Below the pieces are notes generated by a model. That model made no database searches. It had not been told where the DNA came from and worked only from the letters and a program-made list of their open reading frames with translations. From positions 49,437,473 to 49,501,472 of the forward strand of contig OY754964.1 in NCBI GenBank assembly GCA_963576475.1: a stretch of DNA of 64,000 nt, given 5' to 3'. The stretch is from Molanna angustata (Eukaryota > Arthropoda > Insecta > Trichoptera > Molannidae). Made by a program: the position numbers and the translations under genes. Position 1 is the stretch's first letter. Each line of letters begins with the position of its first letter. This document shows, piece after piece, positions 1 through 64,000 of this stretch.

Positions 1-180
1 ATTCTCGTCAGCAATGGCGCTACAGCCCGGTGTGGGCCTCGATCTCCTCAAGAAACTGCCTCCATCCCGCCCTGTCGACAGCAAGTCTCATCCAATTTGT
101 CTGTACGATCGCACTTATATCGTCCTCAATGTCGTCTTCTTCTTCCTTCAGGACAGGTGTCCAATACTTTGTCAATTCTG

Positions 181-414
181 TTTATTTATTTATTTATTTA
201 ATATTGCTTCTCGGGCAACTAACAGGTACTATGTCAAATATTTATTTGACACGCACCCAATAACAAGTTGCCACATTCTGGAGACTAACGATATTAATCG
301 TCTCACAGATCCAGACTGAAAACACAATTAAAAACTGTGTCTCCACCGGGAATCGAACCCGGGACCCTTGGATCAGCAGTCAGATACCCAACCAACTGAG
401 CCACGAAGGCCGAC
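181..414 (-). mobile_element. tRNA-derived SINE family 1, copy 1
   Basis: Minus-strand SINE. The head (high coordinates) has a tRNA-like CGTGGCTCAGTTGG A box and GGGTTCGATTCCCGG B box. The body includes CAGTCTGGATCTGTGAGACG, then GTTGCCCGAGAAGCAATATT and a (TAAA)n tail. It is the longest copy and defines the family at about 235 bp. The tRNA-like part lacks a normal cloverleaf acceptor stem end, so it is not a functional tRNA. Confidence 0.88.
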
Positions 415-603
415 TGTTCCGTTGGTGTTTAATGTGTAGAACTCCAGCAACTGGTGGGCCTAGTCAGCCGAAACGGTCGTCCTATTATAAGGGAAATAAA
501 TATACATGTAGAACCATAATCATTTTTGTTGATTGAAAGATACCTAGAATCATGTAGGTACCTATTCATCATTTGGCACGACGACGTTTTCTTTACAGAT
601 AAT

Positions 604-835
604 TGTCGGTCTTCGTGGCACAGTTGTTTGAGTATCTACATAACTACTGTTCCAAGGGTCCCGGGTTTGATTCCCGGTGAATTCACAGTTTTTAATTGTT
701 TTTACAATCTGGATCTGTGAGACGATTAATATCTTAAGTCTCCAGAATGTAGCAATTTGTTTTTGGGTACGTGTTAAATTAATATTTGACATAGTACCTG
801 TTAGTTTCCCGAGAAAAAATATTATTTAATACAAA
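604..835 (+). mobile_element. tRNA-derived SINE family 1, copy 2
   Basis: A + strand copy with CTTCGTGGCACAGTTG A box and GGGTTTGATTCCCGG B box, followed by the GTCTCCAGAATGTAGCAA body and a GTTAGTTTCCCGAGA end. Slightly diverged in the anticodon region. Confidence 0.85.
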
Positions 836-1577
836 GTGTAATTATTATTTCAGTGCCATTTGTATTGTTCCACAGTAGATTGTGTATTTTTCTTTAAAAT
901 GTTCTGTATTTGAATTTAACGTGCTTGACAATGCCAGTATGAATGTAAGCAATCTACTGCAGTTTGCCTTGAAATATTTTTATATTTAATAATATTGTAT
1001 TTCTATCGCATATTTTTTTTAAGAATGAATATGTTCTTGGAACAAGTACATATACATCCTCATACATTCCTTAAAATAAGCAAATGCTTGTGCTATAGGT
1101 GAACGAAATCGGTCGTGGCAGGGTTCGAACTCGCGACCACTGGATTACTAACCCAGCGCGCTATTAACCGCTTTGCCACCACCCATCTAAATATATATTA
1201 ATTTTAGCTTATAATTATATTATGTATAAATTTTACTTTTTAAATTTTAGCTTTTGCCCTCATTATTCATACAAATTTTAACTATGCCATATCTCAAACT
1301 CCTCCATGCGCGCTTTTTGCTTAAAAGGGGTCCAAAGCTTTTGCTCACGTACCTACTAATATTATAGATTTATAACAAAGAAACTAATTACTCATTTATT
1401 GTTTTGGATTAGGCTTTTATGAAGAACCAGGAAAATTCTTATTATAGCGCATTTTTATGTAATCGTGGTGAGTAAAAATATTTTTTATATAATATTTGAG
1501 TTTTTGTTTGAGGACTCAATTTTTCAATGGCTTCATTGGGTGTCTTCTTCAACCAAAGGCTAAAGCAACCATCGAGG
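836..1577. other. AT-rich spacer around SINE family 3 copy 1
   Basis: Apart from the SINE at 1015-1190, nothing recognisable. No gene. Confidence 0.4.
1015..1190 (-). mobile_element. tRNA-derived SINE family 3, copy 1
   Basis: Minus-strand head GATGGGTGGTGGCAAAGCGG with B box CGAGTTCGAACCCTGCC. The body is GATTTCGTTCACCTATAGCA and the end is TGTATATGTACTTGTTCC. Confidence 0.85.
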
Positions 1578-1809
1578 TTTATTTATTTATTTATTTATAA
1601 CTTCTCGGGCAACTAACAGGTACTATGTCAAATATTAATTTAACACGCACCCAATAACAAGTTGCCACATTCTGGAGACTAACGATATTAATCGTCTCAC
1701 AGATCCAGACTGAAAACACAATTAAAAACTATGTCTCCACCGGGAATCGAACCCGGGACCTTTGGATCAGCAGTCGGATACCCAACCAACTGTGCCACGA
1801 AGGCCGACG
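1578..1809 (-). mobile_element. tRNA-derived SINE family 1, copy 3
   Basis: Minus-strand, nearly full-length, with the (TTTA)n tail complement at 1578-1596 and the GGGAATCGAACCCGGGAC B-box complement at 1742-1759. Confidence 0.88.
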
Positions 1810-2159
1810 AGGTTATTTATTTCTTGTTTCTTTTATTTATCGATTCAATATTATTTATAATTCATTTATATATGATTCAATATCAATATTAACATGAGCT
1901 GACAAAAGAGTATTCGATAAAATTAATAAGTATTTTTTTTTGTAATTATCTGTGCTCCACACGCAAATGTCTTAGATATAAGTATATTCCGTTCCCATTT
2001 CTATTGATATTTATTGCAAAGATTGGGGTCCGTAGTTGTGCGTGAAGCCACATGTTTGTCCTTAACTTCCGTTCCGTAGTTTCTACAACTATTTTACAAG
2101 TAGGTACCACAAAGGCGCGTCTCTATGTATAAAATATGAAAATTATAGCAGTACGTCTC

Positions 2160-2945
2160 AAACTATTTATAACAATTTTTATAAAAATCGAATTTAGTGA
2201 CGACATCGTTTCGAACAATTCGTATGGCAGAGTGGCCTATACACAATATCTAAGGTGACTTAATAATTTGATACTTTATCTCCAAACATACATACATACC
2301 ATACATACAAACATACATACATACATACCATCACGCCGTTTCCCTATTTGGGGTAGGCAGAGAGAACCGAACGCCAGACTCTTCTATCTTGTCATACCTG
2401 TTTTGCCTCATTTACATTCATACATCGCGTCATACATGCTCTCCTATTGTTCTGACTTCGTATGTTCCCCTCTTTCAAAATCTCATTTATATGATCATGC
2501 CAGCTCTTTCTCGGTCGACCCTTTACATTTCATTCCACTCTTTTCAGCCTTGTATACTTTCTTTGACAGTCGTTCATCGTTCATTCTCTCTACATGTCCG
2601 AACCATCGCAAACCATTTATCTTCATTCTACTCAAAATATCCCTTTCAATCTTACATTCTCTTCTGATATCTTGATTCCTTATCCTATCATAAATTGTTT
2701 TACCACACATTCGTCTTAGGGACCTCATGCATACCATCATGCTGTTTTCATATTCTGGGTAGGAAAAAAGTACTGACCTCCATATTACTATCATATCTTG
2801 ACATAGATACCTACATATTTTGTATAGAAAACAAAATATCTTTAAATATTAAATAATTTGGATTTATGGGTTTATAAGTTTTGTACGTATTCTTTAACAG
2901 TTGGACAGTTGGATCTCATGTGTTACATGCAACAACTTTCCCCAA
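2160..2945 (-). mobile_element. Partial minus-strand copy of the (CA)n-type TIR element, split by a LINE
   Basis: 2160-2292 and 2726-2945 match the left third of the full copies at 24984-28117: ACATGAGATCCAACTGTC at the outer end, the Y-P-E-Y-E-N-like internal tail near 2740-2770, and the GACGACATCG segment near 2200. The (CA)n-bearing right half is absent. The RTE-like LINE at 2293-2725 interrupts it. Confidence 0.75.
2293..2725 (-). pseudogene. RTE-like LINE 3' fragment nested in a (CA)n-type TIR element
   Basis: Minus-strand coding remnant with SLRRMCGKTIYDRIRNQDI and LRWFGHVERMNDERLSKKVY, collinear with 63560-63770, then a frameshifted tail ending in the (CATA)n stretch at 2284-2330. Its 5' truncation point (about 2725) abuts a partial copy of the 1-kb (CA)n-type element in the same orientation, so this is an insertion within that element. 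Confidence 0.8.
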
Positions 2946-3042
2946 ATCCCTCAAACGATACGTATATGAAAAAAAAAAAAATAGTTTATAAAACTTTACT
3001 TTATGAAAAGTGTTTTATCATTTTTGAAAATGGTTTAATAAG

Positions 3043-3295
3043 TGGCCGACCATCGTGGCACAGTTGGTAAGCCGTTCGGTTTCTGTGCGGGCGTCCTGGG
3101 TTCGATTCCCAGCAGAGGAGAAATTTATTTAAATTCATTTCTCACGCAAATATTTATTTTCTGGGCTGGAAACACTGGTTAGCTGGAAGAAATTGCCATA
3201 CGGCAATAAACTCGCCACTTGCACAGGGTGCAATGAAGATTTCACTATAATAATTTTGTATAATTATAAAATGTTATAATTAGTTTAAATAAAGA
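3043..3295 (+). mobile_element. tRNA-derived SINE family 2 with LINE-like 3' tail, copy 1
   Basis: The head has CGTGGCACAGTTGGTAAGCC A box and GGGTTCGATTCCCAGC B box. The body is AAATTCATTTCTCACGCAAA. The 3' part TGGAAGAAATTGCCATACGG + CAATAAACTCGCCAC matches the 3' end of the LINE at 43091-43762. About 200-250 bp. Confidence 0.88.
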
Positions 3296-4482
3296 TTTTT
3301 TTATTATTCTTTTTTATTGTAAATGACTAAACAATAATATATAATGCCTACAAAAAGATTTTTACTATAAATAAAAGAATATAATAATATGGAGCAGGGG
3401 CACCTAAAAACAATTATAATGGAAAAATGTGAAAGCATTATTCTAAGCCAGTGGCTCATTGCAAATTAACCTACAATGGTAAATTAAGTATCCAATCGTT
3501 ATGTTTTAATTAGATATTGGCACCAATTCAAAATTATATATGGAAATATCATTATCTAAAATATCCTTATGATTTATATAAAATTATCATTTTCTATGGT
3601 TTTTCACACAACACAACAATATTTACAATAAAAAAATTGATTTATTAATACATACAAATGTGAACGACACACTGACGGCGTTTGAGAAGAAATTGTAGAA
3701 ACATATGATCGAGCAACGACTTGTTGCATAAGGATTGTTGGCATTTGTAGATTAGACAAATTCAGCCACAAATTAGGTGAATTCTCAATTAGCCTCTCTG
3801 CTCACTTGTTTTGATTCACTTGAGGCCAAAAAGCGACTTCATGATATTTTAATCCATGGGAAGTAATTCTGGAAAATATCTTGATATCACCACACATACC
3901 TTACCCACTCAACTCCATTTTGATGCGATTTCAGGTACAGCAAGTTGTTATAAATCTAAATCTTTAAATAACGACTACACTACACACGTCAAATGATAAC
4001 ATTCTGCACAGATCTCGACCAAAGTATTTAAATAATTGTCTCGTAGCATCAGAGAACTCCTAATTTTCAAATTTGTTTATCTCTTTATGATGTCGTCCTA
4101 TCCTTAAAAACCGAATCACTTTTACTTATATTTACCTACACTAAAGTGTGATATTTTATTGTATCATTGTCAAAATTATGTCATTGCTATGAAAATGTAC
4201 CAAGGTAAAGGCTAAGTACCCTTGCAAACTATTATCGGGTGTATAGTACATGTACTGGGTCGATTTAAGTTCGCGCTATTTCTCCCAAAGCTAATAACCA
4301 CTCCTTGACATATTCTACAAGGTTCAGTCATCAATGATAGCTCAGATTTCATTTAAATTAATCATAAAAATGACTTTAACATACACGTTACATGATTATG
4401 GTCCGCTAGTGTGAGTTACCACCTACTTCAAATATCAATCTTTATTTATTTTTTAGAAAACCTTCTAACTCGTATGTATTTT
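3296..4482. other. AT-rich unique sequence
   Basis: No gene or repeat recognised. All open frames are short. Confidence 0.4.
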
Positions 4483-4900
4483 TTACTCTCCACACTATGG
4501 AATAGTGGAGAGTCATGATTTCACAATTTATAAGCGTATTTTTTTGCATCAATTTCTCAACGGGTATCATCTAGAGAGTGCACACTGTGAGTTTCGTCGT
4601 GATGTGTTTGTATGTATGGCGTACGGCGCGGGCGTATGGCGTACGGCGTTCGGCGTACGGAATTTTTTTTTTGTCCTCTCTACAGCCCAAACTATAAGTC
4701 TGATCGATTTCATATTAACATCATATGTGTAAAGTGCATAGACCTAGAGCTGATAAGTTTTACATAGACAACTTTTAATTTCTTCTCTATGATTTCATCA
4801 TTTACGTTGTTTTTTTTTGTGTCGCAATTTTACTTAAAATTTCTCAACAGGTATCATGTAGAAAATACATACTATAATTTACAACACCTATTATAGAACC
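4483..4900 (+). repeat. Hairpin-bearing repeat I with internal duplication
   Basis: ACTCTCCAC..TATGGAATAGTGGAGAGT at 4483-4515 forms a hairpin and recurs reversed at 12508-12542. ATTTCTCAACGGGTATCAT at about 4550 is repeated as ATTTCTCAACAGGTATCAT at about 4838. GGCGTACGGCG-type short repeats fill 4618-4660. Confidence 0.6.
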
Positions 4901-4965
4901 GATTAACAATCAAATATTAAAAAAATATTTTGTCATGTATTAAGATAATATAATAAATACATACA

Positions 4966-5178
4966 TACATACATACCATCACGCCATGTCCCTCGCGGGG
5001 TAGGCAGAGAGAACAGAACGCCACACTATTCTATCTTGACATACATTCACCGCCTCGTCAACATTCATGCTACGTCTCATGCATGTTCTTCTATTGTTCA
5101 GACTTCTAACATTTCCTTCTTTCAGAATATCATTCACATGGTCGTGCCATCCTTTTCTTGGGCGCCCCCGACCTCTTT
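4966..5178 (-). pseudogene. RTE-like LINE 3' fragment
   Basis: The minus strand reads RGRPRKGWHDHVNDILKEG, NNRRTCMRRSMNVDEAVNV and CQDRIVWRSVLSAYPARDMA, then stop, GGCGTGATGG and (TATG)n. It matches the last 70 codons of the element at 63085-63990. Confidence 0.8.
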
Positions 5179-5982
5179 ATAATAAAATTATATAGAAAAT
5201 TACATAATTTTATAAAATTATAAAATTATTTAATATCTTAAAATATTAGCACAACAGTAAAATTAAATATTTATCAATTAGCAATAATTTGTATTGATAA
5301 AATAAATATTTATGTACATCTTTCACGTCCCAATTAAAAACAATCTCAGTAGAGAGTTGCCTTGACCTAGATTACCAAATATTTAATTATTTTGATAAGA
5401 TTAACGTTAATTCGGTCAAATCAACTCGTGTGTTAATGTAATTAATTTTTTTTTTCGTTCTTTTTAATGTAACCTAAATACGATACATCACATTTTAAGA
5501 TTATTTTAAATACATGAATACAAGATTTTTATACTGAATATTAACAGATTGATATAAACTGCCAAATCACATAATAAAATACTGGTTTGTTTTGTAAATA
5601 TTTAGATGATTCTGTAGAAAACCTGTCCTTATACATTACGAATCTAAGAGCATATTTTACCATATTATTTTATTTTATCTAGAATATGTAGATTGACTGC
5701 GACATGCATATCCTTGTCCTTGCCAAGTATTGTTGCTATCGACTGCGGGTATAATATTTGAAAGGACCGCTGTCAGTCTGCTGATTTATGAAAACTTATT
5801 GATGTTTTGTATATAAATATGTGTATGTATGTTTTTATATTAATTTGTATGGTATGTGGTTGTGGTACTATATAAAAATCTGAAAAATATACATATTATG
5901 TTTTCAAATCATACTTATCAATATATATTATATTTTATATACATACTTATCAATAAATAACACACATACACACATTTATGAC
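5179..5982. other. AT-rich unique sequence
   Basis: No gene recognised; only short A/T runs. Confidence 0.4.
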
Positions 5983-6178
5983 TGACCGCAGTGGCACAGT
6001 TGGTAAGCCATTTGGTTTCTGTGCGGGCGTCCTGGGCTCGATTCCCAGCAGCGGAGAAATTAATTTAAATTTATTTCTCACGCAAATATTGCTTCTCTAG
6101 GCTGGAAACACTGGTTATTTGGTATAAACTCGCCGCATGCGCTGGGTGCAAGAAAGTGTTCATTATTATTATTATTAT
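5983..6178 (+). mobile_element. tRNA-derived SINE family 2, copy 2
   Basis: A + strand copy with GTGGCACAGTTGGTAAGCCA and GGCTCGATTCCCAGCAG boxes. The LINE-like tail is shortened (GGTATAAACTCGCCGC). It ends in (ATT)n. Confidence 0.85.
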
Positions 6179-6292
6179 CTATATGTACCTACACACATAC
6201 TTAACTTCTAGCTCTAGTATGTAATTGAATTTGTAACTTCCAAAAAAATTAAATATCTTATACATAAAACGAATCGGATCTTTTATTTTTTA

Positions 6293-6452
6293 ACAGATTT
6301 TTAATTATCTCAATAGAGACGAAGTTGAAATATTTACTGTAGGAGAACCGGGAAATCAAGGCACAAACTTCGTCTCTATTGAGATAATTAAAAATCTCTT
6401 AAAAAATATCTTTGACTCCCAACTGGGGAAAAAAATCCAATATTTGCGCATA
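6293..6452. mobile_element. TIR element family H, internally deleted copy
   Basis: AACAGATTTTTAATTATCTC + AATAGAGACGAAG and its reverse complement bracket a short core (TACTGTAGGAGAACCGGGAA). The right flank TTTGACTCCCAACTGGGG + AAAAAAATCC also occurs, reversed, next to the copy at 37262-37640, so the element extends beyond the inverted repeat. Confidence 0.75.
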
Positions 6453-6459
6453 TGCAATA

Positions 6460-8282
6460 ATAAAAATATTCGGATCTTTTATATTGTGTGTAAAGAAAAA
6501 AAAGACAAATTAATTGTAAAATACAAAATAATTTTTTGTATAGGTATATTTAAGTAGGAATGCAAAATTTAATAGCCTGAATGCATGCTTTGTTTTTCGA
6601 AAATCTTTTTCAAAACATATGAATACATTTTTCGAAGAAACTACTGCTAATTCATATACTAAATTCAAATAAAACATATTTTTAATGTCATTGAGTTGTC
6701 GTGAATAATAGATTGAATTATTATTTCAATTTCTCAATTTCTTTGAGTGATTTTTTCTCACAATTTCGTTGTGACTTCAATTCATCATTGCACACGAGAT
6801 ATGACATAGCAATTATTTATTTGCACGATTTAAATTGCAAAATTCAGCACTGATGCTTGATCCAATAGACACACACATGATGTGTTTATAAATCGTCAGG
6901 ATAATGTTCGCGCATTTGTATCATTCGTATGACGCGCAAGTCTCAGTACGGTCTTCTGAGAGTAGGGCGCGTACATCGTGCACTTCATTATCCGATAGAT
7001 AAATCTGTCGTAGTATTTTTAAAAAACAAACTCTTAATAAACTGTCAAAAACAAACGATGCAAATAAAATAAAAAAGTGTTTTTTTTAAATATTTAAAAA
7101 AAGTGAAATTCTGAAAAAAAAAATATTTCAATCGTTGACTGCCGGAGAATTTAAATTTTACTATTCCGTTAATAATTAAGTGTTATCTTTTTCTCAAAAA
7201 ATCAAAAGTTTTTGTGACGTTTGCGTTTAGTTATTAAAATGATTGCCATTATCATTTGCAGGACGAAAACATCAAAAAAATGATGGATCGAAAATAATGG
7301 CGAACTTAAAGCAAAAATAAACATTAAAAACAAACGTTAAATCTGAATATTAATAAAAAACAAAAAAATTAATTTTGAACTCGTTTATAGACCGAATATA
7401 CTTAGACGTTTTTATTTGTCACGGTGACATAAATACTTGTACTAAATAGTGCAAAAAATAATTAAAACAACATTAAACATTAAATTTTAGATAATACTGA
7501 GATAATCAAATAAGATTTATAATAAATTAAGACTTCTTACACTGGTAAAATAATTGAAGATCTCATCATTTTTTGTTGTAAATTATATTAAAAAAAACAA
7601 TCAAAATAATTACTTTTATTAAAAAATTGCGCAATCCATAAAAGCTGATAATATATTTATTTTCTTCAGTTTGGATGCGAAATATATATTTTTAGCTTGA
7701 GGCTATCTTCAATGTCGTTAAGTTATTCAATTTGCAACAAATCGGTATTTTTAGTTGTCTCTAGTAACTCACAAAATCATACATTTTGGCAAAGATGGAA
7801 ATGACGTTGTGAAATTTCAAGATAAAATAATATTTTTTTAATAGTCAATAACAAATTGTTACGAAATTTGAATGCCGATAAAAAATGTAATTAAAGGATT
7901 GTGCTGTCGATAATGTTGACATTTCTGAACTTTAAAAAAAGTAATACCTACTTTTGACTGACTACTCATAAGAAAAGGTTAATATGAAATAATTAAGTTA
8001 TGTGTTGCAACGTATAAATAATTATTGACTAAAAAATAAACATACTTTAGTTTGAAGTATAATTTTACTACACCGATAAAAATCAGTGATATTTTGCGAA
8101 AGTCACAACTTGTACATAATTTTAAAACTGGTTTTCAATATCCGTTGAAAAATAACATCTTTGCATCGATTGTAGCATGTAAATGGTGGTTGACGTGGCT
8201 GTGGCCGTTGTGATTTCTGCCGAGCGCGATATGCTGTGATCTCTGACGGTCGGGAGATGATCAGACGACACTAGAAGTTAGG
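6460..8282 (+). other. Upstream region of the TGF-beta-like gene
   Basis: Very AT-rich sequence with no recognisable gene or repeat up to about 8160. From about 8170 to the ATG the base composition rises sharply in G+C, which is typical of a 5' leader and promoter-proximal region. I cannot place the transcription start, TATA or initiator element with any confidence. Confidence 0.35.
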
Positions 8283-8673
8283 ATGAGGCGTTGGGCGCTG
8301 CTAGCGGCGTGCCTGGCGGCGATAGTGCTGGGTGCTGGCGGGACATCATCGCTGAGCGGCTGTCCGCCAGCCGATTGGGCAGCGGACCCCAGAGACAATA
8401 GTTCGATCGGGGGCTGCGTCGCCTGCCGCCTGCGCGCCGAGGTGAAGAAGTATTCCCTGGACGCCATCAAAGAGCACGTTCTGGCCAAGTTGGGGTTCAC
8501 GCACGCCCCCAACACGACGGGAAGGAGGCTACCGAAGACGCCGGCTGATCTCCTGGCAAAGTACGAGAAGTCAAAGGAGATGGAGATGCAGGCGGACCAA
8601 CCAGAGAGGTACTCTTATTATGTGGACGAGGATGACTTCCACGCGAGGACCGAGAAGGTCTACGCTTTTCCCC
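8283..8673 (+). CDS. TGF-beta superfamily proprotein, first coding exon (myoglianin/GDF8/11-like; activin-type alternative)
   Basis: Encodes the N-terminus of a secreted TGF-beta family precursor. Seen: a basic-hydrophobic signal peptide at residues 1-22; N-glycosylation sequons at N39 and N77; a CxxC motif at C45-C48; an amphipathic segment at residues 58-71 containing AIKEHVLAKLGF; an APN-LPKTP stretch at 75-88; and an acidic DEDDFHARTE segment at 115-123. This order (CxxC, AIK helix, proline-rich latency lasso, DDxH-x-TE) is known from the propeptides of GDF8/GDF11 and insect myoglianin. Inhibin-beta/activin propeptides are more distantly similar. The frame stops at 8676-8678, but a donor (GTTAGT) starts at 8674, so I infer that the exon ends at 8673 after 130 codons plus one base (phase 1). 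The start ATG at 8283 is the only one that yields the signal peptide. The exon is much more GC-rich than its surroundings, as expected of a real exon. The furin site and cystine-knot exons were not found. Family is confident; the paralogue is less so. Confidence 0.85.
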
Positions 8674-8683
8674 GTTAGTATTT
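8674..8683 (+). promoter_or_regulatory. Splice donor of the TGF-beta-like exon
   Basis: The sequence GTTAGTATTT directly follows the conserved propeptide reading frame and precedes an in-frame TAG by two bases. It is a reasonable GTRAGT donor. Using it leaves a phase-1 junction. No matching downstream acceptor or exon was identified. Confidence 0.65.
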
Positions 8684-8711
8684 CAAATATTTTCTATTGA
8701 TCGGTATTAAA

Positions 8712-8990
8712 GTCAACACATTTCACCATTAATTATTCTAAAGATCGACACATTTCACCATTAATTATTCTAAAGATTAACACATTTCACCATTAATTAT
8801 TCTAAATATCAACACATTTCACCATTAAATATTCTAAAGATCAACACATTTCACCATTAATTATTCTAAAGATCAACACATTTCACCATTTATTATTCTA
8901 AAGATCAAAACATTTCACCATTAATCATTCTAAAGATCAACACATTTCACCATTAATTATTCTAAATATCAACACATTTTTCCTTTGATT
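8712..8990. repeat. 32-bp minisatellite in the TGF-beta intron
   Basis: About 8.5 tandem copies of a 32-bp unit whose core reads ACACATTTCACCATTAATTA followed by TTCTAAAGATC. Copies differ by single substitutions, such as CATTTATT for CATTAATT. It begins about 40 bases after the splice donor. The last copy grades into degenerate ACACATT-containing sequence up to about 9110. Confidence 0.9.
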
Positions 8991-10361
8991 GATATTAAGA
9001 TCGACACATTATTTATCCCTTCATTGATTTTCTGCTCAATACATTTTTTTTCACCCTTGATTGATTTTAATATTAACGCATTATTTATCCTTAAATTTAT
9101 TTAATTTCAGTACATAAGGTGATTGTAATTGAATTGATTGATTTGTTTATTTATTTAAGAGACATATGTATAGTCATATATGTAATGAATATACAAACAC
9201 AATAAATTACACAAATATAAAAAACAGACAAATTACATTTGTCTACAGATGATGATTATTATAAAATAGCATACAGAAGTAAAATATTTTTAACAATTGT
9301 ATGTTTGCCAACACAATGCCTTGATTGATTTTAAGATAACCACATTTGGTTTAATCTATTAAAATATTATAGAAAAAGTAGGTCATCAAATAATTCTTGA
9401 ACAATTTTTTATACTACGCCTTTTTATTCCAATTTTTCTATTTTTTCAATTTTTTCGATTCTTTCATTTTTTTTCTTTTAAATTCTTATAGTGTATGGTT
9501 TTGAAATAAACATAATTTAGTGTACGAAATTTTCTTGAGACTTCACGTTGCTTGGAAGAGATTACCATGTCCATAAACCGCCTTTGTTCAACCTATAAAT
9601 CTAATAAATAATCATACTTTTTTAAGTAGGTATATATGTTTTTTATCCCAATGTTTCAAATACCTTTGTATGCAATAAAGGTTATTGTTTTTTTTCAAAA
9701 TACCTATGTATGTATGCAATAAAGGTAATTGTTTTTCTTCATAATACCTATGTATGCAATAAAGGTAATTAAAAACAAAAACATTTTCAAAAGCAGCTAC
9801 TGTGAAAACATAAATACTAAAAAATAAATGCGATAAATATGCACAAAAAAGTATAAAACAATTGCCTAATTTAAACAAAAATCACTATAATTTTTCATTA
9901 AACATAACACATATTATGACCGAAAACACACAGGTTTCAAAATTTAAATCAAATCGGCGCCAAACAAAAATTTTATGATTAGATCGTAGGTATGTTGGTA
10001 TTTGGCGCCGACATCAAAAGGTAATTTGATGTAAATAAATAATTTGCAACTTACGTATTTTTTAAGTCATTTTAAGTGTTGTATCTGCAGAAAATTAACG
10101 TGTTTTTTAATTAAATAAGTATTTTATAGTTATTAATGAATTTTATTTTTTTTATGTTTTCTTTGTAGCTTATTTTGGAGTTGGTTTTAGAATATTACTT
10201 TTATTTTTCCCTTTTCAATGACTTTGACGTAGGTATATTTGACAGTGGTACCTACCTACGTAGGTGACTGACGATTTTAAAATATCGCGCATTGGAGCTT
10301 TAGTTTTTGCGAATGTGAATAAATCTCTGACGCTCCGTATTAGATAAATTATATATAACTT
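8991..10361. other. Intronic AT-rich sequence
   Basis: Presumed first intron of the TGF-beta-like gene. It contains a (TTTA)-bounded LINE-tail-like stretch near 9140-9250 and the short tandem repeat at 9640-9775. No exon recognised. Confidence 0.35.
9640..9775. repeat. Three-copy short tandem repeat
   Basis: AATACCTATGTATGCAATAA + AGGTAATTGTTTTT-type units at about 9658, 9698 and 9746, of unequal length (one has an extra TATG). Confidence 0.75.
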
Positions 10362-10530
10362 GTCGGCCTTTGTGGCTCCATTGGTTTGGTATCGATTCCC
10401 GGTGGAGACACAGTTTTTAATTGTGTTTTCAGTCTGGATCTGTGGGACGATTAATATCGTCGTAAGTCTCCAGAATGTGGCAAATTTTAATTGATGCGTG
10501 TTAAATAAGTATTTGACAAAGCAACTATAC
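10362..10530 (+). mobile_element. tRNA-derived SINE family 1, copy 4 (deleted head)
   Basis: A + strand copy in which the stretch between A box (TTTGTGGCTCCATTGG) and B box (TATCGATTCCCGGTGG) is deleted by about 30 bases. The body is intact to TATTTGACA. Confidence 0.8.
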
Positions 10531-11204
10531 GTGAAAAAAATAATAATAACTAACACTCAAACAACGAAAACACTCGACTCTTCGTAACAATTAAAATATC
10601 TGCGCAAGACCGCCCTACATGGAAGTGGATAATTCGACTTGTGTCAGGGAAGAAGATAAAATAACACCTTTCCAACAAAAAAAATTGAAATCTGTTGACT
10701 TGGTAAAGAATTATTCGCCCATATAATCGTAATCTGCTGTAAGACATGTTTGTCGTACAAATTGCAGACGCCTTTGCAAATTGAAGAGTCTGACAATTTT
10801 CATCAGAACCCGATGAAATTTTATGTGTGATCTTCTTTGACGCACTCCCAATTACTATCGCTGAAGTGAAAATTGAAGAGTTTGATGAATTTCTCTTGTA
10901 TGCCATACTCAAATATTGAATAAATTGAAATGGAACCAATCGAAAGAAACCTCCTGTCTAATGAAAAATAGAATCATCGAAATTGAAAAACGTGAAAAAA
11001 GTTATCGCTGAATATACATAAAAAAAATTCATGTCGAATTGATAACCTCTTAAGTTTTTGGAAGTCGGATAAAAAAGAAAATAATATGAATTTGGTGTGT
11101 ACAGTTGTATTATTGTTATCATGAGTGTATTTTGATAAATTTGCACTGTTTAGCTTACTTACTATTCAAAAAAATTAAAACATAATATATTCCAGATTTC
11201 TTAG
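10531..11204. other. Unassigned sequence with one 129-codon minus-strand frame
   Basis: A minus frame at 10550-10939 stays open for 129 codons, but its product shows no domain, signal or conserved motif that I recognise, and base composition is that of the surroundings. Left as unassigned. Confidence 0.25.
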
Positions 11205-11655
11205 CGCCTGCAGCAACTGTACTATTTGAACCTATGGTGCCTGATCGGCCCTGATTATTTTATTGTTCTCGGAAAAAAAATTCTTCTTTACATTCAAGAT
11301 TAAGATTAGAAGTTGGCGACCATCACGACTATCTCCACCTTGTTCACGGCGCGGTGCAGTGGCAGCCTAAAACAGTTTCGCGGTGCTTTTAATGAACCAC
11401 TGTCTCAGGTTGCGGAGACATGAAAATCTTCGTCTTCGTGGTTCACTTCTCCCTTGATCACAAGCTGAAGGAGTTGGTCCTTTTTTTCTGCAGTTTTCTT
11501 GTCTTTGTACAGTCAAGTAGCTCAAGATCCCTTAAGGTATCTCTAGTTTACTTTAAGAACTTTTCTGTATATCCAGAGTTCAAATACTTATATAATTCTT
11601 TCGGTCATATCAATTAGTGTCCAGGCTTCCATACCATATTATAATGATACCTACT
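11205..11655 (-). pseudogene. LINE ORF2 C-terminal fragment, decayed
   Basis: The minus strand from about 11650 reads a decayed Y-G-x-E-A-W-T-L region, then FELWIYRKVLKV, and further on LRQWF and a terminal VNKVEIVVMVANF-like stretch. This order (YG-x-E-A-W, F-E-x-W-x-Y-R-R-x-L, LR-x-W-F, I-x-x-M-I-A-N) is common to one insect LINE group. Many stops. Confidence 0.5.
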
Positions 11656-13257
11656 GGAACACATAACATCAGACACTATGAATTTTTAGCTAGGAAAATG
11701 ATTTTATCGGTAAAGGTGTGATTTAAAATTGGTAATAGATACCATGAACTTTATCTATTTAACTTTTTCGGTCCACAAGCTCAATAAAGCATTTATGTGA
11801 ACCCTCATATGTATTGCAAAATTGCCCGAACGAAAATTTCGTCACTTTTTATATCCAATTAGCTAAGGATGTTCCTTGATGATACATAGCAGTCAATAAA
11901 GACCGATCAAGGACATGTTTGTTTCGGGTTCAGTAGAGGAAGATTCTTGAGTATGTTTGGATCCTCAACTAAACGAACGAATAAATTAATATAAGTTAAT
12001 GAATTGAAGAAAGTAAACCGGAAGAGACACAAAATATTACGATGTGATAATGTGCAGATTAATTTTGGAAACGATGATTGATGTGTCGTAAGTGGTCGCA
12101 GAATGGTACAAATTGTATCTACATGGAGTATGGACCACGTCGCAAATTTCATTTGATAAGATTTACGAAAGTCTAATGGGTAGTTAAGTAAATTCGCCAG
12201 CGGTATTAACTTATCAGTGTTGCCCTAGAAACTTCAGGCGTGGGCTGGTTCAACTCAACTCTCTCTGTATGTGATCTGGACCAAATGTTTCATACTGAAT
12301 CTTACTCAAATTTGTTTCCAGCTTGATCTAACGACATAAAAATGATTTTTAATTCGTCTCATTCCACGGGGAAAAAAATGTTCATAAGTAAGAAGTTTTT
12401 TTAGTATAAAGCAAACAAAATATAACTTTTTTAATGCATAAAAAACAAAGCAAAAACCAGATTTTTTAAATATATAACAAAAAAATACGCTTAAATTTTG
12501 CAAAATCATGACTCTCCACTATTCCATAGTAGTGGAGAGTAAAAAACATTTTTTTATAAATATACACGGTGTATAATTAGGAGTGGATGTTCAGCAATTT
12601 TGGGTGGTTCAAAAGTTATGTACAATTTTGTGAAAAACTATATCACTGTAGCTAGTTTTAATATTATTCAATGACTGTAGCTAAACTTTTAGGTCTAAGC
12701 TCATGATTTTTTTTCTGGGAATAGTTCAATAGTGATGCTTATGGAAAACAATATTGTTTTGAGTCAGTACCCAATAACTTTTAAAAAAAAAATCTTATAA
12801 TTTTTAGCAAGCCTCAATTTTCCACTAACTTTTCAAGGGCTCTTGGAACAATAATTTCACGTAACTTTTTTTCCGCAAGTTATCTTAAATACTACTACCA
12901 TTCATAGAGAGCTAGTCCTGCAAATTTTATTCGCCTTGTATAAGAGTATCATGTTGAAAAGTTCACTTAAATTGTACGAGTACCAAAAATCGATATTTTT
13001 TCCATGAGACAAATACACGAAAGACTACTTAAAAAGTAATTCTGTTAAGCAATTACGTAGAATAAAAAGTTTACTAAATAAAACGGGTCATAATGCAAGT
13101 CAAAGTTTTTGATTTTTCTCTTGTTTTTTTTTATTGTTTTCTTTTACAAATATGTATCATATGCTTAATTTAACATTAATTTATAATAAATTTTCGAAAT
13201 GTCCACCATTGTTAACTATATATAGCCGACATCTTCTCAAAAAGTCACTATTGAGTT
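11656..13257. other. AT-rich sequence
   Basis: Only the hairpin repeat at 12500-12550 is recognised. The rest shows no gene or repeat relation within the window. Confidence 0.35.
12500..12550 (-). repeat. Hairpin-bearing repeat I, end fragment
   Basis: AAATCATGACTCTCCACTAT + TCCATAGTAGTGGAGAGT, the reverse complement of 4483-4528. Confidence 0.65.
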
Positions 13258-13500
13258 TGTTGAATGTTTCTTCATTACATTACTGTTATCATATTCTGGG
13301 TAGGAAAAAAAAAACAATGACCTTCTTACTATCTTATCCTGACATATATACCTACACGTTATATATAGAAAACAAAATATCTTAAAATATTTATTATTTT
13401 GTGTTTAAGTGTTTATAGTTTGGTACGTATTCGTCATTTATTCATAATATACATACTATCGCCATCGACAGTAGGATCTCATGTATTACCTACGGTGTTT
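13258..13500 (-). mobile_element. Left-end fragment of the (CA)n-type TIR element
   Basis: Minus-strand match to the first 200-250 bases of the full copies, including ATATTCTGGGTAGG and the CGACAGTAGGATCTCATGT terminus near 13465-13485. Diverged and truncated. Confidence 0.65.
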
Positions 13501-14999
13501 ATTGTGATCAAGTGAAGGACAGTGAATATTTTAAATTATTAACAATGGATTCTTTACAAGCTATTATAATTTTCGTTTTTATTTTATGTACTTTTTTGTA
13601 CTTATATATTTTGTAGTTATATAATTATTTAATTGATAATCGTGTAAAATATATATAGGTTTTAACCTATTATTTTACCAATAAATATATAAATAACATG
13701 GGTATATAAATATAAAATAATACATTTTTTAATGATACTAATTAAAATTTATTGAAACAGCGACCAGTTTCATTAAATGCATATTTACACTTTTTACTCC
13801 AAAATGTCCATTGCACAAAAACAGTGGAGGGTGTTTTATGTCTCTATCCCTGAAGTTGCCTTTCGTGGCTACAAGATACGCATGTCCAATGGGTCCAAAT
13901 AAATTCCCTCAGACATCATTGTAAAGTTCCCGCCAGAAAGTTGACACGGAGAAGTTTGTACATTCACATAGGATATGCTCAGAAGTCTGTCTTTTATCAC
14001 AAAAGACGAATCGGAAAAGTGAAAACGAAAAAGATTACTTTTGAAACTGTAATGAATTGCGTGGTGCAATAATCGGAAATAATTCACGAAGGAGAAATTC
14101 GATTCCTCACATCAGGAAGAAATAATAAAGTCAGTCTGCCCACAGGGGATGACCAGTTACGTTGCTAAGCGTCTAGCGTATAGCAGAAAAATTCACCCTC
14201 AGAACTATCACGAGTCCTAGTAAAGTTTGTGGAAATATTGTCATTATTTATTCAACAGACGGTGTCTCAAGCTTAGATTTAGGAAACGGATTGGTTAAAA
14301 AAATATTTCAAAATATCATTGTTCCGTTATAGGTTATAAGTTTTTGCAAAGAAACAAAAAATCCTTTGTAGTACCTAGATACCTACTTATTAATCATTTT
14401 TTATAATCGTTTTTTTTATTTTTAATAGGAACCGTTTTAAAATGGCATCCGGTATTATTATTATTGATTAAGAGTGCAAAGAACCCTCGAATTGGAATAA
14501 TATAAAAAATGTATTACGTAAGCTATCAATGTGAAGTGAACCTTGTATGAAAATAGATACCTACATTTTATTCGTATATAGTATTCAGATAAGTTAGGCT
14601 GTTTATTATTAATTTGGAGTTCGCCAACCTCAACCAAAATTGTACGCAAAAAATAAATTGAGAAAAAAATCTCATTACCATTTGATTTCAGACTTCCGTT
14701 CTTCAAATTAAGTTTGAGAAAATCCTTAGATTGACATTCGACTATTGTACTATTGTTTTCCCGCATAGGGTAGATTTGATTTAGATGCGAATTAAGAATT
14801 TCTTGGTATTTTATTCGAAGAAACCTTTCATAGAACCAGCGGTTTTTCTTTTCAGTAAAAACTTATTCACCGACATCCAAAAACGGATGAGATTATCAAT
14901 TCTAGGTGAACTTTTTTAAAGTATATTCAGTGATTTCTTTTTACCGCGTTTTTTTTTAATTAGAAAGGGGGGTATCATCCGATTGGATCCATTTCAATT
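13501..14999. other. AT-rich sequence
   Basis: No gene recognised. The short frames near 13869-14087 and 14461-14766 show no family features. Confidence 0.35.
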
Positions 15000-15545
15000 T
15001 GGTCAAGATATGATCATGGGAACCATGAGAAATTCGTCAAAATCTTGAAATTGCGCTTCAGCGATAAGAACTCTTTACAAGATTGTCAGATTTTAATGAG
15101 TCCTTCAGAAATTATCACACATAAAGAAAATAACATAAAACACCACATCACAATTCCTTTAAAATTCTTACAAAAAAAATGGCTGATTTCTTCGGGCAGG
15201 CTCTATGCTAAGGGGGTTGTCCACCCTTAACATCTGACTTATTTACTTTTATATCCTAAACTTCATTTCTTCTAATTCATTTATTTTATTTAATCTAAAA
15301 CTTTACTTCTTAATCTTTTATAAGCTTTTGTATTTTTTTTTAAACAACTTATCTAAATGTAACATATTATGTGCACCTTAAATATTATGTATCATCTATG
15401 TGTAAATATTTTGTATACCCTATTGTGTAAAATTAACAGCCCCAGAACAGGTCCTGCCTAGTGGGGCGTTACTTACTTAACCTAAAAGTGTAATAACGTT
15501 TGTGTATTAACAATAGATAAATAAATAAATAAATATTAATTTCAT
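15000..15545 (+). other. Possible retroelement 3' end, unclassified
   Basis: A 61-codon frame ends at about 15230. It is followed by an AT-rich region and CCAGAACAGGTCCTGCCTAG + TGGGGCGTT, then ATAGATAAATAAATAAATAA. The (AAAT)n end suggests the 3' UTR of a LINE on the + strand. I do not recognise the coding part. Confidence 0.4.
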
Positions 15546-15774
15546 CGAGTTCTGATGATGGAACTCATAAAAAAGAGTAAAAATATCAAACACTTTAAAG
15601 TGCATAGCCGTCTGCAATTTATAATAATTCTTTACCATATTATCCGAATTCAATCATTCCTTTTTCGTTAAAAAGGGATTATTTCTGGGGTGGCTCCATC
15701 TGAAAGAAACCAAGAGATGGCAATCACGAGAAATCATTAAACTCATCGATTTGCGAAGATAATTTCACTACATA

Positions 15775-15847
15775 CAAACATACCAACACGCCATGTCCCT
15801 CGTAGGGTAGGCAGAGAGAACCGAACACCACATTTTTTTTATCTTGT
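15775..15847 (-). mobile_element. RTE-like LINE 3' tip
   Basis: ACCAACACGCCATGTCCCTC, then GTAGGGTAGGCAGAGAGAAC. Minus-strand end of the RTE-like family, about 70 bases. Confidence 0.65.
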
Positions 15848-15964
15848 TTGACATTTATTTTTAAGTCTGTTTTTTATATGAAAGATTATTTAACATTATA
15901 CATTCTCTCGATAGACTGATTGATTTTTTTAATATATAGTTTTTAACAATATTAGTTGAATAAT

Positions 15965-16382
15965 TAGTTAGTTGGTTTTGTGAAGGTGTACGAAACCGAA
16001 ATACATGCAGTTGAAATAAGATTGCTAAGAAGAATTTGTAATAGAACGATGTGTGACAGGGTACGAAATAAGGACACATGGATAGAATGCAAGATGAAGA
16101 AAGATGTCATTAATACAATGAAGTAACATATTATTTAGGTGGTTTGGCAACTTAGGAAGAAAGAAAGATGAACGCCTTACGAATAAAATATAAAAACCTA
16201 ATACGAACGAAATAATAGGTCAGGGACATCCAAGAAAAGTATGACATGACCACGTGAACAAAGACAGAAATGTAAGAAGCTCGAAGAACAGATGAACATG
16301 TATGAAAAGATTGATGAATGTTAACGAGGCGATGAATGTGTGTCAAGATAGAAACATGTGGCGTTCGCTTCTCTGTGCCTAG
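15965..16382 (+). pseudogene. RTE-like LINE 3' fragment, decayed
   Basis: A + strand remnant: ETEIHAVEIRLLRRICNRTM and CDRVRNKDTWIECKMKKDV, then a frameshifted GHPRKV-type region and GTGTGTCAAGATAGAAACAT near the end. Several stops. Confidence 0.75.
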
Positions 16383-16499
16383 TAATAATAATAATAATAA
16401 TTATTATTATATTTATTTATCCCTCACAAAATACATACAGGAACTTAAAGTTTTTTGAACATGTAATTTATGATTTACTTCTTCTTCCTGGCCTCTTCC

Positions 16500-16965
16500 C
16501 AACTTATCGTAGATGAAGACTGTTGGGGTCAGCTCTCCTTGTCCTCATGCTGTACACTTTTCGGTTCTGGGCCGCCGCCGATGTCAATTCTTGTTTCATC
16601 AATTGTGAACTCCTTTGCGCCATCCATGTATTTTTTGGTCTTCCCCTATTCGTTGATCGGGGGATGTCTACGGCCATAGCCTGGTTCACAATGTGATTCT
16701 CGGGTCTTCTAAATATGTGATCATACCATCTCAATTGTCTTTCTTCTAATTTGTTGTTAATGCCTGTCACTCCTAAGCTTCCGCGAATGTATGAACTTTT
16801 TATTTTGTCTTTTAGAGACACCCCCGCTGACCATCTTAGCATACGCATCTCGGTGGTTTCCATTTGCCTATGGAAGGTGTTGTACATCGTCCAACATTCG
16901 GAGCCATGATTTACTGTGTATAAAATAAAATAAAATAGTTGTTGGGAAGTACCTACCATGTTTTT
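16500..16965 (-). pseudogene. RTE-like LINE, second family, C-terminal fragment
   Basis: The minus-strand frame contains NHGSECWTMYNTFHRQMETT, EMRMLRWSAGVSLKDKI, INNKLEERQLRWYDHIFRRP and NRGRPKNTWMA. This is the post-palm region of RTE-like reverse transcriptases (Y-G-S-E-x-W, L-R-W-x-x-G-V, L-R-W-x-x-H). It is open for 150 codons, so fairly young or slowly decayed. Confidence 0.8.
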
Positions 16966-17451
16966 AGTTCCTCCAATAAATCGTTGTCTATATAACTAGG
17001 AGTAATTCCTGTTTTAAAACAGACATTTTTTTTTAAATACCCCAGGTTAATTTTGTTTGATTTTTCATTTTTTTCGATAAACTTACCACCACCAGCTTCG
17101 CATAAGAGGGCTGTAGTTAGATATCAGATAAACATTATGAAACAACCCAAAAAATTATAACATTAAAGTGACTCACATGCCCACGATGAGACCACGATTT
17201 ACGGAAAGATACGTAGATATTAAGAGTAGGTAGGAATTGTTTTTTAAAACACACAAACTTTCTTAAAAAGCTGTTTTTGTTTTTATGTGCATTATAAATC
17301 CTTGGAAAGTAAACGCTTTTTTGTAATTAATTACATACCACTGAGTGGGAGGGTTTGATTAATACGTATGTAGATAATCGGGCCACAGAGCATCAGAAAA
17401 TTTACTAAGATCTCTAGAACCAAGTATGTAGATACATAAATAAATACTTAA

Positions 17452-17532
17452 ACCATCACGCCATGTTCCCATTATTGGGTTGGGCAAAGAGAACTGAGTG
17501 CCACGCACTTCTGCCTTTGCATACATTCATCT
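17452..17532 (-). mobile_element. RTE-like LINE 3' tip
   Basis: Minus strand. AACCATCACGCCATGTTCCC and GGGCAAAGAGAACTGAGTGC. Short decayed end. Confidence 0.6.
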
Positions 17533-18096
17533 TTCAATCATTTTTAGTTTGTTTTTTTTTCCATATTTTTGAGTAAGTAAGGAGAGCAACATTTTTTGTC
17601 TCCGAAAACCGTATCCCCGCGCCTACCAACACGTGGAAATTTCTTTTTTGATGTATTATACTAAAGTACCTACTTCAAAACTTTCTAACGATACTTGAAT
17701 AATTTCGCAGTAAAAATAATAATAATAATACCTACTTATATAAACACAGCATTAAAGTTGCATCAAAAGCTAATCTTTTATGACTCGGGGTATATATGCG
17801 CCGACGCGAATATCATGCTAATTCCGTGTTAGTACATACGTAGTACATGAATGCAATGACCCTATAGCAAAAATAGCTAATGTCAAGGTAGCAAGTTCAC
17901 TTGTACTGCACTCACCAACTAACATGTGCATCACAAACAACTTTATAATCTCTGCAAAACTATTCTAGACACTTCTTCTGTTGTAAGCTTTTAATACTTT
18001 CAGTTGCTGCGCGGATTTGACTACCGGGTGCTTCGACAGAAATTCACAAAATGAAATATTATGATTTCAATAAATCCAGTAACAGAAAACTGACCC

Positions 18097-18200
18097 AAAA
18101 CAGTTCGGCTTTCATGACTAAGTTGGTTCAATATCTGACTCTTGATTTTTTCTGGACTGACACAGTTTTTCATTGTGCTTTCAATCTAGATTTGTTCAAT
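18097..18200 (+). mobile_element. SINE family 1, old degraded copy
   Basis: Weak + strand match: GGCTTTCATGACTAAGTTGG, then a decayed B-box region and CAGTTTTTCATTGTGCTTTC. The 3' part is missing. Confidence 0.55.
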
Positions 18201-18765
18201 TTTTGTACAGCGAAGTAAAGAATGAAATGAGGGAGAATTATTTGATAAAAATTTCTATTTTTGTCCCGAAATTGAGACGACGCTTCGTAACATAAAAAGA
18301 ATCTGCGACCCTGAGCTCTCCAAGACGAAATGGCAATGTCAAAAGTTATACCATTTCCATTGAATCTCTTTTTTTCTCACAAAACATCTTCAGATTTCAA
18401 AAATAGCTAACTCGTGTATTCCGTGATAATGTTTTTGCGACTGCTTAAATTTGAATAAAATTCAAAATACTTATCAGTTCTTTTTGAAACACCCGTGAAT
18501 GTGATTTTACAAAGTATGTATGTAGGTCTGTGTTTTTATGGCTCATTTGAATTTGAAAGTTTAAAGTCACGTTTTAAATTTTTTGAAACTCTCCGGTTTC
18601 AGATCCTACTGCATACTCTTTGTATGTGTTGAAAAATAATACATACACTTTTCAACGTTGAAACTAATAAAATATTATTATGTAAAAAACAATATAACTT
18701 TCAAAATAAATATAAAAAAGTATGTAGAACGCATTTATTTACAATGCACTTCGTGGTTTAGTTGA

Positions 18766-18847
18766 CATTTGGTGTCGTATTTGTTGCCATTTGGTGTCGT
18801 ATTTGTTGCCATTTGGTGTCGTATTTGTTGGCATTTGGTGTCGTATA
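18766..18847. repeat. 22-bp minisatellite, about 3.7 copies
   Basis: Units CATTTGGTGTCGTATTTGTT + GC/GG starting at 18766, 18788, 18810 and 18832. Nearly identical. Short and single in the window. Confidence 0.92.
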
Positions 18848-19035
18848 CGTTATAAACAGGATATCCCTACAATTAGGGATTTTTTTTCTTGTTTTACAAT
18901 ATTTGTTATTTATTAAAAAAAATGTTGAAAAACCAATTTTTTTTTTTTAAATAAAAATTGAAGATATGTATCATTCTATTGCATTTAACTCAAGATTAAT
19001 TTCCTTGTTATTAAGTTTTAAATATGAAATTAGAT

Positions 19036-19199
19036 AATGGGTATTTCAAATCAAACAAATGATTTGGTCTACATATATATTTTTTCCTGAATCCAGGACG
19101 ACCATCTCAGCTTATTAGGCCCTTATCAACTGGTCGTCCTGGATTCAGGAAAAAATATATATGTAGACCAAATCATTTGTTTGATTTAAAATACCCATT
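19036..19199. repeat. Near-perfect 69-bp-arm palindrome
   Basis: Arms 19036-19104 and 19131-19199 are reverse complements with one or two mismatches (for example TATTTCAAATCAAAC against GTTTGATTTAAAATA), around a 26-base spacer. No other copy was seen here. It could fold into a long hairpin, and is either a palindromic MITE or a locus producing a hairpin RNA. Confidence 0.9.
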
Positions 19200-19614
19200 A
19201 TTATGGAATTCTACATATTCAACACCGTCAGCATTGACAAAATTAAAAAAAAATGAAATTAGATGTATTTATTTTGGAGATATGGCAACATTATTCAATT
19301 TATTTGATTAACTGATAGTTGTACCAACATTACCATGAAGTGCAGGGCAGTTAACGTGTTTTCTGAGTTTACATTATTATTTTCCATCCACATGTAGTTT
19401 GCGTTTCATTATAATATGTAAAAAGGTGTTTATTTACGCACTGTTTTTCTTTTTTGTTTCTCACGTTACGAAATATGCAACTTATTCCTTTTCGCCGCAC
19501 AAGCATAACCTAAATACTTTTTGGGAGAGGAAGAAAATTAGAGTTAGGTACATGTTATAGTTGTAATAATATTGTAATAATAAGCTGTAGAAATATAGTT
19601 ATACAGACTTATAC

Positions 19615-19697
19615 AGGATAATACATTCGACAGTTGTACAGAATAACACATTCGACAGTTGTACAGAATAATACATTCGACAGTTGTACAGAATAAC
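19615..19697. repeat. 25-bp minisatellite, left part
   Basis: About 3.3 copies of the unit ACATTCGACAGTTGTACAGA + ATAAT. It is the same array as 20151-20402, separated from it by the hAT-like insertion. Confidence 0.9.
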
Positions 19698-20150
19698 TAG
19701 TGTCCTACCGAAGCTTCGGCTTCGGCCAAAAAAAACACCTTCAGCTTCGGCTTTGGCTTCGGCCAAAAATAACCCGAATTTTCGGCCGAAGCCGAAGCTT
19801 TTTGTCAGCCGCTAAAAACAGTTAAAACGTCATAGATCCAGACTGAAAAAACAAATAAAAACTGTGTTTCAACTGGGAATCGAACCAAGGACCCTTGGCT
19901 CAGTAGTCAGATATCATACCAACTAAGTCACGAAAGCCGATTATTCATTATTTTAATCGAATTTTTTTAGTAAAATCAAACGACCCAGGACCCTTGGCTC
20001 AGTAGTTAGATATCTAACCAACTAAGTCACGAAAGCAGATTATTTATTATTTTAATCGATTTTTTTAGTAAAATCAAACCTTCGGCCGAAGCCTAAGGCT
20101 GAGCAATCGGCTTCGGCTTCGGCCAAAATCTGACCTTCGGTCTGACACTA
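19698..20150. mobile_element. hAT-like non-autonomous element with 8-bp target duplication
   Basis: A 453-bp element with imperfect terminal inverted repeats: left TAGTGTCCTACCGAAG, right (reverse complement) TAGTGTCAGACCGAAG. The ends fit the hAT terminal pattern YARNG. It is flanked by perfect 8-bp duplications AGAATAAC at 19690-19697 and 20151-20158. The ends are rich in CTTCGGC/GCCGAAG subterminal motifs. The interior carries two partial minus-strand copies of SINE family 1. No transposase is encoded. Confidence 0.88.
19836..20046 (-). mobile_element. Two partial SINE family 1 copies inside the hAT-like element
   Basis: 19836-19946 carries a minus-strand SINE head and body start (GGAATCGAACCAAGGACCC). 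19983-20046 repeats the head (GGACCCTTGGCTCAGTAG) together with the following ATTATTTTAATCGA sequence, so the second is an internal duplication within the host element rather than a separate insertion. Confidence 0.7.
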
Positions 20151-20402
20151 AGAATAACAAATTCGACAGTTGTACAGAATAATACATTCGACAGTTGTAC
20201 AGAATAATACATTCGACAGTTGTACAGAATAATACATTCCACAGTTGTACAGAATAATATGTACATTCCACAGTTGTACAGAATAAAACATTCCACAGTT
20301 GTACAGAATAATACATTCCACAGTTGTACAGAATAATACATTCCACAGTTGTACAGAATAATACATTCCACAGTTGTACAGAATAATACATTCCACAGTT
20401 AG
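20151..20402. repeat. 25-bp minisatellite, right part
   Basis: About ten copies of the 25-bp unit. The first three carry TTCGACAG like the left part; the remaining copies carry TTCCACAG. One copy near 20258 has a short ATGT insertion. Three 25-bp units equal 75 bases, so open frames of about 80-105 residues appear on the minus strand; these are artefacts of the repeat. Confidence 0.95.
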
Positions 20403-20659
20403 GCTGTATGTTTAGTTTAGTAACGCCTTTACAAAACGTTGTAACAAAACTGTAGTTTTCTGAAATAAAATACTCAAATAATTATATAATGTACATTAAA
20501 TTGAAATGGTAATAAAAGTAATATATTTGATTATAAGTTTGGAGTTTTTTCATTTGGATGAAAGTGTACGTATTTTCTTTATTATATTTTTTATATTATG
20601 TACCTTCGAGTTTAATGTAGCGTTTTTTATTTGATATAATAGCTAGGGACACAGCGTGA

Positions 20660-20755
20660 TGATGTATTTAGGTAGAACTCGCCAAGCGAAAGAAAGCGTG
20701 TAACATCACTTATGCACAAAAACCAATTTCAGTACAGGGATATATCTAACCTACT
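20660..20755 (-). mobile_element. LINE 3' end fragment, third RTE-like family
   Basis: GAACTCGCCAAGCGAAAGAA, then TGCACAAAAACCAATTTCAG and ACAGGGATATATC match the 3' end region at 50008-50085. Confidence 0.6.
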
Positions 20756-22599
20756 CTGATATGAATCGACGAATAAAATCAACTGAAATTCAACATCGTG
20801 CACATATTGCGTGTAACTTTTTCCCCGACCTTTGCAACCATACAAAATATTACGCAATCATTCTCTCAACTGTCGAGTTCTACATATTTAAATAAAATAG
20901 AATTATTTATTATAATATTTTGCACGAATTACTACATCGTAATATATTTACAAATAAATATGTCCAAGTTGAAGGATATTAATGATATAAAAGAAAGTGA
21001 TAAAATAGTTCACGGCTGACATTTATTTGCGTTCTTCTTATCTTTAATTTAATGGATATTAAGAGAAATTGTCGAAAAAAATCAAATGTCACATAATATA
21101 ATTATTAATATTGCGGGTACTTTTACTTCTGATAACAGACTTTCTCGTTTCGCTATAAACTGATAACAATTAATTAGGTATATACACTTATACCTATCAA
21201 ATGACATTTCATGCCGTCACTCTGCAATAATACCTATAGGTATAAATGCTCAAATGTGTAACAACTAAATAAATTTCGTATTACTAATATTTTGGAGTCC
21301 ACTTTGATATTATTCGTCCTGATGAAGCGATCACATAGAAACCGGTCATAAAAAATGACTCATTAGAGCAAGGTACTTTTTTCATCGTATCTGGACGTTT
21401 CATATGTATTTTTATTATTTTCAAAATCCGTTTGATTTCTAGTCTATTTTTTTTCCAAATAAAAAGAAAAAACAAAAGCTATAATTACATAGTAATATTA
21501 ATAATACAAAATACAATACATATTAAATATATTTCTATTGCCTCACTAGGCAAAAGCCTGCTCCGAGGCAATACCTATTCAAATGAGTAGCCCCTCAAGT
21601 ATTTAATCAAAATTAAGTCATTGCGTGTTGTATGTGCATTTCGATACCCTCAAAACCTTGGTTTCAGGGTAGAGGGTTTTCCAGAAGAGACATTTCCTGT
21701 TTAACGAGAATGAGAATTGGTCACTGTATTTTGGCTACTCGCCTGTTTAAAACGCATGTATTTAGCAGCTCTATCTGTGAGGATACTACGGACCATAATA
21801 TGTTTTTTTAATTGTAATGACCGGTTAATATCAGTGGTTTGTATCAATCTTTAATCGACAATGTTCATACATCTCCAATTAATATCTCCCACCTGTTATC
21901 TCTTAATAATTCAAAAATTTATGTTTTGTTGTTAAAATTTCTTAAAACACACAACATTGAACTGTAATTTAATTTTGTAATTTTTATATTCTCCTAAAAC
22001 TGCTTCAAACCTTCATTTTTTATTTATATTTTTAAGCAAGTCATATAGCACTCTAAATTGGGTGAATTGCCATATAAAGCAAAAAAAAATATATTATTTG
22101 ATTTTTTTGTCATTTATTTACATTAAATTATTGTCATTTATTTACATTTAATTTTTGTCATTTATTTAAATTAAATATTTTAATGTTACTTTTAATTTAA
22201 ATTAATAAACACGCTTTTTTGATTCTAATAAACGTAATTTAATCACATTTTGATGTGTTTTTATAATTATATTAGACTCAATCGATATCGTTAAGACAGC
22301 AAGCAAGGTGCTCGGAGATAGTAAGAGAAATTGTTTTAAATGATAAATTGCCAATTGTAATGATTTTCACCTTGGTCTTTCAATGCCTGGGTCAACTAAG
22401 TTACACTATCAAATAATATTATACAATACATAGGAAGATAGGTACAACAAGTAGGTATATTATGCAAATATAATTATGAAATTTCTTTCTTTACTGCAAT
22501 GGCCATGACTCCACTTATATTCGCAATTTGGCATAATTCAATCAAGCACCTTTATAATAGATTTGTTAAGTTCTAGTCCAGCGCTATGTTATTATCATC
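20756..22599. other. AT-rich unique sequence
   Basis: No gene recognised. A TGCCTCACTAGGCAAAAGCC-type stretch near 21540 weakly resembles 51790 and may be an old repeat. Confidence 0.35.
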
Positions 22600-22875
22600 A
22601 TTATTATCAATGGCTCATTGCAAGCCTTGTCCTCCTCCAGCGTTCCTCGCCATCTCCCTCTATCCTGGCATGCACCCCTCTAGTCCCTTACACCGACAAC
22701 CTCCACATCCCGCTGCACGCCATCTAGCCATCGGAGCTTGGGTCTACCAACGCTTCGTCTACCTTGGGGCTTTATGTGCAGGATCCTCTTTGGCACTCTT
22801 TCATCGTCCATTCTTTCCAGTGTCCTGCCCACCCCAGCCTCCCTTTATTTTGGTCTCATTATAAATATTTAGATC
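22600..22875 (-). pseudogene. LINE ORF2 C-terminal fragment, fourth family
   Basis: The minus strand reads ERMDDERVPKRILHIKPQG, GRPKLRWLDGVQRDVEVVGV and DWRGACQDRGRWRGTLEE. The RVPKR-x-L, GRPK-x-RWLD and DWR-x-x-x-x-DR-x-x-W series is the standard end of a very common insect LINE ORF2. The apparent + frames here are antisense shadows. Confidence 0.75.
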
Positions 22876-24760
22876 TCGTCGTTGTGTCGTATTCTCTAGG
22901 CTCCGTTTACCTGTACAGGTCCAAACATCTTTCTGCGGGGCTTAAATCATAGAAAAATAATTATATTTTTCTGTCTTCACAGACATTTTTCTTCTATTAA
23001 AAATTACATTTACATAGCAACGTATTTTGTCATAATTTTATTGGTCTATTTATTAATCTAACATATTGTTTAATTTTGTTTATGTACAAGCAATTGAACA
23101 AATTTAATGTACGATTGATTATTACCATGAGACATTTTTTTCTATCCAATCCAAGCAACGTGAATGTTACAGGTAAATCACCTCGACAATGAATTGTTAG
23201 ATGTAAATGAATGGAATAAATTTGTTCACGAATTACAATAGATATTACCTAAATCGAAAGTCTCATGTCTTTTTCTTTGAATTTGTGTCATTCATAAATA
23301 AGTAATTATTATATTGTAAATATTGTGTATTTTGTATCCGTTTTTTTTTTAAATAAATAAATTCCATCTCTTAACAGGCAATTTAAAAAAAATGATGTAT
23401 TTATTGAATCGTACAAAAATATCGTTTTAATTTATTGTTATATAATGGTGAATATATTATTCATCAATTAAGTGGTACCTAGGAACAGGACACAAACCTA
23501 TACACACACAAACTTTACCTAAAAAGCCTCATAGACAATGCATGAAATGTACCTACAATATATTTTGTTAGAAAATTTGTCAGGGGATATTTCATATTTG
23601 GAGAAATTCGTGAAATTAACGAAATTCGAAATCATTTTTCCTCAATATTTAATACAACTTCATAATAAAGTTACATTACTTTTTTCAATCACAGTAAAAA
23701 AACAAATATTTAGGTATATTAAGCTGTTTTCTGATGACTTCATATCGCTCATGACACAAATTAATTGCATATTTTTTTAGAATATTATTCAATAAAATTA
23801 TTCATTCATTCATTCAATGTGGGGTAACCAGCGAAAGGTGTGCGGGTGTGCATTGCGTTATAAAAGGGAGCACAACATATCTGTGTATACCCACACACCA
23901 GTCTCGTCTCACCTAAAAAGGCACTATATTCAGAATAGGTGGTGAACCTCATTGCTGAACTATGTGAGATGTTATTGTTGCCTGTTGTATTTTCGATTAC
24001 CCGGCTCTTACGGGACATTCGAAAACAATAATAGAAAAGAGTGGAAGCACTATTCTAAGCCGGTGCCTCATAGCTAATTCTAAGCCGGTGCCTCACAGCT
24101 ATAATAAAATTATTTGAAATGATATTGAATATTTGCACGATATTAAAACGATGCTTGGTACAACTTTTACCTTTAGAATCCTGTTTATTTAATGGGATGA
24201 TTAGTAAGAGAAATCTTTGTTTTATGAATGGTTTGTATCCGCCAATATTTACCGCTCTTAACGAACGATGTCTTTGAATGTCATCCAACGTTTAAAATTT
24301 CTACTAAAAACACTGTTTTACTATCCCAAACTGTTGTTAAAATGTCGTGCAAAAATATATTTAAACTCATTTTTAATCAATAATAATTAAGGACTTTTTT
24401 TATATAAGTATATAGGTATATATTATATATTTTTTTATATAGGTATATATTATGTAATTAATTATATATAAATTATTTTATCTGCTTTCGAAGCTATTTA
24501 CACACAAGTTAGACTATACTTATTTTTATGTTTCTAATTTATTTTGAGTTGAATTTATATGAATAAACTGTTTGAATACATTTCTTCCGAGAAAATATCC
24601 TTAACAAATATCTACATATACCTACAATGATGGCTGAGAATTGAGGCAATGCTTTGAAGAACATAAATCAATGGAGATGATACTATCCAAAAACAAAGGT
24701 ATGAAGTTTTTTTTTACTACGTTATTTACCACATAAACGACTACCGAAGACGACTACGAC
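22876..24760. other. AT-rich sequence with one SINE-like repeat
   Basis: Repeat G at 23800-23957 is the only recognised element. A 32-bp partial duplication (TTCTAAGCCGGTGCCTCA at about 24054 and 24078) is seen. Confidence 0.35.
23800..23957 (-). mobile_element. Short interspersed repeat G, copy 1
   Basis: Minus-strand copy: GAATGAATGAAT-type tail complement at 23800-23817, GTGGGGTAACCAGCGAAAGG, GTATACCCACACACCAGTCT. About 160 bp; see copies at 51275 and 58305. Confidence 0.7.
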
Positions 24761-24980
24761 TGCCAACCGCCGTGGCACAGTTGGTAAGCCGTTCGGTTTC
24801 TGTGCGGACATCCTGGGTTCGATTCCCAACAGGGGAGAAATTTATTTAAATTCATTTCTCACGTTAACGATGCATCTCTGGGCAGGAAACAATGGTTATT
24901 TGGAAGAATTTGACATACGGCAATAAACTCGCCACTTGCGCAGGGTGCAAAGAAGTGTTCAATATTACTATTATTGATAT
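24761..24980 (+). mobile_element. tRNA-derived SINE family 2, copy 3
   Basis: A + strand copy with intact A and B boxes and a recognisable tail (TTTGACATACGGCAATAAAC). It lies immediately left of (CA)n element copy A. Confidence 0.85.
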
Positions 24981-24983
24981 TAC

Positions 24984-26010
24984 TAGTTGCATGTAACACA
25001 TGAGATCCAACTGTCGATAGCGATAGTATGTATAGTTGAAGAATAAGAATCAAACTATAAACCCATAAATCCAAATTATTGAAAATTTTAACACATGTTG
25101 GTATGTATGTCAAGATAGGACAGTATGGAGGTCAGTCCTGTTTTCCTACCCGGAATATGAAAACAGCATGATGGTTCTGTATGTATGTTTGGAGATTAAG
25201 TACCTATCAAACTATTAAAACTTCTTACATATTGTGTATAGGCGACTGACATACATACAAATTGTATGAAGCAATGTCGTCACTAAATTCAATTTTTATA
25301 AAAATTGTTAAAAAAAGTTTGAGATGTGCTAACATAATGTTTATATTTTTTATAGAAAATTAAATTATCTAGTTGGGGTGTTTCGGCTTTTTTCGATATT
25401 TTTGAAAAATTCGGAAATATAGGCAGTTAAACTCATAAATTTATCATAAAAAAAATACTTTTCTTAATAAAAAATGTTTGAGAAACCCTGGAATTTTTTT
25501 GAAAAAACTAATTTGAGATTTTGTATTTGTCTATGTTTGTACCAATTTTCAGCGTTCTAGCTTTTATGGTTTCTGAGATATATGGAAAAATAAATTAAAA
25601 ATTCAAAAGTTGATAACCCCTGACTGAAACAAAAATTCAAAATTCAGAGTATAAAAGTTTTGTAGACCTATAACTGTTTATATATTCTGAAATTTTGGGC
25701 TCTGTAAATTGAGCGGATCAAAAGTTATAAGGGGGGGACGGACACACACACACACACAGACATACACACAGACACACACACACACAGACACACACACACA
25801 GACACACGAAATGTTCTACTCCGAATTCTGAGTAAATCCGTGTATGGAACATATATGCTGCGAAGCCTCTAAGTTGGTGTTTTTTGACTTCAAAGTTGGA
25901 AAAGCCGTGAAAAAAGTAGACCTCTCCATACAATTCTCGCGTATTCTGGCTTGATACATTGTCGATATGTTAAGAGAACAAAGTTCTCCTGAACAAATCG
26001 ACAGTTGGAT
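24984..26010 (+). mobile_element. (CA)n-containing TIR element, copy A
   Basis: Full-length copy of about 1.03 kb. It starts CTAGTTGCATGTAACACATG and ends ATCGACAGTTGGAT. The segment ATCCAACTGTCGAT near the left end is the reverse complement of the right end, giving 14-bp subterminal/terminal inverted repeats. Internal landmarks are an RTE-tail-like segment (25100-25185), an AT-rich middle and a (CA)n/(CACAGA)n tract (25740-25807). No real coding frame. It abuts a SINE on its left. Confidence 0.85.
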
Positions 26011-26043
26011 AAACATTAGTTTATAGTAATTTGTACTAATAAA

Positions 26044-27080
26044 CTAGTTGCATGTAACACATGAGATCCAACTGTCGATAGCGATAGTATGTATAGTTGA
26101 AGAATATGTACCAAACTATAAACCCATAAATAAAAATTATTGAATATTTTCAGATATTTTGTTTTCTATACAACATATATTATGTAGGTATGTATGTCAA
26201 GATAGGATAGTTTGGAGGAAGTTCCTTTTTTCCTACCCAGAATATGCAAATAGCATGATGGTATGTATGTATGTTTGGAGATGAAGTATCAAACTATTAA
26301 GTCTTCTTACATATTGTGTATAGGCGACTGCCATACAAAATGTATGAAGCGATGTCGTCACTAAATTCAATTTTTAAAAAAATTGTTAAAAAAAAATTGA
26401 GATCTTCTACAACAATGTTAATATTTTTTATAGAAAATTAAATTATCTAGTTGGGGTATTTCGGCTTTTTTTGATAATTGTAAAAGTTTTGGAAATATAG
26501 GCAGTTAAACTCATAAATTTATCATAAAAAAAATATTTTTCTTAATAAAAAATGTTTGAGAAACACCGGAATTTTTTTGAAAAAACTAATTTGAGATTTT
26601 GTATTTGTCTATGTTTGTACCAATTTTCAGCGTTCTAGCGTTTATGGTTTCTGAGATATATGGAAAAATAAAATAAAAATTCAAAAGTTGATAACCCCTG
26701 ACTGAAACAAAAATTCAAAATTCCGAGTATAAAAGTTTTGTAGGCCTGTAACTGTTTATATATTCTGAAATTTTAGGCTCTGTAAATTGAGCGGATCAAA
26801 AGTTATAAGGGGGGGACGGACACACAGACACACACACAGACACACACACACACAGACACACACACACACAGACACACGAAATGTTCTACTCCGAATTCTG
26901 AGTAAATCCGTGTATGGAACATATATGCTGCGAAGCCTCTAAGTTGGTGTTTTTTGACTTCAAAGTTGGAAAAGCCGTGAAAAAAGTAGACCTCTCCATA
27001 CAATTCTCGCGTATTCTGGCTTGATACATTGTCGATATGTTAAGAGAACAAAGTTCTCCTGAACAAATCGACAGTTGGAT
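26044..27080 (+). mobile_element. (CA)n-containing TIR element, copy B
   Basis: Near-identical to copy A and in the same orientation. Separated from copy A by 33 bases and from copy C by 6. The (CA)n tract lies at 26818-26880. Confidence 0.85.
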
Positions 27081-27086
27081 AATTAA

Positions 27087-28117
27087 CTAGTTGCATGTAA
27101 CACATGAGATCCAACTGTCGATAGCGATAGTATGTATAGTTGAAGAATATGTACCAAACTATAAACCCATAGATACAAATTATTGAATATTTTCAGATAT
27201 TTTGTTTTCTATACAACATATGTAGGTATGTATGTCAAGATAGGATAGTATGGAAGAAGATCCTTTTTCCTACCCAGAATATGCAAATTGCATGATGGTA
27301 TGTATGTATGTTTGGAGATGAAGTAACAAACTATTAAGTCTTCTTACATATTGTGTATAGGCGACTGCCATACAAAATGTATGAAGCGATGTCGTCACTA
27401 AATTCAATTTTTAAAAAAATTGTTAAAAAAAAATTGAGATCTTCTACTACAATGTTAATATTTTTTATAGAAAATTAAATTATCTAGTTGGGGTGTTTCG
27501 GCTTTTTTCGATAATTGTAAAAGTTTTGGAAATATAGGCAGTTAAACTCATAAATTTATCATAAAAAAAATATTTTTCTTAATAAAAAATGTTTGAGAAA
27601 CCCTGGAATTTTTTTGAAAAAATTAATTTGAGATTTTGTATTTGTCTATGTTTGTACCAATTTTCAGCGTTCTACCGTTTATGGTTTCTGAGATATATGG
27701 AAAAATAAAATAAAAATTCAAAAGTTGATAACCCCTGACTGAAACAAAAATTCAAAATTCCGAGTATAAAAGTTTTGTAGGCCTGTAATTGTTTATATAT
27801 TCTGAAATTTTAGGCTCTGTAAATTGAGCGGATCAAAAGTTATAAGGGGGGGACGGACACACAGACACACACACACACAGACACACAGACACACACACAG
27901 ACACACAGACACACGAAATGTTCTACTCCGAATTCTGAGTAAATCCGTGTATGGAACATATATGCTGCGAAGCCTCTAAGTTGGTGTTTTTTGACTTCAA
28001 AGTTGGAAAATCCATGAAAAAAGTAGACCTCTCCATACAATTCTCGCGTATTCTGGCTTGATACATTGTCGATATGTTAAGAGAACAAAGTTCTCCTGAA
28101 CAAATCGACAGTTGGAT
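27087..28117 (+). mobile_element. (CA)n-containing TIR element, copy C
   Basis: Near-identical to copies A and B and in the same orientation. Small differences include TGGAAAATCCATG for TGGAAAAGCCGTG near 28008. The (CA)n tract lies at 27855-27915. Confidence 0.85.
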
Positions 28118-28934
28118 AAAAAAAATCAATTGCCTAGGAACGTAGAATCGAGAAATTTAAAAAGAGCATTCTAAGAAACTGTTGCAATATAATTGAGTAA
28201 AAGAATTTTCTTTTAAAGGGTGCAACATTAAGATCTATTATTTATTTATATTTTCCTCGTTTTTAACACATATTTGTTTCGGAAGAGAACTATAAAATAG
28301 ACAAAAAATGAATTGGCTGCCTTAAAACAGGAATTATTCATAGGTAGGCAAACAAAGGTAAATAGTGAAACACAACCTATATATCTACCACAAAAATGGG
28401 TGAATTCAGATATTATATACTTATTTAGAGATATTATTTTTTTTTGTATAAGTTCAAGATATTTCAATATTGTCCCAATGTAATCTGTTTTGTAAAAGGA
28501 AATAAAACAATTATTTTTATTAATTATAAATTTACTATCATAAATTGTTGAATTTTTTCCAATATGTTTTTTTAACATAACTTTTTTGTACAGTGAATTG
28601 TTTTGAGTCCATCTCAAACCACTTGTTTTCAATACTCAGTTGGATGGGTGATTGAGCGGTAGTGCGCTTGTTTAGCATACACCCTGGATCGAATCATTCG
28701 TACACCCAATACGAAGATTAAGCAATTACCTACTTCTCATGTAAAATTATTCAACCTTCTAGCAGGAATTGATTAAAAAACACTACTCAAACTGACAGGA
28801 TTTAAACACTAAACAACAATAAGAATAATGGGCATTGGCGTAGTGGAGTGTTGTATCTAGAAATCACTGCAAAAGAAAAAACTTACTAAAAAAATTGTAT
28901 TTTATCTTTTCTTATATATTTTTTTAAGAGGTTA
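28118..28934. other. AT-rich sequence between element C and the foldback element
   Basis: One minus frame of 128 codons (28246-28632) is AT-driven and shows no known motif. A degraded tRNA-like head is at 28641. Nothing else. Confidence 0.3.
28641..28715 (+). mobile_element. Degraded tRNA-like SINE head, possibly family 3
   Basis: GGATGGGTGATTGAGCGGTA resembles the family 3 head; the B-box position reads GGATCGAATCATTCG. No body is recognisable. Confidence 0.4.
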
Positions 28935-29906
28935 ACTGCTGCCAACGTACCTTTTTTATCAATTTGATATACCATCATTATTACTTAACGAATCATTTTG
29001 AAAAAAATAACCTAGTTAGTTTGGATATTAATAAAGAGAAATATACCATAATTTTTTGATTATGTTCTGTATATATTCTTGTAGTAAAATAATAAGCATA
29101 CCCCGATTTTAGACATTTATTTATTTATTTATATAATTTATGTACATGTGTACAAAGGCAGGTTTATTGCCATAAGGCAATTTCTTCCAACCAACCCGAG
29201 CAACGTGAAGTCTCTTAGTAAAACTGGTTCTTCTTTCGTGTCAGCAACGCATTGTTGCGTTGCTGTGGTGGAAGGATTGGCCAGAGAATTTCTGTTACCA
29301 GGGGGCACCGCGTGGAGGTTCCTTCCGTGCTCCCCAGTAAAACTGGTACAGTACTTATTAAGTGAGAAATAAATTGATAAAAAATAACATAAAAGAGTAC
29401 GAAATATAAAAAAAAAAATTATAGGTATAAATTTATCTTAAATTTCTAAAAAAATATAAGGTATAGAGCAATATTTTTTTTTATAAATTAAAGAAGAACA
29501 AAATACCTGGAAAAATATGATTTAACGTTGCATTAACGCATCAGGTTAAGTAAATAAACCAAAAAAACTTTTATTACGCAATGGCGCTGAATGGAAAATA
29601 AATGTTTTTTAGGTTTATTTACTAAACCTGAAGCATTAATGCAACGTCACATAATATTTTTCTAGATATTTTTGTCTTCTTTAATTTAAAAAAATATATA
29701 TTACTCTACGCTTATAGTTTATTAAAAATATATGATAAACGTTGAAAATCGGGGTATGCCATTATTTTTCTACAAGAATTTATACAGAACATTATCAAAA
29801 AGTTAAGGTATATTTTTGTTCACTATCTAAATTATTTTTTTCAAAACGATTTGATAAGAAACAATGATGGTATATCAAATTGAAAAATGGGTACGTTGGC
29901 AGCAGT
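28935..29906. mobile_element. Long foldback (inverted-repeat) element with nested LINE
   Basis: The ends ACTGCTGCCAACGTACC and GGTACGTTGGCAGCAGT are perfect inverted repeats. The pairing continues inward: ATAAGCATACCCCGATTTTA near 29092 with AAAATCGGGGTATGCC near 29743, and CAGGTTAAGTAAATAAACC near 29551 with GGTTTATTTACTAAACCTG near 29612. Arms total about 300 bp each around a loop near 29568-29610. The left arm is interrupted by the LINE fragment 29116-29375; without it the element is about 710 bp. No transposase. Confidence 0.85.
29116..29375 (-). mobile_element. LINE 3' fragment nested in a foldback element
   Basis: Minus strand. (TTTA)n at 29117-29133 is the tail complement, then GGTTTATTGCCATAAGGCAA + TTTCTTCCAACC, the reverse complement of the 43.7-kb LINE 3' end. 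The remainder to about 29375 (CAGGGGGCACCGCGTGGAGG) is GC-richer and is probably LINE-derived. Confidence 0.7.
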
Positions 29907-29984
29907 CCCCCCCCTTAATAATGTTTGTACTGTATTGGATTTTTGAAATAAATAATATTTTTTTTTCGTTTAATTTGAAGGTTA

Positions 29985-30130
29985 ACGGGAAATTCTTGAC
30001 CATTGAGAAGTATTGTGAGGGATTTCGCAGTCACCTACCCCACTACCTTGAGAACGTTTTAGAGCTTTAAGCTCTGTTCGTCCCCAGATCGGCTGCTCGT
30101 CGGAAGACACAAGGATATTTCATATAATTG
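29985..30130 (-). repeat. Interspersed repeat E, copy 3
   Basis: Minus strand. TTTCGCAGTCACCTACCCCA, then GATCGGCTGCTCGTCGGAAG and GGATATTTCAT. Decayed. Confidence 0.5.
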
Positions 30131-30277
30131 ACACAGATAAAATCAAGGAAGAAAAATATTTACGTCAAAACGCAAATACTGGTAAGGAAAAACTTTATAT
30201 TTTTCAAATAATTTCTGAACCTCATTTCGTTAAAAAGAAAACATATGTTAATAAAAATTTTCCTGCGATTTTAATAT

Positions 30278-30345
30278 AGTTAGCACGCTGGATTGGTAAT
30301 TCAGTGGTTCCGAGTTCGAATCCAGCATCGTTCGAGCGATTTCAT
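30278..30345 (+). mobile_element. SINE family 3-like head fragment
   Basis: GTTAGCACGCTGGATTGGTA and CGAGTTCGAATCCAGC resemble the family 3 tRNA-like region and are followed by a decayed GAGCGATTTCAT body start. Confidence 0.55.
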
Positions 30346-30370
30346 ATTCATTTAAAAAAAAAAACGAGTC

Positions 30371-30762
30371 GGTTGTGGCCAACGCTATACTCCTCATTAC
30401 CAAGTCACTCCACAAAGTATTCAAATATGGAAAATATTCAGCATTTTCATTTATTTATTTATTATATTTATTTAACTTTATGTACCTACATAATATAAAC
30501 AAATACAATGCACAATGGCGGGCTTATTGCCGTTAGGCAATTTCTTTCTACCAACCAGAGAACCATTTAATAATAATAATAATTTACATGAGGTTTTTTT
30601 AATTTATATATTTTATTATGAAAATTTTATAATTCTTCAACGCCATTTTATGAAAGTGATGTGCCTTTTAAGCAATTTGAAAATAAAAATATCAAATTTT
30701 ATTTTTCTTAGTTGGGTTCACTTTGAAATATTTGACATTTGAAAAAATGAGCACTGGTCAGA
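30371..30762 (+). repeat. Interspersed repeat J, copy 1 (interrupted)
   Basis: GGCCAACGCTATACTCCTCA + CCAAGTCACTC, then after the LINE tip 30446-30565, ATAATTCTTCAACG...TATGAAAGT and AATATTTGACATTTGAAAAA. Shared with 40672-40895. Confidence 0.6.
30446..30565 (-). mobile_element. LINE 3' end fragment
   Basis: Minus strand. (TTTA)n, GTACCTACATAAT, then GCGGGCTTATTGCCGTTAGG + CAATTTCTTTCTACCAACC: the 3' end of the 43.7-kb LINE family. It interrupts an older repeat shared with 40672-40895. Confidence 0.7.
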
Positions 30763-31619
30763 TATTCCTCAAAATCTAATGAGGTCCAAGCGAGATTAGA
30801 TATACAAATGTGCGAAATTTGATAAGAATCGAATGAGTACTTTAGTCTAGAATAAACACGCCGTACATAGCACATAGCACAAAGTAGGTACACAGCACAT
30901 ACAGATACATTGTGATGAAACTTTCAGAATATACAATTTCAACATGATACTAGTTGATAATCTGCAATAAAAAATAACCTTACGAATAGCGAATTAATAA
31001 CTCCCCACTATATTGTTTTAGTGAGGAGTAATAACAGTATTTACATACTACAGGTATTTTAACTTTGTTTCCCACCCTGTCATATCACAGACAAATATTA
31101 ATAACTTTAATGGCCTTGATTTAATCATTTTAACTATTAATGATCTTTGAACACTGTTTACTTTTTTCGGTTACCATGATCGCTATCATTCTTACTGTAT
31201 CGTTTTCCAGAGTAGAAACAAATAATAACAATATACTTGATAGATATACAAACATTTTATATAAGGAATGATTTCCAACCCTCACCTTTTAAGTAAAAAG
31301 GTCGAATTTGTCTTGTTTATTCTCGCACTTATTTAGACTGGAATACTAAAAGGGGTTTCTTTGTATTTACATATACAATAATACATATTCCTTCATATTT
31401 AGTCGCCCTCGATAAGTAAACATTGTTGATATAAATACTTACAATTTAACATATTTCACCTAAATTTTCTGATTATTTTCTTAAAAGATTTTGTATGAAA
31501 TAAGCAGACATGACAGACGGTCTCCTTCCCAAACGTTGGCTTGCCTTCTATTACCTGGTTCAGCAAACATAATTATGGCGACTTATTAAGGTGTGGCAAA
31601 GTGTTTACCTAAGAAAACA
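30763..31619. other. AT-rich unique sequence
   Basis: A small CTCCCCACTA...TAGTGAGGAG hairpin lies near 31002-31029. No gene recognised. Confidence 0.35.
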
Positions 31620-31797
31620 AAATTCTTCTTCTTTCTGCGGCACATCAGTTCTCTTCCCCCGAATTCGGCTACTACTTTGGCATAGGCATTTCTCTATTGA
31701 GCTAATCTCTGTTGACTCCGGTCCATTCTCTGATGTTTCTTAGCCAAGACATCCGCTTCCTGCCCGCACTGCGAATATGCTCTATTTGTTTTTCATA
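31620..31797 (-). pseudogene. LINE ORF2 C-terminal tip
   Basis: The minus strand encodes AGRKRMSWLRNIREWTGVNR, followed by a frameshifted EMPMPK/AYAKVVAEFGGRE-like end and (GAA)n. The SWLRNIREWTG block is typical of insect LINE ORF2 ends. It directly abuts (CA)n element copy D. Confidence 0.65.
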
Positions 31798-31798
31798 A

Positions 31799-32564
31799 CT
31801 AGTTGCATGTAACACATGAGATCCAACTGTCGACAGCGATAGTATGTATAGTTGAAGAATAAGTACCAAACCCATAAATACAAATTATTTATTATTTTAT
31901 GATATTTATTATTTTTTCTATACAACACATGTACCTAGGTAGTCAAGATAGGATAGTATGGTGGTCAGTCTTTTTTTCCTACCCGGAATATGAAAACAGC
32001 ATGATGGTATATGTATATTGTATGTTTAGAGATGAAGTATCAAACTATTAAGTCTTCTTTGATATTGTGTATAGGTGACTACCATACAAATTGTATGAAG
32101 CGATGTCGTCACTAAATTCAATTTTTATAAAAATTGTTAAAAAAAATTTGAGATGTACTGCTACAATGTTAATATTTTTTATATAAAATTAAATTATCTA
32201 GTTGGGGTGTTTCGGCTTTTTTCGATATTTAAAAAAAAAATGGAAATATAGGCAGTTAAACTCATAAATTTATCATAAAAAAATACTTTTCTTAATAAAA
32301 AATGTTTGAGAAACTCTGGAATTTTTTTGAAAAAAACTGATTTGAGATTTTGTATTTGTCTATGTTTATACCAATTTTCAGCGTTCTAGCTTTTATGGTT
32401 TCTGAGATATAGGGAAAAATATAATAAAAATTCAAAAGTTGATAACCCCTGACTGAAACAAAAATTCAAAATTCCGAGTATAAAAGTGTTGTAGGCCTGT
32501 AACTGTTTATATATTCTGAAATTTTAGGCTCTGTGAATTGAGCGGATCAAAAGTTATAAGGGGG

Positions 32565-32632
<68 letters not shown>

Positions 32633-32849
32633 ACACACAGACACACGAAATGTTCTACTCCGAATTCTGAGTAAATCCGTGTATGGAACATATATGCTGC
32701 GAATCCTCTAAGTTGGTGTTCTTTGACTTCAAAGTTGGAAAAGCCGTGAAAAAAGTAGACCTCTCCATACAATTCTCGCGTATTCTGGCTTGATACATTG
32801 TCGATATGTTAAGAGAACAAAGTTCTCCTGAACAAATCGACAGTTGGAT
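31799..32849 (+). mobile_element. (CA)n-containing TIR element, copy D
   Basis: Fourth full copy, about 3.7 kb from copy C, with a longer (CA)n tract (32564-32646). Its left end abuts a LINE tail and its right end abuts the 88-bp minisatellite without spacer. Confidence 0.85.
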
Positions 32850-33553
32850 AATGAGATGCAGTAGACCGTATTTATTTTACCGGTGAATATGTCCCAAGTA
32901 GATATGTCATCTAAAGAAAACAATAGTTTTTCATAATAATGAGATGCAGTAGACCGTATTTATTTTACCGGTGAATATGTCCCAAGTAGATATGTCATCT
33001 AAAGAAAACAATAGTTTTTCATAATAATGAGATGCAGTAGACCGTATTTATTTTACCGGTGAATATGTCCCAAGTAGATATGTCATCTAAAGAAAACAAT
33101 AGTTTTTCATAATAATGAGATGCAGTAGACCGTATTTATTTTACCGGTGAATATATCCCAAGTAGATATGTCATCTAAAGAAAACAATAGTTTTTCATAA
33201 TAATGAGATGCAGTAGACCGTATTTATTTTACCGGTGAATATGTCCCAAGTAGATATGTCATCTAAAGAAAACAATAGTTTTTCATAATAATGAGATGCA
33301 GTAGACCGTATTTATTTTACCGGTGAATATGTCCCAAGTAGATATGTCATCTAAAGAAAACAATAGTTTTTCATAATAATGAGATGCAGTAGACCGTATT
33401 TATTTTACCGGTGAATATATCCCAAGTAGATATGTCATCTAAAGAAAACAATAGTTTTTCATAATAATGAGATGCAGTAGACCGTATTTTTTTTACCGGT
33501 GAATATGTCCCAAGTAGATACCTATGTCATCTAAAGAAAACAATAGTTTTTCA
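32850..33553. repeat. 88-bp minisatellite, eight copies
   Basis: Units start at about 32851, 32939, 33027, 33115, 33203, 33291, 33379 and 33467, an exact 88-bp period. The core contains GCAGTAGACCGTATTTATTT and ACCGGTGAATATGTCCCAAG. Copies are almost identical (scattered G/A differences such as ATATGTCC/ATATATCC), so the array is recent or homogenised. The last copy has a small insertion (ACCTATG) and loses the end. The period is not a multiple of three and stops occur in every frame, so it is non-coding. Confidence 0.95.
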
Positions 33554-33860
33554 AAAGTAAAAAAAAATAATATTGTCACCAAAATGCAGCAGTTTAAGCA
33601 CATAAAAAAACCACTGACTACTTAAATACCTATTTATATGTAAATCATATACTTCTCTAAATAACTAAAACTGTCTGATTTTTTTATTTTTTTTTCTACT
33701 TTTATTGCTTCATAAGTCCAAGATATTGCTGAAAACCACAACTGCATAATGGTGTACAGGTTTTTTTTGAATAGTAACGAATTTTGCATATTCTCTTTAC
33801 ATCAAATAAACTATTATTATTTAATAATACTCGGCGGATATTTTGTGGTTGTTCATATTA

Positions 33861-33938
33861 ACCGTTTTGCCATGTGAATTTTGCCCTAAACCACTAAAAT
33901 ATAGTGGTTAAGGGCAAAATTCACATGCCAAAACGGTT
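33861..33938. repeat. Short palindromic element
   Basis: ACCGTTTTGCCATGTGAATT + TTGCCCTAAACCACTA pairs with TAGTGGTTAAGGGCAAAATT + CACATGCCAAAACGGTT, 36-bp arms with a few-base loop. Single copy in the window. Confidence 0.85.
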
Positions 33939-33975
33939 ATTATTATTTATATCAATAATATTCCTAAAATAAATG

Positions 33976-34152
33976 GGATTTTGAAAGATGGTGATGTTAG
34001 AAGTAAGAATAATAGAAGAGCGTGTATGAGACGATGTATGGACGTGAATGAAGCGAGGAATGTGTGTCAAGAGAGAGGAGTCTGGCGTTCGGTTCTCTCT
34101 GCCTACCCCAAATAGGGAAATGGCGTGATGGTATGGTATGGTATGGTATAAT
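33976..34152 (+). pseudogene. RTE-like LINE 3' fragment
   Basis: DGDVRSKNNRRACMRRCMDV, EARNVCQERGVWRSVLSAYP, then ATGGCGTGATGG(TATGG)n. Intact reading for about 45 codons. Confidence 0.75.
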
Positions 34153-34235
34153 ATTCCGAATACCTATATACATACTTTCCACTTTTTATTCCTTCTTTCA
34201 ATAAACATACAATAAAATGAAGATACAGATTTTCC

Positions 34236-34322
34236 AAGTTTTCAGTCTGGATCAGCATTAACACTCTTTAAAGTGTGGCAACTTGTTATTGGGTGCAGGA
34301 TAACATTTATATTCGACATATT
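34236..34322 (+). mobile_element. SINE family 1, 3' fragment
   Basis: TTTTCAGTCTGGATCAGC, then GTGGCAACTTGTTATTGGGT and ATTCGACATA match the body and end of family 1. No tRNA head. Confidence 0.65.
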
Positions 34323-37261
34323 TAGGATACCTTAAAAGAAATATATAAGGTTACTTGACTTTGGTGTATTGAAATAAATTGTTGAATTTCAATTAATACA
34401 ATTTATATTACTCAATGGATATACTTACAAATGAATTATAAATGAAATAATTTGAACTACGTAACTAAGTAACTACACATTGATATATGTAGATTTCCCG
34501 TGTATCTTTGTACCATTTTCGCTATATCTGCATTAAAATTATGGCAGCTCATAATAAAATAAATATTTTACTTTATTTACCCGTGGAAGATGGTAATCAA
34601 GCTGGTTTGACACGAGGCAATATGACCATGATAAAATGATCTGTAAGATTCCCAGGAAAATTTATTATGACAACGATAATATTATGATCTTGTTTGTCCC
34701 ATCAAAGGTAACGTTTCGTGAAAATTCCGTACATTCAGCCAAAAGTTACAACAATTGAAGCTTAATACGTTTGTAGTTTTTTTTTTATTTCGATCTTTTG
34801 AATAATTTATAATTTACGCATTGTTCTGCTAATTCTTACAATGAAGTGCGTAACTCGGCTAGCGCCCTAAAAATATGAATGTTTAATGATTCAGGATCAT
34901 TCCAAGGGCGCTGATATTTTATAATTGTGTTGTTTTACGATTCTTCACGATTCGTGTCTACAGAAAAAAGTGCTCTAATTAATTCTAATTTAACAAATCG
35001 ATCACAGTAAGCGATCACAATCATAGAACTTCGTGATTCAATCATAGGTATCGTTGATTCTTTCTATTTCCCTCGAGAAGTTCTATCACTGAAATCTAGA
35101 CGATGTCTTCGAGAACTATTTTTCTGACACAATTCGTATAGTATTGTTGTGCTAGGTTTATCAAAGCAATGAACACCGTAGGAAGATTAAAATTTCTTGA
35201 GACTTTTTGCCGTGGAGGGAGGCGGTTTGCACATATTCCAACCAATAAAAAGACACAAATTTGCGATCTGCACACCAACGTGACGGGTTCAAGTTGTCTT
35301 ACGATAACTAGACAATATATTTAGTCGGGGAATTTTCATGACTATTTTATATTAGAAAAGACCTAGGTCTAGTAAGGTGATATATTTCATATGACTCTTT
35401 TAAAATATTAATAATGTAATACGAAATGTTTATATTTATAATGTTTAAATTTATTTTTTAATATATAATTTTCCGGAAATTAGAAAAAAATAAAATTAGA
35501 GGTGTGGGAATTTTTTAGTAAAAATGATACTCCAGCCTCGTGGTTTTTTTGAAATCTTAAGGAAAATCCACACTATTTGATAATGTTAGCACAAGAAGTT
35601 GATTCTGTTATAATTGAAAATCGTTTGAAAATGAGAAATAATTATGACCTCTTTCTCACGGTATATCCGAGACTTATCATATGACGTGATTTGTATTCAA
35701 AACAAGATGTATTTATATTATGTATAAAATATGAAAGTATAATCAATTTTAATTAAGAAACAACATTGAAAGTAAATGTCTTTTTAAGTCCTCATTAATT
35801 TCATTTTATTTGCAGTTTAATGACCGTTCAATTTTCTAGGAATAAATTCAATATTTATTGTTGCATGAATCAACATGTATAAACTGCAACGTAGTTGATA
35901 AAGATTCACAATGAAAACATTATTAATTTTTAATGAGAGGTATTTACTTGCATTAAAGGTTAGTAAAATTTAATATGTGACTTATAAAGTCCTATAAAAA
36001 CTCTCAAGATAATATCATAAAAAGTTTACAGGAGAGCCTGTATCGAGTGTTGTAATAAACAAATGTTAGACCACAAACATGGCGGTGTTTTTTCTTGTTT
36101 CAATTAGGTTTCAATATTTTCCAAAATCTATTTTTTAAAAATCAATTGCAATGAATTACGTGTACAATAACGAATTTATCAACAATCATAGTTCTATAAA
36201 CGTAAAATTACACCACGTAATTTCGAATACAAATTTATAATTCACAACAACTATAAATCAAAATGCACAACTATAAATCAAACAACTAAAATTCGACTTA
36301 ATATGTTTTTCGCAGTCTTCCACACTACCCCAAGTGGGAACATTTTATAGGACATACTCAAAAGTCTTCCACACTACCCCAAGTGGGAACATTTTATAGG
36401 ACATGTGTCCTATTCAAATTTGTTTCCGAATATGAAAACATCTAAATCAACGGACGACCGTGTAGAAAAAGGTTATATCCGCACGGTGTAACGTAATAAG
36501 TCCCGTATAAATGCAGTCAACTTATTGACATTTCTCATAATATATAGGTACTAAAATTCGGAGGGATAAATTTAGACCAATAAGAATAGGACATAGTGTA
36601 GATATTAATGCAAAAACATATTATTTTACCACTAATATCAATTGAAGGACCTCATCTCACCTTTGTTTACATACCTATATATTCTAATTAAACTGTAAGA
36701 TGTATATCTGTTTATACAAGTCTTTCGTGGCTATATTGGTTATGATTAGCAAAGGCAAAAGTTGCCTACTGTTGTTGTTAGTGCGAAAAAAAATTGCACG
36801 TTATTATTTATGTTCGCAAATCACGTACTAACGTATTGAGTTCAATGACCAACAGTCATATTTTATTAACATCACGTACCTAACTATTAAATTATATAAT
36901 AATATAATAGGTTATACATAGTACATAAACCACGTGGTCGGGAATATATAGTGTATATGTACCTATCTCGTTTTTTTTTATCCTGTAAGATTGATGATAA
37001 CACAGCGAGCGTTTTGTTTATAAGATCAGCAGCAGGGGCGTGCCTCAACCTTCGGACAACGCAAACCCTGAAAGAAAATTAGGACATGCCGAAAATTAGC
37101 ATCGTTGTTCAAACTAGGTCTCTAATTTATTAACATAATATTTCTAGGCAAGCCAAGATTTTCTGCTTCTATAAGCAATTCCGCTACTGATCATCAGGGT
37201 TACTCATCAAGTTGATCAAGACTAGATCCGATCAGATTAAAATTAATTGATCGAATATTTT
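34323..37261. other. Long repeat-poor AT-rich stretch
   Basis: About 2.9 kb with few recognised repeats except the 49-bp duplication at 36314. No long open frame, splice-bounded conserved motif or RNA gene was recognised. If the TGF-beta-like gene has further small exons or enhancers in this window, such repeat-poor stretches are where to look. Confidence 0.35.
36314..36404. repeat. Two-copy 49-bp tandem duplication
   Basis: AGTCTTCCACACTACCCCAA + GTGGGAACATTTTATAGGAC occurs at 36314 and again at 36363 with no difference over 42 bases. Confidence 0.9.
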
Positions 37262-37645
37262 TTTTATTATTGCATATGCGCAAACATTGGATTTTTTTCC
37301 CCGTCGGGAGTCAAAGATATTTTTTAACAGATTTTTAATTATAAATAAAATAATAAGAATGTTGTTCATAATTTCACACATAGATGGCTGTAGTAAAAAT
37401 TCCGTATTTTCAAGCGAAAAGAATTTCAGTATTACAATATATAGAACTGTCAAAATTGAATCGATAGGGATCTCATTAAAAAGGCATAATTGGTGAACGT
37501 TGCGCAAGCGCATAAAGTGATCACGTAAGCCAGCCAATGACAGGTCGTATGCCCTGTAGGTGCCTTGATTTCCCGGTTCTCCTACACTGTCCTACAGTAA
37601 ATATTCCAACTTCGTCTCTATTGAGATAATTAAAAATCTGTTATA
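37262..37645. mobile_element. TIR element family H, longer copy
   Basis: Left end TTGCATATGCGCAAACATTG, CGTCGGGAGTCAAAGATATT, AACAGATTTTTAATTAT. Right end CTTCGTCTCTATTGAGATAA. The core contains GAACGTTGCGCAAGCGCATA and CTGTAGGTGCCTTGATTTCC. The left terminal repeat has lost its inner half. No coding capacity. Confidence 0.75.
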
Positions 37646-37682
37646 AAATTAATTGATTAATTGATTTAGATGGGACGATGGA

Positions 37683-37852
37683 AGACCGGTTGGCGCATTG
37701 GGTTAGTAATACAGTGTTCGCGAGTTCGAATCCTGTCTCGACCGATTTCGTTCACCTATAGCACAAGCATTTATGCTTATTTTAGGGAACGTAGGAAGAT
37801 GTATATGTACTTGTTTAAGAAGGACATATTCGTTTTTCAATAAAAAAAAATG
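37683..37852 (+). mobile_element. tRNA-derived SINE family 3, copy 2
   Basis: A + strand copy: GGTTGGCGCATTGGGTTAG, B box CGAGTTCGAATCCTGTC, body TTTCGTTCACCTATAGCACA, end AAGGACATATTCG. Confidence 0.85.
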
Positions 37853-38344
37853 TTAATTCATACAAAAATTAATGAAAATTTCATCTTTAAGATTTTTTTA
37901 TGATTGAATGTAGATGTAGTTTTAGATTTTATTATGATCGATTACTGATTTATACATTTTTTAAGTTTAAGACAAGATAATAACGTTTTATGATCGTGTC
38001 ATGACATGTAAAGGAAGGCCACACATTAAGAATCTATTTTCCTCCCCCTCAAAAGGTACGTCTTTGAAATAAGGAGCAGTTTATTTTTATGTATTTTTTT
38101 ATTGCGTGTGTTTTTTTGTTTGTTAAACATTTATCTTGTTAAATTACTTTTGATATAACCCTTTTTACAGTAAATAATTAAAAAAATACATGGTCGATAC
38201 ATTTTTACTTCAATCGAAAGAGAATATGAAAATGTACCGACTAAGTTTTTTATTTAGATTTAACTTTTTGACCGTCAGTTCTTGATGGAATTCCATTTAA
38301 ATTAATTAATATATTTAATAAATAAAATAAAAATAAAAAACGTG

Positions 38345-38513
38345 TTTAAAATCAATTCCACTATTTATTAAGACTACAACCTACAGCCGGTTTCATGCTA
38401 AGCACATTTTCAAGTAGGAGTACCTGAAAACTACTTGAAACTACTTGAAAATGTGCTTAGCATGAAACAGGTTGTAAGTTGTAGTCTTAATAAATAGTTG
38501 AATTGATTTTAAA
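38345..38513. repeat. Palindromic MITE-like element
   Basis: Arms of about 70-75 bp: TTTAAAATCAATTCCACTAT, AAGACTACAACCTACAGCC, TTTCATGCTAAGCACATTTT on the left and their reverse complements on the right (to 38513). A duplicated CTACTTGAAA near the centre. Single copy here. Confidence 0.88.
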
Positions 38514-38659
38514 TAAGTTTTAATTACTATTCTTGCTTTTTTAAAAAAAAACCTCTAAATTTTACGATTTCTTTACGAAAAAATATTTTTTACCACAGAT
38601 ATGTTGATATACTTGGTATTTCATAATATATTAGAAGGTAATTAGTATACCTACATGTT

Positions 38660-38728
38660 TGTGTTGGATGATTTATACAGCGCCGTTTTCGCGAGAACTC
38701 ATCTCAAGTTCATAGGCGTTAACAAAGC
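38660..38728 (+). repeat. Interspersed repeat K fragment
   Basis: TTGGATGATTTATACAGCGC + CGTTTTCGCGAGAACTCATC. Similar stretches occur at 41101-41162 and, more weakly, at 52878-52932. Unclassified. Confidence 0.45.
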
Positions 38729-39089
38729 CTTAAACTTTATTTTTGTTAGAGAATATCACATTTTTAAATAAGATAAATAATTAATTTTGTCGACACTTTC
38801 ATGTGGTACACTTGTTTATACTTATTTATAAATAGATAAATAAATTGGATACATATTAAAGGACTTATAAATTCATATTATCTTATCTCAATTTTTGAAA
38901 GATTTGACTTTTTGATGGCTTATGCTAAATAGAACAAAACAACTAAATATATAAATGCATTTGACATATCTCGCCATGACTTGAACGCCATTTCTCGACT
39001 TAACAACTGGATAAACCTTCCTAATATACTTGGGTATATGAAGGCTGTGTTATTTCTTCTTTGTAACGCTTTTCGGAGTGTTAACAATA

Positions 39090-39218
39090 CAAGTAGCCAC
39101 ATTGCCTAGTCATCTCACAAATCCAGATTCAAAACACAGTGAAAATCTGCGTTTCCACTGAGAGTCGAACCTGGAACCTTGCATACTACGTGCGAGGCAG
39201 TCATTCTGTTGCTGACAT
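39090..39218 (-). mobile_element. SINE family 1-like, divergent copy
   Basis: Minus-strand CACAAATCCAGATTCAAAAC and GAGTCGAACCTGGAACC resemble the family 1 body and B box, but the head is replaced by unrelated sequence. Either a divergent subfamily or a decayed copy. Confidence 0.55.
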
Positions 39219-39227
39219 TCTCTGTAA

Positions 39228-39313
39228 TATACATACATACCATCACGCCGTTTTCCTATTTGGAGTAAGCAGAGAGAACCGATCGGCAGACTCTTAGATA
39301 TAACCTTGACATA
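39228..39313 (-). mobile_element. RTE-like LINE 3' tip
   Basis: CATACCATCACGCCGTTTTC, AGTAAGCAGAGAGAACCGAT; minus strand, about 80 bases, next to another LINE tip. Confidence 0.65.
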
Positions 39314-39375
39314 ATTATTTATTTATTAATTTTCTTGTACATAATACAAACAAATATAATGCACAATGGTAACCA
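39314..39375 (-). mobile_element. LINE 3' tip, minus strand
   Basis: TTATTTATTTATTAATTTTC, then TTGTACATAATACAAAC and AATGCACAATGG match the outermost tail seen at 30446-30520. Only about 60 bases. Confidence 0.5.
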
Positions 39376-39879
39376 GATTACCAAGTATGATATTAAAGAC
39401 AAATACAAAATATACAAATTTATCTTTGATTTTTATTTAAATACATTATTCTATTTTACAGGTAACACAGCGCCGGCATCAATGACAAATAATCTTAAAA
39501 GCATAGCGAGTGAAATAAAATAAAATAAATCAATAAAGTAATTGTGTGTATTTTTCATTAATCCTGATACCATTTTGTTCAATTTCAATAAACATGATTT
39601 TATACATGGTTATCAAGTTTTTGAAATAAAAAATCCTAGCAATAATTTCTTAATAGGAAGCAAGTTCGTGGATAGCTTTGAGCTCGGTAAATAACGAGAC
39701 TTACATACATAAATCTTTAAATACTTGAATCTTTTAAATTATTTTTCGATCAATCTTTTCTATCATTTCAATAAACGCTACAGGCCAAAGATATACGATT
39801 TAATAACAATACCTGTGGCATTTGATCTTTGGTTACCAACTATTGTATTTTCATCAATCTCTTCTTTGAATATCTGTAA

Positions 39880-40228
39880 CAATGCATAAATAATATAAAT
39901 AACATAGATAAAATAGATAGTATAAATAATATTGATTATATAGATAGCACAGATAATATAGGTAATATAGATAATAAAGATAATATAGATAATATATGTA
40001 ATATAGATAACATAGATAATATAGAAAATATAGATAATAAAGATAATATAGATAATATATGTAATATAGATAACATAGATAATATAGAAAATATAGATAA
40101 TAAAGATAATATAGGTAATAAAGATAATATAGATTATAAATATAATATAAATATAGGTAATATAGATAATATTGGTGATATAGATAATATAGAAAATATA
40201 GATAATACAGATAATATAAAAATGTAGA
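39880..40228. repeat. ATAGATAATA-type simple satellite
   Basis: Degenerate repeat of ATAGATAAT/ATATAGATA units with a longer internal duplication (the stretch near 39976-40035 recurs at about 40037-40098). It generates an apparent minus-strand frame of leucine-tyrosine repeats, which is an artefact. Confidence 0.9.
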
Positions 40229-40671
40229 TAGATAATAGACGATAAGCAAATAAAATAAAGTTAACCACATACACATGTGTATAGTAATGTATGGTGGAGA
40301 ACTAAAAGGTAATGGATGCTGTTTTGCAATATCAAATACTTAATATTTTAGCAAGTGTATGAATAGGAACAAAATTGCTTGAAATTTCCTAAGAAGCATT
40401 TTGTAATTCTGAGCGAACCATGAAGATTCCTGTAACCTCTGATCAATTGTTGTATCCACATTTTCAAATATACACAATTGAAGAAAAACAATTCATTTTC
40501 ATAAGAACATTCTCAAACTAATGACTTAAAAAAGACTTAAAATTGTATGCATTAGCTCAACCAATAAATTATTAGTTACACATCGTATGATTGGTTGGTG
40601 TGGCGCTGCTAAAATTAATATGGACCTTCTTATCAAGGAACAAAAAACTTTAATTATGGTCATAATAAACG

Positions 40672-40899
40672 ATTGGTATGTGACCAACGCTATACTCCTC
40701 ACTACCAAGTCACTACACAAAGTATTCAAATTTTGTATGGAAAATTCGAAAAATCGTTTTCATGAATGAGTTTGTTAAATTATTTTTCAAATACAGATTT
40801 TTTTATGAAAACTTGATAATTCTTCAATATTATTACATGAAAGTCTTGGTGCTGAGCTTGGTGTCACTAAATATTTGACAGTTAAAAAAAATGAGATCA
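40672..40899 (+). repeat. Interspersed repeat J, copy 2
   Basis: ACCAACGCTATACTCCTCAC, ACAAAGTATTCAAAT, then TAATTCTTCAATATTATTAC and AATATTTGACAGTTAAAAAA. It ends where the palindromic MITE at 40900 begins. Confidence 0.6.
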
Positions 40900-41083
40900 G
40901 GGGGGCAAGTCTGGTTCGACCGGCAAAATCAAAACCCTAGTGATTACCCATATCATGGATATAATTATCGTATGGAGTTTTATGACATCGAAAGATATTA
41001 TAGAACTCCATATAATAATTATATCCATGATATGGATAATCACGAGGGTTTTGATTTCGCCGATTGAACCAGACTTGCCCCCC
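40900..41083. mobile_element. Palindromic MITE with G-rich ends, copy 1
   Basis: Ends GGGGGGCAAGTCTGGTTC and GAACCAGACTTGCCCCCC. The arms pair almost throughout the 184 bp, with a loop near ATGACATCGAAAGAT. A second, decayed copy lies at 44171-44330. Confidence 0.9.
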
Positions 41084-41100
41084 AGATAAAATAATAATAA

Positions 41101-41162
41101 ATTTGGATAATTTATATAGCGCCGTTTTTGTGAATATCTCACCTCAAGGGCGCTGGAATATC
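41101..41162 (+). repeat. Interspersed repeat K fragment
   Basis: TTTGGATAATTTATATAGCG + CCGTTTTTGTGAATATCTCA followed by AAGGGCGCTGG. Directly right of the palindromic MITE 40900-41083, as though the MITE had landed between repeats J and K. Confidence 0.45.
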
Positions 41163-42249
41163 CTTAAAAACTAAGAAATTTAAGAACTTTAATCTATAAT
41201 CGATAAAGTAGAATAAACAAGCAAAATTTTAAAATAATAGAATGAACAGGCTCAGCCTAGTGAAGTGAGTAGGTAGGTATACAAAAAAAACTTATTTAAT
41301 ATATTATTTTTATTGTTCGTATGAAGATAATGTTGATTTATTTATTTAATTTAAGGGGAAATATACAGCAATTTGCAAATTACAACAGACAACAATTAAT
41401 ATTAACTATTTCCCAAAATAGTTCCCTCATCATCATACATACATAGAACTATGCGTAACATAAAAATTAAATTACTAAATAATTTTAATTATAATGAAAA
41501 AAAATTATCTGGATTTTCTTTGAAGAAAGTGTACAAGTAGTCGTTGCTATTGTTAACATTTGCACATGTCCATATATTTGGCAATCTAGCACAATTATTG
41601 TTCAATTAAGAAATAGGTATTATTATAATTAAAAATGGCAGTGCAAATTTCGTCACCAATTATCTATGTAAGTATATCAATGTCAGTCTAACTACCAAAT
41701 TTGCACAGCTTGGCCTATAATATATACCTACCCAATTGTACTTATCAAGGACAATATTATATTCGCGATTCTTAATAAGTATTATTAAACTTACAATACG
41801 TGTACAGTACATGTTAGCACATATGTAAGATAAACATTATCTAGAAGTTTCATATACTTACAACTGAAATATAAAAAAGGAAAGAGTGAACCAATAACTA
41901 AATCTATAGATAATTTTAATTTGTATAAACAAAAATCATTTTGTCATATTCGATACAAAAACCAATTTTAACCAAATAAAAAAACGTAGGTACATATAAA
42001 CGTAAAATTTCATACAAAATTAAGAAGAACGCTGACACACATATTACAACATGTTCATTGTATATATTAGAAGAGGATGAAATTTAAAATATTTTTTGTA
42101 CTGATAATATTATCAAGTATATAATTACTGCAACCAAAGCAAATTATGATTGATAACCTTTATTGCTATTCATAAAATCCATTTTGTTTTTTAGTATCTA
42201 CCAGAGTTTAATGCAGTACCTATCTTTGTAGGTGTCAAGTTGTTTTTCG
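41163..42249. other. AT-rich sequence
   Basis: No gene recognised. A TTTATTTATTTAATTTAAGG-type start at about 41337 may be a retroelement tail on the minus strand. Confidence 0.3.
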
Positions 42250-43762
42250 TTATAGGAAATATTATGTAAGATCACATTTCCATTCTTTTTCTTTTTGATA
42301 TGTACTTACCTAAAACCGACAGACCAAGCTTGCAGTTGACAGAAAACACCTACAATAATCGCTTTGAGTTCAGACCAAAGACACTCTCAATAATTCTAGG
42401 AAAGCTTTTTGCTGGGAAATACCCCTATACCATTAAGATTATTGCTACAAGATACACACGACATACATACTTACTGACAGACAGTTTCCAAAAAAATATT
42501 TCATACTATCTTTAATAGGGAAGTACCTACATAATGGTGCAAGTAAAGCAATCAAGAAATTCTGTCATAGATATGATGTCCATATGGCACCTACAATAAT
42601 TAATAGACTCCCGCTACGTCAATTATTTCCATAGGTTCGGTGCTTTTCTGATACTCTACGTGTAAATGGATGTGAATTCGATGACAATCTACATTTCAAT
42701 CGCTTTGAATCTTGGATATTGGTTGGCAGCATAGCAAAGCCATACGTCTCTTCCTCCACTCCAGCACTCGATCTTCAGCGATCCTCCTTTCAACTGTGTA
42801 GGTATAGGAGATTCAAAGTGTCAATATAGCTGATTGAATATGATCGTGTGACCTCTAAAAGTACCAACCACTTAAATCAACCCTAATCCAATAAAGACAT
42901 TCTCACAGCACTTGGTTAGCAGTTGCAATCCTCATCCCAAGTACCTACATGGATATATAATAATATCATTACGTCCAATTTGCAGTTTATTATTATACCT
43001 ACCGACAATTTACGCTTACATTATGTTTTATAACTAGTATTAATTTATTTTTATTAAGATACAACCCGCATGCATTCTGCACTCTCAAACGACAAAGGAA
43101 ATTGAAACACATTTGCGGGAGATTTTTTTTGGAATGTACATACCTACATGTCATGTTACTGCAGTTGTGTGGAGTTGGTTTTGTTGGCTATTTTTGGATA
43201 TCCCAGTACAACGACGTAATATACATATCTTGTCATTACTATACAATGTCCTATTTAATCCAAATTTACTTCAGTATCTCAAAGATAAATTCACTTATCT
43301 TTCAAGCCACGGGCGTCCACTTCGATCTGCTGAACGTGCTTTACTATCTATCTCTATTCATAGTTCTGAATATTTTAGCTCTTCATTTGAAGTACATTCA
43401 GCTAGACTATGGAATAGCTTAAGTCCTGATATTACGTCGTCTATCTCACTAAACATCTTCAAGAAAAGGCTAAAGCAAAAATATTTATCTGACAACACCT
43501 GATTACATCTTCCTCTCCTCTTCCTTTCCTTATCCTTTAGTTTTCCTATCAATGCTATGAATTGTTCTTATATGCTATCTTCTTTGTTTTTTTTTTTACT
43601 TTTCTTCTGATATCTTTATTTATTTTGTAATGTGATTAACTTATTGCCATTGTTTTGTATATTTAATATTTTCTCTGGTTGGTTGGAAGAAATTGCCATT
43701 AGGCAATAAGCCCGCCAGTGTACTAATCATATGTACAAGAAGTTTCAAAATAAATAAAGAGA
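42250..43762 (+). pseudogene. Jockey/CR1-type LINE, C-terminal ORF2 and 3' end
   Basis: The 43113-43502 frame ends with RRNIHILSLLYNVLFNPN, LRSAERALLSISIHSSEYF and SFEVHSARLWNSLSPDITSS. This is the classic C-terminal domain of Jockey/CR1-like LINE ORF2 proteins. The upstream part (from about 42250) is frameshifted; I assign it only weakly to the element. The 3' UTR ends TTGGAAGAAATTGCCATTAG + GCAATAAGCCCGCCAGTGT and a short ATAAATAAA tail. This 3' end is shared by several fragments here and by SINE family 2. Confidence 0.8.
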
Positions 43763-44170
43763 ATTTACTATCTGGACAACATTACCACATAGCTCTGGAC
43801 AACATTACAATAAGCATTGTTAATTTTTCTTCCAGGTGTTTATTTATTTCTATCATCAAGTTGAAGTTCTTAATAATCAAAATGATTCTGTCAATGGATC
43901 ACTTTGTTTCTATTTCATGTGCATTCACACTTTTGTAATCAAAATAGCAACTATTTATTGAATTATTTATTAATTCATACGTTACATCTTTGACATCTTA
44001 ATCTACATTTAAAGTATTGAAACTGTGCCAATATGTATTATGAGAACTTGGTGCCATAAACGAATGACCTATTCCGATTCCTCATATTAATGACACAAAC
44101 TTTACAGGTCAAAGGTAGGCAGTCAATAAATAATACTGACTTAATAATGTTGAGAATATTACATAGAGCC

Positions 44171-44330
44171 GGGCGGGGCAATTCTGGTCAACCGGCAGAA
44201 TCAAAACCATCCATGTTTACCCATACCATGGATTATAATGATCTTAAGATGTTGTAGAACTCCATAAGATAATTATATGGGTAAACTTGTATGGTTTTCA
44301 TTCCGCCGATTGACCAGATTTGCCCCCCCT
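44171..44330. mobile_element. Palindromic MITE with G-rich ends, copy 2
   Basis: GGGCGGGGCAATTCTGGTCA left end and TGACCAGATTTGCCCCCCC right end, with ACCGGCAGAATCAAAACCAT inside. Same family as 40900-41083, about 80% alike by eye. Confidence 0.85.
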
Positions 44331-44929
44331 GGTACGTAATTTAGAATTATTCAAAAGACGCTGATATATTATTTTGTGTTGCTCTAAGAAAAAAAAAATG
44401 TTTTCAGCTTGGAAGTCACCTATTCCATTTTTGAATACTGCTCACTTTCATTATTGTTGACACTGTCCACCTCCTTCGAAAATTTGGCAATTACTTTGTG
44501 ATCCTGACAACTTGAGTGTAAGATGCCTCTTAGAGTTTTTTCCCGGATACAACCCTTGAATGTATGAATATGGTGCTAGGTTTTTCAAAATATTTAAAGA
44601 TATATAGAAAAGGAAGTTTTGTTTAGCACTATAAATGTACCTTGTCACTATGTACAATGTGAAATCTATCGAGTTTAAAGACCTCTTCGATTTGTTGAAC
44701 ATACCATAGTATTTTTCACTGTTTTTCTCGTTCCCGTATCAGGACTGCATTTCTGTTGAAACAAATCACAAATATATTAGAATAAGAAGAAAAAAAAACT
44801 TAAAAAAGCATAAAATCTCAAACGTATATAAATCAAATAATTTTTGGACGCTATTCCTTCTGCGGGTACTACAATACGATAAGTTCTTCAGTATTCATAT
44901 TGAGCCCAACATTATAGTTCCTTAATAAA

Positions 44930-45279
44930 ATTAAGGATACTGCGTTCGACAGGATTCGTGGAAAGAATGGGCGATGAAAGATCTTGCACACAAAGCCCCA
45001 AGGTAGACGAAACATTAGTAGACCCAAACTCCAATCGAAGAACTAAAATTGAAAGTACTGTCAATGTGTAGTGAAGGCTCGCTATTGAGTTGCCTGTTAC
45101 CGAGCACTGTTGGGACACCTCGCCATTACTGGCGGGCCTCAAAGTTTGTGGTTGGACTCTTAGGGGTAGTGGTATGAAATATGGTTGGTAGTAGTTCATT
45201 GTTTCGTCCGATGAGCGGCCGCCGATGTGAAACGATCCTGATGGAGTGAGGTAGGAGACTGCGAAATTCTATAGGTATA
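44930..45279 (+). repeat. Interspersed repeat E, copy 1
   Basis: Shares ATCGAAGAACTRAAA, GGTTGGACTCTTAGGGGTAG, TGGTATGAAATAT and GAGGTAGGAGACTGCG with 61850-62330, and its end (in reverse) with 29985-30125 and 53300-53440. I do not recognise the family; it may be a LINE 3' UTR. Confidence 0.6.
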
Positions 45280-45440
45280 TCTAGACCCAAACTCCGATGG
45301 CTGGAAGGCGTGCAGCGGGATGTGGAAGCTGTCGGTGTAAGGTACTGGAGGGGTGCATGCCAGGATAGAGGGAGATGGCGAGAAATGCTAGAGGAGGCCG
45401 AGACTCGCAGCGGGCTATGAAACCATTAAAAATGTCTTCG
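45280..45440 (+). pseudogene. LINE ORF2 C-terminal tip, fourth family
   Basis: A + strand: RWLEGVQRDVEAVGVRYWRG, ACQDRGRWREMLEEAETRSG, then stop. Collinear with 22600-22870. Confidence 0.75.
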
Positions 45441-46300
45441 TGCATACCCTTGAACATACCTACCTACATAAAAATAAAAAAATATATTAAATCACTCGTT
45501 AATGATTCTCATCGATTCATTTCCTTTTACAGGACGATCGTTTTGTCTGATTCAGTAAATATGGGCATAATCAGCCGAAATAAACTTCATAAATTGATCT
45601 TTGTCTTATTCAATCATTACGAAAGCCAAATCGGATTATAAGAATTATTTTAGCTTTGAAATTATGTGTACGTACCTATTATTGTAATTCTGAATTGAAT
45701 ATGATTCCAGTGTACATAATATGTGTGTAGTTAACTAAATGTGCATTCACAGATGTACTTTAATTGACAATTATTTGGTCGGGTCACCTCTCCATTTTTG
45801 CAATCTGAGGTCGGAAGGTCGTCCAAAATTGCGATTGCAATGTGACCCTCTGTACCAAGGGGTCAACATCTTGCAAATTTGACAATGAGATACTCAGACT
45901 GAGACGTGGAGGGTGCAAAATTATTTTCAATTGACCACGTAGACAGGATTAACAATTAACATTGCCAATTGTGCCAATGTTAAATTGATTTTTTTATCTT
46001 AGTAGGTACGTATGTAATAATAATGTTAATTTAAGTTTCTACGAATTCGTTTGCTTAAACGAAATGATTATTTTCGTTGTCGTCTTTTTATAGATCAATG
46101 ATCTGTTATCTGAAATACTATTTTTAATAATTAGGTTTTACTAAATAATTCGGTTCATTTTACTAGGTACTGAGCCAAATTTCAAAAAACTTGGCAGATT
46201 TCTTAACAATTATTTTCAAAAAAATCAACAATCGTACATAACAATATGGCTTCGAGTTGCAACCATAAATTCAATATCACCCATTCAGTTAGGTTAGGTT
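45441..46300. other. AT-rich sequence
   Basis: A frame from 45375 runs out of the LINE tip and has no independent meaning. The rest shows no recognisable feature. Confidence 0.35.
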
Positions 46301-46441
46301 AGTCAACTAGAATTATGAAAAAAAATATATTTAATTTTAAATTCTACTTTATTTTTTTTTCGCAAACGCGTCTCCCATTCACCGGTATCGCTCTATGCTG
46401 AGCATTTAAAATTAATTTTTTTTTCATAATTCTATTTGACT
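46301..46441. mobile_element. Small MITE with 24-bp TIRs
   Basis: AGTCAACTAGAATTATGAAA + AAAAA at the left and the reverse complement (TTCATAATTCTATTTGACT) at the right, 141 bp. TTAGGTTAGGTTA lies immediately outside. Confidence 0.75.
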
Positions 46442-46540
46442 ATGGAGTTCTATCATTAAGTGACAGTTTCAAACATTGGAAAAAAAAAATGTTAGGTTAG
46501 GTTTAATTTGATCAAAAACTGTTTTCTGTAGTCTCTTTAA

Positions 46541-46690
46541 AGCCGGATGCAGACCAAAAGCTAAGCTAATTAAGTATAGCTTAGCTCGCATAGCTGAGGT
46601 TGTTTTACATATGAGCTAGTATAAAAAATTACCTCAACTATTCGAGCTAAGCTAAACAAACTTAGCTTAACTTGTGGTCTGCAACCAGCT
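46541..46690. mobile_element. Small MITE, possible PIF/Harbinger type
   Basis: Ends AGCCGGATGCAGACCA and (reverse complement) AGCTGGTTGCAGACCA, flanked by TAA on both sides, which fits a 3-bp TWA duplication. The interior has several TTAGCTTAGCT-type subrepeats that also pair. 150 bp. Superfamily tentative. Confidence 0.7.
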
Positions 46691-47767
46691 TAAGTACTAA
46701 GTACCTATCATCTCTACTGATAGGAACGTAAGAATTTATACCTAATTATAATATTATATTCTAGATGGAATGGTATGGAATTTCATAAAAGTCTGTTTAT
46801 TTTGATGTTGGTGGGAGGAATTGGGGAGGAAGTATAATATGAAAATGAGAAGGAGTTGAAAGGAGATTATGTTATCTGTTGAGAGTATGAGATGGTATTC
46901 AATACTTGTTTAATCGTTTGTATTATACAGTTGAATTAAAAATATCAATATGATTAAAGTTTGAGTTGAAGGAGTTTGTTGATCTGCAAATGAAAGAGTG
47001 CTTTTTAGAGTTAGTATTGCATCGAGGAAGATAAAAGGTATTGGATTGTCTGTTGTTGCAAGTTGGAGTGTGAAATGTAAGACGTCGAAGTCTGTCCTGA
47101 AGAGGGAGCGGTCAGCTCTGAAAACTAGTTAGACTATAAGTTACTCAAAGTGGTTAAAACAAAATTAATTTGTACTAAAAGTTTTTTATTAGAAACCTAT
47201 ATTATTGTTCACTAATATTTTGAATAAAAGAACTGCATCCGCTATATTTCTTCGGCGTGTCAATGGTTGTAAATTAAAGAACTCACGAGTCTTCATAATT
47301 AATATCTTTCAACATCCCTACCCGTAGAACTAGACACACTCCTCTTTTCCACCTAACCACTCAGCACACTAACTATGTATGCTCAACCTGCAACAATCTA
47401 CAGAATATGTAACACATACAATAGGCATTTCCAAGAGATCGACATATTCTTACTAAGCGCCCCCACATTTAAAAAATATATCAGACTTAAAATTTCATCC
47501 TAATAATCAAAATCAACACTTAATACACTGCACACATTTATATATATACAATTTCACACATCATTCACACAATATCGCACCATAATATGTTATCTTAATA
47601 TACTACAATAACTCCAGTGACAACCTGTAATTGGCTTTAATATTACTTACTCAAATCATTTTTATTTTATATAATTTACTATACGCTGTATATTGTCCTC
47701 TAAATAAATTAATTAATTTATTAATATAATTCCACAAGTATATAAATAAATTAATTTATTCCACACA
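46691..47767. other. AT-rich sequence
   Basis: No gene or repeat recognised. Confidence 0.35.
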
Positions 47768-47910
47768 TAGCTCTGCACCAGGTACCAGATGGACAGCGTC
47801 AACCAGGAAGACCCCCGAAACGATGGAGAGACAGCTGGAACTCAGCATCTCAGGAGGACCATCCTGTACCAACAGACCCTCGGTCTACACCAAGATGAAG
47901 AAGAAGAAGA
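47768..47910 (+). pseudogene. LINE ORF2 C-terminal tip with (GAA)n end
   Basis: A + strand reads GQRQPGRPPKRWRDSWNSAS, then PRSTPR and stop, followed by AAGAAGAAGAAGAATT. GRPPKRW-x-D is the usual ORF2 end in an insect LINE group. Confidence 0.6.
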
Positions 47911-48921
47911 ATTAATATAAGATAAAAAAAACGAAAGTTTTGGTACCAAGAAACTGTTTTAGGCTCTTTCAATTATGTTTATATAAGCAGCATAAATTAT
48001 ACTGTGTATAACTAATTAAAATATATTTCAAAAATAAATTGAATTATAAGTTTTTTACTTTGTTTAAAAACTCAGAGCTTTATAAAAAAATGTAACAAAT
48101 TAAATCGTTATTGTTTGAACAATGGATATCATTAGTAAGTCAAGTAAATAAAATAATGTATGGCGCAATAAAACCATATTATTAATAAACAATAATTAGT
48201 TATATCAAGGTCCCTTCAATGTGTTTGGTTAATATAAATATATGTAAATTAGGTATGTAGGTATTTATTATTTCTATATCGGGAACTAATGGACGATGAT
48301 AATGAGAAAATTCAATTAATAAAATGTTTTTCTCAGATTAATATTTCAGCAAGTATAATTATTGCATTGTTTATGACCTTAAATATAATATTATATCTTT
48401 GTGTCACTCACGGGTGCATGGTCTAGACAGCGAAAATGATAAAAAATGAATAATTACCAAGATACATATGTGTGCATTTATATAGATATTTAATTTGCCG
48501 AAACAATCGTTGTTCTTAATTAATTCGACTGTATCTAAATGGTACATTATTGACAATTCTTGATATTACCACATAAATTTAATTACAAAAAATTAAAACA
48601 ATTAGTTCAAGTTTTATTCGTAATTTAGTGAGGTTATCGACGCGTTTCTGCTACCAAAAAGTCATTCTCAGAATTATTCTTAATCGGAACGCAGCCATAA
48701 TCGAACTCTGAATAAATATTGATTGAAAAATCATTTTTCTCAGTGGCTGATAAATAAATTGCCAATATTTCTAAATCGAAATGATTTGAATATCCGAGAT
48801 AAATTGAACCAACTGTTTTTACTATTTATTAACGGAGCGGTATGATTTCACAAATATTTTCAATGATCTTTTTCAATTTTTTCAATGATATTCGCAATGA
48901 TCTTTTCTTCGATTTTTTTTT
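47911..48921. other. AT-rich unique sequence
   Basis: No gene or repeat recognised. Confidence 0.35.
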
Positions 48922-49103
48922 TTTTAATAAAAAATGAATATGTCCTTGTCAAACAAGTACATATACATCTTCCTACGTTCCCTAAAATAAGCAAATAAAA
49001 GCTTGTGCTATAGGTGAACGAAATCGGTCGAGGCAGGATTCGAACTCGCGATCACTGGATTACTAGCCCAGCGCGCTAACCGCTCTGCCATCGACCCATC
49101 TAT
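48922..49103 (-). mobile_element. tRNA-derived SINE family 3, copy 3
   Basis: Minus-strand full copy with GATGGGTCGATGGCAGAGCG head, CGCGAGTTCGAATCCTGCC B box and the CCTTGTCAAACAAGTACATA tail complement. Confidence 0.87.
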
Positions 49104-49384
49104 ATTTTCTAAGATTAAATTGAAAATGTTTTATTAATAATAATTATAATTATACCTAGCAACATTACAATATTGTATTTGATTTTTATTTTATTTGTTG
49201 GTAAATTCACATAACATTGTTCACATAATATTTATCCCTAAACACCTGATCTCGATTTCGTCTTCTTGTTCTTTCCCGATCCTTTTTTGCTATGATGTTT
49301 TTTTTATTTATCTTGGTGTTATGTAAGTATATTTTCTTTGTTCTTTTGTATATTTTTTTTTGTTGATGTACATGTATAATTCTG

Positions 49385-49462
49385 TCACTCAATGGCAATA
49401 AGCCGGCCAGTGTGCATTATATTTGTTTATATTATGTACAAAAAGTTAAATAAATAAATAAT
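49385..49462 (+). mobile_element. LINE 3' end fragment
   Basis: GGCAATAAGCCGGCCAGTGT, then TTATGTACAAAAAGTTAAAT and AAATAA repeats; matches the 43.7-kb LINE 3' terminus. Confidence 0.65.
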
Positions 49463-49482
49463 CTTAAAATATACCTAAATAT

Positions 49483-49548
49483 ATTTGCTTATTTTAGGGA
49501 ACGTAGGAAGATGTATATGTACTTGTTTAACAAGGACATATTCATTAA
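49483..49548 (+). mobile_element. SINE family 3, 3' fragment
   Basis: TTGCTTATTTTAGGGAACGT through CAAGGACATATTCATT matches the 3' third of family 3; then an A-rich tail. Confidence 0.75.
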
Positions 49549-49999
49549 AAAAAAAAACAAAAAAAAACAAAAAAAAATTCCAATTACGTATTTACACGTG
49601 AAATAATACAAATTTAATGCTCGGTTCAAAAAGTATTAACAAATTAATTATACTATATTGATAGAGGAAGTAACAATAACAATAAAGTAAGCGAGATATA
49701 ATAATATATTTTAACCGAAGTAATTTGTAGGCACATCTTCAGTCAATATTCCATATTCACTGTTTTCAAAATTCCAAAACACCGAATATGATACTGAAAA
49801 TGTAAATCAAAACAATATATAGTTAGGTATGATTGACAATATTCAATATGATAGATAATAATTTGTATTAATCTCGACTAAATCAACAACCATATTTTCA
49901 ATATTCGAATCAAGGCACGAAGTATTCTATTTGTATAAATTGCTAACAAATATAAAAAAATCACACATCATACGCTTTATTCACATAATATAATCATTG

Positions 50000-50412
50000 T
50001 GGTATTATGATTTAGGGCTCGCCAAGCGAAAGAATGCCGGTGACTGCAACTGTGCACAAACCAATTTTAGCACAGATATATCATCATCGAAAGTCTCAAT
50101 CCTGCGGATTGGTTTGCAGGAGAAATCTACATCTCGCTTTCCACTTCTCTCTATCTTCTGCAGCCCTCTTCAGCTCAACATATGTGGCGCAGTTCATGTC
50201 CTCGCACACCTGGGCCAAATACTCCCGTCGGGGGCGCCCCCTGTGGTTTGTCCCCTAAGTCATTCCCTCAATTAGGTCATGTAGGAGACCCTCGTGGCGC
50301 AAGATGTGACCAATCCAGCGAGCACGTCTCTCGGAGATGGTTTTGAGCAGGTGCCTCCCTTCTTCAACTCTGTTGAGAACATCGGCATTCGTGATGTGGT
50401 CCCTCTTCTATA
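50000..50412 (-). pseudogene. RTE-like LINE, third family, C-terminal fragment
   Basis: The minus strand encodes RDHITNADVLNRVEEGRHL, RARWIGHILRHEGLLHDL, GRPRREYLAQVCEDMNC and AEDREKWKARCRF. The GHILRH and GRPRxEY-x-x-Q blocks are typical of LINE ORF2 C-termini common in insect genomes. One frameshift near 50265. The end (GCTCGCCAAGCGAAAGAATG complement) is shared with 20665-20750. Confidence 0.75.
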
Positions 50413-51274
50413 ACACCACAGAGATATAGGTATTCTAATTTGAGTCAACCAATAGTCAATTGACGCCTGACGTTGTGTAGCGCATCGCGTGTCGCTTTTG
50501 CTCTTATCGTTGTAATCGTGCTGTATAAGACTGTCACCTGTTCTTTCACTAATCGAGCTCTACCTGGTCGTCATTATTTTATTCTACTTACGAGGTAAAG
50601 TACTAATCATTATTAAGGATTCATTTTATCATAAACAGACAAATAATCTGCTCTTATTGTTAGTAGGTACTCACTTATATGTACGATATAATCGCCCTTT
50701 GATTGTGTCACGTAGGCCGATATTTCCATTGCACTCAGTTGTATGAATGGATAACCATTCAGTTTAAATAATAAAACACGGGTATAAATGACTCTGACCT
50801 TTAACCTCTGACTGCATTGTCAAATAATTCAAGGTTGAATATAATAATTTTATAGAGTATGTAGGTACCTACCTTATAAACTTTATAGTACATATACAAT
50901 AATATATTAATTCATGACCTATCCTCACTACATCACCATTGTGCTCTTAACAATCTATGCTGCTGAATTTCTCGACCATATAGATGCCAAATAGGTTGCC
51001 AAATTCTAATCTTCCGCCTGTCTGATTCTTCATTTATTTTATTTTGTAAACATAAAGTCTTAATAACAAACTATGTGTGAATAATATAACAGTCCATCAG
51101 AGGACCAATAAATTTTACAGAAATAATCAATTTTATGCCAATTTTAATATCAGTTTTATAGGGAAAGGAATTGAAAGGATATTAGGAATCGGACGAAAAT
51201 AAGAAACACTATATTTCGGTTTCATTACAGTACAATTTATTATTTCACAATTTATTATTATTACAATTTATTTG
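50413..51274. other. AT-rich unique sequence
   Basis: No gene recognised. Confidence 0.35.
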
Positions 51275-51440
51275 GTTCACCACCCATTCTGAATGTAGTG
51301 CCTTTTTTGGTGAAACGAGACTGGTGTGTGGGTATACATAGATGTGTTGTTCTCCCTTTTATAAGGCAATGCACACCCGCACACCTTTCGCTGGTTACCC
51401 CACACTGTGGGATATGCCGTGATGGTATGAATGAATGAAC
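51275..51440 (+). mobile_element. Short interspersed repeat G, copy 2
   Basis: CACCCATTCTGAATGTAGTG, GACTGGTGTGTGGGTATACA, TTCGCTGGTTACCCCACACT, then GGATATGCCGTGATGGTATG(AATG)n. The last 25 bases resemble the RTE-like LINE 3' end (GGCGTGATGGTATG). Confidence 0.75.
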
Positions 51441-51498
51441 AACTTATTATAAATAATAATAATAAACGTTTGATCTCACCCTGCGTAAGTATTTTTCA

Positions 51499-51552
51499 TC
51501 TGTTGGGGATCGAACCATGGACGCCCTCATAGAAGCCAAACTGCTTACCAAA
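51499..51552 (-). mobile_element. SINE family 2 head fragment, degraded
   Basis: Minus-strand TGGTAAGCAGTTTGGCTTCT through GGTTCGATCCCCAACAG matches the tRNA-like head of family 2; the body is missing. Confidence 0.6.
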
Positions 51553-51994
51553 AATACAAAAGTCTATCAATGACATATTTATTTATTTATTTCTATCCAA
51601 AACAGAGAAGATGTAAGATACAAAGTAATTGTAGGTAATATAAGTATGTACCTACATTGTACATAGAAATTAAGACATAAAAAGGAAATATAAGTTATTT
51701 CATTTCTAATAAAAAACATTTTATTATTTCACGAGTGCTTAAATAGTTGAAGCTATCTCTTTTTATTTGTGTCTTTTGTTACTAGCCCCCTCACTAGGCA
51801 TAGCCTATGCTAAAGTGAGCTAGTGAGCATGTTATTGTCTATTATGCTGTTTATTCGTTTGTACATTTAAATATAAGTAGGTACATACATATACATACAT
51901 ACGCATTTATACATATTCGTCTTCTTTTTCTTCGTTCCTTTTTTGTTTCTATTAACCGATATTAGTACATTTAAAATTTTATTATATATGGTAG

Positions 51995-52352
51995 CGAGAC
52001 CTGGGCCATACCACGAAGACAAGTTCAGTCAGGACAAACAGCAGAGATGGATGTGCGGCGTCGCAATGAGAGATGAAATAATGAATATTTAAGAGGTAGC
52101 CTGGGCGTACGCGATGCCTCCGATAAGCTGATGGAAAATAGACTGTCATATCCTAAGAAAACTGTCAAAATATGTACATATTATGTTCCATTGCAAAAGA
52201 CTTAAAGAGTTTCCCAAAATAACGATGGAAGGGCATGGTGGCGGAGGTTATCGGTAATGCCTCTGAGGACGATGCTCAAGATAGAGCGCAATTAGGAGAG
52301 CTGACCCCAGTACCACGTGGGATAAAAGCCAAGGAGAAGAGAGAGACTAGAG
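51995..52352 (+). pseudogene. RTE-like LINE, second family, decayed C-terminal fragment
   Basis: A + strand remnant: GSETWA-type start at 51995, LRGSLGVRDASDKLMENRLS near 52095-52150, and RRADPSTTWDK near 52300. It shares the RGSLGV and RRADP blocks with 16500-16965. Multiple frameshifts. Confidence 0.65.
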
Positions 52353-53274
52353 TCTATCATTTTTACTTCCCTATCAAATAAATAACTTAATTTGATACCC
52401 AAGTATATTACTTGCGTTATGTATCTGATAAACTATAGTAAAACAAATCTTGTTTCATTTACATTTTACATATTATACCTATGTTATTGGTGATGGTATT
52501 GTATAAATAAAATAATGTTTTATCGTAGAATAATATTTTTATTATCATCACAGTATATAAGTTACATTTTCGTGTATAAAAGTAATATTAGTATTTTTTT
52601 ATGTTTTTCAATGCTCAAAGTTTCATTAATATCATACGAGTAATAAATATTTTTAAATACATGAAGTAGGCATGTTACATTGCACATTAATCTTAATAAA
52701 TAAATGCTATGTATAATATGTTTAGGTAGAATTACAGTAGGTACAAACAAAGTAATATCACTTTCACATAAAATCTGAAAGTCAAGGTGGGTTTTGTTTT
52801 ATTATAATGTTGTTTTAGGTTAGGTTTGGTTAGATGTGGTTTGGCAATAATTTGTCAATAGTTTTAAAATAGTAAATTTTAATGACTTACATAGCGCTAC
52901 TTTAGTGAATATCTCACTTCAAGAACAATGGCTCAGTAATGCCAAAACGTCACATTAATTGTTATTTTTAATAATGCTATATTGGTTTTTCACCTAATTT
53001 TGCTAAAAAATATTATACCAACTTGAAGAAAAACATTTCATAGGAATTAACAGGTACTGAGTATTTAACACTTTCAACAAACATTCGGTTAAAAAAAATA
53101 ACACAAATAAATAAATAAACAAGGATTATTAAAATAAGCAATGAAATAAATTATAAGATTTGATGAGCAATTTAAATTATTATTATTCGTTAGGAACAAG
53201 GCAATAAACGGCAATAAGAATATTAATGGAAAAACATCGTACCAATCGCAAAAATCTTCTTCTTCTTCTCTTCA
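52353..53274. other. AT-rich sequence
   Basis: Weak repeat K similarity near 52878-52932 and a TTAGGTTAGGTTTGGTTAG stretch near 52814. No gene recognised. Confidence 0.35.
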
Positions 53275-53445
53275 TTGACCTGGAAAAAGGTCTGGTCTGA
53301 CAAACATTAACAGTATTTCGCAGTCTCCTTCCCCACTCCATAGGGTAAAATTTAGAAATATATGGTTCTATTCCTTACCGAAGCGGCTGCTCGTCGGACA
53401 AAACAAGAACTACCATCATGCATATTTCATTTCTGATCTGGAGAC
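53275..53445 (-). repeat. Interspersed repeat E, copy 4
   Basis: Minus strand. TTTCGCAGTCTCCTTCCCCA, then GAAGCGGCTGCTCGTCGGAC and ATCATGCATATTTCAT match 62205-62315 in reverse. Confidence 0.6.
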
Positions 53446-53479
53446 AGCAAGAGCACAAGGAATATCTAAAGAATACAAA

Positions 53480-53840
53480 ACTGATACAACATATGTATGT
53501 AGTACAATATCACCACCCGAGTTAAAAGCTCGGCAGGTCTTAGCGAAATTTGGAGTTCACCAAGGGTCTGCTCTTTGTCCTTTCCTTTTCCATCTGGTTG
53601 AAAAGGAAAGGACAAAGGTTCCTGGTTGTGGACTATCTTACAAGAAAAGCACAGCAATCGCTGCCGTCATGTATCCTGTATGCAGATGATGTGCTCATAT
53701 TTTCGAATTCGGCCATCCTATTGCAAGAGAACTTTGATAGTTGGAGAGAAGAGTTCAAAAAAATAATGGTCTGGATAAAACAGAAAAATACATTTCTTAA
53801 AAAAGTATTGTGTAACCGTATTGCAGCTTTAATCATATAG
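53480..53840 (+). pseudogene. LINE reverse-transcriptase palm fragment
   Basis: FGVHQGSALCPFLFHLV near 53548-53600 and CILYADDVLIFSNSA near 53668-53712 are the G-V-x-Q-G-S-x-L-S-P block and the YADD catalytic box of an RTE-like LINE, followed by LLQENFDSWREEF. The two blocks are in different frames, and the stretch normally separating them is much shortened and contains an 18-bp inverted repeat. Confidence 0.75.
53573..53617. repeat. 18-bp perfect inverted repeat in LINE palm fragment
   Basis: CTTTGTCCTTTCCTTTTC at 53573-53590 and GAAAAGGAAAGGACAAAG at 53600-53617 with a 9-base spacer. The right arm replaces the expected reverse-transcriptase sequence, so it looks like a copy of the left arm made in inverted orientation. 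Confidence 0.85.
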
Positions 53841-54111
53841 GTTTCTTTAAATAGTTACATAAAATGTTAAGTGTTTCTTCAAATAGTTACATGAAATGTT
53901 TAGTGTTTCTTTAAATAGTTACATAAAATGTCTTTGTGATACCATTTCAAATACATAAATTCTCTTTGTTGACTCCATTCTATATTGTCGTTCACAGCAA
54001 CCACATATATTTCCTTTACACCAGCCATGACTTAAGCAGTATATAATTACATTAGTTTCGGCAGCGCACTCCACTAACTCCCGTTTATTTTACAAACGAA
54101 TAGTACCTACT

Positions 54112-54225
54112 TATTTATTTATTTATTTTTCGTTTTGTACATTACATAAGCGAATTTAATGTGCACTGGCGGCTTATTACCATGAGGAAATTTCTTTCAT
54201 CCAACCAGAAACGGGAGAGCCTTTC
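54112..54225 (-). mobile_element. LINE 3' end fragment
   Basis: Minus strand. (TTTA)n, TTTGTACATTACATAAG, then GGCGGCTTATTACCATGAGG + AAATTTCTTTCATCCAACC. Same family as 43.7 kb. Confidence 0.65.
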
Positions 54226-54589
54226 CGAAATTATAGAAATGTGTACCTATGTATATCTTTTTACATTTTTATTTTAACCATAATATTAACATATTAAGTT
54301 GGGAACCACTGACTACCTATAATAGAACCGCCAATAAATTCAATAATTTTATAGGTAGGTAATTATTATTTTTAATGAACTTAAATTATGTTTTTACGTA
54401 TCGATAATCTACTACACAATTGAAAAAATTATCAAAAAAAGCAATAAATTATTTTCATTTTAAAAAAAAATATAGAATATTTGTTAAGATAATAGTGATT
54501 TTAAGAATATTGCATATTTTCTACAGACAAACTTTGATTTCGAATATTTCTTTAGTTGCACTTCAGGGCTTACAACTTATCATCGGCTG

Positions 54590-54685
54590 GTTAATGTGAT
54601 GACTTTATGCGCTTGCGCAACGTTCACAATTGTGCCTTCTTATTGAGCTCCCTGTCAATCCAATTTTTGAAATTTCAATATATTT
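54590..54685. mobile_element. TIR element family H, internal fragment
   Basis: TTATGCGCTTGCGCAACGTT + CACAATTGTGCCTT and TTGAGCTCCCTGTCAATCCA are the reverse complement of 37460-37525. Only the core is present. Confidence 0.6.
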
Positions 54686-55187
54686 TTTTTAAATAAAAAC
54701 TTTGATTAATTGCCATAAAATTTTGATTTATTTTAATAATGGAATTTCTTCAAGTAATTTCAATTTTATAATAATGTATAATCAAAATAATTTATAATTC
54801 TCAATAAGCGTTTTCTCCTAACATTTTTTTTCTTTTCAAAAGCTCGATGTCTACTCCTAAAAGGTATATAGATTAGGTACTCTAAAATTATATAATTATT
54901 TCCTCAAACAAATGTTTAGTAATTTAAGCAACATAACAAATTTACTGAACAAAAATATATAAAGAAGAATTGACTTATTTTTAAATTGAAGCACAAATAA
55001 CTAACCTCTGACTTATAGCCGTGAGGCTAAGCAAATTTAATTGTTTAAATTTTATTATGATTAATATGAACTTTAAAATTAATTAGAATTAAGGGATTTC
55101 CCAGTGTGAGACGATGAATGGACATACATAGATACAAAAGATTGTCAAAATAAATAAACTCCCATTTTCTATACAAACTTCATCTAT

Positions 55188-55545
55188 TATAATGCGTTCA
55201 CTCTTTTCGTGTTTTTGTGTTGGTATGCCTGCATAGTTGACATTCTGACGAATTCAGTTCTATGGAGTTGCTAACATTTTAAATATTTCGCCCTCTGTAG
55301 ATTTAGGAAGAATTTGCTTTTTTTAAATATAATATTAAATACACATTTTATTGTTTTTGGGGTATGTCAAAAAACAACTTTTATTATTCTTTCTTTGTGA
55401 CGAATGCAAAAAAATATTTATCTAACTTAGCGTAGGATCTATATGTTGTCATATCTGGCAATGTTTAGTTTCTTACATCTGACAACACTAAAATATTTCA
55501 CCAACACAAAAATAAGAAAGGAATTCTTAAAGTGAACGCATTATA
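55188..55545. mobile_element. MITE with TATAATGCGTTCACTTT-type ends
   Basis: Left TATAATGCGTTCACTCTTTT and right (reverse complement) TATAATGCGTTCACTTT. A further inner pair (TTTTGTGTTGGT / ACCAACACAAAA) extends the terminal repeats to about 35 bp with gaps. About 358 bp; the ends suggest TA target preference. No coding frame. Confidence 0.75.
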
Positions 55546-57542
55546 GCGAAATATGTGGTCCTAAAGTTTTGGTTTACAGCGATACCATAATTAAGCGGTC
55601 GTAATATGACGTCAAATGTAAGTAGATATCTATTCAATAATGATTTAAAGAAAAAAATGCTCCTATGACAGCAGCAACAAAGCGTCCGATAAAATATGGC
55701 GGTGAACAGTTCGAAAAGATTTTATTTTACGAAGTTGTGGACATAGCGATATGTATATCTCTTTATTAACAACGACATTAGAAAGGGAAAATTTGATTGA
55801 ATTTACCCGATTAATTTGAGAAAACGCACTTACTTTTAAGTTGTAGTCGCTGTAAGTTGTATAAGGAGCATTAATAAAATAAACATTATAGAGAAATCCT
55901 TACTCGATAAAACGAAAAACCCAATCAAGAAATTCAAAATATAATCGATAAGTATCAAAAAGACAATATGATTAAACTTTAACGCTGTCTCAATAGAAAA
56001 TAGGTAAGTATTATGTAAATTTGAGAAATCTATTTCACTGAGCTATCACTTAACCACTACGACGTAAAATTATGGGCTCAAACTAGACGTCACTGTCCAC
56101 CGTTGCGTGGTAACACAAGATCTTTGGATTGACCTCGATGAGATTCTTATACGACACCATATCTGTATTACAAAATCCACGTTATCAATGAGACTTTGAA
56201 AAGGTTCACGCACGAACAGAATACGAAAAGTTATATTTTTAATTTTATTTGATTCGGGTATTAAAAAAAACCGAAATAATGCAGGAGAATGAATGTTAAA
56301 TGGATGATAATGATTTTAAAATATCATTTCCTGCAATGAATTAGGAAATCTCACGACAAGAAAAATGAATAGGTAATTTTTCCTACTGGTAGTGGGTTCA
56401 TACGGATCCGTAAATCAATTACATTTTTTCAATAATAGACACAAACAGAATTACACCAATTCTAAAAAAAATGGCCATGGCAGACTTTCGAAAATCACAG
56501 AACACGTTCACCCAAGTACTGGGTAGATTGAGGCAGATTATGTTGATAAAAATACGAAAGGTCTGATTTAAGTTAACGATCATTCTACGCATTTCGAGCT
56601 TTGCATTACATGGCAGTGTGGTACATAGTAGGTTATCTTAATATCTATGTATATACTTAGGTATTGTTTTAAATTCAATATATTATAGATTTTTTAAGAA
56701 TATATTTACTATACATAAAAATGACTTAATTATTTATGAATATTTAATTAGACTAGTGAAATCCGTTGATACATATTCGAAACCCATGGGAAAGCCATTG
56801 AATTACTTTACAATCAATACTTATTAGGTATAGTACGTAAGAGGTACATGTTATATTTGTATTTTTATTTATTTACTTTTAATAATTTTATGCATGTAGG
56901 TACTTTGTGCTGTCCTTTGTAAAATTAAATAAAATAAAAATATTCGAAATATCAAAATTTGAGGCATTTTTCGTCATCATCATCGTGAGAGTGAATTTTC
57001 AATAACTCAATATTTTTTTTAATAACATTCATTGTTGTATTGAATTATGTTCTTCGGGATCAAATATTCGGTATGACAATCAATACCTGTTAACAAAAGT
57101 ACCTATATTTATCTTTTCACTTTATTTTATGATAATACCAATAGAAAAATGCAATCGTCATTATATCAATCACTACAATGATATTTTTTAAATAAAACAG
57201 ATTTTAAAATCGAATATTACCACGCGAATATGAAAAATATCCTTCAAACAACAAAAATGATAATTAGTGGTGCACTTTCTCCAATTTGCAGCAAAAAATA
57301 AACTCTTAAGATGTCGTGTATTTCTAAACATCTTCACTATTACATATTATGTACCAAACAAAACGAAACAATTTCACGGTAAAACAAATTAATGTCCCCG
57401 TGTGTAAATTGAGGTTTAAGAAGATGTACAGCAGTATGATCATATAAGTAACTCAACGAGAGCAGTCGATCAAATTAAGACATTCATTGTTCGCGAAGGG
57501 TCGGAATTAGGGTTAGATACTGCCGATAGTTGTGAAGCGCTA
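55546..57542. other. 3' flank of the Torso-ligand gene
   Basis: AT-rich, about 2 kb beyond the stop codon on the minus strand. Presumably includes the 3' UTR nearest 57542. No other gene or repeat recognised. Confidence 0.35.
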
Positions 57543-57674
57543 TCAAGCTGCACACTCGCAGGCAACAGTGATGGGTACTCCCTGGAAGATATAGGCGGCT
57601 CTCAATGCATCTGGAACCAGAGGAGCGTGCCTGTCAAACTTATCGCTGGGCTCTTTCTGCTTCAACACCCATAA
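57543..57674 (-). CDS. PTTH/Trunk-family Torso ligand, terminal coding exon
   Basis: Acceptor TTATTCCAG precedes codon TTA at 57674. The exon encodes 43 residues and stops with TGA at 57545-57543. It begins LWVLKQKE, which continues the strand after the CKKKVYM of the previous exon. It contains VPDALRAAYIFQGVPITV and closes with CEC two residues before the end. The L/I-x-V-L-K-x-x-E strand and the hydrophobic V-x-V-A-C-x-C terminus match the last third of PTTH/Trunk proteins. The protein ends directly after the final CxC with only two alanines, without the short basic tail usual in PTTH; I take this as mild support for Trunk. No polyadenylation signal can be singled out in the AT-rich 3' flank; an AATAAA on this strand near 57120 is one candidate. 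Confidence 0.82.
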   Translation of the reverse strand, partial: LWVLKQKEPSDKFDRHAPLVPDALRAAYIFQGVPITVACECAA

Positions 57675-57699
57675 CTGGAATAATGTCAATAAAAAAAAC

Positions 57700-58250
57700 T
57701 TTATTAATACAAGATTCAAAATAATATCTAACATAGTTACTATACAAAATTTGCAATAACTTGATCGATTCCCCTGATATACTCAAAACTGTATCACTCC
57801 ATGTACCGAATAGACATACCCGCTCACAAAATTTATTCCACATACCAGTATGCCACACTAATTACAGATACTTTTCACCCATGTTTAGAATTCAGCGAGA
57901 TTTTAATACACATTTCAAAAATACAGATATTTTTCATGACACTTTACAACATTACCAAAAACAGATAAAGATGTTCTTAAACTCTAATACACAATCCAAC
58001 CATCCCCTCCTCATTCACTAAAGATCCCTCCTCCTCATCATGAAACATATGTACTCGTTTACTGTATTAGTGCATATCTTTTTTTTATCCATCTTTTTAA
58101 ATTTAATTTTCTTTTTTCTTTTATCTTGTATTTTCTTATGAATTTTTCAACTGTGTAATAAATTACTGTATAATCAATAATTAAAATTGAAGAAAGCACA
58201 TTTGGCTCAACTTTTAAACAATAAATGTAATGTAAAATAAATAAATTATA
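57700..58250 (+). pseudogene. Non-LTR retrotransposon 3' fragment in the last intron
   Basis: A + frame from about 57761 to 58021 contains VPNRHTRSQNLFHIP and TNYRYFSPMFRIQRDFN. This resembles the C-terminal domain of Jockey/CR1-type ORF2 (R-x-R-x-x-x-L-x-x-P, then a YG/F-x-x-S motif and a conserved arginine) and is followed by a stop and AT-rich 3' UTR. It is 5'-truncated and lies only about 90 bp from the terminal exon's acceptor. Confidence 0.55.
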
Positions 58251-58302
58251 TCTGTAGCTTTCTTAGAGAAAATAAATAAATAAATAAATAGTTCAACAAT
58301 AC

Positions 58303-58472
58303 AAAATGAGGTTCAACACCCATTCTGAATTTAGTGCCTTTGTAAGTGATACAAGACTGGTGTGTGATCACGCATGCATCTTTTTTTCCATTTGAAGTTA
58401 TGCACACTCGCTGTCTTGTCGCTGGTTTCTCCAAATTGAGGTACCTATATGCCATGATGCTATGAATGAAAA
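58303..58472 (+). mobile_element. Short interspersed repeat G, copy 3
   Basis: CACCCATTCTGAATTTAGTG, AAGACTGGTGTGTGATCACG, ATATGCCATGATGCTATGAA. More diverged than 51275-51440. In the last intron of the Torso-ligand gene. Confidence 0.65.
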
Positions 58473-58659
58473 CACAGTTAATTTGAGGTCGCTTTTGGCA
58501 CTCCAGAGTCCATTTGATTACATACTTAAAATATCTATAAACAAAACTATCTATGTTTATACAATCGCGGGAGGGATTCTTTAGACAAATTAAAATAAGA
58601 ACAGGATATAATAGCCACGAATAAAAAAAATGTCAAAATTATCTACCTATGTTCAGATT

Positions 58660-59018
58660 TTTCGTTCATTTTTTTTATTTTAATTTTTTATTTATTTTAT
58701 ATATATAGAAATAAAATATAACAATTTACAATACTTATAATAGCATACACAAAAATATTTTATTCATATTACCCCCCAAAAAGAGCTTATACTCGTGGTT
58801 TGGGGGGGATTCCTATATAAACCAAAAATTAATCTTCATTATCATAATTCATCAAAAACCAATAATATACACAATATCAAAAGAAAAAAAAGAACAGAAA
58901 AAAACATGCAATTAAAATACATGAAATATTAAATAATTCCATTAAGAAGTTATAAAATTAAAAGAGACTTAACCGTTATTTACCGTTCAGCTCATTAAAC
59001 CATTTAACACCTTGGTAT
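58660..59018 (-). pseudogene. Older non-LTR retrotransposon, ORF end and 3' UTR (downstream half of split copy)
   Basis: Continuation of the 60387-60810 element beyond the insertion. A short coding end (GVKWFNELNGK, then stop) is followed by an AT-rich 3' UTR containing a C-rich run near 58775-58810. It ends in an A-rich tail on the minus strand near 58665-58700. Confidence 0.6.
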
Positions 59019-59032
59019 GTATAATGGAGCTG
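59019..59032. repeat. 14-bp target-site duplication, left copy
   Basis: GTATAATGGAGCTG, identical to 60373-60386. It borders the rearranged LINE insertion and lies within the reading frame of the older minus-strand LINE that was hit. Confidence 0.85.
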
Positions 59033-59484
59033 CTTTGTCTTTCATATGGGCAATGGCACGTTTAAGCTCGTCAGTATCAAATGGGCTGCTTAAAATACTA
59101 ATTTCATTTTCTGTATCTCTTTGGATTTTGATCTTTGTCTGGCTCGGTGTTTTTCCGTTTAGGAGTAGGTGGTGCGCTACTTGGTCTGGTGTTACTTGGT
59201 TCAGACCTAGGGTTGGTGCTTGTGGATCATTATTAAGGTTTTTGATCAGTTTCCATGCACGCCTACTGTTTTGCTTCATGTCCAAGTAGGATACTAATTT
59301 ACACCATCTATTTGTTCTTGATTGAGAGACAGCTTGCATTACCCTTTCCCCGGCTTGGATGGTCTCCTCGGAGAATGGATCTTCTGTGTATAGTTTCTGG
59401 TACCTCTCCAGTATTGACTTAGAGTCCTCGTTAATACCCTGAAGCCAAATCCAGCGAAGACTCAAGTCTGTGCCTTCCACCTCA
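59033..59484 (-). pseudogene. Non-LTR retrotransposon fragment, inverted 5' segment (linker before reverse transcriptase)
   Basis: Open minus-strand frame of about 150 residues. It contains NSRRAWKLIKNLNND near its middle and DELKRAIAHMKDKAA near its end, typical of the linker between endonuclease and reverse transcriptase in Jockey-like LINE ORF2 proteins. The frame is uninterrupted, so the copy is young. It abuts, in opposite orientation, the C-terminal part of a LINE ORF2 beginning near 59485, and its outer end coincides with the 14-bp duplication at 59019-59032. It is best explained as the inverted 5' part of a single insertion. Confidence 0.8.
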
Positions 59485-60372
59485 GAAATAGGGATGCGGG
59501 AAGAAAGCTAAGAGTATGGTGGCAGGGTCAGGAACTGGAACACAGGGACGCACCAAAATATTTGGGTGTTCGACTGGACCGATCCTTGACTTTTAGGAGG
59601 CATTGTGAAGAGGTCGAGAAGAAGGTATGTGCCAGAAACAACATCATAAGAAAGCTTACCAGCACAAAGTGGGGAGCCCAACCCCATGTCCTAAGAACCT
59701 CGGCACTGGCACTGTGTTTCTCCGCTGCTGAATATGCTGCACCAGTATGGTACAACTCATCACACACAAAAAGGGTAGATGTGGCAATTAATGAAACAGC
59801 CAGATTAATATCTGGTTGCCTAAAACCGACCCCCACTAAAGAACTCTATCCAATAGTGGGTATTGCCCCCCCTACGATCAGACGGCGTGTTGCAGCAGAA
59901 GTCGAACGGAGCAAGCAGAAAACTGACCCTAGACATCCAATGTATGGCTCACAGCCGCATCAGTGCAGACTCAAGTCCAGAAGAAGCTTCCTGGAGATGA
60001 CCGCCCCTATAGTTGGCCTCCCCGAGGCCCGAAGGCTGTCACTGTGGCGTGATAGTGTCAAACGCACGCAGCTACCACCCGCGGAGGACGTGTCAGTGGG
60101 ACACAACCTGCCTTATCCAACATGGAGAGCGCTCAATAGGCTCAGAAGGGGTGTCTCCTGCTGTTACAGTGACCTCAAGAAATGGGGTTACAGAGAGGAA
60201 GACATCTGCGAGTGTGGCGCCAGACAGGACAACGTGCACCTACTGTCATGTCCCATGATAGGAGCGACATGCACGCACCGAGACACAGTGATAGCAAACA
60301 CTAGTGGAATCCGAGTGGCTGAATATTGGGGGCTACGAATATGATGGTGTTCCGGACACGGAAAGTAAGTAA
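59485..60372 (+). pseudogene. Non-LTR retrotransposon ORF2 C-terminal segment and short 3' end
   Basis: Open + frame of at least 260 residues ending with TGA at 60344. It starts with PKYLGVRLDRSLTF, the segment just after the reverse-transcriptase core in Jockey-like LINEs. It continues through a YAAPVWYNSSH motif and ends in a cysteine-containing region (CECGARQDNVHLLSC). The catalytic palm is missing between this piece and the inverted piece next to it. The 3' UTR is only about 28 bases and ends in AAGTAAGTAA. No stops or frameshifts are seen. The 3' end is bordered by the second copy of the 14-bp target duplication. Confidence 0.85.
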
Positions 60373-60386
60373 GTATAATGGAGCTG
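60373..60386. repeat. 14-bp target-site duplication, right copy
   Basis: GTATAATGGAGCTG, identical to 59019-59032. Together they define an insertion of 1340 bp (59033-60372). Confidence 0.85.
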
Positions 60387-60810
60387 GCCCGTAGTCGTTT
60401 TTAATAATGGTATATCAATTTTGGTCTCTCTTATTGGATGTTTTCTTGAATTAGAGGTTGGATATAAATTACTTGTGAAATGAAAAGTGAATTTATGTTG
60501 AGAACATAAAAATCCTGATAAAGTTGGTTTGTTGGATAATCAAAAGGTTTCTTAAGGATGATTTTAATAATGGTGTTTTGGATTATTTGTAAAGGCTTTA
60601 AATTAGTTTTGAAAGCTGCACCCCATCCTATAATCCCATATTGTAATATAGGTTGTGCAAATGCAAAATAAATCTGTTTTAATGTTTTTATTGGAAACAT
60701 TCGTCGTAATTTAATGAATACATAATATAATTTTCTTATTCTAATGACTATTAAATTTATTTGTTCTTTCCATTTAATGTTGTTGTCGATCATGATACCA
60801 AGATATTTTA
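60387..60810 (-). pseudogene. Older non-LTR retrotransposon, C-terminal ORF2 part (upstream half of split copy)
   Basis: Minus-strand frame of about 120 residues containing NNIKWKEQINLI, IRKLYYVFIKLRRMF, and QPILQYGIIGWG. This is the post-palm region of a LINE reverse transcriptase in which the thumb follows an L-x-Y-G-x-x-x-W motif. The frame continues across the inserted LINE into 58660-59018, so the two pieces are one element divided by the 1340-bp insertion. Truncated at its 5' end near 60800. Confidence 0.75.
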
Positions 60811-60837
60811 ACTTTTTGTGCGGTTTAATTCAGTGCA

Positions 60838-60915
60838 TTTATTCGGTGCATTTATTTATTTAATCAATTTATGTACATACAACAAAGATGGGTTTATTGA
60901 AATAAAGCAATCTCC
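60838..60915 (-). mobile_element. LINE 3' end fragment
   Basis: Minus strand. TTTATTTATTTAAT, then TTTATGTACATACAAC and GGGTTTATTGAAATAAAGCA. A decayed copy of the same 3' end. Confidence 0.5.
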
Positions 60916-61096
60916 TCTTATACATAATTTCCATGGCCAGAGATTTATCTTTAGAATAAATGGAAACGTGTCGATTAATTTGGTTTTAATATCAACAATA
61001 AGTTTGAAGAATTGAATATTTTCTGGATTATAGAAAAAAATATCTGGATAATACTTATAGAAAAAAATATTTGGATAATATAGAAAAAATACTTAC

Positions 61097-61210
61097 CATA
61101 TAGACTTTTTTCTTACAGGAGTATGGCTCCAACCAACAAGAACCAGGTGTGCACTCCAGAGTGGAATAATATCGAGGGAAGCTCGAGTGTCCCAAGTCCA
61201 GTACTTTCGT
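61097..61210 (-). CDS. PTTH/Trunk-family Torso ligand, exon with central three cysteines
   Basis: A 38-codon, phase-0 exon bounded by a strong acceptor (TCTATTTCAG) and a consensus donor (GTAAGT). It encodes VLDLGHSSFPRYYSTLEC followed by TPGSCWLEPYSCKKKVYM. The DLG....PRY block before the third cysteine and the C-K-x-x-x-Y block before the next hydrophobic strand are hallmarks of PTTH/Trunk knots. The spacing between the third and fourth cysteines is short (four residues). The exon is too short to stand out as an open frame and was found by looking for splice-bounded coding sequence between its neighbours. The intron to the previous exon is about 1.35 kb and contains a degraded repeat; that to the next exon is about 3.4 kb and contains nested LINEs. 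Confidence 0.82.
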
Positions 61211-61529
61211 CTGAAATAGAGACAAAGTTATAAACTAAATAGGTACCTAATTATGATATCAATTTGATCAAATAAATTTTATCGAATATTGATGAGTAGG
61301 TACAAAAAGACCATAAGTTAGTCGTGGCATTAGTCTTGCACATCCGGACCTAGCAATGATCTTAGATATGGTGCAATTAAAAAAATGTATTCATATTTCT
61401 GTAAAAGAGCAATTAAAAATAAAAAGATCGAATATATACACTTATTTACTAAAAATAAAATAAATTTAAATTATATTTTACAATACCACTTAATTTTTTC
61501 ATTTTAAACTTGAGAAATTAGTTACGAGT

Positions 61530-62330
61530 ACTGAAATGGAGACCATGGGATATGAAAAGGGGAATATCTGTCCTCAGAAAAGATGGGCCTATGATATTGG
61601 CGCGCGTCGCTGCAAATGGATGGGTGCAAAAAGTCTAAAGAAGCGACGAGTGCAAATATTTAGAAGAGACCATCGTACTACATACAAAGACCAACACTAC
61701 ATGGGGCTAGGTTGTGGCCATAGAGGCCTAGCCAGTAAAGTTGGAGGTGGCCGCAGCCCCATCCTAGGATTCTGGGCAAAAGGTCGGTGCCCCTTCAATT
61801 CTTACATATGGAAGATCAGGGTAGACGTCTTAATATCTCGCTCAGCGGTGACTCTCCACACGCGGCGAGGATCATTAACTGAGCGTGGAAATCGAAGAAC
61901 TGAAAGTACTGTTCACGTGGTGTGGTACCTGTGAATCGCCAATACCAGTACTAAGGGGTGAAGGAGCCCCCCGGCAGGATTGGTGGGCACGACCCACTCG
62001 GCGGTAGCCCGCCATGATGATGAGACAGGTGTAGCGGACGCTGCGCCTGGTATGGAAATCGAAAAACTGAAAGTAGGTACTACAAGCTTGGCGAAAGCTC
62101 CCTATGATATTTTAGTGTTACCGTGACACTGTTGGGAGGGTAACCCTCGCCATGATTGAAGGGCCTTCACGTTGATGGTTAGACTCTTAGTGGTAGTGGT
62201 ATGAAATATGCATGATAGTAGTTTCTGGTTTTGTCTGACGAGCAGCCGCTTCGGGGGAAAACAGAACTACTTAGTTCTATAACGATTCCTATGGAGTGGG
62301 GTAGGAGACTGCGTTATTCCTTACTACATA
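61530..62330 (+). repeat. Interspersed repeat E, copy 2, with a coding-like upstream part
   Basis: 61850-62330 matches repeat E (GTGGTAGTGGTATGAAATAT, ACGAGCAGCCGCTTCGGGGG, GGGGTAGGAGACTGCG). The upstream 61536-61934 frame of 132 residues (KRWAYDIGARRCKWMG near its start) weakly resembles the RRW-x-DD-x-x-x-x-x-x-RW tail of LINE ORF2 proteins. The whole is probably one LINE 3' end. It lies in the intron between the first two visible Torso-ligand exons. Confidence 0.5.
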
Positions 62331-62560
62331 CAGCATTGGAGAGATAGCTGAAGGAAAAAAAGATTAATCTAGATCTTGAAATGATACGTGCTGATTTGCT
62401 CATCACTATAGTCACGGATGTTGCAAGGAAAACACGGTCATTAATTTATTTTATAGTTTAATTTTTGTCTAATACTGATTTGTATAATATAAATAAAATA
62501 TAAATTAAAACTTTCGTGCATAATTTTTAGTTGTGTATACATAATTTTAATAATTGTTAC

Positions 62561-62677
62561 CGTATGTTCACAAGCACAGTTGGCACGCTTCGAATTAAGA
62601 AAATCTGATCTTGATAATATCTGTGTTCCTGGTTCCGCTGGATTATATACGGGATAGTTGCTTCCTAGTCCAGTCAT
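62561..62677 (-). CDS. PTTH/Trunk-family Torso ligand, internal exon carrying the first CxC
   Basis: First visible exon of a minus-strand secreted cystine-knot ligand gene. It is bounded by an acceptor (...TATTGCAG) just above 62677 and a donor (GTAACA) just below 62561, and encodes 39 residues in phase 0. Its C-terminal part ends ...NSKRANCACEHT: a possible dibasic KR processing point, then the C-x-C that opens the mature domain in prothoracicotropic hormone and Trunk. The methionine at the exon start is probably not the initiator, because no signal peptide follows; the signal-peptide exon must lie at higher coordinates. Together with 61097-61210 and 57543-57674 it gives 120 residues with seven cysteines spaced CxC, C, C, C, CxC, the known PTTH arrangement. 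Torso receptor ligands of this family control ecdysone timing (PTTH) and embryonic terminal patterning (Trunk). The loops differ enough from lepidopteran PTTH as I know it that Trunk is my preferred paralogue. Confidence 0.82.
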
Positions 62678-63084
62678 CTGCAATATTATACAGTTTGTTT
62701 TTATATATATAATAACATGTAGCTACTTATTATTATATATCAAATTGCACATACAGTTTACATTAGGACATATTATCAAATTGCACATACAACAAATGGG
62801 AATCACTAAAATCTCCAGTACATAGTTAATGTGCCTACATTTTTTTATTCTAAATGCATTTTTATGAAGTAAATATATATTTCTAATAAATAATTTATAT
62901 TGCAAATATTGTAAATAAAAAATATGCAATTAAAACAATTTTCCAGAGCGTTTTGACAGAAGAAATGAACGGATGTAAGAAAACTACTCAGCTTTAAATT
63001 AATGATAAAAACAACTTTACAAAACATTACAAATAATCAAGGCAATACTTGAAAAATACTAATAAGTCATCTCAATATGTGAAA

Positions 63085-63990
63085 TAGTGTTACATGTATG
63101 CCCAGAATGCTTAGGCAATATAAAAAAGAAGAATGCAATACTATTAATTGATGATAAAGTGGTGATTGCTGAATGCGCGGATGAGTTACAGTATTTAGTG
63201 AATAATGTGTATGAAGGATGCCTGCAGAATGGACTGAGAATGAATATGAGTAAATCTAAGATATTGGTATTCGAAAAAACTGAAAGTATAACTCCGTGTA
63301 GAATAAAAATAGAGAAGGAATGGCTAGAACAAGTAGAGGAATATTTATACTTGGGGAGTATGTTTGAACGGAATGGAAGACCTGATAAAGACATTGAAAG
63401 AAGAGTTATGGCACGTAATAGAATAAATGGAGCTCTCAGACCAGTAATGTCCGATCCAAGCATCTCAAAGGAAGCCAAAATTCCCGTACATAATGCAATT
63501 GTAGTGCCCACTTTGATGTATGCCAGTGAAACATGGACGTGGCAAAAGACGCATGAAAGTAGAATAAATGCTGTGGAAATGAGATCACTAAGAAGAGTAT
63601 GTAAAAGAACGATATATGATAGAATAAAAAATGAGGACATAAGGAGGAAATGCAAGATGAAGAAGAGTTTTATAAGTAAAATGAAAATGAATTCCTTGAG
63701 GTGGTTTGGTCATATTGAAAGAATGAATGATGAACGGCTGACCAAAAAATATACATGGGTGTAAGAGATGGAGTGAATAGCAGGGACCGCCCCAGAAAGG
63801 GATGGCAAGACCATGTGAATGATGTTTTGAAAGAAGGAAATATAAGAAGCTTGAATAATCGACGAGCATGTATGAATGGATGCATGGATGTAAAGGAAGC
63901 TAAGAATGTGTGCAAAAATAGAGGAGTATGGCGCTCGATTCTCTCTGTTTACCCCGTAAGGCATATGGCGTGATGGTATGTATGTATGCA
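63085..63990 (+). pseudogene. RTE-like LINE, C-terminal half of reverse transcriptase with one frameshift
   Basis: The frame from 63087 contains a degenerate LIDDKVVIAE version of the Y/F-ADD catalytic box, then LRMNMSKSKILVFE, EYLYLGSMFERNG, LMYASETWTW, SLRRVCKRTIYDRIKNEDI and SLRWFGHIERMNDERLTKK. One base appears lost near 63748; the frame resumes at 63755 with RPRKGWQDHVNDVLKEG and ends RHMA at 63973. The 3' end is GGCGTGATGG followed by (TATG)n. This is the most complete member of a family with at least seven shorter fragments in the window. The clade name RTE-like rests on the C-terminal GHIERM-type motif and is tentative. Confidence 0.85.
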
Positions 63991-64000
63991 ATACTCTTAA

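Follow-up and report, generated by a model that had tools for sequence, protein, structure and literature searches.

The 64,000-nucleotide stretch of DNA analysed here (the window) holds, on its minus strand, three open segments that raise two questions: whether they are exons of a single gene for a ligand of the Torso receptor and, if so, whether that ligand is PTTH or Trunk. From sequence comparison we conclude, with a probability of roughly 0.93, that they make up the 3′ part of a Torso-ligand gene (PTTH/Trunk family) of an insect, the part that would encode the C-terminal cystine-knot region. The assignment to Trunk or PTTH is less firm and is argued separately below.

Structure of the predicted gene

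The initial annotation had proposed three minus-strand exons with GT-AG borders and phase 0 throughout, encoding 120 residues with seven cysteines, and this model was reproduced in every one of these respects, coordinates included. Exon 1 (62561..62677, 117 nt) is directly preceded by TTGCAG and encodes what is predicted to be the end of a pro-region, followed by Lys-Arg at residues 30-31 and by the first CxC (C34 and C36); 14 codons ahead of this CxC the exon contains a second in-frame AG. Exon 2 (61097..61210, 114 nt) reads TKVLDLG..PRYY..C..C..C..KKKVYM and carries cysteines 3-5, at residues 59, 64 and 71. Exon 3, the last coding exon (57543..57674, 132 nt), reads LWVLKQK..ITVACECAA followed by a stop, and carries cysteines 6 and 7, at residues 116 and 118. 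Intron 1 (61211..62560, 1350 bp, phase 0) begins with GTAACA and is placed three residues past the CxC, while intron 2 (57675..61096, 3422 bp, phase 0) begins with GTAAGT and is placed six residues past cysteine 5; the 3′ ends of the introns are TTTCAG and TTCCAG. A candidate polyadenylation signal, recognized by its motif only, is the nearest AATAAA downstream of the stop (57121..57126, minus strand), at a distance of about 0.4 kb.

The DLG...PRY block described at the outset is present in exon 2, and the protein does stop just past the last CxC, with two residues following the final cysteine. The ending had been given as V-x-V-A-C-x-C; the actual reading, P-I-T-V-A-C-E-C, differs slightly. 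No N-glycosylation sequon occurs in the 120 residues.

Base composition lends little support to the model: GC content is 0.42, 0.46 and 0.52 in exons 1, 2 and 3 and 0.32 in the window, but the introns come close (0.39 and 0.36), and 14%, 8% and 3%, respectively, of window segments of matching length reach the exon values. Intron 2 contains open reading frames resembling pieces of retroelements, a reading for which Pfam gave no support.

Similarity to PTTH exceeds chance expectation

When the predicted peptide was searched against 177,635 distinct PDB sequences, the sole match at E ≤ 10 was Bombyx PTTH (5aoq chain L, E = 1.8e-10). The match spans residues 33-119, and the product before residue 33 was without a match in this search. 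Used as the query against the same set, the Bombyx PTTH fragment found itself and one unrelated weak match (E = 0.22). The pairwise score of the peptide against PTTH was 134, and of 2000 shuffles that kept the cysteines in place the highest-scoring reached 53. The similarity is thus significant over the C-terminal knot domain, where the six knot cysteines occur in PTTH order with a CxC at both ends.

The two proteins share all seven cysteines in order, the DLG..S.PR block, PY.CK..Y and the P..VAC.C end, although only 27 of 84 aligned residues are identical (32%). As the initial annotation had noted, the loops differ from those of lepidopteran PTTH: relative to the Bombyx protein, the loop between cysteines 3 and 4 has 4 residues instead of 7, and that between cysteines 4 and 5 has 6 instead of 5. 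Cysteine 4 is consequently one residue out of register, and the other six of the seven cysteines align.

Because the exons may have been fitted by eye, a six-frame test independent of them was carried out. PTTH was cut at the exon borders provided by P0001 (described below), and the pieces were aligned to the window and to 60 dinucleotide shuffles. The exon 2 piece scored 64 at its best place in the window, with a mean of 36.9 and a maximum of 44 in the shuffles; for the exon 3 piece the window best was 50, a small margin over the shuffle maximum of 47 (mean 36.4, s.d. 3.3). Both window-best scores equal those of the proposed exons, in the same frames. The exon 1 piece comprises seven residues and is not distinctive alone, as it scored 21, with a window best of 34 and a shuffle maximum of 37. 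A tblastn search of the window with Bombyx PTTH placed exon 2 at the top (E = 2e-5); the matches listed did not include exon 3.

At the end of exon 1 a CxC is followed by three codons and then GT, a pattern that the window shows at 8 open places. Three of these 8 have at least 20 open codons upstream together with an in-frame AG, and one of the three, exon 1 itself, also has a GTRA donor; these filters were picked after exon 1 was known. Exon 1 therefore rests on its place in the gene and has no significance of its own.

No Pfam family matched the product at E ≤ 10. Searches of protein clusters, one using all 120 residues and one using exons 2 and 3 combined, returned no relative, in a collection from which even the Bombyx PTTH query gave only one PTTH piece, P0001.

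Intron positions are shared with Bombyx-type ptth

P0001 is a 67-residue open reading frame on a 2395-base contig. Of the 40 residues in its stretch KEIEDLG..ESLYS, 39 are those of the Bombyx crystal sequence, and the single difference, Asn for Gln, falls at the site given in the literature as Asn41 (PMC8157905). A Q stands before the 40 residues and V-S-L after them. As Q and V-S read like in-frame CAG and GTAAGT, P0001 appears to be a Bombyx-type ptth exon together with its intron borders. These borders lie three residues past the CxC and six past the fifth cysteine, exactly where the introns of the window gene lie, with the phase in PTTH deduced from protein letters only. Such agreement is informative, since Bombyx ptth is described as having five exons, with exons 2 to 5 together encoding the mature peptide (PMC8157905), whereas planthopper ptth is described as having a single coding exon (PMC11121662).

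Taken together, the PDB match, the shuffle controls and the shared intron positions uphold the original call of a Torso ligand of PTTH/Trunk type.

PTTH or Trunk

We next consider which of the two ligands the gene encodes, a comparison that was made with PTTH by sequence and with Trunk by literature description. On this basis the gene is somewhat more probably a Trunk; that it is a PTTH is a lesser but substantial possibility, and another paralogue is very unlikely. We assign the gene to the PTTH/Trunk family and to neither of the two subtypes.

If the gene is a PTTH, it would be the species' ordinary ptth, a brain neurosecretory hormone gene that drives ecdysone synthesis, and its divergence would reflect a species distant from Bombyx, such as a basal moth or a member of another order. 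The presence of introns at both Bombyx-type positions is consistent with this explanation, and the seven cysteines in PTTH order lean towards it. C34 is the counterpart, in the alignment, of the first cysteine in the CTC of PTTH, and thus the seventh cysteine of PTTH proper is present. In Bombyx PTTH this first cysteine is inter-chain. Dipteran PTTHs are reported to keep precisely these seven cysteines (PMC8157905). The Trunk proteins of Drosophila and Tribolium, which according to the literature belong to the same family and share the receptor, are described in a review as differing from PTTH in cysteines outside the knot (PMC6303783), and retention of the chain-pairing cysteine is a point against Trunk. 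The 32% identity to Bombyx PTTH also resembles the 31% reported for planthopper PTTH (PMC11121662).

Other features fit an ordinary ptth less well. Only two residues follow the last CxC. Lepidopteran PTTHs generally resemble one another far more closely than 32% identity, and were the species a macro-moth or a butterfly, a closer match would be expected. The 120 residues lack a sequon, whereas a possible N-glycosylation site at Asn41 is described for Bombyx PTTH (PMC8157905). If the species is a moth, the low identity, the short cysteine 3-4 loop, the short C-terminus and the missing sequon lean towards Trunk. A moth origin, as the initial annotation presumed, is plausible from the likeness of the retroelements in the window.

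A more specific form of the Trunk reading, which we put forward tentatively and at somewhat less than even odds, is that the gene is a lepidopteran Trunk existing alongside ptth, and that its ptth introns and PTTH-like cysteines place it near the state that preceded the split of the two ligands. No lepidopteran Trunk sequence was found in the literature searched, which was partial in coverage and included few subscription papers.

The 5′ end of the gene

There is an in-frame stop 15 codons ahead of the exon 1 ATG, and this ATG directly follows an AG, an arrangement that leads one to expect an additional 5′ exon carrying the signal peptide. Exon 1 is thus probably not the first coding exon. The initial annotation had suggested looking for the signal-peptide exon above 62677, but none of the candidates in the 1323 upstream bases of the window (62678-64000) was convincing. 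This interval holds 13 ATG-led frames of at least 20 codons, some of which are hydrophobic near the start (for instance those at 63640, antisense to a retroelement open reading frame, and at 63027), but their phase-0 donors are poor. The 5′ exons probably lie beyond the window edge.

A Torso-ligand gene copy that has decayed or is not expressed is an improbable reading of the locus. The lack of a convincing first exon within the window and the retroelement-like reading frames in the introns would fit such a copy, but decay would be expected to have damaged some of what the locus retains, namely open reading in all three exons, intact splice borders and the seven cysteines. Membership of another cystine-knot family (Noggin, Spatzle, NGF or TGF-beta) or chance assembly is more improbable still, for although CxC-type spacing is general among cystine-knot proteins and exon 1 is not significant by itself, no PDB chain other than PTTH appeared at E ≤ 10, and the shuffle controls and shared intron positions argue against both.

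Noggin and Noggin-like proteins are regarded as the wider family that gave rise to Trunk and PTTH (PMC9071555). No Noggin chain was found at E ≤ 10 among the PDB sequences, and nog and nog-like genes are said to be unidentified in holometabolous insects in the account of Skelly 2019 given by the same source (PMC9071555).

Other features of the window

Much of the interval upstream of exon 1 is filled by the retroelement open reading frame (63066-63761), which lies on the strand opposite to the gene and matches RVT_1 with E = 1.5e-4, below the cut-off of that model. Compared with viral contigs it had no relative, and among genome contigs it matched one locus (L001), in a Prochlorococcus record, at 32% identity. 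At 8247-8675 there is an exon resembling a GDF8 propeptide. For the mature TGF-beta domain expected after it, a motif scan gave scattered matches, none convincing, and the best tblastn match of the GDF8 mature domain to the window had E = 2.4. Rfam matches in the window consisted of three tRNAs only.

Predicted processing and signaling

By analogy with known members of the family, the precursor would be secreted and would carry a signal peptide and a pro-region. The predicted fold of the product is a cystine knot in which cysteines are bonded 2-5, 3-6 and 4-7, the pairings found in Bombyx PTTH, and the product may dimerise through cysteine 1. The ligand would then activate the receptor tyrosine kinase Torso and, through it, the Ras/ERK pathway.

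The pro-region would be cut, by furin as in the family, at or before the Lys-Arg pair, a candidate basic cleavage site two residues before the first cysteine that distinguishes the window gene from Bombyx PTTH. In Drosophila Trunk a dibasic cut of the pro-region, at K75-R76, is reported to be needed (PMC7252263, PMC4640135). Two dibasic sites tested in Drosophila PTTH were reported not to be needed for activity (PMC7252263), which makes cleavage at Lys-Arg a weak step of this scheme. An embryonic role should likewise not be assumed, as Tribolium Trunk is reported to promote larval growth as well (PMC10703416).

Implications

The gene is a further member of the already known PTTH/Trunk family, in which PTTH times metamorphosis and Trunk patterns the ends of the embryo. 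Torso-ligand exons that are short and divergent are easily missed, and this gene was not caught by any Pfam-A model. Should it be the species' ptth, it would be an ordinary hormone gene. During oogenesis of the butterfly Pararge aegeria, neither torso nor trunk is reported to show clear transcripts (PMC3654919), and a confirmed lepidopteran Trunk would for this reason make the role of the ligand testable. If the gene is such a Trunk, the use of Trunk and Torso in moth embryos, or a function in larval growth like that in Tribolium, would become directly accessible to experiment.

Other probable coding sequences and repeats

Retroelement-like ORFs were found within intron 2 of the Torso-ligand gene (59007-60829) and upstream of exon 1 (63066-63970), and both sets look like pieces of retroelements. 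The intronic ORFs were judged by eye, with no Pfam support for a retroelement reading; in the upstream set, the ORF at 63066-63761 weakly matched the Pfam family RVT_1.

Two tRNA-Ser(GCT)-like sequences on the minus strand (337-410 and 1732-1804) appear to sit within copies of a single interspersed element, and these copies are perhaps tRNA-derived SINEs. A unit of ~0.9 kb occurs in four copies (about 25149-28119 and 31978-32851), with start-to-start distances of about 1078, 1037 and 4714 bases and 70-100% similarity, varying by segment. The copies lie beside sequence that translates as CVCVCV, which suggests a CA/TG microsatellite. A tandem array with a period of 88 bases, near-identical among its later copies, runs from 32760 to at least 33499, a lower bound as the region examined stopped at 33500.

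The plus strand at 8247-8675 probably encodes the start of a TGF-beta ligand, as the first coding exon of its gene. This exon begins with ATG followed by a hydrophobic stretch, and its product resembles the GDF8/myostatin propeptide, matching PDB entry 6umx (E = 2.9e-4) and, short of the family cut-off, Pfam TGFb_propeptide (E = 0.007). No accompanying mature TGF-beta domain was found within the 64-kb window. Given the GDF8/myostatin-like propeptide, the ligand may be myoglianin.
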